Shown here: piece after piece, positions 1 to 64,000 of the stretch
Layout of the letters: each line of letters begins with the position of its first letter
How positions within the stretch are numbered: the stretch's first letter is position 1
Origin: Candidatus Fluviicola riflensis
GTDB lineage: Bacteria > Bacteroidota > Bacteroidia > Flavobacteriales_D > Crocinitomicaceae
Direction of reading: 5' to 3'
DNA: 64,000 nucleotides
Assembly: GCA_002243285.1 (NCBI GenBank)
Contig: CP022585.1
Span: 2,158,641-2,222,640, forward strand
Position numbers and translations under genes: made by a program
Notes under the pieces: generated by a model
The model's input: the letters and a program-made list of their open reading frames with translations, nothing else
What the model was told of the DNA's origin: nothing
Database searches by the model: none

Positions 1-1
1 A

Positions 2-472
2 ATGGGACTAATCAAAGAATTCAAGGAATTCGCCATGCGTGGCAATGTGATCGACCTGGCTGTCGGTGTAATTATCGGCGGTGCATTCGGTAAAATCGTC
101 AACTCGATTGTGACGGACATTGTGATGCCACCGATTGGGGTATTAATTGGTGGTGTTAAGTTCGGAGACTTAAGTTACACCTTGAAGGATAAGATTCCCA
201 AACACATGGAGGAAGTTATTACGAACGGAAAAGCAGTGATGCAGGAAGTTGCAGAAGTTCCCGCTGTTACCATCAATTATGGAAATTTCATCCAAACCGT
301 GTTGGAATTCCTGATTGTTGCCTTTTCTATTTTCATGGTAATCAAAGCGATGAACCGCATGTCGAACCTGCGCAAAAAACAGGAAGCTGAGGCTGCTCCG
401 GCTACTGAACCCGGGCCGACAAAAGAGGAAGTTTTGCTCACCGAAATTCGCGATTTACTCAAGAATAAGTAA
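2..472 (+). CDS. mscL: Large-conductance mechanosensitive channel MscL
   Basis: Inner-membrane tension-gated pore that releases solutes on hypo-osmotic shock. The N-terminus ([20 protein letters not shown]) is the family hallmark: an amphipathic N-terminal helix running into TM1 (about residues 14-40). TM2 is at about 95-115, and a charged C-terminal helix ([13 protein letters not shown]) would form the cytoplasmic bundle. At 156 aa it is slightly longer than the E. coli protein because of the periplasmic loop (residues 50-90) and an Ala/Pro/Glu-rich linker before the last helix. The ATG is at base 2, so its promoter lies outside the window. Confidence 0.97.
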
Positions 473-593
473 CGAACAATCGATGAACACTGATTTTTTT
501 GTTCGGATTTTAGTAGCGAAATAAAAAATTATATATCTTCGATTCGATATAGATCGGTAATAACTAAAAGAGAGCCGAGATTTTCTTGCTATC

Positions 594-1184
594 ATGACAA
601 GTATTTTTGTTGCAAAACTAGATTTCAACACCACTGACGAAGAGTTGAAATCCCTTTTTGAAGAACACGGAAAAGTGAACCGTGTTACTATCGCGAAAGA
701 TCGCGAAACCGGCAAGCCACGAGGGTTTGCGTTTGTTGAAATGCCGAATGAAGAGGAGGCAGAAGCCGCTATTGACGCACTGGATAATTCATCTGTGAAC
801 GGCAGGACTATTGCCGTAAAAAAAGCGGATGACCGTGGTTCAAAACCGGCTGGCGGACCTTCAAATGATCGGCCAGCGCGTCCTGAAAACCGTCCAACCG
901 GTGATCGTCCTGTGTTTAAACGCAGCGAAGATGTTCCGGTAAGGCCAAGTTTCGATAATGATGAGATCGTTCCGCTAAAAGATGTATTGCCTTTAAAAAC
1001 GGATCGAAGCAAAAAAGAAAAATCGAAAGACACTTTCGCAAGCAAGGACAAACCCAAACAGCACAAGCTTGAACCTTACAAAAAAAGCGGAAAAGCGAAT
1101 CGTTTCTTCGAAGAAGACGATGAGGACGACGATTGGAGCATCAGCAGACGTCAATCTTCGGGTTGGGACGATGAGGAAGAGTAA
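594..1184 (+). CDS. RNA-binding protein with one RRM domain and charged tail
   Basis: A single N-terminal RRM (residues 1-80) of the bacterial Rbp/cold-shock type: RNP2 IFVAKL at 4-9 and RNP1 RGFAFVEM at 43-50, both with the aromatic residues that stack on RNA. The rest is a low-complexity basic/proline tail ending in an acidic stretch (EEDDEDDDW) and RRQSSGWDDEEE, so it is probably disordered. It stands alone with its own terminator (1208-1232). Likely an RNA chaperone; targets cannot be read from sequence. Confidence 0.93.
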   Translation: MTSIFVAKLDFNTTDEELKSLFEEHGKVNRVTIAKDRETGKPRGFAFVEMPNEEEAEAAIDALDNSSVNGRTIAVKKADDRGSKPAGGPSNDRPARPENRPTGDRPVFKRSEDVPVRPSFDNDEIVPLKDVLPLKTDRSKKEKSKDTFASKDKPKQHKLEPYKKSGKANRFFEEDDEDDDWSISRRQSSGWDDEEE

Positions 1185-1207
1185 TCAAAACACTATAAAT
1201 ACAGGAA

Positions 1208-1232
1208 AGGCGCTCGATGGGTGCCTTTTTTT
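1208..1232 (+). terminator. Rho-independent terminator after the RRM gene
   Basis: Stem AGGCGC / GTGCCT (one G-T pair) with a 7-base loop, followed by a run of seven T, 23 bases after the stop codon of the RRM gene. Confidence 0.8.
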
Positions 1233-1249
1233 GATTTATATCGTGACGC

Positions 1250-1342
1250 ATACATGTAAGCTCGGGACGCATCCCGAGCATCCAGAGCCATGTATCAATG
1301 TCTGTCTGTTACTGGCTCGGGAGCGTCCCGAGCCTACAGACA
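1250..1342. repeat. Two tandem REP-like hairpins with a CTCGGGA core
   Basis: Hairpin 1 has the inner palindrome GCTCGGGACGCATCCCGAGC (1260-1279) inside ATACATG (1250-1256) / CATGTAT (1289-1295). Hairpin 2 has GGCTCGGGA (1314-1322) / TCCCGAGCC (1326-1334) inside TGTCTGT / ACAGACA (1336-1342). The inner stems are alike and the outer stems differ, as in paired REP units. There is no T-run, so this is not a plain terminator. Confidence 0.6.
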
Positions 1343-1400
1343 TCATCAATACGATGATAATATCTATAAACAAAAAAAGGAAGCCTTTCGACTTCCTTTG

Positions 1401-1474
1401 TAGCGAGAGAGAGATTTGAACTCTCGGCCTCAGGGTTATGAATCCTGCGCTCTAACCAACTGAGCTACCTCGCC
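1401..1474 (-). tRNA. tRNA-Met (anticodon CAT)
   Basis: A complete cloverleaf on the minus strand: acceptor GGCGAGG paired with TCTCGCT (with wobbles), D-arm GCTC...GAGC, anticodon loop TTCATAA, T-arm GAGAG-TTCAAAT-CTCTC and discriminator A. CCA is not encoded. The first base pair and D-arm fit an elongator Met tRNA; a CAT anticodon could also belong to lysidine-modified tRNA-Ile2, which I consider less likely. Confidence 0.93.
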
Positions 1475-1504
1475 ATTTTAAAATTTTATTTCAATCAACT
1501 TATC

Positions 1505-1533
1505 GAGTTTGAACTCTCGTCCTGCGCTCTAAC
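1505..1533 (-). pseudogene. Decayed tRNA-Met fragment (anticodon arm deleted)
   Basis: On the + strand, GAG-TTTGAACTCTCG is followed directly by TCCTGCGCTCTAAC. Both blocks match the intact tRNA at 1411-1456, which carries 16 extra bases between them (the anticodon loop and one side of its stem). The piece keeps the T-arm and part of the D-arm only, so it cannot be a functional tRNA. It lies 30 bases beyond the intact gene, suggesting a tandem duplication that decayed. Confidence 0.65.
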
Positions 1534-1658
1534 TCTGCCGAGGCAGAAACGACTCGTCTTCTGTTTCTGTTTTCGCCTTTTTCTTTCCAAACCCTGTAAA
1601 CAAACGTTTTTTCTGTAAGACGGGTGCAAATATAGTACTCTTTTTTATTCCTGCAAAC

Positions 1659-2408
1659 CTACGAACGGTCTTCTTCGAACAAAATCTTTGTGTTGTGTTT
1701 CAGCGTTCTGAAAATCAAGCTAATCAATAAAGCACCTGCTGTCCAATAAACATAATTGAGCGAAGTCGGCACTTTTTCGGTTAAAAACCATTCACGCAGA
1801 TAAGCCACAAAGATGAAACCCAGCATTGTAGCGGTAATTCCTGCATATTCACGACGCATGATCGTTTTCATTGAAAAAGGAATCTCTCCTTTTTTGTAGT
1901 TTTTCATACTTGGCCAAAATGCCGGAATTCCCATGGACCAGTTTACATACGATTCACCAAACTTGCGCTCTAAGAAGCGTTCTTCTGCAAACATGATACG
2001 TTCGTAGTAAATCCAAAACAATAAGCTTACAGTGATAAAAAACCACCAATTAAAGGTGAAAAATACGATTCCGATCCACATGAAATAGTTACCCAAATAC
2101 AACGGGTGACGAACAGTTGAATAAATTCCTTTCGTATTCAACGCCTCGGCAACCTGTTCTTTGGTATTTCTACCCGATGTATTTTTATTACTCGTACCGA
2201 TGGCTATGGCGCGAATGATCTGCCCAAGCAACGACATTGCCACCGCAACCCCTGTAAGTGAGTAATATAGCATGTCATTTTTTAAAATGCATACCGGATC
2301 GGTGAAATAAAGTGTTGGGATCGCTAAAAGGAAAAGTATGACAGGAATCTGCCCTCTGTATTTAAACAGCATGTTTCCATTTTTTTCAAAAGAATGTACT
2401 AACGCCAT
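1659..2408 (-). CDS. Isoprenylcysteine carboxyl methyltransferase (ICMT)-like membrane protein
   Basis: A multi-pass membrane methyltransferase-like protein. It has the signature RHPLYLGNYF (residues 100-109) and a following YERIMFAEERFLERKFG segment, the SAM-binding region of the ICMT/PEMT/NnrU fold, and about five to six hydrophobic helices. The frame opens upstream to 2489, but that would overlap the divergent gene at 2472. The N-terminus MALVHSFEKNGNMLFKYRG is typical of the family, so I take the ATG at 2408. The substrate is unknown; bacterial members methylate lipids or small molecules rather than prenylated protein. Confidence 0.85.
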   Translation of the reverse strand: MALVHSFEKNGNMLFKYRGQIPVILFLLAIPTLYFTDPVCILKNDMLYYSLTGVAVAMSLLGQIIRAIAIGTSNKNTSGRNTKEQVAEALNTKGIYSTVRHPLYLGNYFMWIGIVFFTFNWWFFITVSLLFWIYYERIMFAEERFLERKFGESYVNWSMGIPAFWPSMKNYKKGEIPFSMKTIMRREYAGITATMLGFIFVAYLREWFLTEKVPTSLNYVYWTAGALLISLIFRTLKHNTKILFEEDRS

Positions 2409-2471
2409 GAAAAGAATTGTGTATATTGCGTGTTTTGAATAATTGTGCGAAGTTAACATTATTAAACTACT

Positions 2472-2861
2472 ATGACAAAAAAGGAACAATTCGAGCTGGA
2501 ATATGTACTAAAAACATCGCCTAAAGTGCTCGATAAACTGTTAATCACTCCCGATGGTTTGAGCGAGTGGTTTGCCGACGATGTCATTGTGAAAGACGAA
2601 ATCTATACGTTTCATTGGGACGGAAGTGAAGAACAGGCCAAGCTGCTCACTAAAAAATCGGGTGAAGGAATCAGATGGCAATGGATTTCGGATGAAGAAG
2701 ATGAACTGGATACTTTTTTCGAAATGCGCTACACGATCGATCCCATGACCAAGGCAGTAATTTTGTCAATTGTTGATTTTGCCGAAAAGAACGAAAAAGA
2801 CCAGGTTGTCCGTTTGTGGGAATCTCAAATCACAGACTTGCGAAGAGTCATTGGAGCCTAA
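2472..2861 (+). CDS. START-like (AHSA1/SRPBCC superfamily) domain protein
   Basis: A 129-aa protein with the helix-grip layout of a small START/SRPBCC fold: MTKKEQFELEYVLKTSPKVL, the conserved LSEWFADDV turn and alternating strands such as FHWDGSEEQA and GIRWQWI. This version is restricted to Bacteroidota as far as I know. No ligand has been assigned. It is divergently placed to the ICMT-like gene, 63 bases apart. Confidence 0.85.
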   Translation: MTKKEQFELEYVLKTSPKVLDKLLITPDGLSEWFADDVIVKDEIYTFHWDGSEEQAKLLTKKSGEGIRWQWISDEEDELDTFFEMRYTIDPMTKAVILSIVDFAEKNEKDQVVRLWESQITDLRRVIGA

Positions 2862-2868
2862 TTTAAGC

Positions 2869-2876
2869 TACCTTTG
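2869..2876 (+). promoter_or_regulatory. Bacteroidota -7 element TACCTTTG
   Basis: A perfect match to TAnnTTTG, just upstream of the LptF/G gene. No well-spaced TTG (-33) was found; the nearest is only 15 bases away. The implied transcript start leaves a leader of about a dozen bases before the GTG at 2894, which supports that start over the TTG at 2885. Confidence 0.5.
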
Positions 2877-2893
2877 TCATCATTTTGTTCCTG

Positions 2894-4357
2894 GTGAAAC
2901 GACTGACAGTTTTTAGTATCCGATCATTTGTAGGCCCGTTTGTGGTGACCTTCTTAATTTCCATGTTCATGCTTATCATGCAGTTTACGTGGAAATACAT
3001 CGATGATCTGATGGGAAAAGGTCTCGGAGCCGGTGTCATCACCGAATTACTTTTTTACGTTTCCGCCGGACTTATTCCACTTGCTCTTCCACTCGCTATT
3101 CTCTTAAGTTCCATTATGACCTTCGGTAATCTGGCCGAAAACAATGAACTTACAGCCTTGAAATCATCCGGATTATCATTATTTCGAATCATGCGTCCGC
3201 TCACAGTAGTTGTGTTTTTCATTGCGTTGGGAACATTTTATTTTGCCAATTACGTGATTCCGGTTGCGAACCTGAAATGGCATTCACTCATTTTTGATAT
3301 TCAAGAAACAAAAGTGGCGGCACTCATCACGCCTGGCTCCTACTCTAAAGAACTTGAAGGCTATGCCATTAAGGTGGAAGACGGAAGTGATAACTCGTTT
3401 ACAGGAATTACAATTCACGATTACACCGATCCCGCGATTGTAAAAACAATAAAAGCAGATTCGGGAACCATTTTTAAAAGTGTCAACGGCGATTACCTGC
3501 TATTCCGCCTGATCAACGGAAAAATAGCAGAGGAACTCAACGCACAACCACCTATTTTTCAACCAAACGGAATGGCACATCATCCACCGGGCGCTTTCAG
3601 GCCGAGCAGACGTACCACATTTGAAGTCGCGACCTATAAAATGGATTTAACGGGTTTTCAATTGCAGCGCAACAATCCTGACATGTTCAAGGATGAATAC
3701 GAAATGCTGAACGTGTTCCAGATCAACGATGCGAAAGATTCCCTGCAACGCCTTACGAATGCCACATTGAAAAGCTTTACCCAAACACTCAAAAACGAGC
3801 ATCCTTACTTTCAGTCGACTGCGTTTTTGGATACATTTAAAATTCCGGCAGGCAATCCTGTTTTCCTGAAAGACATTCCCGCAGCTCCTATTTCCTGGGA
3901 TACGGTAAATCCGAAAATGAAAATTCAGGCGTTGAACCGCGCTATTGCCGGAATCCGACGTAAAAATCAAGACCTCGACGGTCAGAAACAATTCATGGCA
4001 AGCGTGCAGGAAAACAGCGACAAATTTTCGATTGAATTCCACAAAAAGTTTGCGCTTACCACCACCATTATCGTGTTGTTTTTTGTAGGAGCGCCGCTTG
4101 GTGCCATTGTACGAAAAGGCGGATTCGGAGCGCCGGTTGTGATCGCAGCCTTATTGTTTATGGTTTATTTCGTGCTGTTTACCGTTGGAGAAGGACTTGC
4201 CAAATCAGGTGTCGTGATTCCTTTTGTGGGTATGTGGATGCCAACGTTGGTGCTTGCTCCTATTGCCTGTTTACTAATGATCAGCGCGGCTAACGATCTA
4301 AAAATATCCGATCCGAAACTCTGGCGTTTGATTTTCTCACTTGGCAAAAAACGATGA
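2894..4357 (+). CDS. LptF/LptG-family LPS export permease
   Basis: YjgP/YjgQ-type permease of the Lpt ABC exporter, which lifts lipopolysaccharide from the inner membrane into the periplasmic bridge. There are three N-terminal TM helices, with the conserved WKYIDDLMGKG and LPLALPLAILLSSIMTFGNLAE segments. A long periplasmic beta-rich part (about residues 130-350) follows, then three C-terminal TM helices. About 487 aa, longer than the 360 aa of Proteobacteria, as usual in this phylum. I chose the GTG giving MKRLTVFSIRSF; a TTG at 2885 adds three residues. The stop overlaps the next ATG by 4 bases. Confidence 0.92.
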   Translation: MKRLTVFSIRSFVGPFVVTFLISMFMLIMQFTWKYIDDLMGKGLGAGVITELLFYVSAGLIPLALPLAILLSSIMTFGNLAENNELTALKSSGLSLFRIMRPLTVVVFFIALGTFYFANYVIPVANLKWHSLIFDIQETKVAALITPGSYSKELEGYAIKVEDGSDNSFTGITIHDYTDPAIVKTIKADSGTIFKSVNGDYLLFRLINGKIAEELNAQPPIFQPNGMAHHPPGAFRPSRRTTFEVATYKMDLTGFQLQRNNPDMFKDEYEMLNVFQINDAKDSLQRLTNATLKSFTQTLKNEHPYFQSTAFLDTFKIPAGNPVFLKDIPAAPISWDTVNPKMKIQALNRAIAGIRRKNQDLDGQKQFMASVQENSDKFSIEFHKKFALTTTIIVLFFVGAPLGAIVRKGGFGAPVVIAALLFMVYFVLFTVGEGLAKSGVVIPFVGMWMPTLVLAPIACLLMISAANDLKISDPKLWRLIFSLGKKR

Positions 4358-5523
4358 ACATTCTGCACATCAGTAACAAACCGGTTTATCCGCAGGTAGA
4401 TGGCGGCTGTATCGCAATGTCCAAATTATTGAGCAGTTTAGTGCAACTGGCAACGGTAAAGCACCTGTTTGTTCACACACCAAAACATCCGGTAGTTCCC
4501 GGTTCATATCCAACGGAAATTACAGTAGAATTACCTTCCGAATCATCATTCATTGATACTTCCGTTCGTCCGGTTTCAGCGTTAAAAGCGTTGATCAGCG
4601 GCAAAAACTACAACCTGAAACGCTTTCATAGTTCCGAATTCGAAAAAGCACTGTTGACTTATCTTCAAGCACAGTCTTTTGATGCAATTGTATTGGAAAG
4701 CCTGTTCCTCGCATCTTATATCAAAGCGATCCGAACTGTTTTTGATGGAAAAATCATTGTCCGTACTCACAATGTGGAACACGAATTGTGGGAACAGCAG
4801 GCACGTGCGGCTTCCGGATTAAAAAAAGTTTATTTGCGATCACTGGCGCGTTCGTTGAAACGTGAGGAACTATTGCTCCTGAATTCCGCAGATGCGATCT
4901 GGACAATTACCGAAGAAGACGCGCAGCGTTTTACTGAATTTGGGATCACAAAACCTATCAATGTAATTCCGGTAGTCATGGAAACCAGTTCTCAGACTGC
5001 CGATTATGAATCCGATGATTTTTTCCATTTGGGATCCATGAACTGGACGCCGAATCAACTGGCAGTAAAACGTTTGGTCTCAGAATTGTGGCCGAAAATT
5101 CAACTCGATAAAACACAGCATCAACTTCACATCGCAGGCTCATTTCCTGAATCAATGGAAGAAATCAAAGCTCCGGGAATCAACTATCACGGTTTTGTGC
5201 CGAATGCCGAAGCTTTTATGCAGCAACACGGCATTCTTGTGGCTCCGATTACCACTGGTTCAGGTGTACGGATCAAATTACTGGAAGCAATGGCGCTCGG
5301 TGTTCCTTGTATTACAACATCTTTGGGAGCAACCGGCATTCGTCACCAGGAAGGTTGTTTGGAAATTGCCTCGACTGATCAGGAATGGTTGCATACCATG
5401 GAAACATTGGCTTTATCAGCTGAAAAACGTCAACAACTCGGCAACGAAGCGCAACGATATATGGAAAAATACCATAGTTTTATAGCCATAAACACACAAA
5501 TACGCGTTGCTCTTGAACGATAA
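4354..5523 (+). CDS. Glycosyltransferase family 4 (GT-B fold)
   Basis: A two-domain GT-B enzyme transferring a sugar from an activated donor, probably to an envelope glycan. The N-terminal Rossmann half starts MNILHISNKPVYPQVDGG. The donor-binding C-terminal half carries the EX7E-type region SGVRIKLLEAMALGVPCITT (around residue 305-325). It overlaps the LptF/G stop by 4 bases and the next glycosyltransferase by 17, so the three genes are translationally coupled. Donor and acceptor cannot be read. Confidence 0.9.
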   Translation: MNILHISNKPVYPQVDGGCIAMSKLLSSLVQLATVKHLFVHTPKHPVVPGSYPTEITVELPSESSFIDTSVRPVSALKALISGKNYNLKRFHSSEFEKALLTYLQAQSFDAIVLESLFLASYIKAIRTVFDGKIIVRTHNVEHELWEQQARAASGLKKVYLRSLARSLKREELLLLNSADAIWTITEEDAQRFTEFGITKPINVIPVVMETSSQTADYESDDFFHLGSMNWTPNQLAVKRLVSELWPKIQLDKTQHQLHIAGSFPESMEEIKAPGINYHGFVPNAEAFMQQHGILVAPITTGSGVRIKLLEAMALGVPCITTSLGATGIRHQEGCLEIASTDQEWLHTMETLALSAEKRQQLGNEAQRYMEKYHSFIAINTQIRVALER

Positions 5524-6685
5524 GCCGATTCTGTTTATGGTGCTTTCACGTTTTCCTTATCCATTGGAAAAAGGCGATAAATTGCGTGCATTTCATCAGA
5601 TCAAATCGCTTTCTGAGCACTTCAGAATTGTGCTTTGCTGTATGACAGAAATAGCGGTCGAAGAAAAGGCATTTCAGGAAGTGAACCGGTATTGCCACGA
5701 GATTCATACGTTTCAGCTGACGAAAGCAGGCTTATTGTGGCAGGCAGCTTTAACCTTTCTCACCAACAAACCTTTTCAGGTCGCTTATTTTTACCGATAC
5801 CGTCATTTCAGGAAAATAAGGCAACTTCTCCAACAGCACAAACCCAATCATATCTTTTGCCAACTTCTTCGTATGGCTGAATATGTGAAAGATTATCATC
5901 TGTGTCCAAAAACCATCGACTACATGGATGCCCTTTCAAAGGGAATGGAACGTCGGATAGCTACCGAGCCGTGGTACAAAAGCTGGTTCTTTAGCGTGGA
6001 ATTCAAGCGATTGGTACGCTACGAGCGTGCTATTTTCGACTATTTCGAGCATAAAGTCATCATTTCGAAACAAGATCTTCAGTTTATTCATCACCCGAAG
6101 CGCAATGATATTGTGGTTATTCCTAACGGCGTGGATGAAAGTTTCTTTGAATTTCCGGCAACCGAAAAGAAATATGACCTGCTGTTTACCGGTAATTTCA
6201 GTTACCCACCCAATATCGAAGGCGCTTGTTACCTGATCCATGAAATTTTGCCTTTGCTCAAAAAACGTGGATTTAACGTCAGCGTATTGCTTTCAGGAGC
6301 AGCGCCGCACTCACGCGTATTATCACTAGCTTCAGATCGGGTTTTCGTTTCGGGATGGGTAGATGATATTCGGGAGAGCTACGCCCAATCACGCATATTT
6401 GTAGCTCCTATGTTTATAGGTACAGGATTACAAAATAAGCTTCTCGAAGCAATGGCAATGGGACTTCCATGCATCACAACATCGCTGGCTAACAATGCAT
6501 TAGGGGCGACCGACGGGGAAAATATTCTCTTAGCAGAACAAACAGAAGTATTCGTCGAAAAAATCGTTGTTTTTTTAACTCAAAAAGGTATGTTTGATGA
6601 AATTGGTAACAAAGGCCAATTGTTCGTCAAGCATAACTACTCATGGAGCTACCAAAACGAAAAACTAGTCAAGTTATTGGTGTAA
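5507..6685 (+). CDS. Glycosyltransferase family 4, second gene
   Basis: GT-B glycosyltransferase resembling those of exopolysaccharide/PEP-CTERM loci: N-terminal FPYPLEKGDKLRAFHQ loop and C-terminal TGLQNKLLEAMAMGLPCITT. It is a distant paralogue of the gene before it, since the last motif matches almost residue for residue. Starts available in frame are TTG 5507, TTG 5513 and ATG 5537. The family N-terminus is short before the first strand, so 5507 or 5513 fits, overlapping the upstream stop. It is probably in one operon with the permease and the first transferase. Confidence 0.88.
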   Translation: MLLNDKPILFMVLSRFPYPLEKGDKLRAFHQIKSLSEHFRIVLCCMTEIAVEEKAFQEVNRYCHEIHTFQLTKAGLLWQAALTFLTNKPFQVAYFYRYRHFRKIRQLLQQHKPNHIFCQLLRMAEYVKDYHLCPKTIDYMDALSKGMERRIATEPWYKSWFFSVEFKRLVRYERAIFDYFEHKVIISKQDLQFIHHPKRNDIVVIPNGVDESFFEFPATEKKYDLLFTGNFSYPPNIEGACYLIHEILPLLKKRGFNVSVLLSGAAPHSRVLSLASDRVFVSGWVDDIRESYAQSRIFVAPMFIGTGLQNKLLEAMAMGLPCITTSLANNALGATDGENILLAEQTEVFVEKIVVFLTQKGMFDEIGNKGQLFVKHNYSWSYQNEKLVKLLV

Positions 6686-7128
6686 CCTGCATTTTAGCAG
6701 TCGTTTCTGTGTTTCTCTTCCATTCCTGCTCTTCAACTGAATCAGGATTACCTCATTGGCTGAAAGGCGAATGGAAAACCTCTCTCAACGGAATCACCAT
6801 CAAGGAAAAATGGATTCAGCAAGGTGATTCACTGGTCGGCGTAATTAGCTGGGCGAATGATCAGAACAAACGCGTCGATCATTCGGTGATTTGCTTTCAG
6901 CACGACACACTTGTTTTTAAGTTAATCACCGGTAAAAAAGAGCCCATTTATTTTCGCTGTACTGACGCTTCAAAAGACACTTTAGCATTTGTTAACAAAC
7001 ACAACGATTTCCCGAAACGCATTGTATATGTGCGTCCGACAGGCAAAACGATGCGCACTTGGGTCGATAACGGTGCAGGTGATCCCAATCGAATCAACTA
7101 CCCTTTCGAAAAGATTAGTTCTCATTGA
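6643..7128 (+). CDS. DUF6265-like lipoprotein
   Basis: A short N-terminal basic stretch, a hydrophobic helix and a cysteine (FLFHSC) suggest a lipoprotein. The mature part begins LPHWLKGEWKTSLNGITIKEKW and continues with GDSLVGVISW, the W-x-x-G-x-W / E-x-W / G pattern of the DUF6265 beta-barrel family. Function unknown. It starts 43 bases inside the preceding glycosyltransferase gene, so it is co-transcribed. Confidence 0.75.
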   Translation: MELPKRKTSQVIGVTCILAVVSVFLFHSCSSTESGLPHWLKGEWKTSLNGITIKEKWIQQGDSLVGVISWANDQNKRVDHSVICFQHDTLVFKLITGKKEPIYFRCTDASKDTLAFVNKHNDFPKRIVYVRPTGKTMRTWVDNGAGDPNRINYPFEKISSH

Positions 7129-7175
7129 ACATTTGTCCTGTTTTCGGGTTAAATTTACAGCTCGAATAAATAGTC

Positions 7176-8390
7176 ATGACAAGTAAGCTAAACACAATAG
7201 AAGAGGCAATCGCCGATATTCAAGCAGGAAAAGTAATAATTGTAGTAGATGATGAGGATCGTGAGAACGAAGGCGACTTTTTAACAGCTGCCCGAAACGC
7301 GACTCCGGAAGTCATTAATTTCATGGCTACACATGGCCGCGGGCTCATTTGCGCTCCTTTGCTCGAAGACCGTTGCGATGAACTGGAACTGGAAATGATG
7401 GTCGCTCAGAATTCAGCCACTTATGAAACACCATTTACCGTTTCCGTCGATTTGATCGGCCATGGCTGTACCACCGGAATCTCGGCCAGTGATCGCTCAA
7501 AAACCGTGCTGGCATTGATTGACCCCAATACCAAACCCGAAGAATTAGGAAAACCAGGACACATCTTCCCGCTTCGTGCCCGAAAAGAGGGTGTTTTACG
7601 CAGAGCAGGACACACCGAAGCTGCCACCGATTTTGCCCGCCTCGCAGGTTTTGAACCCGCTGGTGTGATTGTTGAAATCCTCAACGAAGACGGTACCATG
7701 GCGCGTTTGCCCGAACTATTGATCATTGCAGAAAAATTCAATCTCAAAATAGTATCCATAGCAGACTTAATTGCGTATCGCATGAAACACGAATCATTAA
7801 TTACACGAGAAGTGACGGTCGAAATGCCCACCAAAGTGGGTGATTTTGAACTGGTAGCTTACACAGTCAATTCAAACAAACAAGAACATTTAGCTTTAGT
7901 AAAAGGAACCTGGGAACCAGACGAACCTGTTTTGGTGCGCGTGCATTCTTCGTGCATGACCGGTGATATTTTCGGGTCGTGCCGCTGTGATTGCGGGCCA
8001 CAGCTGGAATTCGCGATGAAAAAGATCAATGAGGAAGGAAAAGGCGTGATTGTTTACATGAACCAGGAAGGCCGCGGAATTGGTCTGATGAACAAATTGC
8101 GGGCTTACAAGCTCCAGGAAGAAGGTTATGACACCGTTGAAGCCAATATCAAACTTGGCTTTGAAGGTGATCAGCGCGAATACGGGATCGGTGCGCAGAT
8201 TCTGCACGATTTGGGCGTGAAGAAAATCCGCCTGATGTCGAACAACCCGAAAAAACGCTCAGGATTGATTGGTTACGGCCTTGAAATCGTTGAAAATGTG
8301 GCTATTGAAGTCGGAATGAACGCTCACAACGAAAATTACCTGAAAACCAAACAGGAAAAAATGGGACATTCGTTGAAACTGGATAAATAA
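7176..8390 (+). CDS. ribBA: Bifunctional DHBP synthase / GTP cyclohydrolase II
   Basis: Catalyses both entry reactions of riboflavin synthesis: ribulose-5-phosphate to 3,4-dihydroxy-2-butanone-4-phosphate, and GTP ring opening. The RibB half has the acidic metal/substrate loop [11 protein letters not shown] (25-35) and [11 protein letters not shown] (His146). The RibA half has HSSC (Cys260) and RCDCG (Cys271, Cys273) as zinc ligands, and NQEGRGIGL. Both halves look catalytically intact at 404 aa. The partner ribD lies 38 kb away (45947). The stop overlaps the next start by one base. Confidence 0.97.
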
Positions 8391-9043
8391 TGCTGAGAGC
8401 TGTCGGTTTACAAAAAAAATACGGTCAACTCGACGTATTAAAAGGAATAGATCTTGAAATTGCTTCCGGAGAAATCGTCTCAATAGTCGGTTCTTCGGGA
8501 GCAGGCAAGACTACCCTGCTTCAATTGCTGGGAACGCTCGATAAACCTGATAACGGAATTGTGGAACTGGACGGCGTGAATCCGTTTCAGCTTTCATCGA
8601 AAGAACTGGCACGATTTCGCAACACGCAGATTGGCTTTGTCTTTCAGTTTCATCAGCTTCTTCCTGAATTTACCGCAATGGAAAACGTGATGATGCCTGC
8701 GTTGATCAATGGTGTTTCAAAACAAGAGGCACAACAACGTGCGCTGGAATTGCTCAATCAACTGGGCCTTGCCGATCGCGCAACGCATCAGCCATCAGCG
8801 CTTTCGGGTGGAGAACAACAGCGCGTCGCAGTAGCCAGAGCTTTGGTCAATAAACCCAAAGTGGTTTTTGCCGATGAACCTTCCGGAAATCTCGATTCGA
8901 AAAATGCCAAAGAATTGCACCAATTGTTTTTTGATCTGCGCCGCGATATGGGACAAACTTTCGTGATTGTGACACACAATAACCAATTGGCTGAAATGGC
9001 TGATCGTACGCTCACGATGCAAGACGGACTGATCGTTTCATGA
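8390..9043 (+). CDS. LolD-type ABC transporter ATPase
   Basis: A 217-aa ATPase of the LolD/MacB group. Walker [11 protein letters not shown]-loop [17 protein letters not shown], signature LSGGEQQR, Walker B VVFADEP with catalytic Glu, and H-loop VTHN are all present. The [11 protein letters not shown] sequence is typical of the lipoprotein-releasing LolCDE ATPase. No permease gene is adjacent, which is usual in Bacteroidota where lolC/E-like genes are elsewhere. Overlaps ribBA by 1 base and the next gene by 4. Confidence 0.9.
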
Positions 9044-9813
9044 AAACCAATTTTCACGGCGGCATGTCGTTTGCCGATCTCAAAGAATTTCTCGACTTCA
9101 AAGCCAATGAATACAACAATCCGAAATTCATCGAATCGGATCCTATTCAACTGGCTCACCGTTTTCAGGAAAAAGAAGATATTGAAATTGTCGGTTTTCT
9201 GATGGCAACGATTGCTTGGGGAAATCGCAAATCGATCATTACCAGTGGTGAACGGATTTTGACCATCATGGAACACGATCCCTATAATTTCATCCGCGAT
9301 TACAAACCGTTTGAATCCGCGTTTGTACACAGAACCTTTAATGCTGAAGATTTACATGCCTTTTTCGCCAGTTTACAGCGTATTTATAAATCCGGCGGAC
9401 TGGAGCAAGCCTTCGCTCAACACAGTGAACATCCGGGTGTTTTAGGCCGGATTGCCAACTTTCGTTCGGTTTTTACGGCAGATTCGTTTCCCGACCGTAC
9501 GCAAAAACACATTTCCAATCCACTAAAAAATTCTTCATCCAAGCGTCTGAACATGTACCTGCGCTGGATGGTCCGCAACGATAAAAAAGGCGTTGATTTC
9601 GGAATTTGGCGCAACATTTCTCCTTCCGAATTGCATTTACCATTAGATGTTCACACCGGAAACGTCGGCCGCAAACTCGGATTGCTTCATAGGACACAAA
9701 ATGATTGGAAAGCCGTTGCCGAAATTCAGGAATATCTGGTAAAAATGGATGCAAACGATCCGTGTAAATATGATTTCGCGTTGTTTGGGCTGGGAGCTTT
9801 TGAGGGCTTCTGA
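9040..9813 (+). CDS. TIGR02757 family protein
   Basis: A conserved Bacteroidota/spirochaete protein of about 250 aa. I recognise the segments [42 protein letters not shown] and the final [13 protein letters not shown]. No function has been assigned; the LRWMVR and PLDVH segments vaguely resemble helix-hairpin-helix glycosylases, which is only an inference. It is the last gene of the run starting at 2.5 kb; a new -7 element follows at 9905. Confidence 0.88.
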
Positions 9814-9904
9814 CACTTAAATTCAATAGTGAATCAATCTTCTCTGTTCTCTTTGATTACCGTGTTCACCACAGTCGGATGTATTAAAAAATGATTGCAA
9901 TACT

Positions 9905-9912
9905 TATCTTTG
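9905..9912 (+). promoter_or_regulatory. -7 element TATCTTTG abutting a start codon
   Basis: A perfect TAnnTTTG match whose end is only four bases before the ATG at 9917. If used, the message would be leaderless or nearly so. No TTG at the expected 17-23 base distance was seen. Confidence 0.5.
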
Positions 9913-9916
9913 TAAT

Positions 9917-10534
9917 ATGTTCATAGAAATCAATCCATCGAATATGGATCAGCGACTCATCACTCAGATAGTCGAGTCGCTGCGCAAAGGAGAACTTATT
10001 GTTTTTCCGACAGATACCGTATATGCCATTGGCTGCGATGTGTGTAACAAAAAAGCGTTGGCGGCATTGGCGAAATGGAAAGGCGTGAAACTACAGAAAG
10101 CCAATTTTTCGATTATTTGTTCAGATCTCAGCCAATTATCCGACTACGTAAAACAGGTTGACCGCGGCATTTTCCGCTTGCTGAAACAATCGCTTCCCGG
10201 ACCATTTACCTTTATTTTACAAGCAACCAACGAAGTTTCCAAGTTATTTGATTCCAGTAAAAAAGAAATCGGGATCCGTATTCCGGATAATAAAATCACA
10301 CTGGCCATTGTGGAAGCACTTGGAAACCCAATGGCGACGACCTCTTTTCACGATGACGAAGATGAAATTACAGATTACTTTGTGGATCCCTCAGTAATTT
10401 ACGAACGTTTCGATGACGAATTTGCCTTTATCATCGATGGCGGATTGGGACATCTGGAAGCTTCCACTATTGTTGACTGTACAAGCGGAACGGCTGAAAT
10501 CGTGCGACAGGGAATCGGACACATCGATCTATGA
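9917..10534 (+). CDS. L-threonylcarbamoyladenylate synthase (TsaC/Sua5/YrdC family)
   Basis: Makes threonylcarbamoyl-AMP from ATP, threonine and bicarbonate for the t6A modification of ANN-decoding tRNAs. The family core LRKGELIVFPTDTVYAIGCD (residues 21-40) and KxxxxxxPGPFTFIL region are present. At 205 aa it is the short single-domain form without the Sua5 C-terminal domain. It overlaps the next gene by 4 bases. Confidence 0.93.
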   Translation: MFIEINPSNMDQRLITQIVESLRKGELIVFPTDTVYAIGCDVCNKKALAALAKWKGVKLQKANFSIICSDLSQLSDYVKQVDRGIFRLLKQSLPGPFTFILQATNEVSKLFDSSKKEIGIRIPDNKITLAIVEALGNPMATTSFHDDEDEITDYFVDPSVIYERFDDEFAFIIDGGLGHLEASTIVDCTSGTAEIVRQGIGHIDL

Positions 10535-11106
10535 TAGCCATTATAGACTGCGGAAGTCAGAAAACTCCATTGATAGAGTCAATCATTTACGAGCACATCG
10601 ATACCAAAGTCATTTCGATGTTTGACCTGAATGCCGAGGTAGATTTTACGGATTGTATCGGAGTCGTTCTTTCCGGTGCGCCAATCCTGATTACCGAAAT
10701 AGACCCTGAACCGTATTTGCAACTCTTTACATGGCTGAAAAATCCGTCAGTTCCCGTTTTGGGAATTTGTTTCGGGCACCAGATCTTAGGAATGACTTTC
10801 GGAGCTTTGGCCAACCGTCAGCGCGACGACCGCGACTGGCAAACGGTTGAGATTTTGGTTGATTGTCCGTTGTTTGGCAAACTTCCGACCGAAATTCAAC
10901 TCATGGAAGACCACTGCGAAGCGATTTCGATTCCGGCAGGTTTTGTTCATGTTGGCGTTTCGGACAGTTGTGTCAACGAAGCCATGATGCACAGCTCGCT
11001 CCCACTCTACGGTGTTCAGTTTCACCCTGAAGTCTCAGGAACACACGGCGCGATCATTCTTGAAAACTTTGTTCATATTTGTGAACGGCATTCAAACGAA
11101 CATTAA
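10531..11106 (+). CDS. Stand-alone class I glutamine amidotransferase
   Basis: A 191-aa GATase1 domain similar to the glutaminase half of GMP synthetase. Nucleophile Cys80 is in GICFGHQ; His165 and Glu167 are in VQFHPEVSG. It hydrolyses glutamine and hands ammonia to a partner. No synthetase gene is adjacent, so the acceptor is unknown. In bacteria guaA is normally fused, so a separate domain implies another partner or a stand-alone activity. Coupled by ATGA overlap to the TsaC-like gene. Confidence 0.85.
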   Translation: MIAIIDCGSQKTPLIESIIYEHIDTKVISMFDLNAEVDFTDCIGVVLSGAPILITEIDPEPYLQLFTWLKNPSVPVLGICFGHQILGMTFGALANRQRDDRDWQTVEILVDCPLFGKLPTEIQLMEDHCEAISIPAGFVHVGVSDSCVNEAMMHSSLPLYGVQFHPEVSGTHGAIILENFVHICERHSNEH

Positions 11107-11128
11107 GCTGTAAAACCGATATTTACGC

Positions 11129-12379
11129 ATGCTTTTAAACAGAATTTGGATTGGGTTCTTTCTTGTAGCCATTGTAACAGGCTTGGCAAAGTTGATTTTT
11201 TGGCAGGATGTCAACATCTTCAAAGACATGGTCGTTGAAGGGCTTTTTGAATCAGCGAAAACAGGATTTGAGCTTTCCATTTATATGACCGGCGCATTGT
11301 GTATGTGTTTAGGATTCATGAATATCGGCGAAAAAGGCGGAGCAGTTCGTATTCTAAGTAAGGCTATTTCGCCACTTTTCACCAGAGTTTTCCCTGAAGT
11401 ACCGAAGGATCACCCGGCAGTTGGTGCGATCATGATGAACTTTAGCGCGAATATGCTCGGATTGGACAACGCCGCTACTCCAATGGGATTAAAGGCCATG
11501 AAGGAATTGCAGGAGTTGAATCCGCAAAAAGATACGGCCAGCAATGCGCAAATTATGTTTCTGGCATTGAATACTGCCGGAATGACCATTATTCCGATCA
11601 GTGTACTTTCGATCTTATCCATTAAAAAATCGGCGAATCCAACCGAGATCTTTCTTCCTGTCTTGATTACGACATTTTGTTCCGCATTAGCCGCATTGAT
11701 CCTCGTTGCCATCAAACAACGGATCAAACTGTTTACTCCGGTGGTGATTGCTTATTTGGGAAGCGCCATAGCGTTCCTTGTGGGATTACTGGTTTGTCTT
11801 TATTATTTTCCACAGTACACACAACACATTGCCAACATTGGCGGAAACGTGATTATCCTGGGCATTTTTGTGATGTTTATTGTATTGGCGATTATCAAAA
11901 AGATCAACGTTTACGAAGAATTTGTTGAAGGTGCCAAGGAAGGATTTCAGGTCGCAATAACGATTATTCCCTTTTTAGTGACCATGCTCGTGGGAATTGG
12001 CGTTTTCAGGTCATCCGGAGCGCTAGATGCACTGCTTGATGGTTTGCGATGGTTGTTCATTCAGGTTGGTATTTTACACACCGAATTCGTAGATGCATTA
12101 CCGGTTGGTATCATGAAACCATTCAGCGGCGGAACTGCCAGAGCATTGATGATTGAAGTGATAGAAAAACACGGAGTAAATGATTTTCGTACAAAAATAG
12201 CGGCTACCATGCAAGGCGGAACGGAGACTACTTTTTACGTACTTGCTGTCTACTTTGGCTCCGTGAATATTAAAAAAACGCGTTACGCCGCCGGAGTCGG
12301 GTTATTGGTAGATATTATCGGCGTAATTATCGCTATCTTAGTTTCTTATTTGTTTTACGAAGTACCTGCAATAAAATGA
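11129..12379 (+). CDS. SpmA/SpmB-like fused nucleoside-recognition (Gate) membrane protein
   Basis: A 416-aa polytopic protein with two Gate domains, corresponding to SpmA (residues 1-200) fused to SpmB (about 205-416). Landmarks are MNFSANMLGLDNAATPMGLKAM in the first half and PVGIMKPFSGGTARAL plus TMQGGTETTFYVLAVYFG in the second. Spore maturation proteins carry the separate halves in Bacillus; in non-sporulating Bacteroidota the fusion is common and its substrate is unknown. Overlaps the next gene by 4 bases. Confidence 0.9.
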   Translation: MLLNRIWIGFFLVAIVTGLAKLIFWQDVNIFKDMVVEGLFESAKTGFELSIYMTGALCMCLGFMNIGEKGGAVRILSKAISPLFTRVFPEVPKDHPAVGAIMMNFSANMLGLDNAATPMGLKAMKELQELNPQKDTASNAQIMFLALNTAGMTIIPISVLSILSIKKSANPTEIFLPVLITTFCSALAALILVAIKQRIKLFTPVVIAYLGSAIAFLVGLLVCLYYFPQYTQHIANIGGNVIILGIFVMFIVLAIIKKINVYEEFVEGAKEGFQVAITIIPFLVTMLVGIGVFRSSGALDALLDGLRWLFIQVGILHTEFVDALPVGIMKPFSGGTARALMIEVIEKHGVNDFRTKIAATMQGGTETTFYVLAVYFGSVNIKKTRYAAGVGLLVDIIGVIIAILVSYLFYEVPAIK

Positions 12380-12870
12380 GTTGGCTGAAACGCATATTCG
12401 GAAAAGATTCTGAACAAAATCAGGTCTCGGTGGTGAAGAAAGCAAACATCACCCACGCAAAATTAGATTATCCTCCAAAAATCATCCTGGCTTGGTGCCA
12501 GGCGTTGGAGGGAAACAGTGATATCAGTCTCTGGCTGTTGGAAAACGGTTACGAGGAATTATTCCATACCACCAATGCGATTCTATTGAAACAACAGGCG
12601 CGCGACTGGTTGATGCAAAACGGTTATCCACACCTGATGGCGATGGTAAACGCTGCCGAAGGAAATGAATCTGCCCTGCACTGGCTCGATGTGCATAAAT
12701 TCACTTTGTTGTATCATGTAGCCAACGGCGTAGAAGGCGAAATGTCCAGTTTTGGCTGGCTGAAAGCGAATGCTGATCCTTCGATTTTCCTGCTTACACG
12801 TACGATCAAGAAAATCAAGGACCAGATCGAGTTTAACCACAACGATATGTATTCGTTTGGAAAAGACTGA
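12376..12870 (+). CDS. Conserved hypothetical protein (Bacteroidota)
   Basis: 164 aa, soluble, beginning MSWLKRIFGKD. The middle consists of helical repeats with Trp-Leu pairs (SLWLLENGYEEL, DWLMQNGYPHL, LHWLDVHKF, FGWLKANAD), giving about four helical units of roughly 35 residues. I do not recognise a named domain. Translationally coupled to the SpmAB-like gene and three bases from the GNAT gene, so likely co-expressed. Confidence 0.8.
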   Translation: MSWLKRIFGKDSEQNQVSVVKKANITHAKLDYPPKIILAWCQALEGNSDISLWLLENGYEELFHTTNAILLKQQARDWLMQNGYPHLMAMVNAAEGNESALHWLDVHKFTLLYHVANGVEGEMSSFGWLKANADPSIFLLTRTIKKIKDQIEFNHNDMYSFGKD

Positions 12871-12873
12871 TTC

Positions 12874-13365
12874 ATGATTGTTCGCGCATCATTGGCCGAT
12901 ATTCCGGCTATTCAACATGTGGCCCAACAAACGTGGCCGGAAACCTTTAAGGAAATCCTTACTCCTGCCCAGATCGGTTACATGCTGAATTGGATGTACA
13001 GTACCGAAAGCCTCTCTGCGAGTATCAATCACCCTAGTCAATCATTTTGGTTGTACCGGGAAAACGGTGAAACACTTGGTTTCGCAGGAATTGAGCATCA
13101 TTACAGCGGTGAAAATGCTACAAAACTTCACAAGATTTACGTATTGCCTCAGGCCCAAGGGAAACAAATAGGGAAACAACTCCTTGAAAAAGTAATCTCC
13201 GAAGCCCGGAATGCGGGAAGTAAAGCTTTGTTGTTGAATGTAAATCGTTACAACAATGCAACTACTTTCTATGAAAAACAAGGATTCCGGATTATTAACG
13301 AAGTGAATATCGATATCGGAAACGGGTATTTGATGGAGGACTATGAAATGACGCTTTCGCTTTAA
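12874..13365 (+). CDS. GNAT family N-acetyltransferase
   Basis: Acetyl-CoA-dependent acetyltransferase of 163 aa. Motif A is KIYVLPQAQGKQIGKQLLE (around residues 88-106), with the QxxGxG/A pyrophosphate loop in slightly altered form (QGKQIG). Motif B is NATTFYEKQGFRI. The ending LMEDYEMTLSL resembles RimI/YjaB-like members. Acceptor unknown. Last gene of the 9.9-13.4 kb operon; the AT-rich palindrome at 13369 follows. Confidence 0.9.
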   Translation: MIVRASLADIPAIQHVAQQTWPETFKEILTPAQIGYMLNWMYSTESLSASINHPSQSFWLYRENGETLGFAGIEHHYSGENATKLHKIYVLPQAQGKQIGKQLLEKVISEARNAGSKALLLNVNRYNNATTFYEKQGFRIINEVNIDIGNGYLMEDYEMTLSL

Positions 13366-13368
13366 TTG

Positions 13369-13445
13369 AAAATGGAAAATTTAAAATTGAAAAGGGTTTC
13401 TAACAGGAATATCTCTTTTCAATTTTCCATTTTAAATTTTAAATT
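13369..13445. repeat. AT-rich inverted repeat, copy 1
   Basis: The left arm contains AAATGGAAAATTTAAAATTGAAAAG and the right arm CTTTTCAATTTTCCATTT; they pair with one small insertion. A 26-base block (13415-13440) is identical to 17884-17909. It sits between convergent genes and could terminate both. Confidence 0.7.
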
Positions 13446-13448
13446 CCC

Positions 13449-13955
13449 TTAGTCCTTCTTCCACTCTATCTGACTTGCCAAAAAACCTTCCATACCCATT
13501 GACGCTTTTACTTCTTCACGGTAAGCTTCAATTGAAGTAATCGCATCTACTCCATTGACTTTCAGTGATATATCAGAAGATGTAAATCCACTTTTATTGA
13601 ACTCAATGTGATAAACATAATACGTTTCCTCTGCCTCTCCATCAATCAGTTGTTGAAGAACGAAAAATGTTTGATCATCCATTTTGGTTAGCCAGCCAAC
13701 GAAATCTTCACCATCTGCCATGAATGACGAACCTTTTTCTTCCACATGAACGTTGTAAGTATTGGCTTCAGAACCTTTAGTTACGATTATTTTATCGGCT
13801 TCCACATCTCCTACGGTATTCGAAAACGTACCGATCAAACGTGTGTCCAGTTTTACGTCACCTTTTTTACCCAACGGATAAGTACTGCTTACGGGGCAAC
13901 CGGCAAGGATAAAAAGTCCGGAAACAATTAATGCAATAGAAAGAATGGTTTTCAT
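13449..13955 (-). CDS. Hypothetical lipoprotein
   Basis: Clear lipoprotein signal: MKTILSIALIVSGLFILAGC, with a textbook LAGC lipobox. The 148-residue mature part has alternating strands (KIIVTKGSEANTYNVHVEEKG, FFVLQQLIDGEAEETYYVYHIEF). I recognise no domain. It lies 24 bases downstream of the DUF6356 gene on the same strand and may be the last gene of that operon. Confidence 0.85.
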   Translation of the reverse strand: MKTILSIALIVSGLFILAGCPVSSTYPLGKKGDVKLDTRLIGTFSNTVGDVEADKIIVTKGSEANTYNVHVEEKGSSFMADGEDFVGWLTKMDDQTFFVLQQLIDGEAEETYYVYHIEFNKSGFTSSDISLKVNGVDAITSIEAYREEVKASMGMEGFLASQIEWKKD

Positions 13956-13979
13956 AGTTGTACGTATTAGTTTTCTAAG

Positions 13980-14198
13980 TTAGTTATATTCCTCGTCGTT
14001 TTCTGTACGATGTGCTATTTTTTGGTCCAGTTTCGAAATGATCGTACTGGCAGTCGTCGTAAAGAGGAACGGGAAAAATGCATGCACAAAACATGCCAGT
14101 ATTGCCAGGATCAGCTTAAACTGCACGTAAAATGCGAACGCAAAATGCTGAAGATAATTCATACCCACTTCGCGCGGGTGTTTCATAAAAGGGTTCAT
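13980..14198 (-). CDS. DUF6356 family small membrane protein
   Basis: 72 aa, beginning MNPFMKHPREVGMNYLQHFAFA, a family signature, followed by two close hydrophobic helices with the conserved CFVHAFFPFLFTTTAS. Small as it is, the motif pattern makes it a real gene. Its ATG overlaps the stop of the racemase gene by 4 bases, so it is coupled to it. Function unknown. Confidence 0.85.
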   Translation of the reverse strand: MNPFMKHPREVGMNYLQHFAFAFYVQFKLILAILACFVHAFFPFLFTTTASTIISKLDQKIAHRTENDEEYN

Positions 14199-14926
14199 AG
14201 TTCCAGGTATTCGATCGTTTCTAACTCAACATCAAAGGCTTTTTTCGCAGCTACGCGCATTTTTTCAATCGATCCGGACGTAATCCAGCGCGTTGAACCG
14301 TCACCTCTTAAATGAGGATGTTTTCCGCTAATCGTTTTCACCATAAGGTTCATTGGATCGATTAGTTTCACATTCGGGATCACTTTCGTTATCTGATCTT
14401 CCAGTACCGGATAATGGGTACACGCCAGCAAAATTGCCTCACAGTTTTTTAACGGTTCAAAAATCCGTTTCAAATCAGCTGTCATTCCTTCTGAAACCAA
14501 GTCGCCGGCTTCTATTCTAACCGACAACGCCTGCCCTACTTCCTGATTAATTACCGGAACTTTCGCTGACAACGGTTGTTTATAAATTTCCGATTCTACT
14601 GTGCGATAACCACCTACAATTCCCAAACTTTTTGGCGAAACAGCTTCTACGGCTTTTACTCCGAATTCGATCATGTTAATCACTTTTGGCCGTTCGGGAG
14701 AAGCTGTACTGGCAGCATTACAGGCAATGGCAACAAACTCACAGCCCTGATCAAACAGAAATTGCACAACTTTCGCAACTCTCGGACGTAGTTCCGAATC
14801 GGGTAATTTTCCGTATGGAGGAACACCGGTATCTGAAAAATAAACAATATCGACACTCGAAAACGCCCTTAACTGCTTGTACAGCGAGATTCCACCAATT
14901 CCGTAATCACAAATTCCGATGATCAT
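14195..14926 (-). CDS. Aspartate/glutamate racemase family protein (MurI-like)
   Basis: Cofactor-independent two-cysteine racemase fold: Asp7 in CDYGIGG, Cys69 in IACNAAST and Cys169 in LLACTHYPV, spaced as in MurI, which supplies D-glutamate for peptidoglycan. Departures from canonical MurI are CDYGIGG for FDSGxGG and SDTGVPPYG for the usual AD...PYG. It may therefore be the cell's MurI or a paralogue with another substrate. One base separates it from the upstream fusion gene and 4 bases overlap with DUF6356. Confidence 0.85.
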   Translation of the reverse strand: MIIGICDYGIGGISLYKQLRAFSSVDIVYFSDTGVPPYGKLPDSELRPRVAKVVQFLFDQGCEFVAIACNAASTASPERPKVINMIEFGVKAVEAVSPKSLGIVGGYRTVESEIYKQPLSAKVPVINQEVGQALSVRIEAGDLVSEGMTADLKRIFEPLKNCEAILLACTHYPVLEDQITKVIPNVKLIDPMNLMVKTISGKHPHLRGDGSTRWITSGSIEKMRVAAKKAFDVELETIEYLEL

Positions 14927-14927
14927 T

Positions 14928-16220
14928 TCAAGGGTAAGTTAGTCTGATGTCCTGAATATGCTCAATGTTTCCGGAATCAAAAGCCAGAATGCAGGAATTC
15001 CAGCCAACGTTGATTTTCTCGACCTTTCTTCCGGGAAAACGGCTTTCGAGGTACCATTTCATTTCGTGTTCGGCGCGAATGGGATTGTAACGCAGCATTT
15101 CTTTCCAATCGGGATGTGTGACCAATTGCTGCAGCTTATCGTAAAACACACGATTTCCATATTTTTGACGGTAATGCATCCATTTGGAACGCAGTAAATT
15201 CGGGTACTCGCGCAATTTCACAGGAACGGTTACCATATCAATAATCAATACTTTTCCACCGGGTTTTAGTACGCGTTTGATTTCATCCATCAATGGATCC
15301 CAATCGAGGTAACGAAACGAAAGCAGTGAAAGTACGATGTCTACCGAATGATCTTCCAATGGCAAAACAGGGCCGTTCAGTTGTTTAAAACTGATATTTT
15401 TGTTGTGTTGATTCATCGTTTCAGCTCGTGCCAGAATTTCGGCTGAAAGATCCAAACCAATTCCCCGGCCAATGCGTGGCGCCAACTCTTTTAGCAAAGC
15501 GCCATTTCCGCAACCAATATCAATCACTGTTTTTCCGGTAAGATCACCAAAGCTTTTTTCCATCCACTGCCATTCGTCTTTACGGACTTTGATATCCTGG
15601 AAAACGGCATCATACAATTGAGCAACCCGATTGTAAGTCGCATCAGGTTGTGCAGCAATCGGTTTAAACGATTTTAATTCTTCCAAGCGGCAACTTCCGC
15701 TGTATTTTTTCAGGGAACCTTTCAAGCCATGCGATTTCTTGCCTATGCAACCTGCTCCGTATACATTTTCGGATTGATCACTGGTGCGTTTGAATACGTG
15801 TTTGTCGGCTGAAAACGTGGTATACCAATGATAACCAAAGGTTTCAACACCCGCTACCTGCGCAAAAAAGGCAGCAAACCAACGTGCGGAACGACAGCAA
15901 TGAAAGTAGGCTTTTCCGTTGGGAGCAAAAGACAAAGGCAATTGTTTCCACTCATACGGACTATATTGCTCAGGATAATCGACTGTTCCATACATGGGGC
16001 CATACATTCCGGCGTGGCCAATGAAATGAAATTCGTCCAGTTGCTGCTGATTCGCCGCAACTTCCGAAAACAAAGCAGTTAGTTCTCGTTTGCCTACAAT
16101 GCCTTCACAGCGCACTTCGCCTGCGTAACGTTCCTTGATTTCACGTGTCATAGTTGCCGCAATTCGGGCAAACATGTCACTTCCTTTGCGGTATTGGGTT
16201 GTATAAACAATGAGGATCAT
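14928..16220 (-). CDS. Caspase/CHAT-like N-terminal domain fused to class I SAM methyltransferase
   Basis: 430 aa. The C-terminal half is an ordinary Rossmann methyltransferase: motif I VIDIGCGNG (232-240), acidic GLDLSAEIL, and IKRVLKPGGKVLIIDMV. The N-terminal ~190 residues form a separate domain starting with a beta strand (MILIVYTTQ). It carries HFIGHAGMYG (His69) and, 40 residues on, YFHCCRSARW (Cys108/109); this His/Cys layout is that of caspase-fold (C14/CHAT) proteins. I recall homologues with the whole arrangement in other bacteria, but no function. Whether the domain cleaves protein is an inference. Same strand as the racemase, one base apart. Confidence 0.75.
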   Translation of the reverse strand: MILIVYTTQYRKGSDMFARIAATMTREIKERYAGEVRCEGIVGKRELTALFSEVAANQQQLDEFHFIGHAGMYGPMYGTVDYPEQYSPYEWKQLPLSFAPNGKAYFHCCRSARWFAAFFAQVAGVETFGYHWYTTFSADKHVFKRTSDQSENVYGAGCIGKKSHGLKGSLKKYSGSCRLEELKSFKPIAAQPDATYNRVAQLYDAVFQDIKVRKDEWQWMEKSFGDLTGKTVIDIGCGNGALLKELAPRIGRGIGLDLSAEILARAETMNQHNKNISFKQLNGPVLPLEDHSVDIVLSLLSFRYLDWDPLMDEIKRVLKPGGKVLIIDMVTVPVKLREYPNLLRSKWMHYRQKYGNRVFYDKLQQLVTHPDWKEMLRYNPIRAEHEMKWYLESRFPGRKVEKINVGWNSCILAFDSGNIEHIQDIRLTYP

Positions 16221-16244
16221 AGGCGGTTGGCAGTAGAATTGGTG

Positions 16245-16787
16245 TTACAAAATCCAATTGGGATGAAACTCAACGGCGGTTGCACCTTTTCCGTATTCCG
16301 AAAAATCAGCATCGTATACTTCAATCTGGTCTTGTTGAGCTAAATAGGTGCGGATCTCGTTTTTCAACACGCCTTCACCCACTCCGTGAATCACAATCAG
16401 TTTATGAATGCCTTCGCGTTTGGCTTTTTTGAACATACTTCGAAATTCGGCCACTTGTTTCAGCATGATTTCGGTATTGCTCATACCTTGGTGCGATTCG
16501 AGAATTTCTTCGATGTGCAGGTCAACTTCCCAAACAGTCAGCGGTTTTCGTTGTCCGGTTTTTTCCTGCAAAATGCGGTAATTCACTTCTTGTTCCACAT
16601 TATCTTTTTCAATCGTCAGATTCTTATCGTATTGTTCGCTGTGGATAAACACGAGTTCGCTGAGCTGGAATTTACGCTCGAAACCGCTTTCATCTTCCAC
16701 CATGGCTTGTTGTCCGTCGATACTTTTGATGATGCCGTAACCTTTTTCGTAGAGATAACCTACGCGTTGTCCTGTTTCAAAGCCCAT
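16245..16787 (-). CDS. DUF2027/Smr domain protein
   Basis: N-terminal small beta-barrel (residues 1-60, VGYLYEKGYGIIKSIDGQQAMVEDESG) of the kind found in MutS2-related proteins, then an Smr domain (about 100-175) with the VDLHIEEIL strand and HGVGEGVLKNEIRTYL signature. Smr domains nick nucleic acid or bind stalled ribosomes; the substrate here is not known. The 3' end is 24 bases from the fusion gene, and the 5' end overlaps the M50 protease gene by 11. Confidence 0.88.
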   Translation of the reverse strand: MGFETGQRVGYLYEKGYGIIKSIDGQQAMVEDESGFERKFQLSELVFIHSEQYDKNLTIEKDNVEQEVNYRILQEKTGQRKPLTVWEVDLHIEEILESHQGMSNTEIMLKQVAEFRSMFKKAKREGIHKLIVIHGVGEGVLKNEIRTYLAQQDQIEVYDADFSEYGKGATAVEFHPNWIL

Positions 16788-17724
16788 TAAATTCTACTCC
16801 GTTACTTTGTAAGACAAAAAATACCGAGCCAAGAATGGCTGCGATCCAAATGAACAGGATAAATGCCACATAACCGGGACCTGCATCTTTTTCCAGAGGT
16901 GGTTCCAGCATATTGTTGACTTCGCCGGCCACAATCAATGACGTGTCCGTTTCTTCGGCATTTTCCATGAATTTTCGTAAACCGGGCGTGTGTTCGAGTA
17001 CTTCCTTTTTGATGAAATGATACGCACGATCCGTTAATTTCTCATACGTGGTCGTGTATTCAACGTCCGAATCACGCAAGGATTTATGTACCAAATAACG
17101 TCTGTGGCGACTGCGCACCTGGAACCCCATCAGGAAGCCGAATACCATGAATAGATACGAATCGAAGAAAAACCCGAATACGATCAGGGCAATGGAAGAG
17201 ACGAATGAAAAAACAACCTGGAACAGTTCAATTCGCTGAAAAAATAGCGTATTCAGTAAGCGTCCGCCGTCCATTGGTAAAATTGGCAGCAGGTTAATCG
17301 CATTGATCAGGAACGACCAAAGCGCGACTTCAACCATCCATAAAATCTGTAGTTGGTGGCCAAGAAACCAGAAAACAACTGCCAGCGCAATTCCGGGAAG
17401 CGGCCCAGCCAAAATAACCAGGATGCTTTCTTTCTGGCGGTATTCGTCTTTGCTGCCGTGAACAAAAGCACCCATTAGCGGCACAAACAGCATTCGCACG
17501 TTTTTATAACCGAAACGTTTCATCATGAGAAAATGTCCCATTTCATGAACGATCAGTACAGCCATTAATTCAATCAGGAAAACAATTTGCTGCCCGAAAA
17601 ACAACAAAAAAGTCATTGCGAAGAGTACAATCGAAAAGATCGTAACCGCAATATGCCCTCGGCGTTGTTCTTCCTTTTCCAGAAAAGGCTTGGGCGGATA
17701 TAATGAATTGAACTCGTTTTCCAT
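16777..17724 (-). CDS. Site-2 protease family (M50) membrane metalloprotease
   Basis: Intramembrane zinc protease: HEMGH at residues 60-64 for zinc and catalysis, and the second-ligand motif NLLPILPMDGGRLL with Asp152. Five to six TM helices, with a C-terminal tail ending in one more helix. No PDZ domain is visible, so it is of the compact SpoIVFB/Rip-like type. Substrate unknown; possibly an anti-sigma factor, but none is encoded nearby. Coupled to the Smr gene. Confidence 0.9.
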   Translation of the reverse strand: MENEFNSLYPPKPFLEKEEQRRGHIAVTIFSIVLFAMTFLLFFGQQIVFLIELMAVLIVHEMGHFLMMKRFGYKNVRMLFVPLMGAFVHGSKDEYRQKESILVILAGPLPGIALAVVFWFLGHQLQILWMVEVALWSFLINAINLLPILPMDGGRLLNTLFFQRIELFQVVFSFVSSIALIVFGFFFDSYLFMVFGFLMGFQVRSRHRRYLVHKSLRDSDVEYTTTYEKLTDRAYHFIKKEVLEHTPGLRKFMENAEETDTSLIVAGEVNNMLEPPLEKDAGPGYVAFILFIWIAAILGSVFFVLQSNGVEFNGL

Positions 17725-17799
17725 AGCGTCTTAACAAATATAATAGGAATAAGGCGGATTTTTAAATTATGAATGATGGAATTATCAATTATTAAGGGA

Positions 17800-17916
17800 G
17801 GAAAGAAAATTGAAAATGTAAAATTGAAAATTGAAAAGGTGTTTAGGTAGATTTCGCGATTCAATTTCTTAACGGGGTTCTTTCTTTTCAATTTTCCATT
17901 TTAAATTTTCCATTCA
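17800..17916. repeat. AT-rich inverted repeat, copy 2
   Basis: Left arm AAAATTGAAAATGTAAAATTGAAAATTGAAAAGG faces right arm CTTTTCAATTTTCCATTTTAAATTTTCC; the 26 bases at 17884-17909 are identical to copy 1 at 13415-13440. The right arm contains the stop and the last codons (EWKI) of the WD40 gene. Confidence 0.7.
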
Positions 17917-18779
17917 AAAAGAAGAATGGATTTATCATCACTAAAAGTGATAAAACGGTTTTGGTCAATTGCCACACATCCGTTGACAGAACGATTGTGC
18001 CCACCTTGTTTGAATTCAATGCGCTGTGTGACTTTCCATTCGTTGCTGTCCCAGATTTTGATGGTTTTATCCATAGAAACAGTGATAATTTGGTCGCCGC
18101 ATTGCTCGATTCCGTAGATGGTTTGGTAATGTGCCGGCCATTCCTGTAACAATTTCCCGGTTGAAATATCCCAGAGTCGTAAATGCGCATCTTTTCCACC
18201 GGATAACAATGTATTCGTAATTTCATTGAAAGACACTGCCACTACACCACCTTCATGCGCCTGCTGTTTATTGATTTCATTAAAAGTCGGTAATTCCAAT
18301 TGTCGCCACGAACCATCCTGGCAGGCAATAAACAGTATGTTTCCGGCGTGTTTGATCGACCTGATCTTACCACAATCCAAATGAAAGGTTGTGAGCAGTT
18401 TTCCTGTATAATCCACGACGAGTATATGACCTTCGGCGTCGCCTAAAACCATCCATTTTTCTACCGGACAATCAACCACGCTAAACAATGCTTTTCCGAG
18501 GAAATTGTGTTCCCAAACCAATTGTTTCGAATCGGTGTTGATGGCGATAATCGTTCCGTTGGTACAACCGATAATGAGCAAGCGCTCGGACGCAACAATT
18601 CCAAGCGTATATGCCGGAGCGTCCAGTTTTACGGTAAAAGAATCCTGTTTTCCGTCGGAAGTATTCCAGCGGGTTACAAAACGGTCGCCTGCGGTACTGT
18701 AGATAAAATCGCCGAAAACGGTGCAGGCATAAACGGGGGCGCTATGTCCGGAAATAACAACCGATTTTCGCCACGTCAT
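17901..18779 (-). CDS. WD40 repeat protein
   Basis: 292 aa containing WD40 blades ending in WD-like dipeptides: VTRWNTSDG, LRLWDISTGKLLQEW, IKIWDSNEWKV, and others more diverged, enough for one seven-bladed propeller. No signal peptide, so cytoplasmic and probably a scaffold. It follows the ComA-like gene by four bases on the same strand. The last residues come from the AT-rich repeat. Confidence 0.88.
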   Translation of the reverse strand: MTWRKSVVISGHSAPVYACTVFGDFIYSTAGDRFVTRWNTSDGKQDSFTVKLDAPAYTLGIVASERLLIIGCTNGTIIAINTDSKQLVWEHNFLGKALFSVVDCPVEKWMVLGDAEGHILVVDYTGKLLTTFHLDCGKIRSIKHAGNILFIACQDGSWRQLELPTFNEINKQQAHEGGVVAVSFNEITNTLLSGGKDAHLRLWDISTGKLLQEWPAHYQTIYGIEQCGDQIITVSMDKTIKIWDSNEWKVTQRIEFKQGGHNRSVNGCVAIDQNRFITFSDDKSILLFEWKI

Positions 18780-18782
18780 GTG

Positions 18783-19598
18783 TTATGCTTCGTCTTCCAC
18801 CTCGTCAGAATCGACTTGTTTGAGCCGTTCAGCGTAATCAGAAGGAAGGAATTCAAAGAATGTATCGCCTCTCAATCCCAAACGCAGGCATTCCAGTGGG
18901 ATTACTTCATTCGGACCGATATTTCCAAGGTTCACGTTGGCGCCAAACAATTTCACGAACCATACCTGCTGGTTCTTTTGCGGTGCTTCCCACAAAATAT
19001 CTTCCGGATTTACACGGGCAATGATCTTGTTGATGAGCATGGTATGTGCTGTTCCGTTCGGACGAAAAACGCCGACGTTTCCAGCCTCACGACCTTCAGC
19101 GATTACCTTCCATGAACCTGCTTCGAGTTCGGTACTCATCATTTTGATCCAACGTCCCGGACTGATCAGAATACCGGAATCTTTTGAACCAACTTCCGAC
19201 ATAACAGTGCGGGTTTTTGATAAACGATGGATCAATTCCAGTTTTTCGTCGTGATTAATGATAATGGAGCCGTCTGAAATTTCAGCCAGGTCCATTTTGT
19301 ATTTATCGAGCAAACGAAGGTAATCTTCAAATTTCCCACGGGCATAAAATGCTTCAAAGAGCGTTCCGCCAAAGTAAGTACGCAAACCGGCATCTTTGTA
19401 CAATTGCAGTTTTTCTTCAAGGTTCTTGGTCACATATGCAGTTCCGAAACCAAACTTGACAATATCGGTCAAATGTGCGTTTCCTTCAACAAAGTGTTCT
19501 GCTTCGCGCAGACTTAATCCTTTATCCATCATCATGGTCAAACCATGATTCCGTGGTTGTTGTGTGCGTTCGGGAATGAACGGTAAGTCAAAATTCAT
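18783..19598 (-). CDS. Phosphosulfolactate synthase (ComA family)
   Basis: Adds sulfite to phosphoenolpyruvate to give (R)-phosphosulfolactate. The TIM-barrel family landmarks are VKFGFGTAYV, AGLRTYFGGTLFEAF, DLAEISDGSIII and SEVGSKDSG. In methanogens this starts coenzyme M synthesis; in bacteria it can lead to sulfolactate or other sulfonates. Bacteroidota make sulfonolipids from cysteate, and a link to that is possible but unproven. No ComB or ComC-like gene is next to it; the partner gene is the WD40 protein. 271 aa, full length. Confidence 0.85.
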   Translation of the reverse strand: MNFDLPFIPERTQQPRNHGLTMMMDKGLSLREAEHFVEGNAHLTDIVKFGFGTAYVTKNLEEKLQLYKDAGLRTYFGGTLFEAFYARGKFEDYLRLLDKYKMDLAEISDGSIIINHDEKLELIHRLSKTRTVMSEVGSKDSGILISPGRWIKMMSTELEAGSWKVIAEGREAGNVGVFRPNGTAHTMLINKIIARVNPEDILWEAPQKNQQVWFVKLFGANVNLGNIGPNEVIPLECLRLGLRGDTFFEFLPSDYAERLKQVDSDEVEDEA

Positions 19599-19656
19599 GT
19601 ATTTCTTGTACTAAATTGGGTCATTTTATACACAGGAAAAACCTGCATTTATTCAT

Positions 19657-21048
19657 TCAACGGGTCAAATTTACAAATTCCGGCACATTCATCAATTCGG
19701 GATAACGTACAAAAAGTTCTTTAGTCTTTTCTGGATCTTTTGCAAAGCATTCGGAAATGATAATAGTCGCCTCCTCCATACGTCCCGAAAGCCAGTTCAG
19801 GTACATAATAGGCAACAGCGCGAAAAAAGTATTGTTGTGAATGAGGTAGTCTTCTACAAAGGCGCGAACTCTTGTTGGATGATGTTCCAGAAGAAAATCA
19901 ACATAATCGAAAAAAGCATCTTCGTTGTTGGGCTCCAGCGCCAGGCATTTCAAATAAGCACTTTCGGCTTCGTCGAGTAATTCGCAATTTTCCAGCGCAC
20001 CGGCGTATACGTGATGGTAACCATCCATTTCCGGCTCTATTTCCAACGCACGCTCGATGTAATGCAAACTTTCCTTCGGTTTTCCCTGCAAATCTTTCAC
20101 GATGCCCAAACCAAGCCATGCTTCTGCCAGATTGGGTGCCAATGTCAAACTTTTTTGGTAGAATTCCCAGGCAAGATCGAGTTCTTCCAATTGTTCATTG
20201 GCTTCACCTAAGTAACAGTAAGTCAGCGCATCATCACCATCCAAGTCAATACATCGGGTGAAACATTCAATCGACTCATGGTATCGTTCCAGGGTCAGAT
20301 AAGCGTTCCCCATATTGAAATAAGCCGGCGAAAAATTGGCGTTGATCGCTACGCAATATTCATAGGCATTAAGCGCATCGGTGAAATTTTCGGCTTTTGA
20401 AAAGGTGTTTCCGAGATTGTACCAGGCTGTAAACGAGTATGGATTTTCGTCCAAAAAGTCGGTATAGGACTTCATAGCACGCTTGTAATCGCCCAGCTGA
20501 TCGAAGCAGAAAGCCAACTCATAAAGTGCTCCTTCATTTTTCGGATTGAGCCGCATGGCTTCTTCCAATACTTCTATTGCGCCGGAAAAATCACGCAACT
20601 GCTCTAATTCCGAAGCAAGGTCGAGGTAAATTTCATCTTTATCTTCCGAATCGGCCAGTTCGAGTGCATCACGAAAATAGCGAACAGCGCGTTTACTGTC
20701 ACGTAACTGACTGAATATAGCCGCTTTCGTAAGGATCAATTCAACCGAACGGCTGTCCATTTTCTCGGCTTCCGCCAAAATATTAAGCGCTTCTTTCAAC
20801 TGCCCCAAACCGGACATTGACTGTGCTTTACGAATAAAAAACAGGGCATGAAACGGGTATTGCTGAATTCCTATTTCTGCTGCGGCATTTGATTTTGTGT
20901 AATTACCATTGATGAGATAGTGATCAATTATCGCCTCAAGACGGTCGCTGTCATAGAAACCAACTGCATTTTGTGCCAGTTGTGTTTCGAAACGCTCCAA
21001 ATCTTCGCTCAAATGACCATCTTGTGGCTCTTCTTCCCAATCGAACAT
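19657..21048 (-). CDS. Tetratricopeptide repeat protein
   Basis: 463 aa of about eleven TPR units in 34-residue steps (for example DALNAYEYCVAINANFSPAYFNMGNAYLTL and repeats of LGLGIVKDLQGKP). No signal sequence or membrane helix; a cytoplasmic scaffold, widespread in the order. The 58-base gap to the ComA-like gene would allow co-transcription. Confidence 0.9.
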   Translation of the reverse strand: MFDWEEEPQDGHLSEDLERFETQLAQNAVGFYDSDRLEAIIDHYLINGNYTKSNAAAEIGIQQYPFHALFFIRKAQSMSGLGQLKEALNILAEAEKMDSRSVELILTKAAIFSQLRDSKRAVRYFRDALELADSEDKDEIYLDLASELEQLRDFSGAIEVLEEAMRLNPKNEGALYELAFCFDQLGDYKRAMKSYTDFLDENPYSFTAWYNLGNTFSKAENFTDALNAYEYCVAINANFSPAYFNMGNAYLTLERYHESIECFTRCIDLDGDDALTYCYLGEANEQLEELDLAWEFYQKSLTLAPNLAEAWLGLGIVKDLQGKPKESLHYIERALEIEPEMDGYHHVYAGALENCELLDEAESAYLKCLALEPNNEDAFFDYVDFLLEHHPTRVRAFVEDYLIHNNTFFALLPIMYLNWLSGRMEEATIIISECFAKDPEKTKELFVRYPELMNVPEFVNLTR

Positions 21049-21276
21049 AGACCGATTTATCTTATTTAAGATAAAGGTACGACTTTTCAGATTGATTCAT
21101 CGGTGATGAAGGAGAGTTTACACACATGTTTTTCACATTCTTGTAAAAACCAGGTTGTATAACCATTTTTTCACCGCAAATGAGCAAAGAAAAGGATAAG
21201 TTTGAGTTGTGAAAAAACATTAAATGGACATCGGGAGAAACATCTTGTGGATTTCCTGAACTAAAACCAACAATGA

Positions 21277-21924
21277 TTGAGCAGCAATCTCTATATATTC
21301 AGTGGATTAGGAACGGATCATCGCGTTTTTCAACGAGTCGATTTCGGTGAATGGAATCCGAAGTATATTCAATGGATCACACCCGAAAAACAGGAAACAA
21401 TAGAGCAATATGCCTTGAGATTGTCAAAACAAATTCCTGAAGAAAATCCTACAATCATCGGGTTGTCTTTTGGCGGAATGGTGGCTATTGAGGTCTCTAA
21501 ACTTTTAAATCCTAAACAATTAATTCTGCTTGCAACTGCGAAAACGAAACAGGAAATTCCATGGTATTACAAAGCAGCAGGAAAAATGAATCTGCACAGA
21601 CTCTTACCGTTACGATTTCTGACACATTCAACTACTCTTTCCAACTGGTTCTTTGGTACAACCGATGCCTTTGACCGCAATTTACTGAAGCAAATACTTT
21701 TGGAAACCAATCCTGTGTTTCTGAAATGGTCCATTGACCAAATTGTAAAATGGAACAACGAAACTCTAATTGAGAACGGTACTCACATCCATGGAACGAA
21801 TGATCGAATTCTACCGAAGCAATTTGTAAAAGCAGATTGTTCCATAGAACGTGGCGGGCATTTTATGACGGTTAATAAAGCTGATGAAGTTTCTTTGCTA
21901 ATTCAACAAATCATCAAATCTTAA
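21277..21924 (+). CDS. Alpha/beta hydrolase
   Basis: Small alpha/beta hydrolase (215 aa). Nucleophile Ser64 in GLSFGG, Asp176 in HGTNDRILP and His195 in RGGHFM form a complete triad; the oxyanion segment is FSGLGTDHRVF. The start must be the TTG at 21277, since the ATG four bases upstream is out of frame. Substrate unknown. About 230 bases of leader region upstream contain no gene. Confidence 0.85.
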   Translation: MSSNLYIFSGLGTDHRVFQRVDFGEWNPKYIQWITPEKQETIEQYALRLSKQIPEENPTIIGLSFGGMVAIEVSKLLNPKQLILLATAKTKQEIPWYYKAAGKMNLHRLLPLRFLTHSTTLSNWFFGTTDAFDRNLLKQILLETNPVFLKWSIDQIVKWNNETLIENGTHIHGTNDRILPKQFVKADCSIERGGHFMTVNKADEVSLLIQQIIKS

Positions 21925-22011
21925 TCGACCAATTCTCCTATTTAACGTGAGTTCGGGATAAGAGTTTGATTAATTGATCGCGATTGTCATCCTTTTGTCT
22001 CTCTGCCATAC

Positions 22012-22042
22012 TTGGTTATTCAACTTTGATTCTTTACATTTG
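22012..22042 (+). promoter_or_regulatory. Bacteroidota promoter TTG-N20-TACATTTG
   Basis: -33 TTG at 22012-22014 and -7 TACATTTG at 22035-22042, 20 bases apart, matching the phylum consensus. It lies 24 bases upstream of the ATG at 22067. Confidence 0.7.
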
Positions 22043-22066
22043 TTAGTTAAAACCAATAAAATCTAT

Positions 22067-23971
22067 ATGAAATTGATAATCAATAACTTACCTAAAAGAA
22101 GAAGCATTATTCTTGTCGTAGCTCTACTCTTTACAACGATCAGATTATTGGCCCAAAAGGAAGTCGAATACATCAATCCTCCGCTAATCTCCAGCGATTA
22201 TTACACCATCGAAGTCAAGGAAATTCTTGCAACCTCAGAGTCTTTCAAATTTGATTTGGTAATTGAGAACAAAAGCAGTGATAAAGTATTGCTTTTAGAC
22301 CCGTCTAAAATTTCAATTTATTTCAATGATGTAGCCTATTATCCAGTTAAATCAGGGCTCGTTGCGAAAATAACCAGCAAGGAAGATCCGGTGATCATGA
22401 TTGCCCCAAAATCGAAAAAAAAGGAAGCGATTACAGTTGAAGGTAATGCCAATTTCAAATTAGAAGCTGTAAAAATTGTGATTCCTAACATTAGTTACAA
22501 TGGCGCACTTCAGCCTGCTCCAACTTTACCTGCATATACCGTAAGTGCATTACCCAAAGTAGTGGATCCGGCTATAGGTGAAGTTAATATCGTGGAACTT
22601 GAACTGAAAAAACAGAAATGGACCGCAAAACTTGATATTATCCGTAATTCGACCAGCGAAATTATTTTGGTAGATCTCACAAAAATCAAAGGTATTTCAA
22701 AAACGGGAGCTGAACTTGCTACAACAGCAAAATCACCTTTGGGAATCAATAAATACGATTTTAATGATGAAAAAATTGCTTTAAAACCAGGAGCTGAATA
22801 CAAACTCTATCTTTCTATTGATGATCTCGACGCAAGTTTGAATGAAATTAGTCTTGCGGGTGTTTTCGAGCGTTATAGTATTGCTGAGTTGACTATTGCT
22901 CCGATACTAGTGAGAAAAGTTGGCAGTGATGTAGCAAAAACAGAAACGCCAAAAACCACACCACCAGTTCAACAGAGTACACCGGTTACCCAGAGTACAC
23001 CAATTACACAGAGCACACCGGTTACTCAAAGTACACCGGTTACACAGAGCGCACCAGCCACTTCTAATTCTCAATGTGCACCGTTTATTGGCAATCCGGC
23101 CGCAGGTAAAGTAAAGGTCAATTTTTATAACAATGATGGTTATTGCTTTGAAGTGCTTTCACCGGGCAGTTCTTATACGAATGGAACAACCAACAACGCA
23201 ACCATTTACTTTAATTATGGCAAAGCGAATATCATTATCAAAATGAATGGAGCGGTAATCATTGAAGAGGAAATCAAAAATACTCAAACTATGCAGGCTG
23301 TTTCCTACATGATCAAAAATAAAAAAGGAGAATGGTCATTGGATAGACAAGCAATGGAAATAACTCCTGAAGCACAGGCACGCATGGATCAAATGCAAGC
23401 TGATTCAAAAGCATGGCATGAAGAAAATAAAAAAGAATCAGAAGAGTGGCACGCAGAACAAAGTGCAAAACATGAGGCATTGGTGAAAGAAAATGAAAAG
23501 GATGACGAAGAAGATGCTAAAAGCAGTGGTACTTCCGGAAGCAGCGGAGGAACATCAGGAGGTGGTTCCGGGAATACCAAAATATCAGGATCAGGATCAA
23601 CTACTTTTACGATCACTTATAAAGGAACTCCGGTTTGTAATACTGAAATTTCATTCATTCAGGGTGGCTCCAGAGTAGCTGGCGGTACTACAAATGATAA
23701 TGGCGCTTTCAAATCTGATTTCAATGGTACGATTGGAGTAGCTTTTACCGTAAAAGGTCAACGGGGTAATACCACATGGGAAATAAAAGATTTTTATGCT
23801 TTGCCTAATAACGACCCGGAAATCGGTTTGCGTCTTGAAGATTTCGAGAAACAAATGGATGAAATGTCACAAATGGCTGGCGAACAAGACAGCGAAATGG
23901 GAGCTATCATGGGTGGATTTACAGCTGCTGTAAGTGTTGCCGGATGGGGAGTTACAGACGGTTGCAAGTAA
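22067..23971 (+). CDS. Large secreted hypothetical protein with QSTPVT repeats
   Basis: The ATG at 22067 gives a signal peptide (MKLIINNLPKRRSIILVVALLFTTIRLLAQ); the in-frame upstream extension is inside the promoter. The mature protein has two beta-rich blocks (40-310), then five copies of a QSTPVT-type hexapeptide (18-bp DNA unit, 22968-23058). Next come a domain with two cysteines and many aromatic strands (SQCAPFIGNP...), a charged coiled-coil (MDQMQADSKAWHEENKKES), a Gly-Ser linker, and a C-terminal Ig/carboxypeptidase-regulatory-like domain (TFTITYKGTPVCNTEISF). The final stretch is DGCK. Likely surface or periplasmic; function unknown. Confidence 0.85.
   Translation: MKLIINNLPKRRSIILVVALLFTTIRLLAQKEVEYINPPLISSDYYTIEVKEILATSESFKFDLVIENKSSDKVLLLDPSKISIYFNDVAYYPVKSGLVAKITSKEDPVIMIAPKSKKKEAITVEGNANFKLEAVKIVIPNISYNGALQPAPTLPAYTVSALPKVVDPAIGEVNIVELELKKQKWTAKLDIIRNSTSEIILVDLTKIKGISKTGAELATTAKSPLGINKYDFNDEKIALKPGAEYKLYLSIDDLDASLNEISLAGVFERYSIAELTIAPILVRKVGSDVAKTETPKTTPPVQQSTPVTQSTPITQSTPVTQSTPVTQSAPATSNSQCAPFIGNPAAGKVKVNFYNNDGYCFEVLSPGSSYTNGTTNNATIYFNYGKANIIIKMNGAVIIEEEIKNTQTMQAVSYMIKNKKGEWSLDRQAMEITPEAQARMDQMQADSKAWHEENKKESEEWHAEQSAKHEALVKENEKDDEEDAKSSGTSGSSGGTSGGGSGNTKISGSGSTTFTITYKGTPVCNTEISFIQGGSRVAGGTTNDNGAFKSDFNGTIGVAFTVKGQRGNTTWEIKDFYALPNNDPEIGLRLEDFEKQMDEMSQMAGEQDSEMGAIMGGFTAAVSVAGWGVTDGCK
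22968..23058 (+). repeat. Tandem 18-bp coding repeat
   Basis: Five in-frame units encoding QSTPVT, QSTPIT, QSTPVT, QSTPVT and QSAPAT. The units differ at wobble positions, so the array is not brand new. It forms a Thr/Pro linker between two parts of the secreted protein. Confidence 0.85.
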
Positions 23972-23990
23972 TTTAAACCGAGCGTATTGA

Positions 23991-24028
23991 ATGCCACTCG
24001 AAATATTTTTTTCAAGTGGCATTTTTTT
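23991..24028 (+). terminator. Rho-independent terminator
   Basis: Stem ATGCCACT / AGTGGCAT, a 16-base loop and seven T, 19 bases after the secreted repeat protein. Confidence 0.8.
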
Positions 24029-24055
24029 ATGATACAAATGAGTTAGAAATAAAAC

Positions 24056-24208
24056 TTCACCACAGCGCTTACGCTGTAGCTTCAGCGAAGGAGCACGTTT
24101 TTTTTGAAGGAAAGGCGTGTTAAGTTCTCAAAGGAATTTTGTAAAGACGGTCTTTGTGAACTTTGTAACATGTCAAACTTGCCCTTTTCTTTTTTCTTTG
24201 TGGTGAAA
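24056..24208. repeat. CACCACA-type imperfect inverted repeat
   Basis: Outer arms TTCACCACA (left) and TGTGGTGAA (right) enclose a block with GCGCTTACGCTGTAGC, then AGCTTCAGCGAAGGAGCA (24078-24095). The last 18 bases are identical to 57447-57464. The left 25 bases, reversed, match 41949-41973 with about three differences. No gene is visible in 23972-24295 apart from the terminator and this element. Confidence 0.6.
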
Positions 24209-24295
24209 TTAAATTGTAATTCACATTAGTTTCCAATCGGAGTGCCATAGGGTTGTCAGTGAACCGCATTACTTTCGGCGCTTAACTTTAAGAAC

Positions 24296-24748
24296 ATGAC
24301 AACAATTGATTCATTCCACATCATCGGAATTTCGGTACGCACTACCAATGAAAATGCACAATCGGCAACAGATATCGGGGCGCTTTGGCAACGGTTTATG
24401 GCGGAACAAATTATGGCAAAGATTCCGTCGAAAACAGATAACGACATTGTTTGCGTATACACCGATTACGAAAAAGACCACACTGCTCCATACACTACTT
24501 TACTGGGTTGTAAAGTCGAAAACCTGGACCATATTCCCGAAGGAATGACCGGTAAAACAATCAATTCCAATTCGTATGAACAATTTACTGCTGTCGGAAA
24601 CGCACAGGAAGGCGCTGTTTACAACGAATGGATAAAAATCTGGAATTCAGATCTAAACCGTGCTTATACCGCCGATTTTGAAGTTTATAGCGCTGAATCG
24701 TTTGATCCGGTAAATGGTAAAGTTCCGATATTTATTGCTGTAAAATGA
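24296..24748 (+). CDS. GyrI-like / effector-binding domain protein
   Basis: 150 aa consisting only of the GyrI-like small-molecule-binding domain also found at the C-terminus of AraC and MerR regulators: FHIIGISVRTTNEN, IGALWQRFM, VYTDYEKDHTAPYTTLLGCKV and FAVGNAQ-like QFTAVGNAQ. There is no DNA-binding part, so it is probably a ligand-binding or hydrolase-type SRPBCC-like stand-alone. 4-base overlap with the next gene. Confidence 0.88.
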   Translation: MTTIDSFHIIGISVRTTNENAQSATDIGALWQRFMAEQIMAKIPSKTDNDIVCVYTDYEKDHTAPYTTLLGCKVENLDHIPEGMTGKTINSNSYEQFTAVGNAQEGAVYNEWIKIWNSDLNRAYTADFEVYSAESFDPVNGKVPIFIAVK

Positions 24749-25086
24749 CACAGGTCGATGACTTTTTTCTGAAACAGCAAGAACCTGTAAAATCGTGTTT
24801 GCTGGCGTTGAAATCGGTGATTCAGAACATTGATCCGGAAATCGAATTGAGCCTTCGCTACGGAATGCCGTTTTTTATCTTGAAAGGAAAACGGTTCTGT
24901 TATTTGTGGATCCATAAAAAATACCGGCAGCCGTACATCGGTTTTGTGGATGGAAACCAAATGAATCACCCGGAATTACTACAGGAAGACAGAACACGGA
25001 TGAAAATTCTGCTGATTGATCCGGAGAAAGACATTCCGGTTGAGTTGGTGGAATTACTAGTGGAAGAAGCCATGAAATTGCTTTAA
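24745..25086 (+). CDS. DUF1801 domain protein
   Basis: 113 aa, YdhG-like: PEIELSLRYGMPFFILKGKRFCYLWIHKKYRQPYIGF is the DUF1801 core. It is coupled to the GyrI-like gene, and the two often occur in the same genomic settings. Function not established. Confidence 0.88.
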   Translation: MTQVDDFFLKQQEPVKSCLLALKSVIQNIDPEIELSLRYGMPFFILKGKRFCYLWIHKKYRQPYIGFVDGNQMNHPELLQEDRTRMKILLIDPEKDIPVELVELLVEEAMKLL

Positions 25087-25100
25087 AACAACATTAAATC

Positions 25101-25165
25101 CCGTTCGTAATTTTGCAAATTGGCATGTCAATTATTGCGCTGTAAATTCGCGAAATTACGAACGG
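25101..25165. repeat. Long hairpin with 16-base arms
   Basis: Arms 25101-25116 (CCGTTCGTAATTTTGC) and 25150-25165 (GCGAAATTACGAACGG) pair at 15 of 16 positions. A second small stem AATTG / CAATT lies inside. It sits between the DUF1801 and MpaB-like genes without a T-run. Confidence 0.65.
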
Positions 25166-25216
25166 TTATTTGGTCTGAAAATGACTACTTTTAGTGCTTA
25201 AAATGCGCTCGCGGCA

Positions 25217-26431
25217 ATGATCCCAAATCGTTTCACATATCCTTCACCCGGCTTTGATTTTTACTGGAAACAGGGACGTGGACGAAAAATGTTGCGAAAG
25301 TTGGACAAAATTCCCGGAAAGGAACTCATTGAACAGCACATTCCCCTACTCTTTGAATTTGATCAGCTTGCCGATGAAGTGGTTCGTGAAACGTATCTCA
25401 AACTTGGTTATCAAAAAACTGACGCACTTTTAAATACCATTTTCGAAGCGGGAATTGAAGCTGCCCCAGAAGCCCCGGAATCATTGAAACAATTGTTCAG
25501 AGAAGTGAACACCGTTCCCGAATGGCTGGATTGGACAAAACTCGAACAAGGATCAGCATTTTGCAGAAGAAGTAGTTCTCTTGGTTTAGTTGTGTTACGC
25601 AACTATTGTTTAATGGGTGGTTACGAATCGGCAGCCATCAACAAACCATTGATCTTTACCGGAGCGCTCAAAAAAGGCGACGCCAAACGCATTGCCGAAA
25701 CCACGGAATTCTGGGTGGCAATTACCCATAAAAATGCGCTCAATCAAAACGCTGCCGGATTTAAATATGCCGTAAAAGTGCGTTTAATGCATGCTTACGC
25801 ACGTGTTTCTGTGCGCAAAATGCCCGAATGGGAAAACGAATCGTGGGGCGAACCGATTAATTTGTGGGACATGATCGCCACCAATCTCGGATTTTCATTA
25901 GTGTTTATGGAAGGCTTGAAAAACCTCGGATTAAAACCCAATCAGCAGGAAATTGAAGGATTGTTTCATTTGTGGAAATATGTCGGTTACTTATTGGGAA
26001 TTCCGGCGCATTACCTTCCCGATACCGAGAAACAAGCCATTGCCGAACTCTATAAATGGACGATCACGCAACCGCCAGCCGATGAAGACACCCAAGCATT
26101 GGCGCAAGCCCTGATGAATGAACCGTACAATGTTTCGTTCCCGAAATACCTGTGGCAAAAACGATTGGTGCTCAATGTTCACCTGGCTTACAATTACTTT
26201 TTCCTGGGGAAACGCTCCTGCAATGAAATGGGATTACCTAAATCTTCACTTGGTTTTTTACCACGTTTGGTTCCTGTTTTCCGATTTATTCCCGAAATGA
26301 TTACGCAACGCAGCAAGCGCTACTACGACAAACGTGTCGAAAACGGACGAAAAAAACAGGAACACATCAAAGACCTTTTCCTGGAAGGACATTCGGCAGC
26401 TTTGGCACATCATCCACATCGGGCAAAGTAA
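25217..26431 (+). CDS. MpaB/Lcp-like oxygenase (DUF2236)
   Basis: Heme-dependent oxygenase-like family that includes latex-clearing protein and fungal MpaB. The conserved segment VKVRLMHAYARV places His192 as the likely proximal heme ligand, with flanking arginines (Arg189, Arg196). All-helical, 404 aa, no signal peptide, unlike secreted rubber oxygenases. Substrate unknown; a lipid or terpenoid is possible. Basic C-terminal tail with a His-rich end (AHHPHRAK). Confidence 0.85.
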   Translation: MIPNRFTYPSPGFDFYWKQGRGRKMLRKLDKIPGKELIEQHIPLLFEFDQLADEVVRETYLKLGYQKTDALLNTIFEAGIEAAPEAPESLKQLFREVNTVPEWLDWTKLEQGSAFCRRSSSLGLVVLRNYCLMGGYESAAINKPLIFTGALKKGDAKRIAETTEFWVAITHKNALNQNAAGFKYAVKVRLMHAYARVSVRKMPEWENESWGEPINLWDMIATNLGFSLVFMEGLKNLGLKPNQQEIEGLFHLWKYVGYLLGIPAHYLPDTEKQAIAELYKWTITQPPADEDTQALAQALMNEPYNVSFPKYLWQKRLVLNVHLAYNYFFLGKRSCNEMGLPKSSLGFLPRLVPVFRFIPEMITQRSKRYYDKRVENGRKKQEHIKDLFLEGHSAALAHHPHRAK

Positions 26432-26503
26432 AAATGCTTCTCAAATAGTGTTAAATCTGTCCATAGCATGTTCCTGATCCGTATTTTCGGCAAAACTCAT
26501 GAC

Positions 26504-26956
26504 ATGAAATTGTTCTTTTTGGCTTCGGCGATTCTTCTCTGTTCTTTCAGTCAACCTTTTGTTCCGGGCTGTGACGAGCGCATCTTTGCCTGGGAACAAC
26601 AAACGGCCAATGATGAACGTTTTGTTGATTTCCCTAAGGTTTCAGGAAAGAAAAATGGTCCTAAATATGTTGGTGGTGACAAAGGATTAGACAAACTAAT
26701 CCGCGAAAAACTCATTCTGTCGGAAGATGCTCAGGGCCATGTATTTAACCTCAATTATTATTTTGTGGTCAATTGTGATGGTTCTATCGGCGATGTCGTG
26801 ATTTTGGGAGATGAAATCGTAACTGAATGGACGAATATCCGGAACATTATTGTACACACTGTAGGATGGAAACCGGCGCTTTTCAACAAGAAACCCGTAA
26901 ATTGTATCTATTTTCGCACCCTGATGATTAACGGTAAAGAATATACATCCAAATGA
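26504..26956 (+). CDS. Secreted TonB-C-terminal-like protein
   Basis: Signal peptide MKLFFLASAILLCSFSQ begins at the ATG 26504; the frame extends upstream to 26468 but without a signal-like start. The mature part (GGDKGLDKLIREKL, FVVNCDGSIGDVVILGDEIVTEW, WKPALFNKKPVNC) follows the layout of a TonB C-terminal domain with a single Cys pair. It probably acts in the periplasm, and the link to energy transduction is only fold-level. Overlaps the next gene by 4 bases. Confidence 0.75.
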   Translation: MKLFFLASAILLCSFSQPFVPGCDERIFAWEQQTANDERFVDFPKVSGKKNGPKYVGGDKGLDKLIREKLILSEDAQGHVFNLNYYFVVNCDGSIGDVVILGDEIVTEWTNIRNIIVHTVGWKPALFNKKPVNCIYFRTLMINGKEYTSK

Positions 26957-27405
26957 AATTCCAGGTTCTGATTGCAGCTGTTTTCAGCACATTTCTCTTC
27001 TTTTTTATGACAAATCTGCTTTACGGATTTTCGCCATTAGTTGATGAGATAACAGCTTCATTGGATTATCACCTTTTTTGGTCCATTTCCATCATCGATG
27101 CTACTGTTTTTGCATTAATTCCTTGGATTGTATTGATCCTGATACGAACAGGAGAAAAACAAACGCTCAAACATCAACTGGGGCTAACTGCTTTATTTCT
27201 GATTGGTGCATTTATCTTCTTTATCTTCGGTTTTTTGATGATGAGCATCAAAACAAGCCCCAATCCATTGTTTCCGAGTTACTTGAAATTTCAGCCATTC
27301 AGCCACTATTGGGCACTATGTTTCGCGTTGAGTAACCTGCTTATTTCGGGTATGTATCTGTTCGACCGCAAACGGAAACGTGATGAGCAAGACGTGATTG
27401 ACTAA
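26953..27405 (+). CDS. Small four-helix membrane protein, unknown
   Basis: 150 aa with four hydrophobic helices (about 5-28, 40-65, 75-100, 115-140) and a charged tail DRKRKRDEQD. I recognise no family. Translationally coupled to the TonB-C-like gene. Confidence 0.75.
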   Translation: MKFQVLIAAVFSTFLFFFMTNLLYGFSPLVDEITASLDYHLFWSISIIDATVFALIPWIVLILIRTGEKQTLKHQLGLTALFLIGAFIFFIFGFLMMSIKTSPNPLFPSYLKFQPFSHYWALCFALSNLLISGMYLFDRKRKRDEQDVID

Positions 27406-27450
27406 CTTCATTCCACATCAAATATCTTCCGTGTCGTTTCAAATTGTAAG

Positions 27451-27458
27451 TATATTTG
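27451..27458 (+). promoter_or_regulatory. -7 element TATATTTG abutting the AraC-type gene
   Basis: Perfect TAnnTTTG match three bases before the ATG at 27462, implying a leaderless or nearly leaderless message. No TTG at the usual spacing was found. Confidence 0.5.
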
Positions 27459-27461
27459 ACT

Positions 27462-28280
27462 ATGACTTTCGAAACACACATTCCCGCTGCTCCACTTTCC
27501 AAATACATTGAAAACATCGTATTCTACGCCGATTATTTCCCGGAATTTTTTCTGGAAAAACTCTTGCCCGACGGAAGTATTTACCTGCTGATCGATTTTA
27601 AAGACGAACCAAAAAAGTGTTTTCATTCCAATGATTTCACCGAATTTGAATCCTTCACTAAAAGTTATGTTTCCGGACAGCACAAAGGATTTATTTACAT
27701 CGAATCCACCAACGATTCTTCGATGATGGTGGTGCAATTCAAAGCAGGCGGCGCTTCCCCGTTTTTCGATTGCCCGATTTCCGAGATGAACGAATGCGTG
27801 CGTCATTCTGAATATTATTTTGGTGATGGACTCAATAATTTGCGGAGCGAATTGATCGGGATAGAAGATATTCCGGCCAAATTTCAGCGAATGGAACAGT
27901 TTCTGCTCGACCGTTTGCATCCAACCGACGAAAATACACCACTGGAACTCATCCTTGATCTGCTGAAAAACAAACCGTTTCAGATCAGCACCAGGGAACT
28001 GGCAGAAACCGCCGGGATCAGTCAAAAACACCTGATCAGTTTATTTGATCGTCATGTGGGATTGACTCCAAAAGCACTCACCCGTATTTTTCGGTTTCAG
28101 CAAGTTATTCAGCAGGTTGAAGAACAGGAAACCATAGACTGGCTGCAGATTGCCATCGATTGCGGTTATTACGATCAATCGCACTTCGTGAAAGATTTTT
28201 ATACGTTTTCAGGCATCAATCCAAGCCAATACCCCGAAGCGAGAGGCGAATACCTTAATTATATTCCGGTCCGAGAGTAA
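27462..28280 (+). CDS. AraC family transcriptional regulator
   Basis: The C-terminal ~100 residues form two helix-turn-helix motifs: ISTRELAETAGISQKHLISLFDRHVGLTPKAL, and then DWLQIAIDCGYYDQSHFVKDFYTFSGINPSQY. The N-terminal 170 residues are a DUF6597-like sensor domain (PAAPLSKYIENIVFYADYFPEFF). The ATG at 27462 is preferred over the TTG two codons earlier. Targets unknown; it may control the DUF1761 membrane protein downstream. Confidence 0.92.
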   Translation: MTFETHIPAAPLSKYIENIVFYADYFPEFFLEKLLPDGSIYLLIDFKDEPKKCFHSNDFTEFESFTKSYVSGQHKGFIYIESTNDSSMMVVQFKAGGASPFFDCPISEMNECVRHSEYYFGDGLNNLRSELIGIEDIPAKFQRMEQFLLDRLHPTDENTPLELILDLLKNKPFQISTRELAETAGISQKHLISLFDRHVGLTPKALTRIFRFQQVIQQVEEQETIDWLQIAIDCGYYDQSHFVKDFYTFSGINPSQYPEARGEYLNYIPVRE

Positions 28281-28281
28281 A

Positions 28282-28313
28282 ATGTAAGGGCAACTCGCGA
28301 GTCGCCCTTACAT
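28282..28313. repeat. REP-like palindrome
   Basis: ATGTAAGGGC and GCCCTTACAT enclose ACTCGCGAGT; there is one mismatch pair over 32 bases. No T-run. Two bases after the AraC-type gene. Confidence 0.65.
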
Positions 28314-28387
28314 CTTACTCTCAGGTAAATTTTTTACAATACCGTTTCAGTCAATTCATCGAGTTTTACCTTCAAAAAACAAACAAG

Positions 28388-28789
28388 ATGGAACACTTAA
28401 ACTGGTTAGCAATTGCCACTGCCGCATTTGCAAATTTCGCCCTTGGAGGCTTGTGGTATTCACCTGCTCTTTTCGGAAAACGGTGGCAAAAAGAAAACAA
28501 TCTCACGGATGAAGAACTGAAAAACACCAATCAATTACGGGTTTTTGGCTTCTCTTTTATGTGGTCGGCAGTGATGTCGGTCAACCTCGGTTTTTTCCTG
28601 GCCGACAAAAACACAGATGTTTCCTGGGGAGCAATCGCCGGATTATTAGCCGGATTGGGTTGGGTAGCAATGGCCATTTTTATCATCGGATTATTCGAAC
28701 GAAAATCGACCGCATACATGCTCATCAACGCCGGATACATGATCGTGTCGTTTGTATTGATGGGCGTAATTATTGGTGCCTGGAGGTAA
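28388..28789 (+). CDS. DUF1761 domain membrane protein
   Basis: 133 aa, four TM helices, with the family N-terminus NWLAIATAAFANFALGGLWYSPALFGKRW. Its paralogue is the minus-strand gene at 54539. Function unknown. Confidence 0.9.
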   Translation: MEHLNWLAIATAAFANFALGGLWYSPALFGKRWQKENNLTDEELKNTNQLRVFGFSFMWSAVMSVNLGFFLADKNTDVSWGAIAGLLAGLGWVAMAIFIIGLFERKSTAYMLINAGYMIVSFVLMGVIIGAWR

Positions 28790-28858
28790 CTTTTCACCTT
28801 CCAATTATTAAAAACGCTGATTTTACCCGACTGAACGTCAATCTTTCGTCCCAATCGT

Positions 28859-28888
28859 TTGATTTTATTGATTTTAGTAGTACCTTTG
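28859..28888 (+). promoter_or_regulatory. rpsA promoter TTG-N19-TACCTTTG
   Basis: TTG at 28859-28861 and TACCTTTG at 28881-28888 with exactly 19 bases between them. The leader to the ATG at 28995 is about 100 bases and structured. Confidence 0.8.
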
Positions 28889-28891
28889 CCC

Positions 28892-28973
28892 CCTGTTTTA
28901 AGACAGGAGCCCGTTGTTTCCGACCAGGACGGGGTTTAATTATATCTTTCAAGTTGAGCGGAACGTCTTGAAA
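28892..28973 (+). ncRNA. Structured rpsA leader (candidate r-protein leader)
   Basis: Three hairpins in the transcribed leader: CCTGT/ACAGG (28892-28907), CCCGT/ACGGG (28910-28933) and TTTCAAG/CTTGAAA (28947-28973). Ribosomal protein S1 synthesis is autoregulated in many bacteria through leader folding. Whether this leader binds S1 is an inference. Confidence 0.45.
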
Positions 28974-28994
28974 TACAAGTAACAAAGCCAAAAC

Positions 28995-30806
28995 ATGGCA
29001 AAACAAATTAGCGCGCAGGGTTCTGCGGATTTTGATTGGGACGCATTAGCGTTAGACGGTTATACCTTGATTGAACGTTCTGAAATGGCAGACGTTTACG
29101 GTAAAACCCTTACTTCTATCAACGAGAAAGAAGTAATTGAAGGAACTGTGATCGCAGTGACTAAAAAAGAAGTAATCATCAATGTTGGTTACAAATCGGA
29201 AGGTGTGATTCCTGCTTCTGAATTCCGTTACAACCCGGATTTGAAAGCTGGAGATACAGTTGACGTATTCGTAGAATGCCAGGAAGACAAAACAGGTCAG
29301 CTGGTTATTTCTCACCGTACGGCACGTATGCACAAAGCATGGATTCGTGTAAACGATGTATTGCGTACCGGTGAAGTAATTACAGGTTTCGTGAAATGTC
29401 GTACGAAAGGTGGTTTGATCGTAGATGTATTTGGAATTGAGGCGTTCTTGCCAGGTTCACAAATCGACGTGAAGCCTATCCGTGACTACGATGTATACGT
29501 TGGTAAAAACATGGAATTCAAAGTGGTGAAAATCAACCAGGAATTCCGTAACGTAGTTGTTTCGCACAAAGCATTGATCGAAGCAGAACTCGAAGAACAA
29601 AAGAAACAAATTATCTCCGGCCTCGAAAAAGGACAAGTATTGGAAGGTACTGTGAAAAACATTACTTCTTATGGTGTCTTCATCGACTTGGGTGGTGTAG
29701 ATGGTTTGATTCACATTACAGACCTTTCTTGGGGTCGTGTAAATCATCCGGAAGAGATCGTGGAATTGGATCAGAAATTGAACGTTGTAATCTTAGACTT
29801 CGATGATGATAAAAAACGTATCGCTCTTGGATTGAAACAATTGCAACCACATCCATGGGATGCATTGGATACTAACTTAGCTGTTGGTGACAAAATCGCA
29901 GGAAAAGTAGTTGTATTGGCAGATTACGGTGCATTCATCGAAATCGCTGCAGGAGTTGAAGGGTTGATCCACGTTTCAGAAATGAGCTGGTCACAACACT
30001 TGCGTTCTGCGCAGGATTTCATGACTGTTGGTGATACAGTTGAAGCGGTGATCCTTACATTGGATCGCGAAGAGCGCAAAATGTCATTGGGTATCAAACA
30101 ATTGATGCCAGATCCATGGTCCGCTATCGAAGCCAAATACGCTGTTAATACACGTCATAAAGCAAAAGTTCGCAACTTCACTAACTTCGGCGTATTCGTT
30201 GAATTGGAAGAAGGTGTTGACGGATTGATCCACATTTCAGATCTTTCTTGGCAAAAGAAAATCAAACACCCGTCTGAGTTCTGCAAAGTAGGTGACGAAA
30301 TGGAAGTTGTGGTATTGGAAATCGATCGTGAAAACCGTCGTATCTCTTTAGGTCACAAACAATTGGAAGAAAATCCATGGGAAGTATTCGAAACAATCTT
30401 CGGAGAAGGTTCGGTACACCAGGGAACAATCATTGAAACCAAAGACAAAGCCGGTGTTGTTGCATTGCCTTACGGTGTAGAAGGAATTTGTCCTTCTAAA
30501 CACTTACGTAAAGAAGATGGAACCAACGCGAAAGTGGAAGAGACATTGGATTTCAAAGTGATTGAATTCAATAAAGAAGCGAAGAAAATTGTTGTATCTC
30601 ACACACGGACGTTCGAAGAAGGTATCGATGAGAAACCAACAAAATCATCAAGCTCTACAGGCAACAAGAAAGCAACCGGCGGTAACAACGCAGGAAGTGC
30701 TACTTCTCAAGCTGTAAAAGCAATCAACCAAGGTAATGAAAAATCAACTTTAGGTGATTTGGATGCTTTGGCTGCTTTGAAAGAAAAAATGGAAGGCGGA
30801 GAGTAA
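28995..30806 (+). CDS. rpsA: 30S ribosomal protein S1
   Basis: 603 aa with six S1 (OB-fold) repeats, for example KEVIEGTVIAVTKKEVIINVGYKSEGVIP, VLEGTVKNITSYGVFIDLGGVDGLIH, KIAGKVVVLADYGAFIEIAAGVEGLIH and KAKVRNFTNFGVFVELEEGVDGLIH. It feeds mRNA into the 30S subunit. The C-terminal ~50 residues are low-complexity Ser/Gly/Lys followed by LGDLDALAALKEKMEGGE, typical for the phylum, where S1 is important because Shine-Dalgarno sites are rare. Confidence 0.97.
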   Translation: MAKQISAQGSADFDWDALALDGYTLIERSEMADVYGKTLTSINEKEVIEGTVIAVTKKEVIINVGYKSEGVIPASEFRYNPDLKAGDTVDVFVECQEDKTGQLVISHRTARMHKAWIRVNDVLRTGEVITGFVKCRTKGGLIVDVFGIEAFLPGSQIDVKPIRDYDVYVGKNMEFKVVKINQEFRNVVVSHKALIEAELEEQKKQIISGLEKGQVLEGTVKNITSYGVFIDLGGVDGLIHITDLSWGRVNHPEEIVELDQKLNVVILDFDDDKKRIALGLKQLQPHPWDALDTNLAVGDKIAGKVVVLADYGAFIEIAAGVEGLIHVSEMSWSQHLRSAQDFMTVGDTVEAVILTLDREERKMSLGIKQLMPDPWSAIEAKYAVNTRHKAKVRNFTNFGVFVELEEGVDGLIHISDLSWQKKIKHPSEFCKVGDEMEVVVLEIDRENRRISLGHKQLEENPWEVFETIFGEGSVHQGTIIETKDKAGVVALPYGVEGICPSKHLRKEDGTNAKVEETLDFKVIEFNKEAKKIVVSHTRTFEEGIDEKPTKSSSSTGNKKATGGNNAGSATSQAVKAINQGNEKSTLGDLDALAALKEKMEGGE

Positions 30807-30831
30807 TCTCAATCTTTCCTTTAAATACTAA

Positions 30832-30867
30832 AATCCCTTATTGGCTTAGGCCGGTAAGGGATTTTTT
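30832..30867 (+). terminator. rpsA terminator
   Basis: Stem AATCCCTTA / TAAGGGATT with a 12-base loop and a T-run, 25 bases after the stop. Confidence 0.85.
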
Positions 30868-30911
30868 ATTGGGATTGTTTTGTACCTTTCCCCTAACATA
30901 AGTACAGCATC

Positions 30912-31463
30912 ATGAAACAGTTGATCTTCCTGTTCTTCCTAATCGGACTGCAATCCAATCTTTCAGCGCAAAGCGACACCGTTCTCATTGTGCGTAGCAA
31001 TACACTATCAGGCAATGAACCATCAGTTGATACGTTTCTGTTTGACTCTCCGATGCTCGGACAGGTGCTGATCGGAACATGTATCCTCCCAAACACACAT
31101 GGACAAGTAATATCCTGGGGAAAAGGCGTTTATTTTGATAAGGTCACCAAAACCGACTGCATGGACCATGGAGACAAGGTATACTCGGAAGAAACACGAA
31201 TCAATGACTTCACCATTAATGATACTTCATTAATCGTCGACATGACTTTCATTGACAATTGCTGTTACGAATTTCTCTGCGATGCCGAAATGGGTGACGA
31301 TGGAATTTTACACCTGAAATACACCGGCTACGGCAGTTTTTGCGGCTGTATATGCTGCTTTGGAGTACAGTATCACTTCCTGCTCGACAAATCAGCCGAG
31401 GATTATAATCTTAAAGGCATCATGCTCGAAGATAATCCTAAAACTCTTCGGAAGATCGAGTAA
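30912..31463 (+). CDS. Secreted cysteine-rich hypothetical protein
   Basis: Signal peptide MKQLIFLFFLIGLQSNLSAQ. The 160-residue mature part has ten cysteines, clustered in DNCCYEFLCD and SFCGCICCFGVQYH, in an otherwise beta-rich sequence. The CGCICC cluster could bind metal or form disulphides. I do not recognise a family. Own terminator-like hairpin at 31463. Confidence 0.8.
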   Translation: MKQLIFLFFLIGLQSNLSAQSDTVLIVRSNTLSGNEPSVDTFLFDSPMLGQVLIGTCILPNTHGQVISWGKGVYFDKVTKTDCMDHGDKVYSEETRINDFTINDTSLIVDMTFIDNCCYEFLCDAEMGDDGILHLKYTGYGSFCGCICCFGVQYHFLLDKSAEDYNLKGIMLEDNPKTLRKIE

Positions 31464-31498
31464 GATTTTGGATCGGGATGAATCCCAATCCAAAATCT
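31463..31498. terminator. Hairpin after the cysteine-rich secreted protein
   Basis: AGATTTTGGAT and ATCCAAAATCT surround GGGAT/ATCCC; a nearly continuous 36-base palindrome starting on the stop codon. It lacks a clean T-run, so it may be a REP-like unit as much as a terminator. Confidence 0.55.
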
Positions 31499-31517
31499 AT
31501 ATATCTAATGTTATCCA

Positions 31518-31547
31518 AGTGGGGGCGCGATTCATCGCGCCCCCACT
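31518..31547. repeat. REP-like GC-rich palindrome
   Basis: Perfect 13-base arms AGTGGGGGCGCGA / TCGCGCCCCCACT with loop TTCA. Similar in style to the units at 1260, 1314 and 28282. Confidence 0.7.
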
Positions 31548-31620
31548 GCGTTTTACAACAAATTCAACTGCAACAAACTCATCCGTTGCAAAAAATAAAT
31601 GTTAAAAAAGGTACTTTGTA

Positions 31621-31668
31621 TTGCATAGTACTAAAGTTTACCTATATTTGTGTCATAAATAGTACTAA
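31621..31668 (+). promoter_or_regulatory. PadR promoter with two ATAGTACTAA sites
   Basis: TTG (31621-31623), N19, TATATTTG (31643-31650). Two identical ATAGTACTAA decamers are at 31625-31634 (just after -33) and 31659-31668 (ending two bases before the ATG at 31671). A related GGTACTTTG lies at about 31610. PadR proteins usually repress their own operon; these decamers, holding the palindrome AGTACT, are the natural operator candidates. Confidence 0.65.
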
Positions 31669-31670
31669 CG

Positions 31671-32009
31671 ATGAATGTAGAAAACACCCAGGCACAAATG
31701 CGGAAAGGAATCCTGGAGTTTTGTATTCTCAGCATTCTGAACCAGGGAGAAGCTTATCCTTCCGAAATACTTGACCGGCTCAAAACCGGAAAGTTGATCG
31801 TAGTGGAAGGAACACTTTACCCCTTGCTCACCCGCTTGAAGAATATGGAACTCCTCACCTATCGCTGGGAAGAATCCACTTCCGGTCCGCCGCGAAAATA
31901 TTACAGCATCACGGAGTCAGGAAAGGAATCACTGGCCGCATTGCTAATCACTTGGAATGAATTACAACATGCCGTAACTACGGTTACCGCTCAACAAAAC
32001 GAATTATGA
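31671..32009 (+). CDS. PadR family transcriptional regulator
   Basis: 112 aa winged helix: GILEFCILSILNQGEAYPSEILDRLKTGKLIVVEGTLYPLLTRLKNMELLTY and the wing RWEESTSGPPRKYYSITESGKESL. Forms a two-gene unit with the PspC protein (4-base overlap), a common pairing in Bacteroidota in which the regulator probably responds to envelope stress. Confidence 0.95.
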   Translation: MNVENTQAQMRKGILEFCILSILNQGEAYPSEILDRLKTGKLIVVEGTLYPLLTRLKNMELLTYRWEESTSGPPRKYYSITESGKESLAALLITWNELQHAVTTVTAQQNEL

Positions 32010-33508
32010 AAAAAACACTCTCTATTCATTTAGGCCGTCAATTGTTTATCATTGAAGAAGATGCTTACGACCGCCTTCAGCAATATTTGCAACGCCTCGA
32101 AAATTCCCTGAAAGGAGAAGAAGGTGTCGGTGATATCATTGAAGATATTGAAATGCGGTTTGCCGAACTCCTCATGAGTTACTTGGGGGAAAACCGTAAA
32201 GTAGTGACCATAGAAGACGTGGAAAAAGGTGTTTCCTCTCTGGGTGAACCCGAAGAAATTTCGGAAGACGCACCGAAAGAAGAACCACAAGGCAAACGAA
32301 CTGAATGGTACGAACCAAAACAGCGTAAGTTTTACCGCGATACAGAAAACGGTATGCTTGCCGGTGTTGCCGCAGGATCTGCTGCTTATATTGGCATTGA
32401 TCCGGTGATTGCAAGATTGATTTTTGTCATTCTCCTGTTCACAGGAATCGGGGTCCCGCTTTATATTATCTTATGGATTATTGTTCCCAATGCTTCCACT
32501 CCATCCGAACGCTTGCAAATGCATGGAAGACCTGTCACAGTTGATTCGTTGAAAGAAGAATTCACCAAAGCCGGCGAACGCATCAAAGACGATGCGAGGA
32601 ATGCCAAACACCGCTTTCAATCGGGTAACGATCACATTACCAAACGTGTTCGCAGCTTGGTCACTGTTTTTGCCAGGATTATCGGGATTGGAATGATTAT
32701 TATGTCATTTCTTTGGCTCCTTTTCTTTACATTAACTATTACGGGAGTCATTGATTTCATTCCTACAACGGGCGATGAAGAATATACTTCCCTACACGAT
32801 TTCTTGAAAATAGCCGTTCCGGAGAGCCAAACATTCATCTTAATGTGGACGGCCATTTTGCTGATCGGATTTGCTGCTCCGCTTTTCGGTTTCCTGGTCG
32901 GATCACGTTTGTTCATGCAGCGTGCCACCCGTTTTTTTAAAATAAATCTGATCATCTTCCCTACTTTACTGGGAATCGGAATTATCTGTGCAATCATAAG
33001 CGGTGTGCATATAAGTCGTGATTTTGCTGTGTATGAAGATTTGGAACGCGCCAAATTCACTAGTAATACAGATGTGCTCATCATTGAGGAAATGCCTGAA
33101 TACTATCACAATCAACGTGTCGTTTCATCAGGTGGTATCGACTTTTTTCACATCAAAAATGGCAAAGTAAAAGAAGAAGGTGTAATGATTACTTACTTAC
33201 CAAGTCATGATTCCCTTTTTCATATTTCACAGGTTGTGAGTGCTCACGGTTTAGACAGTGAAGAGACTTACGAACGATGCAACAATGTCAGTCACACCAT
33301 GCAGTTATTGGGAACAAAACTGGTCGTATCCCCTACTTATACTTATCCGGTAAAAGACGGTTTCAGGGATCAGGAAGTGGAAATCAAAATCGAAATTCCG
33401 GAAGGAAAAAAACTAATCGTAAAAGGAGTTACCATACAATACCCGCTCACTCAAAACAGCGGCATGTTACACCAAAATCAACCTTTCGAACCTTGGGATT
33501 GGGATTAA
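32006..33508 (+). CDS. PspC domain membrane protein
   Basis: 500 aa. N-terminal soluble part (1-105) with HLGRQLFIIEEDAYDRLQQYLQRLE, then a PspC domain (about 107-168: RDTENGMLAGVAAGSAAYIGIDPVIARLIFVILLF). Three further TM helices follow, then a periplasmic beta-rich region from about 345. PspC senses or relays membrane damage in phage-shock systems; here it is paired with PadR rather than PspA. Confidence 0.9.
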   Translation: MKKTLSIHLGRQLFIIEEDAYDRLQQYLQRLENSLKGEEGVGDIIEDIEMRFAELLMSYLGENRKVVTIEDVEKGVSSLGEPEEISEDAPKEEPQGKRTEWYEPKQRKFYRDTENGMLAGVAAGSAAYIGIDPVIARLIFVILLFTGIGVPLYIILWIIVPNASTPSERLQMHGRPVTVDSLKEEFTKAGERIKDDARNAKHRFQSGNDHITKRVRSLVTVFARIIGIGMIIMSFLWLLFFTLTITGVIDFIPTTGDEEYTSLHDFLKIAVPESQTFILMWTAILLIGFAAPLFGFLVGSRLFMQRATRFFKINLIIFPTLLGIGIICAIISGVHISRDFAVYEDLERAKFTSNTDVLIIEEMPEYYHNQRVVSSGGIDFFHIKNGKVKEEGVMITYLPSHDSLFHISQVVSAHGLDSEETYERCNNVSHTMQLLGTKLVVSPTYTYPVKDGFRDQEVEIKIEIPEGKKLIVKGVTIQYPLTQNSGMLHQNQPFEPWDWD

Positions 33509-33540
33509 GGCACCCGATCTTTTTTTGTAGCAAAGTAAGA

Positions 33541-33576
33541 AAGCGCCGTCTGTAGTGATACAAACGGCGCTTTTTT
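33541..33576 (+). terminator. Terminator after the PadR-PspC operon
   Basis: Stem AAGCGCCGT / ACGGCGCTT, 14-base loop, six T. Confidence 0.85.
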
Positions 33577-33596
33577 CGTCAGGTAAAACCCTTTTC

Positions 33597-35282
33597 CTAA
33601 CGAGATACAGTTTCTTCTTTTTCCTCGTCGCGGGGAACTAAAAACGTTTCCAGTTTATAGAGAATTCCTTTTTCGTCATAGTGTTTCCATTCGCCTATTT
33701 TCTGATCGCATTCGTTGTACTTCCCTGTTGTTTTAATAACCAGTAAAGGCTCGAAATGACGATAGCCTCTTCCGAATTGAGGTCCTCCGCTTTGGATTTG
33801 GAATTGAATTTGATCTCCGAATTGAAGGTTGTCCATCGTCAACACCGACGGTTTCGGATCATGAAATTCAACAAACAAATGCACAAAATCAGTAGTACTG
33901 TATCCGTAAAAATGCCGGATCTGATTGTTCACATAATCTACACGAATAGAATCATACTCCTTCGCTGTATTCAATTCATGAGAAACACCATAAAAGCCGT
34001 TCTGAAAATCATTTCTCGGGTTGATATAAGCAAATGATCTTAACTTATTATGATAAATCCACTCTCCTTCTTTTTTGTATTCCACCAAAGGCGGAGCTGC
34101 GTACAAATCAACTCCCTGATAACCCAAATCGTCATTTCCACCGTTATTGCCGACCACATTCATACTTTGTGATGAAAGTGAAAATGAATTCAGGGCTGTC
34201 AATTCAATATTCTGGAACCATTGCAGGTTACCCGGATTGTGAATCTTTTCTTTTCCTGATGCCAGTAATTCGCCTTGAACATTGTAAATGTCTGTCCATA
34301 CAAGTGTTGAATCAATTGGTGTGCGTACGTATTTTAATTCGGATCTGCTCTCGTAATTGGTTTTGGTAACAGCATACCCGTCTTTGAATAAAATTTCTTC
34401 GATGATCTGGCCCGAATGGCGATCAAAGCGCGTACGAATCCCATTCAATTTGTCATTGTCCCAAAACTCGGTTCGGCACAGTTGCGTTGTTCCCTGGTAA
34501 TATTCCTCCCATTTTCCGGAACGTTTTCCATGTGTGTAATGTCCGGTGATCCAAGGCAATGTTTCCGAGAAATTTTGCTCCCAACGACCGTGTAACACAC
34601 CATTTTCTCCTTCACCGTTCAACCAAACTTTCCATTTCGTGCGTTTTTCAGGCGCAACACCTGGTTCTTCAAAATAAGCGGTCATACATTCCGGTTTCTG
34701 CGGAACTTCATAACGATTAGGCAGTATCAACGCATCCATCATATACGAATCATACGCTCCCTGGATCAGTTTCAATTCATCCATCGAAAAGCCGGAAGTT
34801 TCTTGCCAAGCGGGAACTTCAGCATCTAGAATGTCTTTCACCCACACATAATTATCAGCAGCTGAAATACGGCGAGCCATGGTTTCATGTCCAGTTTGCT
34901 GCATCAGGTAACCGACAGCACAATGCGTGTTATTTTCGTCAATAAACACGGGAATGCGCTCGTTGCGGTAATAATTGATCGGGAAATTTCCGGCCAAACG
35001 ATAACCATCCAGCAAACCGATCAAATGCATGCGCGAACGAAATTGTCCCTGGCTCAAATCCGTTCCTGGATTGGCCCGCAAAATGGCAAGAACGCTGCTC
35101 AGATGCGCCTGAATGTATTCTTTGTCGGAAGTAAACACGCATGCTTCGCCTTCGGGAGCCTCGGTTTTATGGTTTTTCCAGTTGAAATTAAATGCACATA
35201 ATTGATCGTATAAGCTCGTTGCCGAAACGTCAATCAAAAACAGGAGTGCGAAAAAGGTAATTGCGGTTTTTTTCATCATCAT
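33597..35282 (-). CDS. Large secreted protein with MORN/YwqK-like C-terminal half
   Basis: Signal peptide MKKTAITFFALLFLIDVSA; several Met codons (35282, 35279, 35276) precede it. The N-terminal third carries IPVFIDENNTHCAVGYLMQQ followed by GHETMARRI and a W-x-x-x-SGFSMDELKLIQ segment. I have seen this unit in other Bacteroidota secreted proteins but know no name for it. The rest has YwqK/MORN-type repeats (GVLHGRWEQNF, HGKRSGKWEEYYQG, DNDKLNGIRTRFDRHSG). Probably surface or periplasmic; function unknown. Confidence 0.8.
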   Translation of the reverse strand: MMMKKTAITFFALLFLIDVSATSLYDQLCAFNFNWKNHKTEAPEGEACVFTSDKEYIQAHLSSVLAILRANPGTDLSQGQFRSRMHLIGLLDGYRLAGNFPINYYRNERIPVFIDENNTHCAVGYLMQQTGHETMARRISAADNYVWVKDILDAEVPAWQETSGFSMDELKLIQGAYDSYMMDALILPNRYEVPQKPECMTAYFEEPGVAPEKRTKWKVWLNGEGENGVLHGRWEQNFSETLPWITGHYTHGKRSGKWEEYYQGTTQLCRTEFWDNDKLNGIRTRFDRHSGQIIEEILFKDGYAVTKTNYESRSELKYVRTPIDSTLVWTDIYNVQGELLASGKEKIHNPGNLQWFQNIELTALNSFSLSSQSMNVVGNNGGNDDLGYQGVDLYAAPPLVEYKKEGEWIYHNKLRSFAYINPRNDFQNGFYGVSHELNTAKEYDSIRVDYVNNQIRHFYGYSTTDFVHLFVEFHDPKPSVLTMDNLQFGDQIQFQIQSGGPQFGRGYRHFEPLLVIKTTGKYNECDQKIGEWKHYDEKGILYKLETFLVPRDEEKEETVSR

Positions 35283-35379
35283 AATCTTTAGGACTGACAC
35301 TCAATACAGGCATGTGACTGTTCGGTTCAATTGTTTCTCAGAAAAAAGCATCTAAACAAATCAAATGAGTGTTGTTGAC

Positions 35380-35490
35380 TCCCACAGATGCGCAGATTCG
35401 GCTCTCAGCCTTAGGCTGACTCGCTTAAATAATTAAAAACCTGAATATGCGCTACCGTTAGGAGCGCAAAAAATCTGCGCATCTGTGGGA
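35380..35490. repeat. Palindromic element, terminal type A, copy 1
   Basis: Perfect 19-base terminal inverted repeats (TCCCACAGATGCGCAGATT, 35380-35398; complement 35472-35490). The interior holds a TCAGCC/GGCTGA hairpin and a CCGTTAGGAGCGC module. The gap 35301-35637 holds no gene otherwise. Confidence 0.85.
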
Positions 35491-35612
35491 ATCTTTTTGA
35501 ATCTATTCCGACATGGACTAAGAGCGAAATCCATCCATCTGTGGTAAAAGTAACGAAGGACAAATGCCGTATTTTCTATTGGTAACACTCCTGCGTTATG
35601 GGCTTTATTTTC

Positions 35613-35620
35613 TATATTTG
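35613..35620 (+). promoter_or_regulatory. -7 element TATATTTG of the E1 dehydrogenase gene
   Basis: Perfect TAnnTTTG match 17 bases before the ATG at 35638; no TTG at ideal spacing. Confidence 0.5.
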
Positions 35621-35637
35621 TGCAACAAAAACAGGCT

Positions 35638-38085
35638 ATGGCAAATCAAGTAATCTCTGAAACAACTACATCCGTAGATTTTGAAACATTCAGGCAACAA
35701 GTGCTGAATGACTACCGGTTGGCTTGTTTATCAAGAGAAGCATCGCTGTTGGGTCGACGTGAAGTATTGACCGGAAAAGCGAAGTTCGGAATCTTCGGCG
35801 ATGGAAAAGAACTCGCTCAACTTGCGCTTGCCAAACAATTCAAGGACGGCGATTTCCGCTCAGGTTATTACCGCGATCAAACCTTGATGATGGCCATCGA
35901 TCAGCTGACCGTGCGCGAATACTTTGCCGGTTTGTATGCGCATACTGACATCGAAGTGGAACCACAATCGGCTGGCCGCCAAATGGGTGGCCATTTTTCT
36001 ACCCGAAACCTTGACGAAAACGGAAACTGGAAAAACCTGATGGCCCAGAAAAACAGTTCCGCCGATATTTCACCTACCGCAGGACAAATGCCACGTTTAT
36101 TGGGCTTAGCCCAGGCGTCAAAAATATACCGCAATCACCCGACACTGAAAGATCTGGAGGAATTCAAAAAATTCAGTAATGGTGGAAATGAAGTCGCTTT
36201 CGGAACAATCGGTGATGCTTCCACATCGGAAGGCCCATTCTGGGAAGTAATCAACGCTGCCGGAGTTTTACAGGTACCGATGGTGATGTCTGTTTGGGAC
36301 GACGGTTATGGAATTTCCGTTCCGCGCGAATTCCAAACTACCAAAGGAAGCATTTCAGATGCGCTTTCGGGAATGCAGCGCACGGCTGAAAATCCGGGCG
36401 GTTACGAGATTTTCATCACCAAAGGCTGGGATTATGCGCATTTGTGCGAAACCTACGAAAAAGCGGTTGCTGTAGCGCGTGAAGAACACGTTCCGGTATT
36501 GGTTCACGTAAAAGAAGTCAATCAGCCGCAGGGCCATTCTACATCAGGTTCACACGAGCGATATAAATCGGAGGAACGTTTGAAATGGGAATCGGAATTT
36601 GACTGCATTGCCAAGTTCAAAGAGTGGATCTTGTCATTCGAAGCCGAAGGACAGAACATCGCTACCGAAGAAGAATTGACAACCATTGCCGCCGATGCTA
36701 AAAAAGCGGTAAACGAAGATAAACGTGCGGCTTGGTCGGCGTTTTCAGCAGTTTTGAAACAGGATTTAACGAGTGCAATCGAATTGTTAAAAGCTGTTGC
36801 CGCCGAAAGTTCACAAGGTTCATTCATTCAATTGGAAATCACGGCGCTTGAAAAAGCAATGGAGCCAATCCGAAAAGATATTTTTAATGCCGTTCGCAAA
36901 ACATTGCGCATTGTTCGAGGTGAAAACGGCCCTGCACGTCAGGCACTGATCCTGTGGTTGGAACGTGAAAAAGCGAAGAATTATGATCGTTACAGCGAAA
37001 ACCTGTACTCTACTTCCGAGCAAAATGCGTTGAATATCACTCCGGTTGATCCTACTTATGAATCGTCGCCAACCATGGAAGACGGACGCATCATTCTGCG
37101 TGAAAATTTCCGTTCGATTTTTGAAAACTACCCGCAGGCATTGATCTTCGGTGAAGATGCCGGTAAAATTGGCGGTGTGAACCAATCATTGGAAGGTTTA
37201 CAGGAACAATTCGGGACTTTACGTGTTTCCGATGTTGGAATTCGCGAATGTTCGATCATTGGCCAGGGAATCGGAATGGCGATGCGTGGTTTGCGCCCAA
37301 TTGCTGAAATTCAATACCTCGATTACTTATTATATGCCATCCAGATTTTGTCGGATGACCTTTCAACCGTGCAATACCGGACAAAAGGCGGGCAAAAAGC
37401 ACCCTTGATTGTGAGTACGCGCGGACATCGCCTGGAAGGAATCTGGCACAGTGGAAGTCCAATGGGAATGATCATCAATTCCCTGCGTGGCATGCACATT
37501 TGTGTACCACGAAACATGACCAAAGCAGCCGGTTTTTACAATACGCTGATGGCGGCAGACGAACCAGCATTGGTGATTGAACCACTGAACGGTTACCGTA
37601 CCAAAGAACCGATGCCGACCAATATTGGTGAATTCCGTATCGGATTAGGTTTACCCGAGATTGTGAAACAAGGAACCGATTTAACGATTGTTTCTTACGG
37701 ATCGACATTCAACTTGTGCGAACAAGCGACTCAAACATTGACAGAATTAGGCATTTCGGTTGAATTGATCGACGTTCAAACCTTGATTCCGTTCGACATC
37801 AATCATGTGATCAGTGAATCATTGGAAAAAACAAACCGTTTGCTGATCATCGACGAAGACGTGAGCAGCGGTGCAACAGGTTACATGCTCGATAAAATCC
37901 TCGTAGAACAAAAAGCGTATTTCCATCTTGATTCGGCGCCGGTTACGTTGAGTGCAAAAGATCACCGCCCGGCGTATGGCACTGATGGTGATTATTTCTC
38001 TAAACCGAGCATCGACGATATCGTTGAAACGGCTTATGGAATAATGAGCGAAACAGATCCGGATACGTTCCCTTCAATTTATTAG
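35638..38085 (+). CDS. 2-oxoacid dehydrogenase E1, fused alpha and beta subunits
   Basis: Thiamine-diphosphate decarboxylase of a branched-chain/acetoin-type dehydrogenase complex. The alpha half has the TPP-binding FGTIGDASTSEGPFWEVINAA and VPVLVHVKEVNQPQGHS regions. The beta half, after a linker at about 440-480, has EDAGKIGGVNQSLEGLQEQFG and the transketolase C-terminal domain (VSYGSTFNLCEQATQTL). Fusion of the two chains in one ~815-aa protein is usual in Bacteroidota. The E2 and E3 genes are not in the window. The ATG at 35638 is used; the frame opens six codons earlier. Confidence 0.93.
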   Translation: MANQVISETTTSVDFETFRQQVLNDYRLACLSREASLLGRREVLTGKAKFGIFGDGKELAQLALAKQFKDGDFRSGYYRDQTLMMAIDQLTVREYFAGLYAHTDIEVEPQSAGRQMGGHFSTRNLDENGNWKNLMAQKNSSADISPTAGQMPRLLGLAQASKIYRNHPTLKDLEEFKKFSNGGNEVAFGTIGDASTSEGPFWEVINAAGVLQVPMVMSVWDDGYGISVPREFQTTKGSISDALSGMQRTAENPGGYEIFITKGWDYAHLCETYEKAVAVAREEHVPVLVHVKEVNQPQGHSTSGSHERYKSEERLKWESEFDCIAKFKEWILSFEAEGQNIATEEELTTIAADAKKAVNEDKRAAWSAFSAVLKQDLTSAIELLKAVAAESSQGSFIQLEITALEKAMEPIRKDIFNAVRKTLRIVRGENGPARQALILWLEREKAKNYDRYSENLYSTSEQNALNITPVDPTYESSPTMEDGRIILRENFRSIFENYPQALIFGEDAGKIGGVNQSLEGLQEQFGTLRVSDVGIRECSIIGQGIGMAMRGLRPIAEIQYLDYLLYAIQILSDDLSTVQYRTKGGQKAPLIVSTRGHRLEGIWHSGSPMGMIINSLRGMHICVPRNMTKAAGFYNTLMAADEPALVIEPLNGYRTKEPMPTNIGEFRIGLGLPEIVKQGTDLTIVSYGSTFNLCEQATQTLTELGISVELIDVQTLIPFDINHVISESLEKTNRLLIIDEDVSSGATGYMLDKILVEQKAYFHLDSAPVTLSAKDHRPAYGTDGDYFSKPSIDDIVETAYGIMSETDPDTFPSIY

Positions 38086-38088
38086 GTT

Positions 38089-38487
38089 TTGAGAAAATCC
38101 ATCGTCATAGCGGTTGTGAGTTTTTTTATCATGAGCATCATGGCGAAAGACATCACCTCGCTGTCGTGGAATATCTGGTATGTCGCCAATAAGGCCTATG
38201 TGGCCAAAGAATTGTGCGTTAACAAGGCCAAACCGAAACTGAAATGTAACGGTAAATGTCATTTGGCGAAGCAGTTGCAGAAACTGGAAGAACCGCAACC
38301 AAAAAAAGCTCCTTCAGCTCCTAAAGAACTGAAATTGAAGGAAATGTCCTGGATCATCGCTTCTGTGGGAATTCTTCCGGCATCAGAAATTTTGGTTCTC
38401 ACAGAAAACACTTCAACACATTGGAATGATCTTAAAAAAGCACCCCGCTCTTTCTCCTACACCATTTTCCATCCGCCACAAGCCTGA
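38089..38487 (+). CDS. CNGKC-motif small protein (putative metal handling)
   Basis: 132 aa starting at TTG 38089, three bases after the E1 stop. A short N-terminal helix, then KAYVAKELCVNKAKPKLKCNGKCHLAKQLQK: three cysteines with the CNGKC pair, a signature I know from many Bacteroidota proteins next to metal-transport genes. The basic/proline middle is followed by a variable C-terminus. Read together with the two genes downstream it suggests a metal-related trio; this is inference. Confidence 0.75.
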   Translation: MRKSIVIAVVSFFIMSIMAKDITSLSWNIWYVANKAYVAKELCVNKAKPKLKCNGKCHLAKQLQKLEEPQPKKAPSAPKELKLKEMSWIIASVGILPASEILVLTENTSTHWNDLKKAPRSFSYTIFHPPQA

Positions 38488-38581
38488 TTTTCTAATTACA
38501 TCTTGTACAAGAGTTTCGCTTTCCCGCGAATACATAGATTATTTTGCTCTACGCCTGTGGCGTAATCACTGCAAAAGATTA

Positions 38582-38674
38582 CCACGAATGCACTAATTTT
38601 TGCTCGGCTAACGCCCTCGCCGATAACTAATTAAAGCGCGTCCGTTAGGCGCGCCATAATTCGTGCATTCGTGG
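38582..38674. repeat. Palindromic element, terminal type B, copy 1
   Basis: Arms 38582-38598 (CCACGAATGCACTAATT) and 38658-38674 pair with one mismatch. The interior holds GCTCGGCTAACGC and CCGTTAGGCGCGCC modules. Upstream, at 38550-38564, is a TACGCC/GGCGTA hairpin. No gene in 38488-38771. Confidence 0.75.
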
Positions 38675-38771
38675 GAAAAGAAAACCCATCCGCCATGGTG
38701 GATGCAACGTCATTTGTGGGAGACCATGTACAAGACAGCATTATTCCATTTATTTAATTTTTATTTCGAAT

Positions 38772-39659
38772 ATGAAGTTATTCGCCTTCGTTGCGGGTAT
38801 ACTTTTAGGTTTGAATACAATGGCTTGTGACATCTGTGGCGCCGTGAATTCCGCATTGGGATTGGGAACGGTTGCTGCAGGAAATCGTCATTCCATTGGT
38901 TGTACCTATCAGTATCGCAGCTACAAAAGTCATCATCCGGGCATTTTTAATGAACCTGATGTGAGCAGTTCCGAGCGTTTTCAGCGGCTCGATCTCAATG
39001 GAACCATTCGTTTGGCTTCGCGTTGGCAATTGAAAGTGAGTTTGCCGTTGGTATACAACGAACAAATTAAAGAAGGCATTCATTCTTTTCGTCAGGGTAT
39101 CGCCGATCCAATGCTTACGGGACATTATTTTGTGTTCAATCGCATGGATTCTACCGGAAACAAAGTCATCCGGTTGAGTGTTGGCGGTGGTGTAAAAATG
39201 CCTTTCGCCCGATTTTCCGAACCTGACAATGACTTGTTATTGATTTACCCGGGAACCGGAACCTGGGACGGCGTGTTGCAATCTTCCTTTTTCCTGCGCA
39301 AAAACAAATGGGCGCTGATCCAGGAAAACAATCTCATGCTGAGAGGTACAAACAAACACGATTATCAGCCAGGGAATCTGTTCAGTGCAACCGCTTACGG
39401 AATGCGCCGGTTCACCAACTGGTCGATCTTCGGTGGTTTTCAATATGCCTGGAACGGGATTGATTACCAAGAGAGAAAGGCCATCAACAGTTCGCCCAGC
39501 CAGGGAACTATTCTCAGTGCGACTGTTGGCGGAACAATTCAATGGGGAAATGTAATGGTTCAGGCCAATTACCATCTCCCGATCGCACAAAACCTTGGAA
39601 ACGGTTACGTGCAACAGCAAACCGGTTTTACCGCCGGAATTTATTATTTATTCAACTAA
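38772..39659 (+). CDS. Outer-membrane CDICG protein (transporter-like)
   Basis: Signal peptide MKLFAFVAGILLGLNTMA, with CDICG directly at its end, then an aromatic beta-barrel-like sequence (GCTYQYRSYKSHHPG, LNGTIRLASRWQLKVSLPLVYN, final GIYYLFN) typical of outer-membrane porin-like proteins. The CxxCG at the mature N-terminus could bind metal. Four bases from the following lipoprotein gene. Confidence 0.8.
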   Translation: MKLFAFVAGILLGLNTMACDICGAVNSALGLGTVAAGNRHSIGCTYQYRSYKSHHPGIFNEPDVSSSERFQRLDLNGTIRLASRWQLKVSLPLVYNEQIKEGIHSFRQGIADPMLTGHYFVFNRMDSTGNKVIRLSVGGGVKMPFARFSEPDNDLLLIYPGTGTWDGVLQSSFFLRKNKWALIQENNLMLRGTNKHDYQPGNLFSATAYGMRRFTNWSIFGGFQYAWNGIDYQERKAINSSPSQGTILSATVGGTIQWGNVMVQANYHLPIAQNLGNGYVQQQTGFTAGIYYLFN

Positions 39660-39664
39660 AAAAG

Positions 39665-40057
39665 ATGAAATATACAATCAGTTTATTCGCCCTTTTAACA
39701 ATTACCTTGTTTTCATGTAAAAAAGACAAGGAAGATCACGAAGATTTTTCGGGAAGTATTACCGTTACCGCTCCGGCCGAAAACAGCACCATTACCGGCG
39801 GAAACACATTTTTGGTTACCGGAAACATTGAAGGAAACACCGAAATGCATGGTTACATGATCACGGTTTACAATCAAAATGATCAAACAGTAGTTTACAG
39901 CAATACACTTGACAGTCACTCGGATGTTTACACGCTAAACGAAACCGTAACACATACACTTTCTGTAGCTACGCCATTGCGTTTGGTAATCGAAGTCGAA
40001 GTGGATCATGATAGTGAATCGCTGACCAAAGAAGTATTGTTTCAGTATCAGCCTTAG
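39665..40057 (+). CDS. Small lipoprotein, Ig-like, His/Asp-rich linker
   Basis: Lipoprotein signal MKYTISLFALLTITLFSC followed by KKDKEDHEDFSG. The rest is one beta-sandwich (ITVTAPAENSTITGGNTFLVTGNIEG..., HTLSVATPLRLVIEVEVDHDSES). The acidic/His linker could bind metal ions. The open frame begins upstream inside the porin-like gene, but the lipoprotein start at 39665 is clear. Confidence 0.82.
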   Translation: MKYTISLFALLTITLFSCKKDKEDHEDFSGSITVTAPAENSTITGGNTFLVTGNIEGNTEMHGYMITVYNQNDQTVVYSNTLDSHSDVYTLNETVTHTLSVATPLRLVIEVEVDHDSESLTKEVLFQYQP

Positions 40058-40245
40058 TGAGTTGATCAGTTGGTGAGTTCTTGAGTTTCTAAGTTTGTTG
40101 AGTTGGTTAATTCGAACCCAATAAACTTAGAAACGATGTAACTTAAAATGAGTAGAAAGAGTTGTTAAGTTTGGTGAAGTGACTTTGTGAGTTCAGTACG
40201 TTTTATACGTTGGTGAGTTTTGTAAGTTTGGTGAAAAATTAAAGC
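40058..40245. repeat. Degenerate GTTGGTGAGTTTTGTAAG-type repeats
   Basis: A stretch of loosely repeated phrases GAGTTGGT, AAGTTTG(G/T)TG and GTGAGTT. It contains three copies of TAAGTTTG (40090-40097, 40166-40173, 40223-40230), each a match to the -7 consensus TAnnTTTG. No gene. Confidence 0.55.
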
Positions 40246-40800
40246 ATGACACAAACACAGCTTAGTATGCTTGCCAAGTGGACCTTTTGGGCCACGTTTC
40301 TGATAGCAACTTATATTATGGCAAGATATTATTTCACTTCTGATAGTGTTTATGTTGCAGCCGGTTTACTATTCATTGTTGCTGCTTTTATTGCGAATCT
40401 TTCCGTTATGATTGCCATTCGCTACCATAGGCTTAAAAATGAAACCTTGAAGAGACCAAAATCTATCAGATTATTATTTCTGAATATTCCTATTGGCCTT
40501 TTCTACTTGTGGTTTGCAGTTTGGCTAAACGGATGTTATCGTGTAACCATTGTAAATGATACACAGATGGCTGTACACCATATACGCATATCAGGTTGCG
40601 ACAATGCTGAAAAAGCGTTGTTAAAACCAGGTGAAAGCAAAACATTTTGGATAAGTATTCCAACGGATTGTGAATTAAGAATCAGGTTTATCGATCATCA
40701 CAATAACCTTAAGAAAGGTATTGTTGCGGGTTATTTAACCAATGGCATGGGACAAACCGATGAATACCACATCAGTGGAAAAAACAATTCCAACCACTAA
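40246..40800 (+). CDS. Three-helix membrane protein with a beta-rich tail, unknown
   Basis: 184 aa. TM helices at about 10-28, 38-58 and 73-93, then a C-terminal soluble domain (YRVTIVNDTQMAVHHIRISGCDNAEKALLKPGESKTFWI) that resembles a small beta-sandwich. Seen in other Flavobacteriales; no function. Three bases from the Crp/Fnr gene. Confidence 0.75.
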   Translation: MTQTQLSMLAKWTFWATFLIATYIMARYYFTSDSVYVAAGLLFIVAAFIANLSVMIAIRYHRLKNETLKRPKSIRLLFLNIPIGLFYLWFAVWLNGCYRVTIVNDTQMAVHHIRISGCDNAEKALLKPGESKTFWISIPTDCELRIRFIDHHNNLKKGIVAGYLTNGMGQTDEYHISGKNNSNH

Positions 40801-40803
40801 CCT

Positions 40804-41379
40804 ATGGAACTTCTGCTTCAGCATATTTCCCGCCACATTCAACTCGACAAAAACGAAGAGGCTTATTTTCTGTCGCTCATTCAACTCAAAACCATTCGCA
40901 AAAAGGAGCTTTTGTTGAAACAGGGGGAAATTTGTAAAACGGAGAATTTTCTGCTTTCGGGGTGTATGCGCACGTTTACCCTCAACGAACAAGGCGAAGA
41001 ACAAGTGGTGCAATTCGGCATCGAAGATTGGTGGATGGGTGATTTGTACAGCTTTTTGACCCAAGCTCCTGCCTCCTATTCGATTGATGCGTTGGAAGAT
41101 ACTCTTGTTGCCCAAATCACAAAAGAGCATCTCGATAACTTGTATCTGCAAGTCCCTAAATTTGAGCGTTTCTTTCGACTCATTCTACAAAATGCTTTTA
41201 TCGCGCAACAAGATCGTATTCATCAGAGCCTTTCATTGACAGCTGAACAGCGCTACGAAGAATTTATCCGGAAATATCCTCAACTGGAACAACGGATTGC
41301 CCAAAAACACATTGCTTCTTATCTAGGAATTACACCGGTTTTTCTCAGTATGCTTCGTCGGAAACGTGTGAACGAATGA
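40804..41379 (+). CDS. Crp/Fnr family transcriptional regulator
   Basis: 191 aa: cNMP-type beta-roll (KKELLLKQGEICKTENFLLSGCMRTFTLNEQGEEQVVQFG), dimer helix, and a C-terminal helix-turn-helix that is short (HIASYLGITPVFLSMLRRKRVN). No cysteine cluster, so not an Fnr-type oxygen sensor. The gene 100 bases downstream is DoxX, a frequent partner. Confidence 0.92.
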   Translation: MELLLQHISRHIQLDKNEEAYFLSLIQLKTIRKKELLLKQGEICKTENFLLSGCMRTFTLNEQGEEQVVQFGIEDWWMGDLYSFLTQAPASYSIDALEDTLVAQITKEHLDNLYLQVPKFERFFRLILQNAFIAQQDRIHQSLSLTAEQRYEEFIRKYPQLEQRIAQKHIASYLGITPVFLSMLRRKRVNE

Positions 41380-41483
41380 CTAAATGATTCTTATCGAAAG
41401 AAAATCTTTCCGTTATTTATTAAACTACTTTAATTTTTTTCAACTTGCCTCTTCGTTGTTTTGCCGTATCAAAATGATATAGT

Positions 41484-41930
41484 ATGAAAAACAACATTTT
41501 TAAAACCAACAACGATTGGTCAGGATTCATTTTACGATTGACCATCGGCATTATTTTATTCCCGCATGGTTCACAAAAAATGCTAGGAATCTTTGGCGGT
41601 TACGGCTTTAGCGGAACCATGGATTATTTCACGGATGTTCTTCACCTCCCATGGATCATCGCTTTCCTGGTCATTTTTATTGAATTCGTTGGAGCTATCG
41701 CTCTTATTTTGGGAATTGCAAGCCGTATCTGGGCCGCCTCAATCATTGTCCTGATGACCGGAATTATTCTGAGTTCTCATCTCGACAATGGCTTTTTCAT
41801 GAATTGGTTTGGCAATCAAAAAGGCGAAGGATTCGAGTATCATCTTCTGGTGATTGGACTTTGCGCGGCTATCATTGTAAACGGAGGCGGGAAGTATTCA
41901 CTTGATCGCAAACTTCCGGTGAATCGATGA
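41484..41930 (+). CDS. DoxX family membrane protein
   Basis: 148 aa, four TM helices: WSGFILRLTIGIILFPHGSQKMLGIFGG is the DoxX N-terminal signature. DoxX proteins are quinone-type redox or thiosulfate-oxidation related, but many have unknown roles. Probably controlled by the Crp/Fnr gene upstream. Confidence 0.92.
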   Translation: MKNNIFKTNNDWSGFILRLTIGIILFPHGSQKMLGIFGGYGFSGTMDYFTDVLHLPWIIAFLVIFIEFVGAIALILGIASRIWAASIIVLMTGIILSSHLDNGFFMNWFGNQKGEGFEYHLLVIGLCAAIIVNGGGKYSLDRKLPVNR

Positions 41931-41938
41931 ACAAGTTT

Positions 41939-41982
41939 TTTCACCACAACACTGAAGCTATAGCGTAAGCGTTGTGGTGAAA
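41939..41982. repeat. CACCACAAC hairpin
   Basis: Arms TTTCACCACAAC (41939-41950) and GTTGTGGTGAAA (41971-41982) pair perfectly. The loop contains CTGAAGCTATAGCGTAAGC, related to the element at 24056 in reverse. Confidence 0.7.
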
Positions 41983-42071
41983 TTTCGCTAACACATAAAA
42001 GCTACGTTTTCTATGTGCCTTATGTGGTTAATTATTGAATATCTTCGTGGTTCAACTCCATTCATGGTAAA

Positions 42072-42716
42072 ATGACCAAAAAAGAAAAAGCAAACTACAT
42101 CATCACCGAACTCGAAAAACTGTACCCCGAAACGCCGGTTCCATTGGATCATTGGGATGCTTACACTTTATTGATCGCTGTGCTGTTATCTGCCCAATGC
42201 ACAGATGTACGCGTGAATCTTATCACTCCGACTTTGTTCAAACGCGCCTCACGGCCGCAGGATATGATCAAACTTTCGGTAGAAGAAATCCGGGATATTA
42301 TCAGACCTTGCGGATTATCACCCCGAAAATCACAAGCTATTTACGACCTTTCACATATATTGATCAACGAGCACAATGGCGAAGTTCCTGCCTCTTTTGA
42401 AGCATTGGAACGGTTGCCGGGAGTTGGCCACAAAACAGCATCTGTGGTGATGTCACAGGCATTTGGCGTTCCGGCATTTCCGGTAGATACACACATTCAC
42501 CGGTTAATGATCCGCTGGGGGTTGACTTCCGGCAAAAACGTGGAAGAAACCGAGCGTGACGCCAAAAAGCTGTTTCCCGAGAACCTGTGGAATAAACTGC
42601 ACCTGCAAATTATCTTTTACGGCCGCAGCCATTCTCCGGCGCGAAGTCCTAAGAAAGAAATCGATTATATTACCGCAGCAATCGGAACCAAGAAAGCACT
42701 GCTGGAATTAAAATAA
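42072..42716 (+). CDS. nth: Endonuclease III homologue without FeS cysteines
   Basis: Bifunctional DNA glycosylase/AP lyase for oxidised pyrimidines. The helix-hairpin-helix LPGVGHKTASVV has catalytic Lys121, and FPVDTHIHR has Asp139, both at the E. coli positions. Where E. coli has the four-cysteine [4Fe-4S] ligands, this protein reads FYGRSHSPARSPKKEIDYI with no cysteine, so it lacks the cluster. I believe such forms occur in other Bacteroidota. Confidence 0.9.
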   Translation: MTKKEKANYIITELEKLYPETPVPLDHWDAYTLLIAVLLSAQCTDVRVNLITPTLFKRASRPQDMIKLSVEEIRDIIRPCGLSPRKSQAIYDLSHILINEHNGEVPASFEALERLPGVGHKTASVVMSQAFGVPAFPVDTHIHRLMIRWGLTSGKNVEETERDAKKLFPENLWNKLHLQIIFYGRSHSPARSPKKEIDYITAAIGTKKALLELK

Positions 42717-42751
42717 TAGCTAAAAATCAACAAAAAATAAAACCGATGACT

Positions 42752-43360
42752 ATGAAAAAAATGACCACAAGAATAGCTATTACACTCGGATTGGGAATCT
42801 TCATTACCTGTACGAGTATTTCGCCGGATACTCATTTTAAGGGAACATTTTCCGAGTTAAAAAAAGAGAAAATCAAGTACGTTGAATCGGGCATCGACAG
42901 TTTGGATTTCGCAATGAAAATTCCGGATTACCTGCAAGCAACAGCTTCTTTGGATGATGGCCGACCGTTTCAGTACATGCACGAAGTGAAAGAACAATAC
43001 ATTATGGCCAGTTATGAACTGATCACAGATGTGACTCCGGCATTGGACGAGCTTGGTTACGGTGGCGGAAATTTATTGGATCAGTATGTTGCCTATAACC
43101 GTGAAGTGATTGCTAACGGAGTGAACATTCACAAACAAGAAGCCGTAAAAAGCCTAAAGATCAAAGGAATGGATGCGCGCATGCTGCAATTTGACGGAAT
43201 GGTTGAGGGAATTGATGAAGGAATCAGCTACTATGCCGTTTTTATTCAATCATCCGATAAATTGTACTTTGTTCTGGCCTGGACACTCGAAAGTAAAAAA
43301 GCCGAATTCGCACCGATTGCAGAAACAATACTCAAGTCCTTTCACCTGAAAAAGAAATAA
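42752..43360 (+). CDS. Secreted lipoprotein-like protein, tandem paralogue 1
   Basis: N-terminal signal MKKMTTRIAITLGLGIFITC; the lipobox is poor (FITC). A single domain of about 180 aa: YVESGIDSLDFAMKIPDYLQAT, VKEQYIMASYELI, MLQFDGMVEGIDEGISYYAVFIQSSDKLYFVLAWTLESKK. It is a close paralogue of the next gene, with most of these segments shared. Function unknown. An earlier in-frame ATG lies at 42746. Confidence 0.8.
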   Translation: MKKMTTRIAITLGLGIFITCTSISPDTHFKGTFSELKKEKIKYVESGIDSLDFAMKIPDYLQATASLDDGRPFQYMHEVKEQYIMASYELITDVTPALDELGYGGGNLLDQYVAYNREVIANGVNIHKQEAVKSLKIKGMDARMLQFDGMVEGIDEGISYYAVFIQSSDKLYFVLAWTLESKKAEFAPIAETILKSFHLKKK

Positions 43361-43390
43361 TCGACCGGAATTTAATTTTTGTTTTCCATA

Positions 43391-43416
43391 TTTTCATCCA
43401 CAATGGTGGATGAAAA
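43391..43416. terminator. Hairpin after paralogue 1
   Basis: Perfect 11-base arms TTTTCATCCAC / GTGGATGAAAA with a 4-base loop, about 30 bases after the stop; T-rich on both sides. Confidence 0.6.
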
Positions 43417-43431
43417 GTGTATCAAAAATAA

Positions 43432-43571
43432 TTCCCACGAATGCACGAATTTTTGCTCGGCTAACGCACTCGCTTTTTTTAAAATATTATACACAATTCG
43501 TCAGAGTGTAATTGTCTAACACACCATTAGCGCTGCCGTTAGGAGCGCAAAAATTCGTGCATTCGTGGGAA
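43432..43571. repeat. Palindromic element, terminal type B, copy 2
   Basis: Perfect 25-base arms 43432-43456 and 43547-43571 (TTCCCACGAATGCACGAATT plus TTTGC). The interior has GCTCGGCTAACGC near the left arm and GCGCTGCCGTTAGGAGCGC near the right. It lies between the two tandem paralogues. Confidence 0.85.
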
Positions 43572-43697
43572 AGAAAAATGTCGTATCGGCTAGTCGATAC
43601 TCTCCTTTTTGGAATTAAAATTGGGAAATGGATAGTAACTGAAAGAAAAAACCTATTTTAATCGCTTCAACCAGTACAATAACAAAAAACAACATTT

Positions 43698-44318
43698 ATG
43701 AAAAAAACCATTTACGGAGCTTCAATCTTCTTAGGATTGGGATTATTAATGACTTCTTGTTTCAGCAGTTCAAGCAGTAAAGATTTGGAACAATCACTTA
43801 AAGAGCTGGAAAAAGAACTGAATACAGTGAATTACGTTGAATCTGAAATTGATAGTTTGGATTTCACGATGGTGCTTCCTGATTACATGGTTGCTACTTC
43901 TACTCTTGATGCTGACAGACCCTTCCAGTTTATGAATGCAGTAAAGGAGCAATATCTTGTGGCTAGCTATGAAATGATCAGCGACGTGCAACCATCGTTG
44001 GAAGCATTAAACTACGAAGGAAAAACCTTGCTTGATCAATATGTTTCTTATAACAAGGAAGTGATCGAAGAAGGTGTAACAATTTCGAAGCAAGAGCCTG
44101 TCAAAAAAATGAAGATCGACGGAATGGATGCACAAATGCTGCAATTCGATGGTACAGTTGAAGGAATCAGCGAGGGAATCAGTTATTATACTGTTTTCAT
44201 TCAGGCAAAAGACAGATTGTATTTTATCATGACCTGGACGCTTGAAAGCAGAAAAGATGATTTCAAACCGATTGCTGAAAAAATGATCAAATCATTCCAT
44301 TTGAAAAAATCAGCATAA
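43698..44318 (+). CDS. Secreted lipoprotein, tandem paralogue 2
   Basis: Lipoprotein signal MKKTIYGASIFLGLGLLMTSC with a good lipobox, then a Ser-rich linker. The domain is the same as in the previous gene (YVESEIDSLDFTMVLPDYMVAT, MLQFDGTVEGISEGISYYTVFIQAKDRLYFIMTWTLESRK). The pair arose by duplication, with a palindromic element now in between and another after the terminator. Confidence 0.85.
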   Translation: MKKTIYGASIFLGLGLLMTSCFSSSSSKDLEQSLKELEKELNTVNYVESEIDSLDFTMVLPDYMVATSTLDADRPFQFMNAVKEQYLVASYEMISDVQPSLEALNYEGKTLLDQYVSYNKEVIEEGVTISKQEPVKKMKIDGMDAQMLQFDGTVEGISEGISYYTVFIQAKDRLYFIMTWTLESRKDDFKPIAEKMIKSFHLKKSA

Positions 44319-44349
44319 ATATTATTGATTTATTTATCGAATCTACTGG

Positions 44350-44378
44350 AGCATCGCGATTAATCGCGGTGCTTTTTT
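44350..44378 (+). terminator. Terminator after paralogue 2
   Basis: AGCATCGCGAT / ATCGCGGTGCT stem-loop followed by six T. Confidence 0.8.
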
Positions 44379-44401
44379 GGTTGTGCATTGCAAAAAACGT
44401 C

Positions 44402-44537
44402 TCCCACAGATGCGCAGATTTTCGCGCTCCTAACGGCAGCGCTAATGATATTCGTACCATTCCAATAATAGACTTGTATCATTAAAAATGTGCGAGTCAG
44501 CCTTAGGCTGAGAGCTGTAATCTGCTCATCTGTGGGA
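44402..44537. repeat. Palindromic element, terminal type A, copy 2
   Basis: Arms 44402-44420 (same 19 bases as the copy at 35380) and 44519-44537 with one mismatch. Interior modules CGCTCCTAACGGCAGCGC and GTCAGCCTTAGGCTGA are those of the 35380 copy but in the opposite order and orientation, so the whole element is inverted. Confidence 0.85.
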
Positions 44538-44566
44538 ATAAAAGAAAGTTTTGGTGGTAATAAATC

Positions 44567-45820
44567 CTATTCTTCTACAAAATCGAGATCCTTGTCATGT
44601 GTTTCGGCAATGGTAGCGGTGCTGTAAATCCCGATTCCAAATGCGAATAAACCGACCAAAGCAGCTGCACTTACAACCGACATGCCCCACTCCTGAAAAT
44701 AACCAAAACCAAGTGTCATCGGAATCACCATTCCGCGCACCATATTGGGAATTGTCGTTGCGGCTGTTGACCGGATATTCGTTCCGAATTGCTCTGCTCC
44801 TACCGTTACAAACATGGCCCAGTAGCCTGTTCCGAAACCAAACCAGCAGCAGAGGAAATAATACATTCCCTGTGTTTTGATACCACCGTACAACAGCCAG
44901 ACTACACTAATCAATGTAAAGGCCATCATCCATAAAATGGCTTTTTTGCGCGATTTCAATAAATGACTCAACACACCGCTGAATAAATCGCCGGCCGAAA
45001 TACCGATATATCCCCACATAATCGCGTCACCGGCTTTGATTCCTCCAGGAATTCCCAATGCTTTGCCGAACTGATTGCCAAGCATGGCCAGGATTCCGAT
45101 ACAAAACCAGGTTGGAAGCCCGATTCCGATGCATTTGAGGTAACGTTTCAAGCGGTCCCAATTGGCAAACAACGAAAAGAAATTTCCCCTGGAAACTGAT
45201 GAATGCGCAACGGCCTTAAACATTCCAGATTCGATCACGCCAAAACGCAGCAACAACAAACCGATTCCCATTCCGCCGCCGATGAAATAAGCGACAGACC
45301 AATCTCCGGCCAGTTTTACGGTGAAATTGGCAACTACCGCTCCGGATAAACCGAAACCGGCAACCAACGATGTTCCCAACGCTCGCAGGTTTTTAGGTAA
45401 TACTTCCGACACCAATGTGATTCCGGCGCCCAATTCTCCTGCCAATCCAATTCCTGCAATGAAACGTAAACCGACGTAACTATAAGTCAATGTTTCTTTG
45501 TCGCCGGGGAAATATGGCAACAGTCCGCAAACGATATTGGCCGCGGAATACAAAATAATGGAACCGAATAAAACGGATAATCGTCCGCGCTTGTCTCCCA
45601 AAATGCCCCACAGAATTCCGCCGAGCAGCAAACCGCCCATTTGCCAGTTGATGATCGTGCCGCCCACCGAATCGACTTCAGCGGCCGTAAAACCCAATCC
45701 CAACAGGCTCGGTTCGCGCACAATCCCAAACAACAATAAATCGTAGATATCAACGAAATAGCCCAATGCGGCTACAATTACAGGCAAGGAAAACAACGGT
45801 TTGTAGGAGATTTTTTCCAC
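44567..45820 (-). CDS. MFS transporter (metabolite:H+ symporter-like)
   Basis: 417 aa, twelve TM helices. MFS signature GDKRGRLSVLFGS between helices 2 and 3, RFIAGIGLAGELGAGITLVSE in helices 4/5. Closest in style to sugar/carboxylate symporters. No enzyme genes nearby point to the substrate. Confidence 0.88.
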   Translation of the reverse strand: MEKISYKPLFSLPVIVAALGYFVDIYDLLLFGIVREPSLLGLGFTAAEVDSVGGTIINWQMGGLLLGGILWGILGDKRGRLSVLFGSIILYSAANIVCGLLPYFPGDKETLTYSYVGLRFIAGIGLAGELGAGITLVSEVLPKNLRALGTSLVAGFGLSGAVVANFTVKLAGDWSVAYFIGGGMGIGLLLLRFGVIESGMFKAVAHSSVSRGNFFSLFANWDRLKRYLKCIGIGLPTWFCIGILAMLGNQFGKALGIPGGIKAGDAIMWGYIGISAGDLFSGVLSHLLKSRKKAILWMMAFTLISVVWLLYGGIKTQGMYYFLCCWFGFGTGYWAMFVTVGAEQFGTNIRSTAATTIPNMVRGMVIPMTLGFGYFQEWGMSVVSAAALVGLFAFGIGIYSTATIAETHDKDLDFVEE

Positions 45821-45946
45821 AGTAGTATCGTTTTTAAGAGCCTGAAAATAGTCAGATTTTACGGGATGTGGGATGCTTTTCCATGAAATGTGGCTGAATT
45901 CAGGGCTGTGCCTTTAATAACAGCTAAAAAATGGGTAAAATTGTAC

Positions 45947-46984
45947 ATGTTTTCGGATGAACAGTTTATGCGGCGTGCCATTCAACTGGCGCTTTTGGGC
46001 GGTGTTTCCGTCGCTCCAAATCCGATGGTCGGAGCTGTAATTGTTCACAACAACCGCATCATCGGCGAAGGTTATCACCAGGTATTCGGTTCGGCACACG
46101 CTGAAGTTAATGCCGTAAACGCCGTTGAAGATCAATCATTGCTCAGTGAATCGACAATTTATGTGACGTTGGAACCCTGCGCGCATTTTGGAAAAACGCC
46201 GCCTTGTGCCAATTTACTGGTGGAAAAACAATTCAAACGCGTCGTAATCGGTACAATCGATCCGTTTGCCAAAGTTGCCGGACAAGGAATCAAAATCCTG
46301 CAGGAAGCCGGAATTGATTGTACGGTCGGTGTGCTGGAAGCAGAATGCCAGGAAATCAACAAACGTTTTTTTACGTTTCACCAGCAACAGCGGCCTTACA
46401 TTGTTTTGAAATGGGCACAAACCATTGACGGATTCATCGATGCTGAACGCAATAACAACGAAACCGGCGAAATTCGCTGGATTTCATCACCTGATACACA
46501 AACGCTCGTGCACCAATGGCGCGCAGAAGAACAAGCTATTTTAGTTGGCTGGAAAACCATTTTGAACGACAATCCCAGCTTGACAGTAAGAGCAGTAAGC
46601 GGCAAAAATCCTATTCGGATTATCGTTGACAGTCAATTACAAGCACCAAAAACAGCTATCGTTTTCACCGACGGTTTACTGACAATTGTGTTCAACACCG
46701 TCCGCGATGACCATCAAGACTCGGTTCAATACATTCAGCTCAGCGACTGTACGGTTGAAAGCCAGTTAAAAGCATTGTATCAACTCAATATCATCTCCGT
46801 TTTTATTGAAGGTGGTAACTACACACTTCAGCAATACATCGATTCCGGAAACTGGGACGAAGCCCGTGTAATTGTTGGGGAAAATCGTTTCGGTTCCGGT
46901 ATAAAAGCGCCGGTTATCGGTCAGATTCCTGCTAGCACACACACATTTTCAACGGATACCATTCATACTTTCACTCGCTCATGA
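45947..46984 (+). CDS. ribD: Bifunctional riboflavin deaminase/reductase RibD
   Basis: Second and third steps of riboflavin synthesis. Cytidine-deaminase half with zinc ligands His51, Cys78 and Cys87 and catalytic Glu53 (HAEVNAV, EPCAHFGKTPPC). NADPH reductase half from about 145 (VLKWAQTIDGFID, RAEEQAILVGWKTILNDNPSLTVR, VFIEGGNYT). I took the ATG at 45947 (MFSDEQFMRRA); the frame is open 19 codons further up. 4-base overlap with the DMT transporter. ribBA is at 7176. Confidence 0.96.
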   Translation: MFSDEQFMRRAIQLALLGGVSVAPNPMVGAVIVHNNRIIGEGYHQVFGSAHAEVNAVNAVEDQSLLSESTIYVTLEPCAHFGKTPPCANLLVEKQFKRVVIGTIDPFAKVAGQGIKILQEAGIDCTVGVLEAECQEINKRFFTFHQQQRPYIVLKWAQTIDGFIDAERNNNETGEIRWISSPDTQTLVHQWRAEEQAILVGWKTILNDNPSLTVRAVSGKNPIRIIVDSQLQAPKTAIVFTDGLLTIVFNTVRDDHQDSVQYIQLSDCTVESQLKALYQLNIISVFIEGGNYTLQQYIDSGNWDEARVIVGENRFGSGIKAPVIGQIPASTHTFSTDTIHTFTRS

Positions 46985-47847
46985 CCGAACTTATTTTTAG
47001 TATCCTTAGTTCTTCGGTACTTTTTTTCCTTTTCCGGCTTTTTCCAAAATACAAGGTCGATACCGCCCAGGCGATTGTTGTCAATTATTTCACGGCATTT
47101 ATTTGCGGTTGTTTGGTCAATCAGGCTATGCCGGATGTCAAAGGATTGCTGGAAACCAACCTGTTGCCTTATGTCTTGCTCGCCGGCTTTTTGTTCATCA
47201 GCTTGTTTGTAGGAATGGGTTACAGTTCGCAGAAAAACGGCATGGGAACTACTTCCGTAGCTGTAAAAATGAGTATGGCGCTGACGATGATTTTTTTCAT
47301 TATCGCTTACAATGAACCTGTTACATTTCTCAAAATCACCGGTTTCATCTTAGCATTTGCCGGAATTTTTCTCATTACCTTTCAAAAAGACCAACCAACT
47401 GATAAAAGTGCCATTTTCCTGCTATTGATCTTGTTTGTAGGAAGCGCCGTGCTGGAAACATTACTCAATTACGCACAGAAAAAATTGCTGGGCGATTACC
47501 CCGAATCAATGTTTACCGCTTTCGGATTTTTAGCTGCTGGTTGTTTTGGCGTTTGCTGGATGATAACTGAATATGCACGCAAAAAACGGACGTTTTCCTG
47601 GAGAAACAAAGTAGGTGGTATCGCACTCGGAATTCCAAATTATTTTTCGATTTACCTACTTATCCGCTCGTACCAAACTACTGGCTGGGAAGACACCACC
47701 ACCATTGCCGTGATGGGAATAGGGATTGTTTCGCTTGCAGCTATATTCGGAATGCTTATTTTTAAAGAGTCGGCCAAATGGAACAAATTATTGGGATTGG
47801 TTTGTGCCATCGGGGCCATTGTATTATTGACGGTTTTCTCAAAATAA
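46981..47847 (+). CDS. EamA/DMT family transporter
   Basis: 288 aa with ten TM helices in two EamA halves. Coupled to ribD by ATGA overlap, so export or uptake of a riboflavin-related compound is possible, but the family transports many metabolites and I would not assign it. Confidence 0.88.
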   Translation: MTELIFSILSSSVLFFLFRLFPKYKVDTAQAIVVNYFTAFICGCLVNQAMPDVKGLLETNLLPYVLLAGFLFISLFVGMGYSSQKNGMGTTSVAVKMSMALTMIFFIIAYNEPVTFLKITGFILAFAGIFLITFQKDQPTDKSAIFLLLILFVGSAVLETLLNYAQKKLLGDYPESMFTAFGFLAAGCFGVCWMITEYARKKRTFSWRNKVGGIALGIPNYFSIYLLIRSYQTTGWEDTTTIAVMGIGIVSLAAIFGMLIFKESAKWNKLLGLVCAIGAIVLLTVFSK

Positions 47848-47872
47848 GAACCGTTTTGTAAAATAAGGAAAT

Positions 47873-48730
47873 ATGAAGATTTATCCGATAGAAACAGGAA
47901 CGTTTAAGCTTGATGGTGGCGCCATGTTTGGTGTTGTGCCGAAAATGTTATGGCAAAAAACCAATCCGGCCGATGAAAATAATCTGTGTACCTGGGCCAT
48001 GCGCTGTTTACTGATCGAAGACGGAAACCGTTTGATGCTGATCGATACCGGAATTGGCGACAAACAATCGGAAAAGTTCTTTTCGCATTATTACCTTGCC
48101 GATACCAAAACGCTGGAACAAAGCCTCCACAAACTGGGGTTCGGGCTCGACCAGATCACTGACGTTTTCCTGACTCACCTGCACTTTGACCATTGCGGTG
48201 GCGGCGTGAAATGGAACAGTGATCGTACCAAACTCGAATTGGTGTTTCCGAATGCGACGTATTGGAGTACGGAGAATCATTGGGAATGGGCCACAAAACC
48301 CAATCCGCGTGAAAAAGCGTCTTTTTTAAGTGAAAATATTCTACCGATCCAGGAAAGCGGGCAATTAAAAATGGTGGAACGAACCGGTAATTTCAGCACC
48401 AATATTTTCCCGAATGTCGATGTGCTTTTTGTAGACGGACACACCGAAAGCATGATGATTCCGCACATTCATTATAAAGGGAAAACTCTGGTGTTTATGG
48501 CGGATTTACTACCAAGTACCGGACACATTCCCCTTCCGTATGTGATGGGTTATGATACCCGCCCATTACTCACGATGACAGAAAAAGAATTGTTCCTGAA
48601 TACCGCCGCTGAAAAGGAATTAGTGTTGTTTTTAGAGCACGATTCTGTAAATGAATGCTGTACATTGAAACAAACTGATAAAGGTATCCGTATGAATGAA
48701 TCGTACTCATTTACAGAGATATTTAGTTAA
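47873..48730 (+). CDS. MBL fold metallo-hydrolase
   Basis: Metallo-beta-lactamase fold, 285 aa. Zinc motif LTHLHFDHCGG, later FVDGHTES, VFMADLLPS and a closing FLEHD. Resembles lactonase-type (AHL lactonase-like) hydrolases. Preceded by AAGGAA, five bases before the ATG, a modest Shine-Dalgarno. Confidence 0.9.
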   Translation: MKIYPIETGTFKLDGGAMFGVVPKMLWQKTNPADENNLCTWAMRCLLIEDGNRLMLIDTGIGDKQSEKFFSHYYLADTKTLEQSLHKLGFGLDQITDVFLTHLHFDHCGGGVKWNSDRTKLELVFPNATYWSTENHWEWATKPNPREKASFLSENILPIQESGQLKMVERTGNFSTNIFPNVDVLFVDGHTESMMIPHIHYKGKTLVFMADLLPSTGHIPLPYVMGYDTRPLLTMTEKELFLNTAAEKELVLFLEHDSVNECCTLKQTDKGIRMNESYSFTEIFS

Positions 48731-48766
48731 AAACCGTATTTTGAACCGTCGTTAACTGGGACAACT

Positions 48767-50245
48767 ATGAATAATTACTTGCTGCAACTACTAAAAGAGG
48801 TAAAAACCATTATTATTCCCGGCTTGGGAGCCATCACACTCACCAATGAAACAACGGGTGAAATGATGTTTATGCCATATCTGAAATACGACGACGGCAA
48901 CCTGGCCAATCACATCGCCGAAAAAGAAGGCATGGAGCTCAATGATGCTAAGAACCTCATTGCGAAATTTGTACGTGAAGTAACAGCTGAACTGGACAAA
49001 GGAAATTCCTACGACATGTACCAGTTTGGTAGTTTCAAAAAAGTAGACGGTGAAGTAGATTTTGTACAATGGTCTGCCGGAACTGCAGAATCTGCTCCTG
49101 TAGAAACAACTCCGGAACCTGTTGTTGTGCCTGTTGTTCCTGAGGTGGAACCGGAAGTTATTCCTGCTCCGGAGCCGGAACCTGTAGTTGAACCTGTTCC
49201 GGATCCAATTATTGAACCCGAACCGATTGTTGCACCGGAACCAATCATTGAGCCGGAACCTGTTATAGTGCCCGAACCGGAAATTCCAGCGGAAGAAGAA
49301 AAACAGGAAGAAACACCTATTTCGGTAGCAGAACTGACAGCTGCCGCGATTGTTGCCGCCGAAACAATTCCAGACCCAACATCTGAAGTAAAGGAAGAAA
49401 AAACGGTAGAAACGCCTGTTGAACCAAAAGCAATTGTAGAAGAACAAAAACCTGAGCCGGTTAAAGAAGAATCGGCTGTCGTTGCCCCTATTCCACCGGT
49501 TGAACCGAAAAAACAGGTTGCATCAAAAGAAAAACTGGCCGCCGAGGCGAAAAAGAAAGAAGCAGAAAAGAAAAAAGCAGAAAAAGCCGCGCAACCGAAG
49601 AAAAAGCGTCGTGCTTTCGGTTATATTCTCTGGGGATTTGTGGTATTGCTGATGGGCGGCGCGACTTATGTGGCCCTGAATTTTGATACGTTGAAGAAAG
49701 ATTTCCCGATCCTGGCAGATTTAGCCGGAGAAAACGAAAAAAGTCCTTCTTCTGAAGACGATAAACCGGCCATTGCCGAAGGCGAAAAAGATGCGAACCC
49801 GGATAACGATTCTATTTACGAAGAACCGGCAGCAGAAAATGAAATGGAAAGCGAACCTGCACCGGAAGAAGTTCCAGTTGCAGAACCCGAACCGGTAAAA
49901 GAAACACCAAAGCCAGTTGCAAAACCGAAACCGGCTCCAAAACCGGTTAGTTCGACTCCGAAAAAATCAAAACCACGTCCGAGCACTAATTCCAACGTGG
50001 CAATCGGTTCACCCGATCCGTCAAAACCATACCATGTAATCGGCGGTTCATTTGGTTCGGAAGCCAATGCCAAACGTTTGGCGCGTCAGTTAATCGGAAA
50101 AGGACAACCCTCTGTGGTTGTGGGCGAGTTTAACGGTATGTACCGGGTAAGTATTGCGAGTTTTGCAACAGAAGCAGAAGCCAACCAGGCGAGTAATGAT
50201 CTGAAGAGTATTGTGCCGGCGGCGTGGGTGTTTAAATGGCCTTGA
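48767..50245 (+). CDS. HU-CCDC81 / SPOR domain envelope protein
   Basis: 492 aa in four parts: an HU-like CCDC81 domain (1-105, VKTIIIPGLGAITLTNETTGEMMFMPYLKYDD) in the cytoplasm; a Pro/Glu/Val-rich repeat zone (120-240) of PEPVVxP units; a Lys-rich stretch and one TM helix (AFGYILWGFVVLLMGGATYVAL); then an acidic/proline periplasmic linker and a C-terminal SPOR domain (PYHVIGGSFGSEANAKRLARQL, VSIASFATEAEANQAS). SPOR binds denuded peptidoglycan at division sites, so this is probably a septal envelope protein; the HU-like part might touch DNA. Confidence 0.9.
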   Translation: MNNYLLQLLKEVKTIIIPGLGAITLTNETTGEMMFMPYLKYDDGNLANHIAEKEGMELNDAKNLIAKFVREVTAELDKGNSYDMYQFGSFKKVDGEVDFVQWSAGTAESAPVETTPEPVVVPVVPEVEPEVIPAPEPEPVVEPVPDPIIEPEPIVAPEPIIEPEPVIVPEPEIPAEEEKQEETPISVAELTAAAIVAAETIPDPTSEVKEEKTVETPVEPKAIVEEQKPEPVKEESAVVAPIPPVEPKKQVASKEKLAAEAKKKEAEKKKAEKAAQPKKKRRAFGYILWGFVVLLMGGATYVALNFDTLKKDFPILADLAGENEKSPSSEDDKPAIAEGEKDANPDNDSIYEEPAAENEMESEPAPEEVPVAEPEPVKETPKPVAKPKPAPKPVSSTPKKSKPRPSTNSNVAIGSPDPSKPYHVIGGSFGSEANAKRLARQLIGKGQPSVVVGEFNGMYRVSIASFATEAEANQASNDLKSIVPAAWVFKWP

Positions 50246-50251
50246 TTATAC

Positions 50252-50515
50252 CTTCTTTTTGTCTTGATAAGAGCAAGCACTACTTGTGAAGACGACTTGT
50301 CGTCCGCGGTTGGCGGACGTAACAAGGAGGTAAAGAAGCAAAAAGGTCAAGGCTGTACGTCCTTCGCTTGAGAACTAAACGGCATTCCACTACCTGCACC
50401 CCAACTCGTATACGTCATTAACGAATTCTTTTACAAAGAATCCGATGACTGAACTCAAACAGGGGTTCGGTAACGTTCTATTTCGCTTGTTCTCTTACGC
50501 TGCGGACGTAATGCC
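50252..50515. repeat. Dispersed structured repeat, copy A
   Basis: A ~170-base core (50347-50515) matches 55683-55851 at most positions: CAAGGCTGTA.GTCC, CTTGAGAAC, CCCAACTCG, ACGTCATT.ACG, TTTTACAAA, AATCCGATGACTG, CTCAAACAGGG, GTTCTCTT and TAATGCC. Before the core is TTTTTGTCTTGATAA; here an extra GTCCGC/GCGGAC hairpin separates it from the core. No gene in 50246-50660. Confidence 0.8.
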
Positions 50516-50660
50516 TAAAGCCTCCTCAAGAAAGAGCTTCTAAGTTTTTCTGACTTCGCTTCTGGAAATGGCGTATGGTCCGTACTAAGAATTAAGTATC
50601 CGTAAAATCAGATTACACTAACGAATACATGAACTTAAAAACATGTCTTATAGAATGTAT

Positions 50661-51752
50661 TCAATAATCGAAAACATGTTCAACTTCATATCCATCTTCT
50701 TTTACCCTTAATAACAAACGGTGCAGGTCCTTTATTTGTACAGCTAATAGAATCCGTTTCTTTTTCGGATCAGAAGGGATCGGTTGAGAGAAAATATTTT
50801 CAGTGTATGCAGTTGAAAAAAACTTATTTGAAGGTACCTTTAACGACACGAATATTGCGGTATTATTTCCCGCTATTTCCTCAAAGGTCAATCCATCCTT
50901 TGCCAACTGATCAATTTCTGTATTAAACCGCGCATAACGATTCAGTTGAAGAAGTGCACTTTTATCAGGATACATTTCTATAACGGTGTATTTTTTTTGA
51001 CTCTTTTTTGGAAGTGATTTCACCAAAACCACTGTATGAGTATCGTCCGGACCATGCATGCTCTCTGCCCCCATTTTAATCAAATTTCCATAGCCCCATT
51101 TGACGATCAATTCAGAGGTGAGGTAGTACTTCCGTTCCATTTTTCGTAGAAAATGACCGTCAAACAAAGAGGTCTCAGTCCAAAGTCTTTTCAACCGGTC
51201 TTTGAAATCAAATTCATACCAGAAATTATCGTTGATGAACGTCACATAGTCCTGTGTGTATTGTGCGGTAAATTTATCTTCATCTGTTTCTACTGTTTTG
51301 GTGTCTGTAAGCCTCCCCACAACACGTTCATACCAAGCTTTTGTTATGTATTCGGCAGAAGAACTTGAATTAATGACATTAATCATCAGCTGATACTCTC
51401 CGTTGTGCTTGTATTTTGTGTGATTCGTATCGGTGTAGACTTTTACAATTTTATGAATATCCCAGATTTGAGCATTTTGTTTCATATAAGGAAAAGAAGT
51501 GGCTGTGGTATGCGCAAAGTAATCAGCTTGTTCTTTGGGACTGAACACCAAATACCACTCCGGAACACTTAGAATTGCCTGATCCACTCGCCTCCTGTAT
51601 CTGGAAGGTGTTTGCGGGTTTTCATTCTTCGTTGTCCATTCCTCCGGAATCAGCATACCTTCTGCTTCCACATAGGTATTTGGCTTTTGCAAATAAAATG
51701 TCAGCGTAGCCAATGAAGATGAAAGAACCGTAAATAACAACAAGCGTTTCAT
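50661..51752 (-). CDS. Unknown membrane-anchored/secreted protein
   Basis: 363 aa, N-terminal signal or anchor (MKRLLLFTVLSSSLATLTFYLQ). The mature part has mixed charged and aromatic helical segments (VPEWYLVFSPKEQADYF, FPYMKQNAQIWDIHKIVKVY, RKYYLTSELIVKWGYGNLIKMG). I recognise no family. Third gene of an operon with the methyltransferase (4 bases upstream) and the FAD oxidase. Confidence 0.75.
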   Translation of the reverse strand: MKRLLLFTVLSSSLATLTFYLQKPNTYVEAEGMLIPEEWTTKNENPQTPSRYRRRVDQAILSVPEWYLVFSPKEQADYFAHTTATSFPYMKQNAQIWDIHKIVKVYTDTNHTKYKHNGEYQLMINVINSSSSAEYITKAWYERVVGRLTDTKTVETDEDKFTAQYTQDYVTFINDNFWYEFDFKDRLKRLWTETSLFDGHFLRKMERKYYLTSELIVKWGYGNLIKMGAESMHGPDDTHTVVLVKSLPKKSQKKYTVIEMYPDKSALLQLNRYARFNTEIDQLAKDGLTFEEIAGNNTAIFVSLKVPSNKFFSTAYTENIFSQPIPSDPKKKRILLAVQIKDLHRLLLRVKEDGYEVEHVFDY

Positions 51753-51756
51753 AAGC

Positions 51757-52611
51757 TTAGTTTTTAGTAAATGCCAGCAAAGTATTGAGCGACGGATCGT
51801 TTAATTGTAAAATCCGGAAATTTAAATCCTTAAAACCCGCATTTTCAATTAATTCCACCCATTCTTTTACCGAATGGAAAGAACGGTATTCCGATTCGTT
51901 TTTCGCCCAGGACTCATGCAATCCAAGGTTAAAAACAGTATGAACCAATGATACAAAAACACGCATTTCTTCCGAATTCACATCATGATCACGAACAACA
52001 AAAAGTCCTCCCGGTTTGAGAACGCGCCTGATCGATTGCATAAAGTCAGTCAGCAACTCTGCCGGACAATGATGTAACCCTATATGGCAAGTAATGAGGT
52101 CGAGACTGCTATCCGGGATCTGATTCGGGATCGGTTTATAATCGAGGTGATAAAAAGTTCCGATCTTCCCGATTTTTCCCCGTTCCATAATATCAGTAAT
52201 CCCATTATTCGGTGCCACATCATTCATTAGATAAACAGGTGCATTGACTGGGATGTGTTTTTTTAATTCACTGATGTATCTTCCGGTGGAACCGATTTCA
52301 AGGTATCCGTTTATTTCTTTGCGGCCGTTCAGAACAGAAAGTACCTGATTTGCCATTTCTTTTTTCTGTTTTTTCAATGCCGGTAAAGCATACGTCAAAG
52401 CCGAAAGAAAAGGTGAAATGCTTTTTAACTCTTTTTGAACAGCTTCATAAATTTCCCTGTCTGTAGTTAATTGAGTGGTTTTTTCTGCAAGCAGGTGATG
52501 AAATTTATCTTCCGGGTACAAATGAAATATTCCTTGAAGAAACTTATAAAAATTGTCACTCCATCTGATGTCGGAGAAAACGGATTTGAACTCGGATTGG
52601 GGCTTATTCAT
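51757..52611 (-). CDS. Class I SAM-dependent methyltransferase
   Basis: 284 aa. A poorly conserved motif I (YLEIGSTGRYISELK), LDLITCHIGLHHCPAELLTDFMQSIRRVLKPGGLFVVRDHD in the middle, C-terminal helical part. 8-base overlap with the oxidase gene, so translated together. The substrate is probably the oxidase product or a lipid; not determinable. Confidence 0.85.
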   Translation of the reverse strand: MNKPQSEFKSVFSDIRWSDNFYKFLQGIFHLYPEDKFHHLLAEKTTQLTTDREIYEAVQKELKSISPFLSALTYALPALKKQKKEMANQVLSVLNGRKEINGYLEIGSTGRYISELKKHIPVNAPVYLMNDVAPNNGITDIMERGKIGKIGTFYHLDYKPIPNQIPDSSLDLITCHIGLHHCPAELLTDFMQSIRRVLKPGGLFVVRDHDVNSEEMRVFVSLVHTVFNLGLHESWAKNESEYRSFHSVKEWVELIENAGFKDLNFRILQLNDPSLNTLLAFTKN

Positions 52612-54355
52612 AAGAGGCTGTTGGATTATAGTATTTTTCCCATAGGGAATTTCTGAATTTATAATTCGGATCTACCTGTTGTTTCAAGCGGAATAGTTTT
52701 TTAGCATGTGGATAAGCTCTGTGAAACTGAGCTTCTGTTGCATGAAGCTGATAAGGCAAATAATAAGATCCGTCGGAATCCAAGACCGTATCCGTGAGTT
52801 CACGCGTCCAGATTCCTACGGTATTCTTGGCTTTTTCGTTCGTACTTTGCTTGTACCAGATAACAAAGGCAAATACTTCCCCCTCACTCCAACTGAGCAA
52901 TGATTCCCGGTTTTGAATGGCATGACGAATTGATACATTAATCACATTCACCTTATATCGACGGAAAATCTCTGCCATTTTAACAGAAAAATCATCAAAC
53001 TGATCAACAGGAACAAAATACTCTTGCAGAATATAGGAACTGTACTCCCGCGATGACGGTTCTAATTCAGCCAGATCATACCCGGCTTCGTAATTCCGCC
53101 AATGTACTTTTTTACGGCTATACAGGATCGGATCAATGATAAACTGCCTTCTCCATTTAGAAAAATTGCTCTTACTGAATGAACTGATAAAGAATCGTTC
53201 TACGGGATATTGTGAACGAAGTGTTATCAAACGTGATTTCTGAGTTGACTTCTTATTGGTTTTCTCCCAGGAAACGGCACGAATACGAGAAAAATCAGGT
53301 GGATAGAGATCTCCATTGTGAAAAATGACTTTTTCATTGTCACGGATATTCTTCCTAAAAAAATCCAGGTACTGATCCGTCCGCATCAGCTTCCATTTCC
53401 GTTCCAGTAATTCGTTCACAGTTAAGTCCAATTCCACAGCTACAATTACCGCAACTGCATTGTAGCATCCAATCACTGCTTCAAACAATTCCGGATGTTC
53501 TGTTCTTGAAACCGTTTTTAATTCTCCGTCGGCTGTAATAATATCCATTGAACGAACAGTCATTGCCAATGAACCGAAGCCAATGTATCTTCCGTGGCAA
53601 TTTACACTCACCGATCCACCAACCGTAAAATTTGCATATGATTGCATTACTTTGACACTCAAGTTTTTCGAATCAATGTATTTTTGAATATCACACCAAC
53701 GGATTCCCGCTTCTACTTTAATCACTTTCTCTTCCGGTGAAAATGAGAGCACACGGTTCATGGTTCTCATGTCGATATGAATTCCATAAGAACTAGCGGT
53801 ATGTCCACCCATGCTAAACCGACCTCCTCCAACAGAAATGTGTGTTGAAGTGTTTCGAATAATCTCCTGAACAGTTTCCACCGAATCGGGAACGAACACC
53901 TTCGAAACCAAAACAGGGTTTAACCTCGATACATCATTCACGATCTTCTCGCCTGTTTTTAAATGCTTAATGTACTCCGCATCCGGATTTTTGTAGTAAT
54001 CGGAAGCAAGATTCGGGCTGGGGCCAAACTTATTTCCCCTCTTTTTACCTCTTCCGAATCCAAGGATCAGAAATAGTGTCAGCGGGCCGAAAACAGGAAT
54101 CAGGATTAGCCAAAGCCAGTAACCAGACATGCCCACATCATGCAGACGCTTATTTGCTGTGCAAAACAAAGCCCAATACAACAAGGGGTACAAGATCCAT
54201 GTTGTGGTTTCGGAAAGGCCGTTTTGCAGTAAATTATACAAGGTATAAAAGGCGGTCCAAATAAATACCGAAGCCAGCCAATACGTCCGCCGGTTGATTC
54301 TTCCTCTTTGGGTGAAGAGCAAGTACGAAATGGGCAGTTGTTTTTGATAATTCAT
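52604..54355 (-). CDS. DUF805 membrane domain fused to FAD-linked oxidase
   Basis: 583 aa. N-terminal DUF805-like domain (about 13-110): RGRINRRTYWLASVFIW, NKRLHDVGMSGYWLW, typical of the small YhaH-type membrane proteins. From about 135 a VAO-type FAD domain follows (HISVGGGRFSMGGHTASSYGIHIDMR, SYANFTVGGSVSVNCHGRYIGFGSL), then a substrate-binding part and the D-arabinono-lactone-oxidase-like C-terminus (YPHAKKLFRLKQQVDPNYKFRN). No His-flavin attachment is obvious. Joining DUF805 to a VAO oxidase is not something I know as common. First gene of a three-gene unit. Confidence 0.85.
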   Translation of the reverse strand: MNYQKQLPISYLLFTQRGRINRRTYWLASVFIWTAFYTLYNLLQNGLSETTTWILYPLLYWALFCTANKRLHDVGMSGYWLWLILIPVFGPLTLFLILGFGRGKKRGNKFGPSPNLASDYYKNPDAEYIKHLKTGEKIVNDVSRLNPVLVSKVFVPDSVETVQEIIRNTSTHISVGGGRFSMGGHTASSYGIHIDMRTMNRVLSFSPEEKVIKVEAGIRWCDIQKYIDSKNLSVKVMQSYANFTVGGSVSVNCHGRYIGFGSLAMTVRSMDIITADGELKTVSRTEHPELFEAVIGCYNAVAVIVAVELDLTVNELLERKWKLMRTDQYLDFFRKNIRDNEKVIFHNGDLYPPDFSRIRAVSWEKTNKKSTQKSRLITLRSQYPVERFFISSFSKSNFSKWRRQFIIDPILYSRKKVHWRNYEAGYDLAELEPSSREYSSYILQEYFVPVDQFDDFSVKMAEIFRRYKVNVINVSIRHAIQNRESLLSWSEGEVFAFVIWYKQSTNEKAKNTVGIWTRELTDTVLDSDGSYYLPYQLHATEAQFHRAYPHAKKLFRLKQQVDPNYKFRNSLWEKYYNPTASYE

Positions 54356-54477
54356 ACCGGTGTTAAATGTACAAGAAATTCGGTTTGATGCTTCTTGTTG
54401 GATCCCTTATCCATACAAAAAAACGTAGTCTGCCAGTTTTAATACCATGGCAGTTTAATGAAATTCCCATTCCAACA

Positions 54478-54524
54478 AAAAAGGACGATCCATCTGCCTT
54501 AGGCTAACGGACCGTCCTTTTAAT
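54478..54524 (-). terminator. Terminator of the DUF1761 gene
   Basis: AAAAGGACGATCC / GGACCGTCCTTTT with one mismatch, loop containing GCCTTAGGC; T-run on the minus strand, 15 bases after the stop. Confidence 0.75.
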
Positions 54525-54538
54525 TTCATCGTTCCAGA

Positions 54539-54985
54539 TTATCCCATAAAAACAATGATAAACGAAACCACCAATAATGACAATAAGTGATACGATGTAT
54601 TGATCAGGAATAACTTCCATGATTTCATTTCCCATGAAACCGTGTTGAGGTCAACAGGAACGAAAAATCCGAGCCATGTAAATACCGCAGACATGGTGGC
54701 CATCAAAGCAGGTGTCATCATTTCAGAAGCCGGTTGGTTCCATGTTTCCGGATTCCATACGGCAATGTTATGTGCCAAAACCCAGGCCATCAGAAAATTT
54801 CCGACCACCATCAGGAACATACTTCTTACAAAAAAAGCAGTGGATGGTTTTTGATCGAGGTTCAGTCCCATTTCTCTGGCCCACACTTTTCCGAAAAGTG
54901 GTGTGTACCAAATAAAACCGAGAAAGAAATTTGCCACTACAGCAACGGCAATGGCGACGAAATTAATGTGAATGTTTGGTTCCAT
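54539..54985 (-). CDS. DUF1761 domain membrane protein, paralogue
   Basis: 148 aa, four TM helices; INFVAIAVAVVANFFLGFIWYTPLFGKVW is the DUF1761 signature. Paralogue of the gene at 28388. A small inverted repeat GTTTGA-CATA-TCAAAC (about 55003-55018) lies just upstream and might be an operator. Confidence 0.9.
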   Translation of the reverse strand: MEPNIHINFVAIAVAVVANFFLGFIWYTPLFGKVWAREMGLNLDQKPSTAFFVRSMFLMVVGNFLMAWVLAHNIAVWNPETWNQPASEMMTPALMATMSAVFTWLGFFVPVDLNTVSWEMKSWKLFLINTSYHLLSLLVVSFIIVFMG

Positions 54986-55102
54986 ACTAGTATTTTTTTA
55001 ATGTTTGACATATCAAACGAAAAAGCCGGAAGAAGGTTTCGAATAATCAATACAACGTTGTTTTTCTATCGATTTAAGTCTAATTCGTTGAAATTCAAGC
55101 AC

Positions 55103-55134
55103 AAAAAAAAGCCCTGAGTTATCTTCAGAGCTTT
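55103..55134 (-). terminator. Terminator of the VOC gene
   Basis: AAAGCCCTGA / TCAGAGCTTT stem (one mismatch) with a run of eight T on the minus strand, 22 bases past the stop. Confidence 0.75.
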
Positions 55135-55155
55135 CAAATCGGTTTTTTTCGAAAT

Positions 55156-55524
55156 TTAATTCATCGAATGCAAGGCCAGTTTATTCCCTTCCGTATCAAT
55201 GAAATGTGCCATGAATCCATTACTACCAATAGAAGTTTTCGGCATCAGTACTTTACCACCGGCAGCTTCAATCCTTGAAAGCGGTCCGCTCAAATCATCA
55301 CCACCATTGAGATAAATCACGGGTCCGGTCATTGAAGGTTCAAATCCTTCGCCCTGAACAATTCCGCCACCCACTCCATTTTGCATGTCGCACGGAAGAA
55401 TTCCGTATTTGTAGTCAGGATGCGGCATTTCCTGGATCTCCGCATCGAAAAGCTTTCCGTAAAATGCTTTCGCTCTGTCGAAATCTTTGACTGGAATTTC
55501 GAACCAGTTAATTGAATTGATCAT
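55156..55524 (-). CDS. VOC family protein (glyoxalase-like)
   Basis: 122 aa, one VOC fold with two beta-alpha-beta-beta-beta units: INWFEIPVKDFDRAKAFYGKLF and the C-terminal IGSNGFMAHFIDTEGNKLALHS. Metal ligands would be a His/Glu pair, but the first unit lacks the usual His, so catalytic activity is uncertain. Confidence 0.9.
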   Translation of the reverse strand: MINSINWFEIPVKDFDRAKAFYGKLFDAEIQEMPHPDYKYGILPCDMQNGVGGGIVQGEGFEPSMTGPVIYLNGGDDLSGPLSRIEAAGGKVLMPKTSIGSNGFMAHFIDTEGNKLALHSMN

Positions 55525-55634
55525 ATAATTGTGTTATTTGGTTTTCTTCTTGTAATCTTACTTTCCCAAGTTTGATCCTAATCCAAACCGTAGAAAAATA
55601 TTCTTTTGTGCTAATAAAAGACAGGTGTAAATCT

Positions 55635-55851
55635 GATAAATCTATCCTACTTTTTTCTTGATAAAAAAGTAGGATAGATTTATCAAGGCTGTAAGTCCCA
55701 ATCTTGAGAACCACGGCTTGTTTTGCTACCTCAGCCCAACTCGCAAAACGTCATTGACGGCTTGTTTTACAAACAATCCGATGACTGTGCTCAAACAGGG
55801 CATCGGTTACGCATAACGCACCTCGTTCTCTTGCGATTGTTACTTAATGCC
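55635..55851. repeat. Dispersed structured repeat, copy B
   Basis: Starts with a perfect 22-base-arm hairpin (55635-55656 / 55663-55684, loop CTTGAT) and continues as the ~170-base core shared with copy A. No gene in 55525-55865. Confidence 0.85.
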
Positions 55852-55865
55852 ATTCGAAGACCCCA

Positions 55866-56213
55866 CTATTTGGTTTTCTTCTTTTTGGAGGCTTTTGCTT
55901 TGCTGTTAAATTCCAGTGACAAATTGATCCAATAATCGAAATCGGCGGCATTTTTCATTCCCGTGTCGTCAATCAGCACATATCCTTTCATCGGACGATT
56001 GGTGAAATCCATTGTCCGGCAGCCTTGTTTCTCAACAGCAGCGGCATGAAAATCAGGATCAATGCGGCACATCAATTCATCTTTGATGATCCCGACGCAC
56101 ATTTTTCCATTGTACATGAAGGTCAATCCGCCCATCATGGATTTTTCCTCAATATTTTCCAGATTGGCCAGTCGTTCACGAATACGATCTGCCAGTTTTT
56201 CATCGTAAGCCAT
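55866..56213 (-). CDS. TfoX/Sxy family N-terminal domain protein
   Basis: 115 aa: EEKSMMGGLTFMYNGKMCVGIIKDELMCRIDP and CRTMDFTNRPMKGYVLID are the TfoX N-terminal core. In gamma-proteobacteria this domain belongs to the competence regulator; stand-alone copies elsewhere have no proven role. Lys-rich tail KASKKKKTK. Confidence 0.9.
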   Translation of the reverse strand: MAYDEKLADRIRERLANLENIEEKSMMGGLTFMYNGKMCVGIIKDELMCRIDPDFHAAAVEKQGCRTMDFTNRPMKGYVLIDDTGMKNAADFDYWINLSLEFNSKAKASKKKKTK

Positions 56214-56303
56214 GGAATAATATTAGTGAGTTTTCAGTTACGTTCCGAGCTTCAGAGAATATTTTTTTGTTACGATCTTATTACCGTGTAGGTGAAAAAC
56301 TCC

Positions 56304-57485
56304 TTATCTCTCAACAACATCAACCATCAAAACCACCCCACTCTGAACCCTGATTCCGCTTCTTCTACCCGATTTCCATTTCGGCATTTTTTCAAAAACA
56401 GCTTTTAGCACTTGATCAACGTTTGCCGCATTTTCACCTTGAACTGACAGATATACAGGCTTACCTTCTTCCGTGATTTCAAAATGGATCCTGTATTTCC
56501 CCTCAAACGGAACATCACCGGAGGAAAATACCGATTGCAATTCAGGGATGATGTATTTCTCGAATTGATAATTTCCACCCGGGTATTCTGGACTCTCGGT
56601 TACATAAGCAATTATCTCATCATAAGGCATTTCCGCTACTTCATTCGAAATGGGCACTTTTAACAATGCCGGATGTTTGGTCGTTTTTACGAGTACTCCT
56701 TCGGCATTGTACTCACGCCATACAGCAACCGGTTTACCTTCTTTGAACCAGCTTTCTTTCAGCAACGTTCCTTTCGCGGAATAATTCCTGACCTGCGTCA
56801 CCAATTGATTGAGGACCATCGTGTCATTCACCACCGAAGCAACGATGCCGTTTTTGTACAGCACAGAATCGTTCCCGGAACATTTAACGCTGAGGATTCC
56901 ATCCGGAGTATAGAAATATTCGGTTTCATTCAGCAACTTTCGCCGGATGATGCCTTCTGGCGACCATTCGATCACCAGTGAATCGGGGCCTGTTATTTTT
57001 TTGTAGCACACTCTCGAGGGAATTCCGTCAGGATAATATTCCCGGTGCATGGACAAGGTGGTGGCAAAGCTTCCGTAATACAAATCACGTGGTTGTGTGA
57101 CAGACACCCAAAAACTATCGATTGATTGGATGTTTCCTTTTTCGTCGCGCAATACAAGACGAGGTGAGGTAATTCGATCATTGTGCGTCAGAAAATTCCC
57201 CGACATGACGCCGTTTTGGTAAACAACCACGCTGTCATGCTCTTTTCCGTAAAACATTCTGACACGAACTCCGGGATCTCGTGTTCCCCATTCCTGTGTT
57301 TCGACCTGAAGATCAGTTATTTTCACCCAATTATTGCGGTTTACGTTGCCAAAGAGCTGTGCGTTGGCTTGGAACGTGGCCAGAGAAACCAAAAGGAATA
57401 ACGCTTTCGCCGATCGCGTGTCGCCAATAGCTTTAGCGATGGCACAAGCTTCAGCGAAGGAGCAAAGAAAAAACCGGAAGAGCAT
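56304..57485 (-). CDS. Secreted MORN/TonB-C-like protein with repeat-derived N-terminus
   Basis: 393 aa. C-terminal ~95 residues are a TonB C-terminal-like domain (YPGGNYQFEKYIIPELQSV, FEGKYRIHFEITEEGKPVYLSVQGEN, MPKWKSGRRSG). The middle has YwqK/MORN-type segments (YYPDGIPSRVCY, WREYNAEGVLVK). The signal peptide is KALFLLVSLATFQANAQ, but the ~25 residues before it (AEACAIAKAIGDTRSA) are encoded by a short repeat block related to 24056-24095. The start codon at 57485 may be an artefact of that insertion; a start near residue 28 would need a non-ATG codon. Confidence 0.78.
   Translation of the reverse strand: MLFRFFLCSFAEACAIAKAIGDTRSAKALFLLVSLATFQANAQLFGNVNRNNWVKITDLQVETQEWGTRDPGVRVRMFYGKEHDSVVVYQNGVMSGNFLTHNDRITSPRLVLRDEKGNIQSIDSFWVSVTQPRDLYYGSFATTLSMHREYYPDGIPSRVCYKKITGPDSLVIEWSPEGIIRRKLLNETEYFYTPDGILSVKCSGNDSVLYKNGIVASVVNDTMVLNQLVTQVRNYSAKGTLLKESWFKEGKPVAVWREYNAEGVLVKTTKHPALLKVPISNEVAEMPYDEIIAYVTESPEYPGGNYQFEKYIIPELQSVFSSGDVPFEGKYRIHFEITEEGKPVYLSVQGENAANVDQVLKAVFEKMPKWKSGRRSGIRVQSGVVLMVDVVER
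57405..57466. repeat. Short palindromic repeat block inside the 5' end of a CDS
   Basis: Contains GCGATGGCACAAGC-type stems and AGCTTCAGCGAAGGAGCA (57447-57464), identical to 24078-24095. It encodes part of the signal region of the adjacent secreted protein on the minus strand. Confidence 0.6.
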
Positions 57486-57619
57486 GAATCTTTATTTTTG
57501 ATAAAGATACAGGATGAGGTGGGATTGCATAAAATCGTTGAGGTTGAATTTATTTTAATGCTCAAACCAAATTGAACCAGGATACGCATTGATTGTTTAA
57601 GATAGTAAGTTTGAGAAAA

Positions 57620-58159
57620 CTATTGCACCTTATTAATCTCACCATTTTTGTTTGTGCTATTCTTATCAATTTTTTGTTTCTCTAAATAATGGTCGACTTC
57701 ATGTCTTTTAAAAAGTGTGACCGAAGTCATAAAATCCCGAAATCCTTCCCCGTGGTTTTCAAATTTTTTGTATTCTCCGGATAAAGCAAAAAAATCATCT
57801 CCTTCATTTCGCATCATTTCAGCATTTTTTCTAAAATGCTTCCATCTCGCATCAAAATTCATTTGTCTATTTAAGGCAGTAATTAAAGCGATCATTATAC
57901 TTATAACGCTTACTATAGATAATCCGAAAGGGAGACTAGTAGTAGATTTGTCAATCCCTTCGATAACTGGGATTAAAAGGCTAAAAAAGATAATAATGAT
58001 TTGCGAGGTATTACTACTGAAAACTCCTTGCCTAGCAGATTTATTTAAAAGCAAAAAGTAGTCAAGCCAAATAATCTTTACAAGATTTTTTTGAGCTTCA
58101 TCTAGACTTAAATCTTTGATTACACTTTCATAATGCTTTTTTTCTATTGAACTCTTCAT
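57620..58159 (-). CDS. SLATT/DUF4231-like two-helix membrane protein
   Basis: 179 aa: an N-terminal helical region (ESVIKDLSLDEAQKNLVKIIWLDYFLLLNKSARQG), two TM helices (about 53-70 and 80-97), then a charged helix LNRQMNFDARWKHFRKNAEMMRNEGDDFFALSGEY. That is the SLATT plan, found in predicted pore-forming effectors linked to nucleotide-signalling defence systems. No cyclase or sensor is next to it. AT-rich compared with its neighbours. Confidence 0.7.
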   Translation of the reverse strand: MKSSIEKKHYESVIKDLSLDEAQKNLVKIIWLDYFLLLNKSARQGVFSSNTSQIIIIFFSLLIPVIEGIDKSTTSLPFGLSIVSVISIMIALITALNRQMNFDARWKHFRKNAEMMRNEGDDFFALSGEYKKFENHGEGFRDFMTSVTLFKRHEVDHYLEKQKIDKNSTNKNGEINKVQ

Positions 58160-58307
58160 GAATTATTCTTGTTCGTAGTTAAGTCTTTCAAAGCTATAAG
58201 AATAAATCAGATTTCAAAAAAATGGTTATTCAAAATAATAATCTATTGGGTAATATTCTTGCTTTTCATAAATTCGAGAGAGAAGTAGAATGTCTTATTA
58301 CAAAACT

Positions 58308-58655
58308 TCAGCTTGTGCGATTCTGCTTAATTCTTATTTCGAGTAAATGTAGATATGACAGTCCAAAAGGTGCAGCGCAAATGTAATTCGAAACCTTTAT
58401 TTTAGTTAATCCAGATGCAATATGTCCTTCATGTGCAAGTCTATTTCTAAGTTGTCCTAATTTGTTCAGATGTCCTCGAATATGGTCAGGCAAAGGAGGG
58501 AATTTTTCATATTCAGCAAACATTGGCAGCAATACATTTAATTGATGACTATAAGTTGCGACACTACTCAGCATATCCCCAACTCGGTCTCTGCCCGCAT
58601 ACATATTAAAATAATCATTTAATATCACCACTGATGCGTTAAGAAGATATAACAA
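58308..58655 (-). CDS. HEPN-like protein, probably truncated
   Basis: 115 aa, TTG start forced by a stop just upstream. The sequence begins mid-domain (SVVILNDYFNMYAGRDRVGDML) and ends with LGQLRNRLAHEGHIASGL; RNRLAH fits the HEPN R-x4-H motif of RNases and nucleotide-binding HEPN proteins. It looks like the C-terminal remains of a longer gene. AT-rich region, no Bacteroidota promoter seen. Confidence 0.45.
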   Translation of the reverse strand: MLYLLNASVVILNDYFNMYAGRDRVGDMLSSVATYSHQLNVLLPMFAEYEKFPPLPDHIRGHLNKLGQLRNRLAHEGHIASGLTKIKVSNYICAAPFGLSYLHLLEIRIKQNRTS

Positions 58656-58758
58656 CCTTTAAAACTGAATAAATACAAGGCATACCGAGGTAATTCAAAT
58701 GGGAGGGGCAGGTCCACCTTCTTTTTCAAGGCTCCTCTTATGTTTTCTATGTGAACTA

Positions 58759-60336
58759 TTACACATCCTTCTCTCCCAAATTCCCGTTCGACGGCCCGTT
58801 AATCACTTCCCCCAATGCTGAAAATCGCGATCCGTGTGCGGGACAATCAAAGGTTTTTTCGTCGGCGTTCCATTGCACAATTGCTCCCAGGTGCGGACAA
58901 ACCGCAGTACAGGTGTGCAATTGGTCGTTCTCATCCCGGTAAACGGCTATTTTCTTTAAACCTTCGCGCAATACGGCTCCTTCTCCCCGCTTAAGTTCTT
59001 CCATCGTTTTCTGATCGCCGGGCATGAGCCATTCTGCGTACTGGCGCACCATATTTCCGACTTCTTTGAGGTAATCGCCCGGAGCATGAAGCATAACGCT
59101 TCGTGAAGGATCGAAAGCTGCTGTCCACTTATTTTCCTTTCCGTGAATCAAATCAGTAATCAATTGCGCACCAATGGCAGCATTCGTGATCCCGTTGCCC
59201 GAATCGCCGGTGATAATGAAGGTTGTTTCACTTCCCGGGTTTTTACCGATAAAACCACAACCGTCTACGGTATTGATTACCTGTCCTGACCATTTGGCCG
59301 CAATACCTATGATCAAAGGAAAGTGAGCTCTCGCCCAGGTTTCTAGTCGCTTATAACGGATTTCGGCAGGAATTTCTTCACGATCTTCCTGTCCGGTGCG
59401 GTAATCTTCTCCGCCGACAATTAAATAATCGTGTTGCTCAGTGCCTTCTTCGATGCGTACATAATGATATGGTTTTTGCACCCAGGGTACATCCTTGTCG
59501 CCTGTGTCCCACCAAAGTGCGTGGTCAATGCTTCCTTTCGGAATTTTTGCAGCGATGGCGTACGTTCTATAGGGCCATTGCTTGGTATGTGTGATCAAAG
59601 GGCCGGCAACAGGTGTATTGGTTGCAATTACAAGCTGTTTTGCCGTCACTTTAAATCCATTTACGATGGCGCTGTTTTCCGTAAATTCTTTTGCTTTTGA
59701 CCGGATAAAAATATTCCCACCTTTACGGGCAACCGCGTTTGCCAGCCCATTCAGGAACAGCAATACATGGAATTGTGCCTGATGTGGAACACGAAGACAA
59801 CGCTGCTTACGGTCTTTTAAAAAACCGGGAACTGTTTCAAGAAGATCCGTTTTCAATCCGATCCTATTGGTTACTTCGTATTCCTTATCCAGGATCGATT
59901 CATCATCTGTCGGATGCGCAAAAAGGTAACCATCAACCCGTTTGAAATGACATTCGATCTTTTCGCGTTTCACCAGGTTTTCGATCCAATCGATTGCCGT
60001 TTTATGCGCATCACCAATCAATCGAGTCTGCTCTTCTCCCATGCGCGATACAAGTTCAGCATATTGTGTATCAAGCGAATAAGTCAGATGCGCTGAAGTT
60101 CGCCCGGTTTCACCACTTCCAATTTCACCGTCTTCAACAAGCACTACGCTTTTGCCTGAATCAAGCAACTGATACGCAGTCATTAATCCCGCCACACCGC
60201 CACCAACGACCAGCACATCGGTTTCCAGATCCCTGTATAATGGTTTAAATGCATTTTCAACAGGCTTCAGCATCCAGATCGGTGTATTGTTTCCTGAAGT
60301 TTGCTGATCATCAAAAAATAGTTTCTCTCGCTTCAT
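58759..60336 (-). CDS. FAD-dependent oxidoreductase with C-terminal Rieske domain
   Basis: 525 aa. DAO-type FAD fold with VLVVGGGVAGLMTAYQLL near the start, GSGETGRTSAHLTY, and the second FAD loop IITGDSGNGITNAAIG. C-terminal Rieske [2Fe-2S] domain with CPHLGAIV and CPAHGSRFS, giving the C-x-H and C-x-x-H ligands. Such fusions act in betaine or amine oxidation or as general oxidoreductases; substrate unknown. Unusually for the phylum it has a strong Shine-Dalgarno. Confidence 0.9.
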   Translation of the reverse strand: MKREKLFFDDQQTSGNNTPIWMLKPVENAFKPLYRDLETDVLVVGGGVAGLMTAYQLLDSGKSVVLVEDGEIGSGETGRTSAHLTYSLDTQYAELVSRMGEEQTRLIGDAHKTAIDWIENLVKREKIECHFKRVDGYLFAHPTDDESILDKEYEVTNRIGLKTDLLETVPGFLKDRKQRCLRVPHQAQFHVLLFLNGLANAVARKGGNIFIRSKAKEFTENSAIVNGFKVTAKQLVIATNTPVAGPLITHTKQWPYRTYAIAAKIPKGSIDHALWWDTGDKDVPWVQKPYHYVRIEEGTEQHDYLIVGGEDYRTGQEDREEIPAEIRYKRLETWARAHFPLIIGIAAKWSGQVINTVDGCGFIGKNPGSETTFIITGDSGNGITNAAIGAQLITDLIHGKENKWTAAFDPSRSVMLHAPGDYLKEVGNMVRQYAEWLMPGDQKTMEELKRGEGAVLREGLKKIAVYRDENDQLHTCTAVCPHLGAIVQWNADEKTFDCPAHGSRFSALGEVINGPSNGNLGEKDV

Positions 60337-60350
60337 ATCCCTCCTGTTTA
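60337..60350 (-). promoter_or_regulatory. Strong Shine-Dalgarno AGGAGGG
   Basis: AACAGGAGGGAT lies directly before the ATG of the Rieske oxidoreductase, with only two bases between the purine run and the start. Such sites are rare in this phylum, which hints at transfer from elsewhere or specially strong translation. Confidence 0.6.
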
Positions 60351-60577
60351 CTATTATAGAGGAAGTTAAGGAAAATCGAAACCGGGATAAAATGAATTAA
60401 GATAATTTAAGAAGCTGCGCATTTCAGTGTTAAAATGAACTGAAAAGCCTGTTAAGAATCCTTAATATGCACACATCCGTTTTTTTGATTCACCGAAATA
60501 ACAGTATATTTCCCCTATGCACGGATACACAGCATAAGCATGTGTCACTGTATAATACAATAACTAATTCAATAGGT

Positions 60578-61234
60578 ATGTGTTTTTCGGCGAGTGCAAG
60601 TTTTATAGCGGGAGCAGCTTTAACAGTTGTAGGAGTGGCTTCCATGAGCCAGGTTCGTAAACCCGCTCATATGATTTTTGCCAGTCTTCCTCTGATATTC
60701 GCCATTCAGCAGATCTGTGAAGGATTCGTGTGGTTGTCGTTATCGAATCTCACTTTTTTCTGGGCACATACATACGCGAAATACGCTTTTCTCTTTTTTG
60801 CGCAGATCATCTGGCCTTTTTGGATTCCGCTCGCATTCCTGTCTATCGAACGCGTACCCAGGCGGCGGAAGATCATGCGTTATTTTCTATTCGCCGGAAT
60901 TGCCGTTTCACTCCTGCTCACCGGCCGCCTGATTTTTTCAGCAGCTGTTGCAGAAATCGATGGATGTCACATTGCCTACAAGGTCGGTACAACAAAAGCA
61001 ATGCAAGTCTTAACCGGGATTTTATATATCTGTTCCATAGTGATTGCACCATTCTTCTCCAGTTGGAGAACCGCCATTGCCCTGGCGACGGTCAACGTAG
61101 TCTCCCTGTTAATTACCACTTTGTTCTTTGAGGTTTACCTTGTATCGGTGTGGTGCTTTTTTGCAGCTTTGCAAAGTGTACTGGTCTTTTTTGTGATGCG
61201 GGAAATTAGACGGAAATCATTGGAGAATACTTGA
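60578..61234 (+). CDS. DUF6629 family membrane protein
   Basis: 218 aa from the ATG at 60578, giving the family N-terminus MCFSASASFIAGA; the frame opens 37 codons earlier without support. Seven hydrophobic helices. Function unknown. Confidence 0.88.
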   Translation: MCFSASASFIAGAALTVVGVASMSQVRKPAHMIFASLPLIFAIQQICEGFVWLSLSNLTFFWAHTYAKYAFLFFAQIIWPFWIPLAFLSIERVPRRRKIMRYFLFAGIAVSLLLTGRLIFSAAVAEIDGCHIAYKVGTTKAMQVLTGILYICSIVIAPFFSSWRTAIALATVNVVSLLITTLFFEVYLVSVWCFFAALQSVLVFFVMREIRRKSLENT

Positions 61235-61414
61235 ATAACGGTTTAAATGAGATGTCACCCCTCTCATTAGCGGTATTACCGTTTGCTCGGATCACGAGCA
61301 GTACTCGCAGTTCCTCAAGGGGAGAAGTTGGTCTTACTTCTGAATTTCAAGTCCCTATGTTTCCTTATGTGCCCTACCGTGTCCGCCTTAGGTGGATGTG
61401 GTTAAAAATGAGGG

Positions 61415-63703
61415 TTACTTCTTCGGTTTGGAACCCATATAAAACGTCAATTTACTACCACTTGTAATATCGCTATGGTCAATAAACAACGTTGGCAACG
61501 GTTTTCCGTTCAAAAGCACTTTTTGCACATAGACATTTGCAGCTTTTTGGTTAATTACCTCTACCGTAAATGTTTCTCCGTTTTCCAGGGTAATCACAGC
61601 GTTGTTAACCAAAGGCGATCCAAGTGCGTATTGGGTTGAACCCGGCGAAACCGGATAAAATCCTAAAGCCGAGAAAATATACCATGCACTCATTTGTCCG
61701 CAATCGTCGTTGCCTCCCAAACCATCTGATGTCGGTTTGTACTGCATGTTCATGATTTTCCTCACCTGGAACTGCGTTTTCCACGGTTGATTTGTCCAGT
61801 TGTACAGGTAAGCAACGTGATGCGCCGGTTCGTTTCCATGCACATAACCACCAATGATTCCTTCGCGTGTAATATCTTCGGTTTCCGCGAAAAAGGAATC
61901 GGGTAATTCCATCGAGAACAGCGAATCCAGGCGTTTTGTAAACCTATTTTCACCACCCATTTTAATAATTAATTCAGCCGGATTGTGTGGTACAAAAAAG
62001 CTGTAATTCCAGCTGTTGCCTTCAATGAAGCCTTGACCACTGGTCGACATCGCATCAAAAGTTGGTTTAAAGGTACCGTCAGCCAGTTTCGGTTGCATAA
62101 ATCCTGATGACGCATTAAAATTATTTTGCCAATTGCCTGATCGTGTGATAAACTCGTCGTACACATCCTGCCGGTTGAGTTTTTTAGCCAATTGCGCGAT
62201 ACACCAATCGTCGTAAGCATATTCCAGGGTATTGGAAACGGAAATCCCGCTGTTTTCCGCCGGAATAAATCCGCGATCCATATACAAACCAATTCCTTCG
62301 TAATTTCGATGTTTGGCTGTGGTAATGCAGGCTTCCAGCGCTTCGTTCGGATCGCCATTGTAAACACCTTTCACCACTGCATCCGCAATAACTGAAACGC
62401 TGTGATAACCACTCATACACCAATTATCATTCGAATAATGCGACCAGATGGGCAACATGTGCAGCGCGCTTTGATCATAATGTACCATCATCGATTTCAC
62501 CATATCATTGTTCCGCGAAGGTTGAACGATATTGAAGAATGGGTGCAACGCACGGTACGTGTCCCAAATCGAAAACGTGCTGTAATTGGTGAAACCCTCA
62601 GCTACATGATTGTCCTGGTCCAACCCACGGTATTCTCCGCTTACATCCGTATAAACCGTCGGACTGATAAACGTGTGGTACATGGCGGTGTAGAAATTCA
62701 CCTTCGTATCTTCCGAAGCGTTGATCTTGATTTTGTTTAGTTCGGTATTCCACAGTTGCTGCGCGTCGTTTTTTACACGTTCAAAATCCCAATCCCTGAT
62801 TTCAGATTGCATGTTTTCCACTGCATTTTCCTGGCTCACAGACGACAGCGCGAATTTCAGCTTGATTTTCTCTCCTTCTTCTGTTTTAAAATCAAAGTAC
62901 AGGCACAACTTCTTCCCTGCCATTTCCGGAAAATTATCGGTTTGATCAAATTTCCCCCAAAATCCCCTGTACGGTTGTTTGGCGTCGTTCTTTTTCTGTC
63001 CGTAATGCATAAACGGTTTTGAAAACGATAGTGCAAAATAAACGGTTCTGGTTCTTGCCCAGCCATTTGTTTGACGGTAACCGGTGATCAGCGTATCGTT
63101 CACCACGCGAACATAGGTCCACACATTCTTGTCATCGTAGTTGTAAATCCCCGACATCAGATCAAAAATAATGTGGCTTTCATCCGATTTCGGAAACGTG
63201 TACTGATGCATTCCAACGCGTGTGGTGGTGGTCATTTCAGCGAGAATGTTGTGGTCGTCGAGTTTCACTTTGTAATAACCCGCTTCTGCAGTTTCATTGG
63301 CATGCGAAAAGGCAGAACGATAACCGCTTTTGGTGTCGGATGCTGTGCCGGGATTCAACTGCAATTTTCCCTGCGTGGGCATGATTAAAAAATCACCGAG
63401 GTCAGAATGCCCGGTTCCGCTGAGGTGCGTGTGGCTGAAACCGACGATTGTTTTGTCTTCATATTTATATCCCGCGCAGTATTTATAAACTTCTCCGTTG
63501 TATTTCCCGTTCAATTCATACGAAATCGTATCCGTTTCAGGACTCAGCTGCACCGCTCCAAACGGTACAGTTGCTCCCGGATACGTATGCCCCATTTTTT
63601 CGGTACCGATAATCGGTTTTACGTATTTCACCAGGTTTTCCTGCGCGTGATAAGTATTCAGCTGAAGCAACAAAATAAAGAATAGCGTTAATCTCATAGT
63701 CAT
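61415..63703 (-). CDS. GH92 family alpha-mannosidase
   Basis: 762 aa, signal peptide MRLTLFFILLLQLNTYHAQ (ATG at 63703 or 63697). The mature start PIIGTEKMGHTYPGATVPFGAVQLSPET and the (alpha/alpha)6 barrel segments TYRALHPFFNIVQP, GYVHGNEPAHHVAYLYNW and GNDDCGQMSAWYIFSALGFYPVSPGS are GH92 hallmarks. These calcium-dependent enzymes trim alpha-1,2- and related mannosides from N-glycans or yeast mannan. No SusC/D pair is adjacent, so it is not in a visible polysaccharide utilisation locus. Confidence 0.96.
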   Translation of the reverse strand: MTMRLTLFFILLLQLNTYHAQENLVKYVKPIIGTEKMGHTYPGATVPFGAVQLSPETDTISYELNGKYNGEVYKYCAGYKYEDKTIVGFSHTHLSGTGHSDLGDFLIMPTQGKLQLNPGTASDTKSGYRSAFSHANETAEAGYYKVKLDDHNILAEMTTTTRVGMHQYTFPKSDESHIIFDLMSGIYNYDDKNVWTYVRVVNDTLITGYRQTNGWARTRTVYFALSFSKPFMHYGQKKNDAKQPYRGFWGKFDQTDNFPEMAGKKLCLYFDFKTEEGEKIKLKFALSSVSQENAVENMQSEIRDWDFERVKNDAQQLWNTELNKIKINASEDTKVNFYTAMYHTFISPTVYTDVSGEYRGLDQDNHVAEGFTNYSTFSIWDTYRALHPFFNIVQPSRNNDMVKSMMVHYDQSALHMLPIWSHYSNDNWCMSGYHSVSVIADAVVKGVYNGDPNEALEACITTAKHRNYEGIGLYMDRGFIPAENSGISVSNTLEYAYDDWCIAQLAKKLNRQDVYDEFITRSGNWQNNFNASSGFMQPKLADGTFKPTFDAMSTSGQGFIEGNSWNYSFFVPHNPAELIIKMGGENRFTKRLDSLFSMELPDSFFAETEDITREGIIGGYVHGNEPAHHVAYLYNWTNQPWKTQFQVRKIMNMQYKPTSDGLGGNDDCGQMSAWYIFSALGFYPVSPGSTQYALGSPLVNNAVITLENGETFTVEVINQKAANVYVQKVLLNGKPLPTLFIDHSDITSGSKLTFYMGSKPKK

Positions 63704-63730
63704 AAATCGTTTCGGATCAATCGGTTCAGA

Positions 63731-64000
63731 TCAATTGTACGCATCACAACCATCTTTCCGACGGCGGATTTGGCCCGGATCGTAATCGCGGCCACCGCGT
63801 TTGTGTGCACGGCATTTCGGATGGTAGAAAATCGGGATTTTCAGATGCGCATAAATATCACCTCCATACAATTTGCTGTTGCCCATCAAATGAAACAACT
63901 TGTCGGTACCAATTGTCAGACAATAAACACGAACCGCGAACCCGATTTGAGGCGTACGGTATTCATACAAACTCAACGGAATGGAAACATCAAAAATGCG
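63731..64000 (-). CDS. C-terminal part of an outer-membrane barrel-like protein (cut by the window)
   Basis: The frame is open from the window edge to the stop at 63731, about 89 residues, so the gene starts beyond 64000. YEYRTPQIGFAVRVYCLTIGTDKLFHLMG and GGDIYAHLKIPIFYH alternate hydrophobic and polar like the last strands of a beta-barrel and resemble DUF5723-type proteins. The tail is basic (KCRAHKRGGRDYDPGQIRRRK). It would be read before the GH92 gene. Confidence 0.65.
   Translation of the reverse strand, partial: RIFDVSIPLSLYEYRTPQIGFAVRVYCLTIGTDKLFHLMGNSKLYGGDIYAHLKIPIFYHPKCRAHKRGGRDYDPGQIRRRKDGCDAYN

Follow-up and report, generated by a model that had tools for sequence, protein, structure and literature searches.

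A dispersed and almost certainly mobile structured element with a pseudoknotted 3' tail in Bacteroidota

Two copies of a structured repeat in a 64,000-nucleotide stretch of Candidatus Fluviicola riflensis DNA (the window) are members of a family of structured elements that seems not to have been described before and is almost certainly mobile. The 169-nt cores, copy A at 50347..50515 and copy B at 55683..55851, lie on the minus strand and correspond to matches G000:C1:2208987-2209155:- and G000:C1:2214323-2214491:- of our covariance model R1, G000 being the window's own genome. We consider it most likely, at about even confidence, that the copies are a mobile, non-autonomous and non-coding element whose selected product is an RNA from the minus strand, and we lean somewhat towards RNA over single-stranded DNA as the active form. 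A sequence-only reading had marked the interval 50252-55851; its two ends are the repeat, and the remainder consists mostly of ordinary genes. The core coordinates and letters held on re-reading, a 23-letter core motif matched twice against 0 in 100 shuffles, and the ORF list, inspected by eye, contains no frame common to both cores, all of which agrees with that reading's proposal of a dispersed structured repeat under selection for pairing and without a protein product.

Across the 169-nt core the minus strand adopts a long, interrupted hairpin fold whose helices covary; in copy A the core runs 5' GGC...GCC and then UUGA 3'. Folding favours the minus over the plus strand in copy A (-63.8 versus -46.1 kcal/mol), in copy B (-62.8 versus -50.8 kcal/mol) and in 27/27 copies of the own genome, by a mean of 15 kcal/mol, and the paired cells, when read on the plus strand, show 32 A-C versus 11 G-U. 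Both cores had been called structured, and on the plus strand each copy has a more stable fold than any of its 200 dinucleotide shuffles (z -3.9 and -3.1). Across 22 own-genome copies we observed two-sided change in 25 of 48 pairs, with 130 such cells versus 43.8 in shuffles and a covariation score of 0.387 versus 0.187, a value reached by 0/500 shuffles; the signal collapses in slid-alignment controls. The pair swap noted earlier between ATTCTTT-TAC-AAAGAAT in copy A (50425..50441, minus strand) and TTGTTT-TAC-AAACAA in copy B (55762-55776) was confirmed, and this apical helix (helix 11) covaries in 22 copies; the copy A hairpin, being an inverted repeat, is pairable on either strand. The sequence-only reading had left itself open to contradiction by further copies that lack the pairing or by a shared ORF. 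It was not contradicted: pairing is intact in 95.9% of 1054 pair cells across the 22 own copies. An internal loop, CUGUUUGA...GAGUU, recurs in the core. Against the reading as a selected RNA, the change rates in 12 ortholog comparisons were similar at paired (22/1151) and unpaired (26/900) positions, no change was compensatory, and 14 of 20 changed pairs were non-standard in one copy or in both. Folded single-stranded DNA would likewise prefer one strand and tolerate G-T. An encoded peptide was rejected: by eye, a frame opened by ATG in some copies has ACG there, or is cut by a stop codon, in others.

The core is followed by a 3' tail that, on the minus strand, comprises CUUGAY, a U-run and a hairpin with the loop RUCAAG, the complement of CUUGAY. 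In tail class I, to which both window copies belong, it forms an H-type pseudoknot. The one variable pair, which joins the final base of CUUGAY to the initial base of RUCAAG, is T-A 56 times, C-G 27 times, T-G twice and C-A never, and is compatible in 85/85 distinct class I tails (83 Watson-Crick and 2 U-G, in rows that are non-independent), with the remaining five pseudoknot pairs fixed by the search pattern. Class II tails were rejected as the same pseudoknot: CUAGAC with loop GGCAAUG pairs only partially. The CTTGATAA stem previously described as preceding the cores is this 3' tail, because the fold is that of the minus strand. In copy A (tail at 50252..50346, minus strand) the tail hairpin is interrupted by an insert of ~63 nt (~50269-50331) that contains several small palindromes, and inserts of the same kind occur in L005, L012, L014, L018, L023 and L027. 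In copy B (tail at 55646..55687, minus strand) the CUUGAU segment occupies 55682-55687 and the hairpin consists of arms 55663-55673 and 55646-55656 around the loop 55657-55662, which reads AUCAAG on that strand. The extended copy B tail hairpin at 55634..55685 is a perfect palindrome, as had been reported, with arms of 23 rather than 22 bases; it is perfect because the U-rich linker has been overwritten by an inverted copy of its own flank, as also in copy L009, and is therefore atypical for the family.

On our preferred reading, copies would be transcribed from neighbouring promoters, and a DNA-level enzyme supplied elsewhere would move the element. A specific mechanism built on triplex formation and a ribonucleoprotein seems doubtful to us, and would run as follows. 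The U-rich linker would form a triple helix with the U/A stem, in whose groove it would lie, and so give a stable 3' end, the core with its recurring internal loop could bind a host protein, and the RNA might serve as a ribonucleoprotein scaffold, either at its own site or in trans. In telomerase- or ENE-type triple-helix pseudoknots a U-rich loop 1 faces an A/U-rich stem 2; the topology is alike, a resemblance only, and the present element has no telomerase or poly(A) context.

Where two copies had been noted, the 4.55-Mb own genome, which falls in one genus with Fluviicola, holds tens: 52 BLAST matches, several of which are fragments or reversed hairpin matches of one copy, and 33 matches to the covariance model whose construction had been suggested, with the window cores as 2 of these 33. 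Counts out of 27 refer to 30 BLAST loci minus the partial copies L016, L027 and L030 and exclude further places seen only with the covariance model, and the 22-row alignments exclude L007, L014, L018, L023 and L025, which have large inserts or replacements. The own-genome copies are dispersed over both strands; orientation with respect to replication was rejected as a rule, the RNA strand fitting a presumed terminus near 2.2 Mb in 23/33 copies (p 0.035). The element is patchy among relatives, with 16/80 family genomes carrying it (own included). A pattern search found the tail motif in 99/296 Bacteroidota genomes, a count that includes single chance matches, and a reversed-pattern control gave at most 2 matches per genome versus up to 48 for the true pattern. 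Models R1 and R2 matched 2/198 and 4/296 genomes (own included), which are lower bounds because these runs used stricter filters. Core and tail co-occur in G357, G137, G048 and G128, though R2 includes just 4 tail bases, and tails stand without an R2 core match in G108, G124, G089 and G093. The folded strand, the pseudoknot, the mobility and the phylum-wide spread all lie beyond what the sequence-only reading had described.

A wider reading, which we regard as improbable when taken as a whole, is that Bacteroidota carry modular mobile RNAs in which dissimilar cores share one 3' pseudoknot tag, CUUGAY-U(n)-hairpin-RUCAAG, that is read by one conserved host protein. The cores would be long GUUUGAG/GAGUU hairpins, a GACCUAGG type (G108) and a short AUUUGGCA type (G124 and G089), and the whole would amount to a phylum-wide ribonucleoprotein system written by mobile elements and partly kept by selection at the landing site. 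No Rfam 15 family gave a gathering-score match over the element; the over-threshold matches were tRNA, 5S and one SAM riboswitch, all away from it, and two sub-threshold matches overlap tails (E 1.7 and E 9.1). A literature search returned no description of the element. A phage or plasmid origin was rejected, with no phage match and nothing in viral contigs that fits the pattern exactly; a 50-nt match occurs in a single plasmid record (Aureibacter).

Evidence for mobility comes from presence/absence at six orthologous sites among relatives, the places with and without a copy being intergenic. The entire inserted segment of copy B, 315 bp at 55552..55866 (minus strand), is missing at the orthologous site of the congener G005; one G260 copy is lacking from three congeners, where the junction measures 23 nt, another G260 copy is lacking from them within a more rearranged stretch, and three further sites differ between G000 and G009, in both directions. 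Copy B is flanked by a 17-bp direct repeat, TATTTGGTTTTCTTCTT, a candidate target-site duplication with its left copy at 55535..55551 and its right copy at 55867..55883, within the 3' end of a small minus-strand gene (55866-56213), and ~82 nt of extra 3' sequence are present at this copy. Neither target duplication nor inverted flanks qualified as a general rule: such a duplication is clear in 1/27 own copies, and inverted flanks score >=10 in 1/74 copies versus 1.9 expected. Direct flank matches reach that score in 6 of 74 copies versus 2.0 expected, at loci that are AT-rich or tandem.

No enzyme tied to the element is found, and reading of flanks revealed no autonomous relative. The absence of an ORF and of a promoter, the patchy copy number, the insertion polymorphism and the preference for the minus strand would all suit a purely selfish miniature element that a trans-acting HUH (Y1/RAYT-like) enzyme mobilises in the form of folded single-stranded DNA, with the structure as the enzyme's recognition site and no host role for the copies. 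Y1_Tnp matches in 13/16 carrier genomes versus 37/64 non-carriers, and the single class I orthologous pair without constraint, point the same way. We nevertheless judge this explanation fairly unlikely, given that class II copies are constrained after insertion, that G271 (6 copies, 90% complete) has no Y1_Tnp match, and that the single 183-aa Y1_Tnp gene detected in the own genome adjoins a different palindrome and lies in 9 kb (L283) where R2 matches nothing at E<=1; in addition, a pseudoknot with a U-rich loop and an A/U stem is an RNA-type motif. Reverse transcription of the RNA and SINE-like insertion with long target duplications is highly improbable. A structured RNA, the 17-bp repeat and ~82-nt extra sequence of copy B and RVT_1 matches in 8/16 carriers versus 24/64 non-carriers would accord with such a retro-element, but RVT_1, the mark of the reverse transcriptase expected in a carrier, matches nowhere in the own genome (33 copies), G232 (11), G260 (11) or G271 (6), and a comparable duplication is present at none of the other 26 copies.

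Bearing on our preferred reading, a minus-strand RNA as the selected product, sequence divergence suggests that class II copies are very likely constrained in place. In seven orthologous pairs from six relatives, all of tail class II, 24/1193 core positions (2.0%) and 2/280 tail positions had changed, versus 173/2032 (8.5%) in the 3' flank and 298/1862 (16%) in the 5' flank, or 90/1298 (6.9%) in the 5' flank minus two pairs in which it is seemingly non-homologous; core divergence was below both flanks in 7/7 pairs. The sole testable class I pair, L087/L091, which lies outside the window's own genome, gave no sign of constraint (core 16/166, 9.6%, versus 3' flank 18/299, 6.0%), and the L087 tail is damaged. 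Since the seven constrained pairs are without exception class II and the class I pair shows the opposite, we put constraint on class I copies, the window's kind, at slightly below an even chance. The site shared by G000 and G009 (L011/L329) holds different subfamilies and was excluded from the divergence counts. The slow change of one copy class in relatives hints at RNA function. An Rfam-absent, transposon-like, many-copy structured family that is constrained in at least one class would be a large hidden non-coding class in a major environmental phylum, and it offers a way to test whether structured repeats that are dispersed in this manner, Flavo-1 for example, are selfish DNA or work as RNAs.

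The Flavo-1 RNA motif (Rfam RF01705) was reportedly described by Weinberg et al. in 2010. Its matches lie sense or antisense to transcripts, with many outside transcripts (PMC9723704). It resembles the present element as a dispersed, many-copy, structured motif of Flavobacteria whose function is not known, but its model has 76 positions and yields 0 matches at E<=1 in either the own genome or G009, and 100 in G081, where the present element sits at other coordinates; scans of the window and 12 element loci gave no gathering-score Flavo-1 match over the element. REP/REPIN sequences and their RAYT (TnpA-REP) are a further likeness, as short, dispersed, intergenic palindromic repeats thought to be mobilised in trans. 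REPs are given as 20-40 bp (PMC3733652) with a GT[AG]G foot (PMC6006769). The present element, at ~170-250 nt with a pseudoknot, has neither the 20-40 bp palindrome (judged by length and alignment) nor a GTAG/CGTC-type foot (by eye), and R2 found no copies flanking a RAYT gene in 9 kb at the own genome's locus. MITEs (ERIC, RUP and Correia-type) are small, non-coding, non-autonomous and insertion polymorphic. The element shares these features, including presence/absence at six sites, but unsystematic inspection turned up no paired terminal inverted repeats from a known transposon, its target duplication is clear once in 27 copies, and its interior is conserved.

Around the own-genome copies, crude ORF calling places the tail-side gene pointing towards the tail in 19/27 cases, two of which involve doubtful ORFs that overlap the element, and a co-directional gene ends <=110 nt upstream of the RNA in 11/27, as likewise at copy B. 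This arrangement would fit a 3'-end module that acts in cis on adjoining genes, either as a bidirectional terminator or by stabilising their mRNA, which we consider unlikely: gene orientation on the other side is mixed, no gene function recurs at every site among the neighbours examined, separate terminator-like hairpins already stand on the tail side of 5/27 copies, and no U-run follows the tail hairpin. A terminator beside every copy was rejected on that count of 5/27 intrinsic-terminator-like hairpins. Bacteroidota promoters have the consensus TAnnTTTG; it precedes 1/27 copies in sense and 1/27 in antisense, and an own promoter for the element was likewise rejected.

Some genomes hold same-strand clusters, with 9/9 model matches within 31 kb in G357, 6/6 within 2.8 kb in G137, and 19/19 tail matches, over several contigs, in G081. 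Such arrays could be integron-like recombination or cassette sites that shuffle polysaccharide genes, which is very improbable given that 30 array-neighbour proteins scanned (26 with Pfam matches and 4 without, covering part of the array ends) include no recognised integrase or transposase, that the intervening genes lie on both strands, and that the own-genome copies are scattered over both strands. The setting itself would suit cassette shuffling: the G357 and G137 arrays stand among glycosyltransferase, polysaccharide-export-type and nucleotide-sugar genes, and the G081 and G260 copies have, by eye, similar polysaccharide gene surroundings.

The repeat in the window is a structured Bacteroidota element that is mobile and non-coding and most likely acts as RNA. 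The sequence-only reading had proposed a dispersed structured repeat here, and it placed both cores correctly (copy A, 50347-50515; copy B, 55683-55851). The best-matching 64 bases of the two copies are 84% identical without a gap, the cores share a 23-letter motif that occurred 0 times in shuffles, and both fold more strongly than shuffled sequence, with ordinary genes filling the interval between them. Using copy B as a BLAST query, we obtained 52 matches in the own genome, Candidatus Fluviicola riflensis, of which the window spans positions 2158641-2222640; some of these matches are pieces of a single copy, while covariance model R1 located 33 places there.

To place the structure on a strand, we fetched 30 loci containing 27 complete copies and observed stronger folding of the window's minus strand in all 27, by a mean of 15 kcal/mol. 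Read on the plus strand, the pairs of these copies comprised 32 A-C cells and 11 G-U cells, an excess left as the residue of a minus-strand structure with wobble pairs. When the 22 copies free of large inserts were aligned, the 48 pairs were formed in 95.9% of cells and 25 of them underwent two-sided changes, which occupied 130 cells as opposed to 43.8 in shuffles. A control in which the partner column was shifted by 1-3 positions left only 28-43% of cells paired. Pairing was scored on the very rows from which the structure had been built, a bias in its favor that is too small to explain the gap between pairing and control.

Directly 3' of the closing stem lies CUUGAY, followed by a U-run and a U/A-rich hairpin, usually with 10-11 bp; the six bases in the loop of this hairpin, RUCAAG, complement CUUGAY. 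We collected 85 distinct tails of this class I type by the CUUGAY/RUCAAG pattern and a minimum hairpin length of 6 bp; five pseudoknot pairs are fixed by that search pattern, and the single free pair was T-A in 56, C-G in 27, T-G in 2 and C-A in 0 (Fisher p 4e-20, for rows related by descent). The class I tail is an H-type pseudoknot. Telomerase-type triple helices have a U-rich loop 1 facing a U/A stem, and by analogy with this topology, which the tail reproduces, a triple helix may form here as well. One genus of the family commonly has a class II tail (CUAGAC, loop GGCAAUG); we rejected it as the same pseudoknot, as its pairing is not like that of class I.

Several copies carry rearranged tails or loops. 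In copy B and one further copy (L009), the U-rich linker is replaced by the inverse of flanking sequence, which produces the long perfect palindrome pointed out by the sequence-only reading and suggests that a template switch occurred at a hairpin. Copy A and six other own copies (L005, L012, L014, L018, L023 and L027) contain, at the same insertion point, a 60-odd-nt insert with many small palindromes that splits the tail hairpin and whose end resembles ACAAGGAGGTA; in copy A the insert occupies window positions 50269-50331. Short palindromes, TCCGCCTNAGGCGGA and CCCGATAGCTATCGGGA, replace or fill the element's loops (cores of L004, L012, L023 and L026; also the flank from the compared genome G005 in L102, and L071:2361), as if tiny palindromes inserted into hairpin loops.

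Presence and absence of copies document the mobility. Copy B is missing from G005, where its two neighbor genes adjoin, and in the window it forms a 315-bp insert flanked on either side by the same 17-bp sequence (highest control score 13 among 702 mismatched comparisons); no comparable direct repeat was found at the other 26 own copies. One copy in genome G260 is missing from G211, G232 and G271, with a junction of 23 nt, as is a second, nearby copy in a more rearranged stretch. Comparison of the own genome with G009, which belongs to its genus along with G008 and G012, revealed three more such sites, in both directions, and one place where the two genomes hold copies of different subfamilies (L011/L329). 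Clustered copies elsewhere all share a strand (9 of 9 within a 31-kb stretch; 6 of 6 within 2.8 kb), and three stand in tandem at L086 6875-7474, spaced about 217 bp, their cores differing from one another at 5-10 of 166 sites. Own copies L010, L011 and L017 and G009 copies L326 and L327 have some 230-250 nt of extra 5' sequence (RNA sense) in common, as if they were part of a longer composite repeat.

We then compared seven orthologous filled sites from six relatives, all with class II tails, for constraint after insertion. Differences amounted to 24/1193 positions in the core and 2/280 in the tail, and over the next 300 bases to 173/2032 in the 3' flank and 298/1862 in the 5' flank (90/1298 once two pairs with a non-homologous-looking 5' side are left out), with the core differing less than both flanks at 7 of 7 sites. 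Paralogues within one genome differ far more than orthologous copies, and the expected effect of gene conversion is therefore to increase these differences rather than reduce them. The four genus-g104 MAGs appear to be different isolates (CAMAXI, CANFHU, CALPMT and CANHRS), making a shared mis-assembly unlikely. Events are few, and other observations lower the odds of constraint: the sole testable orthologous pair of class I, to which the window's own copies belong, exhibits none (L087/L091: core 16/166, 3' flank 18/299, with the L087 tail damaged); 12 class II comparisons yielded no compensatory change; and in 14 of the 20 changed pairs in those comparisons one copy is without a standard pair.

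The element contains no ORF, which rules out a mover encoded within it. Its neighbors are ordinary genes, including polysaccharide genes in G357 and G137, and among the 26 of 30 scanned neighbor proteins with Pfam matches there was no recombinase. RVT_1 matched nothing in the own genome, nor in three other multi-copy genomes, and a reverse transcriptase is not required at present. The own genome's sole RAYT-like Y1 transposase gene (L283 4061-4612) had no match to the broader covariance model R2 within the surrounding 9 kb, and a genome that is 90% complete and carries six element copies yielded no such protein. The GGCACGAGCGAGACGCTCGCGCC palindrome directly after this gene is possibly the gene's own REP. 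Neither Rfam 15 nor the literature searched held a family or description of the element; Flavo-1, likewise a dispersed structured repeat, is the nearest known, and membership tests placed the element outside both Flavo-1 and REP/RAYT. Genome G081, which also carries copies of the element, has 100 Flavo-1 RNA motif matches at E<=1, most above the cut-off.

With the own genome counted in throughout, BLAST with copy B found carriers in 5 of 14 genus genomes, and R1 in 16 of 80 family genomes (8 of 24 genera), at no more than 11 copies per family genome outside the own, and in 2 of 198 genomes of the phylum sample. R2 matched 4 of 296 genomes, one outside the class. The tail pattern alone occurred in 99 of 296 Bacteroidota genomes and 55 of 140 genera, where single matches may be chance, reaching 48 matches per genome versus at most 2 for the reversed control. 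R2 cores, from a model with only four tail bases, end at the tail in G357, G137, G048 and G128; at the tails of G108, G124, G089 and G093, R2 found no core match, and the upstream sequence looks different. At L256, L257, L252 and L253, upstream parts without an R2 match run into the CUUGAY...RUCAAG tail as well, pointing to a modular 3' tag. Viral contigs, scanned for the exact pattern, and phages contained no match to the element, and the plasmids searched gave one partial match. A pattern scan of genome contigs returned 59 loci, including Fluviicola, Lishizhenia tianjinensis and Crocinitomicaceae MAGs, with some MAG names that do not suit their placement (contigs of G211 and G232, both from the family, bear the titles Chryseobacterium and Chitinophaga).

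The window also holds a second dispersed repeat family, whose copies are 27-50 nt long, occur in inverted as well as direct orientation and are built around GCTCGGCTAACG / CGTTAGGAGCGC with CCCACGAATGCACGAATTTT-like arms, at 38573-38684, 43426-43578, 44395-44537 and 35449-35498.
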